Positions 1 to 5,560 of a stretch of 5,560 bases of DNA are shown piece by piece. Each line of letters begins with the position of its first letter. Within the stretch, counting starts at the first letter, position 1. Where the stretch lies: contig JAGYMR010000194.1 in assembly GCA_018400515.1 (NCBI GenBank), positions 1-5,560 of the forward strand, given 5' to 3'. The DNA comes from Tangfeifania sp. GTDB lineage: Bacteria > Bacteroidota > Bacteroidia > Bacteroidales > Prolixibacteraceae. The position numbers and the translations under genes are program-made. The notes under the pieces are model-generated. The model worked only from the letters and a program-made list of their open reading frames with translations, was not told the DNA's origin and did not search any database.

Positions 1-25
1 AAATGTTTAATATTATTTTATTCTA

Positions 26-937
26 ATGAATGGACTGATTACAAACATTCAGCGCATGTCGATTCACGACGGTCCGGGAATCCGGTCGGTTATTTTTATG
101 AAGGGCTGTAACCTCCGGTGCAAATGGTGTCATAACCCGGAAACATTTGTGCCTGCACCTGAAGTGGAGTGGATCTCCGGAAAATGCATCCATTGCGGTG
201 TTTGTACCGAAGTATGCCGTTACGGTGCCTTGCAGATGGATGCCGGAATGGTACACTTTGATAAAGCGAAATGCACCGCCTGTTTCGAATGCATTCCCCA
301 CTGTTATCCCGAAGCCCTGCAAAAAATTGGCCGGGAGGTATCGCCCGAAGAGACGCTGGCTGAGATCCGGCAGGATTTTCCCTATTTCGAAGCGTCCGGC
401 GGAGGGGTGACCATCTCCGGCGGAGAGCCTATGCTGCAGCCGGGTTACGTGCGGCAGACCCTGGGGCTGTTCCAGGAGGCGGGGATTCATACGGCCCTGG
501 AGACCAACCTGACGGTTGCATGGGATCAATACGAGGCATTGTTGCCTTATACTGACCTGCTGATGGCTGATCTGAAGGTGGTGGACAGCGATATCCATAA
601 ACGGTGGACCGGCGCCGGCAACCGGAGAATTCTGGCGAATATTGACAGACTGGACCGGTCGGGAATCCCTTACCTGTTGAGAACCCCTGTTGTGCCGGGG
701 TTTAATCACACGGAGGAGCACATTGAAAAAATTGCGCGCCTGGTCGCCCGGCTGGAAAATATCCGGAAATTTGAACTGTTGCCTTTCCATCCGATGGCGG
801 ATACCAAGTACAAAAACCTGGGCATCGATAATCCTTTTCGCGATGTAAAGGGCCTCACCCCGGAGGATCTGAATGTTTATAAGCCAATTCTGAAAAAATA
901 TAACCTGATATACGATGGAAACGTTAACAAAATTTAA
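26..937 (+). CDS. Glycyl-radical enzyme activating protein (radical SAM, PFL-activase family)
   Basis: This protein is predicted to use S-adenosylmethionine and a reduced [4Fe-4S] cluster to abstract a hydrogen from the partner GRE's glycine, creating the stored glycyl radical in the cytoplasm. The 303-residue sequence has the HDGPGIR motif at 14-20 and the radical-SAM cluster motif CX3CX2C at Cys28, Cys32 and Cys35, followed by HNPE. Residues 54-93 form a two-cluster ferredoxin insert with two CX2CX2CX3C sets (Cys54/57/60/64 and Cys83/86/89/93). The SAM-binding GGEP is at 132-135. The ferredoxin insert is known from activases of non-PFL GREs (dehydratases, decarboxylases) and absent from the short PflA type, which fits the non-PFL partner encoded next. 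The start at 26 gives the usual family N-terminus only about 13 residues before HDGPGIR. No Shine-Dalgarno sequence is visible in the 25 AT-rich bases upstream. The 3' end overlaps the GRE gene by 23 bases. The family is certain; the substrate specificity of the partner is not encoded here. Confidence 0.96.
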   Translation: MNGLITNIQRMSIHDGPGIRSVIFMKGCNLRCKWCHNPETFVPAPEVEWISGKCIHCGVCTEVCRYGALQMDAGMVHFDKAKCTACFECIPHCYPEALQKIGREVSPEETLAEIRQDFPYFEASGGGVTISGGEPMLQPGYVRQTLGLFQEAGIHTALETNLTVAWDQYEALLPYTDLLMADLKVVDSDIHKRWTGAGNRRILANIDRLDRSGIPYLLRTPVVPGFNHTEEHIEKIARLVARLENIRKFELLPFHPMADTKYKNLGIDNPFRDVKGLTPEDLNVYKPILKKYNLIYDGNVNKI

Positions 938-3077
938 ATTTCAAGAAAGGATTGACAACCTTAAATCCAGAAAACTGGAACAGACCGAAGAAAAAATCCG
1001 GCGGGAAGGCTATCTGGATGAAGATGATTACGGCCGGATTGTGCCGCCTGAAGACTCCTGGAAAAGCATTCCGAACCATGAAGATGGCTCTTTTTACGGA
1101 CTGGAGGGGTGGACCGAAAACTTTTGCAACCTGATGGAGAACCACCCGGTGTATGTAGATCCTAACGATGCTTTTGCCGGCCGGTGGAGCTATTTTATGT
1201 CGCGGATGCGTTCCGGTAAATGGAATCCCGCTTACCCCTATGATCATCTGAAGCCCAACATTGAAAAGTACGACATTATCTGTGGCATTGGTGACGATGC
1301 CCACTTTGCCCCGGATTTCAGGATCGGACTGCGGCTGGGGTGGCAGGGATTGCTCGATAAGATCGACCGCTACCGGAAAATCAACCGTTCGGAAGAACAG
1401 ACCGCCTTTTACAATGCCCACGAACGGGCCATCAAAAGCATTCAGGTGTGGATCGAAAACCACATCCGGGCCATCCGTGAAATGATCCCCGGCGAAAAAG
1501 ATCCAGAAAAGGCAGAAAATCTGCGGGAAATGGCGGAGGTCAATGAAAATATCCTTTCAGCACCACCTTCCACCCTGCGGGAGGCCTGTCAGTGGATTAT
1601 CTGGTACCACCTCGCTTCACGGACCTATAACCGGGACGGCGCCGGCGGACAAATTGATGCCCTGCTGCAGCCTTACTATGAAAAGGATCTGGCAGAAGGG
1701 CGCATTGATCATGATAAAGCGGTCTGGTATCTGGCCAGTTTCCTGATCAATGATCCCATTTACTGGCAGCTGGGAGGCCCGGATGAAGAAGGTATTGACC
1801 AGGCGTCCGATATCTCCTTTCTGATCCTGGAGGCCGGGGAGAAGATCAACACGTCGCTGAACATCACCATCCGGGTGCATGACGGCATGAATGAAGCCCT
1901 TTTTAAACGGGGCATTGAGTGCCTGATCCGGAATAAAAACGGGTGGCCCCGCTTTTCGGGAGATAAAGCCCTTGTGGAGGGGTTCATGAAAAACGGTTTT
2001 GATGCCGCCACGGCGCGTCAGCGCATCGCTGTCGGGTGTAACTGGATGTCGCTTCCCGGACTGGAGTATACCATGAATGACCTGGTGAAGGTGAACATGG
2101 CTAAAGTTTTTGAGGTGGCATATTACGAGATGATGGCGGATGAATCATCTGAAAAATCCACTGCGGTGCTGTGGAATAAATTCTCAGATCATCTGAAGGT
2201 GGCGGTAAAAACTGCGGCAGACAGCATCCGGCACCATCTGAAATACCAAAAATACAATGAACCGGAATTGATCCTGAACCTGCTGAGCCACGGCCCCCTG
2301 GAGAAAGGGCTCGACGTGGTGGACGGCGGGGCGGAATATTATAACCTGGCCATCGACGGGGCCGGACTGGCCATTGTTGCCGATTCGCTGGCCGCCCTGC
2401 AGCAACGTGTTGAAGCGGAAAAGAAACTGGGCTGGGAGGAGATCCATTACCAGGTGGTTTCCGACTTTGAAGAAGCGGAAGGTGAACGGATCCGGCAATT
2501 GATGAAAAACAGTGCCCGCTACGGATCGGGTGAATCGATCGCGGATGACTGGGCCGACAGGATCAAAAACCTTTTCACCTCACTGGTCCGGAACGAGTCA
2601 GAACCGGAACGAAAACAGCTGTTTATTCCCGGATTCTTCTCCTGGGCCAATACGGTTGGATTTGGAAAAACGATCGGGGCTACCCCGAACGGACGTAAAA
2701 GCCGGATGCCCATCTCCCACGGAGCCAATCCTAACCCCGGTTTTGCCAATGATGCCGCTTCGCTTGCCCTGGCTAACAGCATTGCCCGCATTCAGCCCGG
2801 GTATGGAAATACCGCCCCCATGCAGTGGGAACTGGATCCGGGCCTGGCCCGGCAGGAACATGCTGACCTGATCGGTTCGATCATTAAAACCCATTTTAAG
2901 CTGGGAGGAACCCTGATCAATGTGAATATTATGGATAAGGAGAAGGTGCTGGAAGCACATGCCGATCCGTCCAAATACCCGGAGCTGGTGGTCAGGGTCA
3001 CCGGATTTACGGCCTATTTTTCCATGTTGTCGCCTGAATTCCGCCAACTGGTGGTAGACCGGATCCTTGAAAGTTAG
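915..3077 (+). CDS. Glycyl radical enzyme, pyruvate formate-lyase superfamily, unassigned subclass
   Basis: This is a 720-residue GRE that needs the upstream activase. The N-terminal PFL-type domain spans roughly 1-570 and the C-terminal glycine-radical domain roughly 580-720. Gly697, in RVTGF near the C-terminus, is the predicted radical site. Cys375 (TGT at 2037-2039) is the predicted thiyl residue. Family landmarks include DGGAEYYN (469-476), the GLAIVADSLAAL segment (484-495) and YPELVVRVTGF (688-698). The length is near that of PFL and somewhat shorter than many dehydratase GREs. The active-site loop reads VGCNWMSLPG. It has no adjacent Cys pair as in PFL. Asn376-Trp377 replace the Val-Glu that follows the cysteine in the choline lyase, glycerol dehydratase, hydroxyproline dehydratase and hydroxyphenylacetate decarboxylase groups. 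The substrate is therefore unknown. The adjacent sugar-porter gene suggests a carbohydrate or polyol, as inference only. The start at 915 overlaps the activase stop, and no clear Shine-Dalgarno sequence precedes it. Automated pipelines would probably call it formate C-acetyltransferase, which the active site does not support. Confidence 0.95.
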   Translation: METLTKFKFQERIDNLKSRKLEQTEEKIRREGYLDEDDYGRIVPPEDSWKSIPNHEDGSFYGLEGWTENFCNLMENHPVYVDPNDAFAGRWSYFMSRMRSGKWNPAYPYDHLKPNIEKYDIICGIGDDAHFAPDFRIGLRLGWQGLLDKIDRYRKINRSEEQTAFYNAHERAIKSIQVWIENHIRAIREMIPGEKDPEKAENLREMAEVNENILSAPPSTLREACQWIIWYHLASRTYNRDGAGGQIDALLQPYYEKDLAEGRIDHDKAVWYLASFLINDPIYWQLGGPDEEGIDQASDISFLILEAGEKINTSLNITIRVHDGMNEALFKRGIECLIRNKNGWPRFSGDKALVEGFMKNGFDAATARQRIAVGCNWMSLPGLEYTMNDLVKVNMAKVFEVAYYEMMADESSEKSTAVLWNKFSDHLKVAVKTAADSIRHHLKYQKYNEPELILNLLSHGPLEKGLDVVDGGAEYYNLAIDGAGLAIVADSLAALQQRVEAEKKLGWEEIHYQVVSDFEEAEGERIRQLMKNSARYGSGESIADDWADRIKNLFTSLVRNESEPERKQLFIPGFFSWANTVGFGKTIGATPNGRKSRMPISHGANPNPGFANDAASLALANSIARIQPGYGNTAPMQWELDPGLARQEHADLIGSIIKTHFKLGGTLINVNIMDKEKVLEAHADPSKYPELVVRVTGFTAYFSMLSPEFRQLVVDRILES

Positions 3078-3080
3078 CTT

Positions 3081-4454
3081 ATGGGCAATAAAAATGCATT
3101 TTTTTACATCTTTATTACCCTGGCTGCAGCGCTGGGTGGGTTTCTTTTTGGCTACGATACGGCGGTTATCTCCGGTACGATCGGTTTTGTAAAGGATAAA
3201 TTTGCTCTGGACACCGTCATGGAAGGGTGGTTTGTCAGTTCGGGCCTGGTCGGCTGCATCCTGGGTGTGGCGGTTTCCGGGGAATTATCGGATCGCTTCG
3301 GAAGAAAAAAGGCGCTGATCATCTCGGGGTTGCTTTTTTTTATTTCAGCGATCGGTTGTGCGCTGTCCATGACGCATACCGAACTGATCATTTACCGGCT
3401 GGTGGGAGGAATCGGGGTCGGCGTGGCCTCCATGTTATCCCCGCTCTACATTTCAGAGGTCTCCCCGGCAAAGATCCGGGGACGAATGGTCGCGCTTTAC
3501 CAGTTTGCCATTACCATCGGCATATTGAGTGCCTATTTTGCCAATGCACTATTGCTTCAGCTGGCCGGGGAGATCAGCACCGGGCATGCACTGCTGCAAA
3601 AAATATTTGTGAATGAGGTGTGGCGCGCCATGTTCGGTTTTGAGACATTTCCGGCATTGCTGTTTTTTGTCTCCATGTTTTTTGTTCCCGAGAGTCCCCG
3701 GTGGTTCGCCGCCAAAGGCAAAACCCACCGGGCAGAAAAGGTGCTGGTCCGGATTGCCGGAAAAAACCGGGCCCGAACAGCCCTGGCAGAAATCAATTCA
3801 GGCATCTCCCGGGAAGGAAACGAATCATGGAACCTGCTGTTCCGCCGCGGGATCATGGTGATCCTTGTCGCCGGTATTTTGCTGGCCCTGCTTTCACAGT
3901 TCACCGGAATTAATGCCATTATCTATTATGGTCCCCGGATTATGGAAGAGGCAGGACTTCAGCTCAGTGAGGCGCTGGGCGGCCAGGTCATTATCGGAAT
4001 GGTCAACGTTTTCGCCACCATTTTCGCTATCTGGAAAATTGATAAATACGGCAGGAAAGGACTGATGAACGGAGGGGTTACCGGAATGGGCATCTCCCTG
4101 GTTATTATCGGGATACTGTTCCTGTTGCAAATGACCAGCGGTTTTCTGATCCTCTTCTTTATCCTGACATTCATTGCCTCTTTTGCCATTGGTTACGGCC
4201 CGGTGATCTGGGTATTGCTCTCCGAAATCTATCCGACCAAAGTGCGGGGCAGGGCCATGTCCATGGCCACGCTCTCTTTGTGGATCGGAACGGCGATTAT
4301 CGGACAGGTGGTGCCCTGGATGCTGGAAACCCTGACCCCTGCAGGAACCTTTTTTGTCTTTGCCCTCTGTTGCCTGCCTGTCCCTTTTATTCTGAAAAAG
4401 ATACCGGAAACAAAGGGCTTGTCGCTGGAAGATATTGAAAAAGCGTGGCTGTAA
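3081..4454 (+). CDS. MFS sugar-porter family transporter (XylE/GalP/IolT-like)
   Basis: This is a 457-residue inner-membrane transporter, probably a proton symporter for a sugar or cyclic polyol, with about twelve hydrophobic segments. Sugar-porter signatures appear in order: GFLFGYDTAVISG in TM1 (20-32), the loop motif SDRFGRKK (70-77), YRLVGGIGVGVAS (105-117), SEVSPAKIRG (125-134), PESPRW (203-208), QFTGINAIIYYGPRI in TM7 (273-287), DKYGRK (321-326), GYGPVIWVLLSEIYP with RG (371-390), and PETKGLSLEDIE near the C-terminus (442-453). Compared by eye with E. coli XylE, the sugar-contacting residues Gln168, Gln289, Asn294 and Trp392 correspond to Gln141, Gln273, Asn278 and Trp377. XylE Gln288 and Gln415 appear to be Ser272 and Leu400, so the ligand is probably not xylose. 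The gene starts 3 bases after the GRE stop codon, which implies co-transcription and a transport role for the GRE pathway. The family is secure; the substrate is not. Confidence 0.94.
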   Translation: MGNKNAFFYIFITLAAALGGFLFGYDTAVISGTIGFVKDKFALDTVMEGWFVSSGLVGCILGVAVSGELSDRFGRKKALIISGLLFFISAIGCALSMTHTELIIYRLVGGIGVGVASMLSPLYISEVSPAKIRGRMVALYQFAITIGILSAYFANALLLQLAGEISTGHALLQKIFVNEVWRAMFGFETFPALLFFVSMFFVPESPRWFAAKGKTHRAEKVLVRIAGKNRARTALAEINSGISREGNESWNLLFRRGIMVILVAGILLALLSQFTGINAIIYYGPRIMEEAGLQLSEALGGQVIIGMVNVFATIFAIWKIDKYGRKGLMNGGVTGMGISLVIIGILFLLQMTSGFLILFFILTFIASFAIGYGPVIWVLLSEIYPTKVRGRAMSMATLSLWIGTAIIGQVVPWMLETLTPAGTFFVFALCCLPVPFILKKIPETKGLSLEDIEKAWL

Positions 4455-4477
4455 AAGACCCGACAGCAGGTTCCGGT

Positions 4478-5356
4478 TCAGAGTACATTCCGGGTTCCGT
4501 TAAAATTTTGCCTGAATTCGCTGGGGGTACAGCGTTGTTTATTCCGGAAAATCCGGTTGAAGTTGGAGACGTTGTTAAATCCGCATTCGTAACATATCTC
4601 CGTGATGCTTTTGTTGGTCTCGATCAGCGACCGGGTGGCCATCCCGATCCGGATTTCATTGACAAAGTCAACAAATGATTTGCCGGTTCGCTGCTTGATC
4701 AGCCGGCTGAACGAAACCACCGACATGCAGACAAGTTGGGCAGCATCTTCAACTTTCAGCTTTTTGGTGTAGTTCTCCAGAATGTAATTGTATACCGTTT
4801 CTATCCGTTCGCTGTTGTGAAAATCGCTTTTCCGCAAAAAAGTCACATTTGATAAAAATTGCTGATCCCTCGATATGGCCAGGTTGTATAACAGCGATTG
4901 AAACTCCAGAAAATTGTCAAAACCGCTTTTCTCCCCGAGTCGAAGTAATTGGGGCTCCAGCTGCTGCCGGGTCTCCTCCGAAAAAAGAATGCCCCGGCGG
5001 GCATTGTTCAGTAATTTTTGAATGGGGCGGAGAATATTCCGGTTCAGTAAGGCATTGCTGAACAATTCGGGGGGGAACTGGATGGTTACTTCGTGAATGG
5101 TCTGCTGAAGATCATTGTGGTAGTTTTCCCAGCCATGATAAAGGTTGGGGCCGGTCATAACCAACTCCTTTTCTTCAATCTCCCCGATGTGATCCCCTGC
5201 AACTCTTTTGGCTCCGGTTCCATTTGAAATGTAATTGATTTCAAATTCCGGGTGAAAATGGATCGGAAATGAAAACCCTTTTCTTTTCCGGTTAAATACC
5301 AAAAAACAGTCGGTCTCCTGCAAAGGGGTAATCTCCCGGTGAATCTCGTTTTTCAT
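4478..5356 (-). CDS. AraC-family transcriptional regulator (cupin sensor plus C-terminal HTH)
   Basis: This is a 292-residue regulator in the typical AraC length range. Residues about 28-90 form an AraC-type cupin ligand-binding domain, with HFHPEFEI at 33-40 (His33, His35 and Glu37 recall the cupin HxHxxxE pattern), Gly46/Gly48 and His74. Residues about 184-285 form the double helix-turn-helix domain. The first HTH is around AAQLVCMSVVSFSRLIK (205-221). The second is around ITEICYECGFNNVSNFNRIF (251-270), followed by the family signature TPSEFR (277-282). An in-frame TTG at 5399-5401 would add 15 hydrophobic residues. I prefer the ATG at 5354-5356 because a candidate promoter -7 element (5390-5397) lies within that extension and because most of the family begins shortly before the cupin. 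The gene is convergent with the transporter, with 23 bases between stops and no strong terminator hairpin. It probably controls the neighbouring operon in response to its substrate; that is inference from position. Confidence 0.93.
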   Translation of the reverse strand: MKNEIHREITPLQETDCFLVFNRKRKGFSFPIHFHPEFEINYISNGTGAKRVAGDHIGEIEEKELVMTGPNLYHGWENYHNDLQQTIHEVTIQFPPELFSNALLNRNILRPIQKLLNNARRGILFSEETRQQLEPQLLRLGEKSGFDNFLEFQSLLYNLAISRDQQFLSNVTFLRKSDFHNSERIETVYNYILENYTKKLKVEDAAQLVCMSVVSFSRLIKQRTGKSFVDFVNEIRIGMATRSLIETNKSITEICYECGFNNVSNFNRIFRNKQRCTPSEFRQNFNGTRNVL

Positions 5357-5389
5357 GAAATGGTTTAAAATATTAAAAGCGATATGAAA

Positions 5390-5397
5390 CAAAAGTA
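5390..5397 (-). promoter_or_regulatory. Candidate Bacteroidota-type promoter -7 element for the AraC-family gene
   Basis: On the minus strand these bases read TACTTTTG, an exact match to the Bacteroidota -7 consensus TAnnTTTG. It lies 33 bases upstream of the ATG at 5356, leaving a leader of roughly 25-30 bases. The matching -33 TTTG is not found at the expected distance, so the promoter is only half supported. If real, it rules out the upstream TTG start at 5401, which would lie above the transcription start. Confidence 0.5.
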
Positions 5398-5407
5398 TCA
5401 ATAAAAT

Positions 5408-5420
5408 ATGAAATTTTCAT
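5408..5420. repeat. 13-base palindrome, possible operator upstream of the AraC-family gene
   Basis: ATGAAA and TTTCAT flank a single central T, making a perfect inverted repeat. It lies about 10 bases upstream of the candidate -7 element, where a regulator could overlap the promoter. The same ATGAAA hexamer recurs at 5384-5389 and at 5355-5360; the latter is part of the 10-base palindrome TTTCATGAAA (5351-5360) over the start codon. The region is AT-rich, so chance is a real alternative. Confidence 0.35.
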
Positions 5421-5444
5421 CCATTTTGTATCCTTTTTTTAGGC

Positions 5445-5467
5445 GGTTTTTCCGGAGGTGAAAAACC
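5445..5467. repeat. Perfect 8-bp inverted repeat (hairpin) in the intergenic region
   Basis: GGTTTTTC (5445-5452) and GAAAAACC (5460-5467) pair perfectly around a 7-base loop, CGGAGGT. No T-run follows on the plus strand. On the minus strand the stem is followed by an A-rich stretch rather than T-rich, so it does not look like an intrinsic terminator in either direction. It may be a protein-binding inverted repeat or a leader RNA hairpin of a gene to the right, outside the window. Confidence 0.45.
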
Positions 5468-5560
5468 CTGATTTCTCCGTTCATTGTTTTGAAAAAAGGT
5501 GGTGTTGTGGTGTTAATGTATTGTTTTCCAGTAAAATAAATGCTATTGATTTTTGATGCT

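Follow-up and report, generated by a model that had tools for sequence, protein, structure and literature searches.

The question raised by this locus is what a glycyl radical enzyme (GRE) may do when its active-site loop reads Gly-Cys-Asn-Trp (GCNW). The window, by which we mean the whole 5,560-nucleotide stretch of Tangfeifania sp. DNA that was analysed, holds four genes. On the forward strand a radical-SAM GRE-activating enzyme (activase; 26..937) with Radical_SAM and Fer4 domains, scoring 318.9 bits with TIGR02494 against a cut-off of 174.35, is followed by the GCNW-family GRE of 720 amino acids (915..3077) and by an MFS sugar porter (3081..4454; TIGR00879, 384.3 bits, cut-off 237.8). An AraC-family regulator is encoded on the reverse strand (4478..5401; HTH_18, 3.8e-22), with a TTG start and a possible ATG at 5356. 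The start of the GRE gene sits within the last 23 bases of the activase gene and the porter gene begins 3 bases past the GRE stop, and this overlap and spacing suggest that activase, GRE and porter form one operon.

The GRE contains a PFL-like domain (PF02901, 332 bits, 8.3e-99) and a Gly_radical domain (PF01228, 47.8 bits against 22.2, 2.3e-12) in Pfam, and its structure model has the GRE fold, with PflD and the diol dehydratases as nearest structures. A Gly_radical motif, a Cys on the loop of a PFL-like barrel and a cognate radical-SAM activase gene together place it in the GRE superfamily. The original prediction had described a Cys375-Asn-Trp loop, VGCNWMSLPG, within 2025-2070, and the translation of the reading frame 915-3077 confirms it: these ten residues occupy 2031-2060, in the Cys loop VGCNWMSLPGLEY (2031..2069, forward strand), where the sequence reads tgt at 2037-2039 for the thiyl residue Cys375 and tgg at 2043-2045 for Trp377, with Glu384 further along. 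The CXE motif is absent, CNW standing in its place, and Cys375 is single and followed by Asn, in accordance with the claim that no second Cys is present. Trp377 aligns with Glu435 of glycerol dehydratase and Glu436 of HypD, so that the Trp had rightly been assigned to the position of the catalytic Glu; the residue numbers used for the catalytic site of glycerol dehydratase agree with the alignment made here. The glycyl radical site, expected to be normal, is indeed found at Gly697 (gga, 3003..3005, forward strand) within the stretch RVTGFTAYF of the Gly_radical domain, with Thr696 in place of Ala or Gly. A substrate-side segment, Arg236-Thr-Tyr-Asn-Arg240-Asp241 (1620..1637, forward strand), corresponds to the His281-Ser282 region of glycerol dehydratase and to the Asp278 region of HypD; since HypD Asp278 falls on Arg240, one residue off Asp241, the equivalence of Asp278 is unsure.

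None of the GRE classes curated in NCBIfam claims this protein. It reaches no NCBIfam cut-off, the best equivalog giving 187 bits against 1000 and the subfamily TIGR01774 255 bits against 678, and two proteins of the sister family described below and one further GCNW protein likewise stay below every NCBIfam cut-off. These scores gave no placement in a known class, and placement inside a characterised cluster, the outcome that would have spoken against the original prediction, was thus not found among the curated families (255 bits against 678). The glycerol and 1,2-propanediol dehydratases have Glu435 where the window GRE has Trp377. Pyruvate formate-lyase (PFL) resembles the window GRE in having a glycyl radical domain and no CXE glutamate, but differs in its Cys-Cys pair (seen in locus L055) where one Cys is found here, and the TIGR01255 score is 85 bits against 994. 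PflD and YbiW, which are about 23-24% identical to the window GRE, have GCVE and GCIE loops instead of GCNW, and are described in PMC12441222 as ring-opening GREs acting on 1,5-anhydromannitol- and 1,5-anhydroglucitol-6-phosphate; these phosphates are made by the PTS according to that source, whereas GCNW loci have an MFS porter or a RhaT-like symporter.

The most instructive comparison is with HypD. In most eliminases the CXE Glu is, according to PMC7077986, believed to deprotonate a substrate hydroxyl, whereas the account of HypD given there has Glu436 holding the leaving hydroxyl, with Asp278 as proposed acid/base and with Glu436, His160 and Asp278 all essential. HypD may therefore be read as a precedent for ring dehydration without the CXE Glu as base (PMC7077986), and its His160, like His164 of glycerol dehydratase, aligns with His130 of the window GRE (1302..1304, forward strand). 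The two enzymes differ in that the essential CXE Glu436 of HypD is Trp here, in about 21 residues missing here, and in the score of the HypD model (180 bits against 1100).

The GCNW loop is a fixed feature of a family. A protein search gave 2488 significant matches, the best 120 of which were listed, with 67-100% identity, and GCNW is present in all 120 of these. A sequencing error can therefore be excluded, and the loop is no isolated variant; in particular it is not an exception among GCVE homologues, as no close GCVE-type relative was found in 296 genomes. Close members (64-78% identical) are encoded in 24 of 25 loci from a scan of genome contigs, and by their titles these 24 come from Bacteroidota (one metagenome-assembled genome is labelled Chlorobiota) of marine, rumen, faecal and other sources, including Flammeovirga, Labilibaculum, Puteibacter, Carboxylicivirga and Bacteroidales. 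The 25th locus, from a Patescibacteria metagenome-assembled genome (L025:8474-11430), has a 742-residue open reading frame over a 31% GRE match, adjoining a short activase-like gene. Among 296 genomes drawn from the phylum of a Flammeovirga (G004), a close GCNW member was found in that Flammeovirga alone, and the other matches had at most 29% identity over at least 500 residues, short C-terminal ones reaching 35%. Within one order the family occurs in 4 of 393 genomes, the centre genome counted, two order-level draws having taken essentially the same genomes. These surveys (1/296, 4/393 and the gap down to 29% or less) indicate a family that is uncommon, scattered over several groups and well separated.

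The search of the order also returned three GREs with 26-27% identity to the GCNW protein over residues 49-717 and with the loop GCQW. A protein search with this second family gave 569 significant matches; among the best 120, GCQW is found in 118 by a strict pattern and CQW in all 120 by alignment. Two of the names listed are spirochaetes, and when a spirochaete GCQW protein was used to scan viral contigs, no relative came up. Across the 240 listed proteins of both families, the equivalents of His130 and Cys375 are present in every one, as are Arg236, Trp377, Glu451, His602 and Asn605; Glu384, Gln637 and Glu639 are found in 239 and Thr696 in 238. Taking the best 120 of 2488 and the best 120 of 569, these counts lean to close members. 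The families thus share the Trp at Cys+2 and eight other positions in at least 238 of the 240 listed proteins. They differ in being only about 26% identical, in Gln for Asn at Cys+1, in Cys (GCQW) or Ser (GCNW) at Cys+4, and in Gly-His-Gly for Asn239-Arg240-Asp241; Asp241 is found in 118 of 120 listed GCNW proteins and in none of the 120 GCQW proteins. Position 389 is ambiguous, being Asp in both families in one alignment and Ser or Cys for GCQW in another. The suggestion that the enzyme may belong to an uncharacterised class gains support from this fixation of the change in 120 plus 120 listed members, together with the absence of any NCBIfam equivalog or subfamily that claims the GRE.

Four other GREs were compared at the shared positions, namely YbiW, PflD, L028 (which scores over the HypD cut-off) and L034. 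They differ from GCNW and GCQW at all nine, except that L034 has Glu384 and Asn605. At Cys+2, 602 and 639 the four have Glu, Glu or Asp (Asn in L034) and Lys, against Trp, His and Glu in both families, and the charges appear to be partly swapped. Both families also lack, relative to HypD, about 21 residues between beta2 and beta3, a segment that packs on the substrate in eliminases and that contributes Ser334 in HypD and a Phe in other eliminases, as reported in PMC7077986; in the PFL-like L034 type this segment is likewise shorter. In a tree GCNW and GCQW are joined with 99/98 support, subject to a long-branch warning. When one family is removed at a time, the remaining one joins PFL weakly (64/86 and 58/83), outside the Glu-type GREs compared, a placement that the long branches make unsure. 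The residues shared by the two families are better evidence than the tree.

The gene context of the GCNW family was read by tblastn over the 25 loci, some of which end only a short way from the GRE. A cupin-like protein of about 140 residues is found in 19 loci, one type of AraC regulator in 14, a RhaT-like symporter in 9, the glycoside hydrolase families GH92 in 8, GH47 in 7 and GH28 in 4, and a URO-D-family protein in 2; Pfam confirms RhaT, GH47, GH28 and URO-D in one representative each and GH92 in two. Fifteen of the 25 loci have an alpha-mannosidase of GH47 or GH92, neither being in view in the other 10, and 6 loci show no cupin. The window's own 5560 bases, the ends of which are close by, show neither mannosidase nor cupin. 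Its porter was met in one of the 25 loci (L019), where the porter adjoining the GRE is 74% identical to it. The window regulator matches the usual AraC of GCNW loci over some 97 residues only, at 33% identity, and, being so distantly related, seems to have been exchanged.

A strong GH47 match was found in 5 of 10 GRE-bearing genomes, in each as the sole strong copy and no more than about 2.1 kb from the GRE, although these five are not independent since four are Flammeovirga; a sixth genome (G001) has a marginal match (E 4.5e-4, passing the cut-off when taken together with its neighbours) away from the GRE. GH47 also adjoins the GRE in L016, L021 and L051 (by Pfam), in Persicobacter psychrovividus and in F. 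kamogawensis; in these last two species the small protein encoded next to the GRE is the cupin. Of 11 genomes, 5 have a GH92 gene no more than 15 kb from the GRE, against 0.71 expected under random placement, and the corresponding probability of 0.0002 overstates the case, because random placement is assumed and yet GH92 genes cluster; the observed cases were flagged by hand from the search outputs. The region some 6 kb upstream of the GCNW GRE in F. kamogawensis carries a GH130 gene (L085:440-1417) and a sulfatase, a further possible link to mannosides.

The context of the relatives thus points to free D-mannose, which is probably the substrate of the GCNW enzyme, with the reservation that the RhaT-like transporters suggest other sugars too. 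Three other candidates were set aside. Xylose, a guess from the transporter alone, was dropped because the window porter scores 389 bits with the XylE model against a cut-off of 608, and because a RhaT-like symporter is found in 9 of the 25 related loci. Inositol metabolism was dropped since inositol-like genes were noticed in one locus only (L002), and so was hydrocarbon chemistry, to which nothing noticed in the loci read pointed. A URO-D/methyltransferase-like gene stands after the GRE-cupin pair in two loci (L017:12596-13627 and L021:8916-9944, 81% identical to each other), and in L021 it comes after the GH47 gene.

For the GCQW family, seven loci were read. Alpha-L-fucosidases occur in four of them (L046, L048, L074 and L077), of family GH29 and, in L074, GH95, and an L-fucose:H+ symporter FucP that exceeds its equivalog cut-off is encoded no more than about 3 kb from the GRE in two (L046 and L076), so that five of the seven have a fucosidase or FucP. 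L047 gave no GH29 match, and its sugar porter shares 74% identity with the L048 porter; the 5.5-kb contig L075 shows neither fucosidase nor FucP. The cupin is absent from all seven loci. Because of the fucosidase and FucP context the GCQW family fits L-fucose. Fucose isomerase (PF07881) is found in five of the seven GCQW genomes and absent from two, and the class II aldolase family is found in five of the same seven. Right behind the GCQW activase of L074 stands a PhyH-type gene (L074:2315-3298); this is an oxygen-dependent family, odd near an oxygen-sensitive enzyme.

The cupin gives a second, independent-looking view of the sugar. This family (L002:12175-12591 and orthologues) shows conservation of a TDE and a WH motif and matches no Pfam or NCBIfam model; its relative with a solved structure, 3d0j (E 5.6e-19), is of unknown function. 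Among the 296 genomes it was strongly found in two, the GRE-bearing Flammeovirga and a genome (G144) with no GRE match at E 0.001; three more matches are weak. In G144 (L061:2559-15643) the cupin stands among a sugar porter, an RraA-like protein, GH38, an SDR protein, a 7-bladed lactonase and a UxuA-family protein, the last scoring above the Pfam cut-off and below the NCBIfam cut-off, with GH92 nearby. Read from the family names, this cluster could encode an oxidative, non-phosphorylated D-mannose path of dehydrogenase, lactonase, mannonate dehydratase and aldolase. Its content links the cupin to mannose where no GRE was detected; the protein may serve as mutarotase for mannose or may act on the GRE product.

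It is tempting to propose that the GCNW GRE is a radical entry into the catabolism of free D-mannose and that its sister GCQW does the same with L-fucose, which is the best overall explanation of our data and, taken as a whole, stands evenly between being right and being wrong. Alpha-mannosidases would free mannose, and a sugar symporter would import it unphosphorylated. The activase would make the Gly697 radical, which would pass to Cys375, and the Cys375 thiyl radical would abstract a hydrogen from the sugar ring, on which Trp377, in place of the CXE Glu, may stack. That the reaction is a dehydration of some kind is a guess, falling a little short of an even chance. In its HypD-like form the hydrogen would be taken from C1, next to the ring oxygen, and the axial C2 hydroxyl would be lost, with acid/base help perhaps from His130, Asp241 or the conserved Glu384, Glu451 or Glu639, giving a deoxy-sugar lactone in a redox-neutral conversion. 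A radical at the anomeric carbon is stabilised by the ring oxygen and the hemiacetal hydroxyl, and the C2 hydroxyl of mannose is axial. Asp241 cannot be a base common to both families, being absent from GCQW, and dehydration would not obviously tolerate the loss of the CXE Glu, since Glu436 is essential in HypD (PMC7077986).

The 25 loci searched by tblastn show no conserved gene next to the GRE for a dedicated downstream step, such as the handling of a deoxy-lactone. The missing enzyme for a deoxy product favours the view that the GRE isomerises or epimerises the free sugar by radical chemistry. It would abstract the hydrogen at C2 and either open the ring to a ketose, converting mannose to fructose and fucose to fuculose, or give a hydrogen back on the opposite face, converting mannose to glucose; its product would join ordinary metabolism, where no such neighbour is expected. 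Radical opening of a sugar ring is known for PflD and YbiW (PMC12441222), and two of the seven GCQW genomes are those without the PF07881 fucose isomerase. These reactions need no radical, however, non-radical isomerases being cheaper; fucose isomerase is already present in the other five genomes, and a second hydrogen donor is not conserved, Cys+4 being Cys in GCQW and Ser in GCNW. We regard an isomerase or epimerase as rather unlikely.

A substrate other than mannose, such as rhamnose or a methylated or acidic sugar that is co-released or carried by RhaT, would agree with the RhaT-like transporter in 9 of 25 loci, GH28 in 4 and the URO-D/methyltransferase-like gene in 2, and the conserved Arg236 together with Arg99 could hold an acidic group. 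It is nevertheless unlikely, as three alpha-mannosidase families (GH47, GH92 and GH38) and the GRE-free cupin cluster agree on mannose.

Mannose could also be dehydrated at another position: the hydrogen would be taken from C2, and the anomeric hydroxyl would leave to give 1,5-anhydrofructose, or the C3 hydroxyl would leave to give a 3-deoxy-hexosulose that joins the ketodeoxygluconate route. Radical C-O cleavage at the ring is known for PflD, the nearest structural relative (PMC12441222), the G144 cluster hints that the same sugar takes a mannonate/ketodeoxygluconate route, and if the cupin sets the anomer, this would be of consequence where the leaving group is anomeric. Neither an anhydrofructose reductase nor an aldehyde dehydrogenase is conserved beside the GRE, however, and such a course has in our judgement a small chance. 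Finally, PFL-like C-C cleavage of a keto acid, which the database names of homologues (formate C-acetyltransferase), the PFL-like lack of a CXE Glu and the weak joining of PFL in reduced trees (64/86) would suggest, is highly improbable.

Returning to radical entry of mannose and fucose, we tentatively see GCNW and GCQW, with somewhat less than an even chance and a shade below that given to dehydration itself, as one more mechanistic branch of the GREs, alongside PFL and the CXE eliminases. Such a branch would act on free unphosphorylated hexoses by ring radical chemistry without a Cys-loop Glu, and would provide a redox-neutral anaerobic entry that parallels the SDR/lactonase/UxuA route with the same cupin. 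The nearest known sugar GREs, YbiW and PflD, carry a CXE motif and act on anhydrohexitol phosphates as described in PMC12441222. In the open-access literature, as judged by title and the start of the abstract, we recognised no description of a GCNW or GCQW GRE or of a GRE for free mannose or fucose, and the GCNW family may lie unlabelled in published networks.

If the proposal is true, Bacteroidota of gut, rumen and sea would attack glycan-derived free hexoses radically, where an isomerase or kinase is usually taken to act first. The CXE glutamate, which according to PMC7077986 is generally held to be the catalytic base of eliminases, would then be dispensable for GRE chemistry on hydroxyl-bearing substrates. 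The sister pair offers a built-in comparison, the signature residues being common and Cys+1 and 239-241 different, which makes specificity testable. Several database entries are named formate C-acetyltransferase, and if our reading is right these names are wrong and mislead predictions of formate production.

Besides these families another PFL-like GRE group was seen (L034, L035, L037 and L083:2926-5205), with GCGE or GCTE loops; L034, L035 and L037 are without an equivalent of His130, and the L083 copy, in a Parabacteroides plasmid record, adjoins genes for an N-acetylmannosamine-6-phosphate epimerase, a ROK protein and a sugar O-acetyltransferase.
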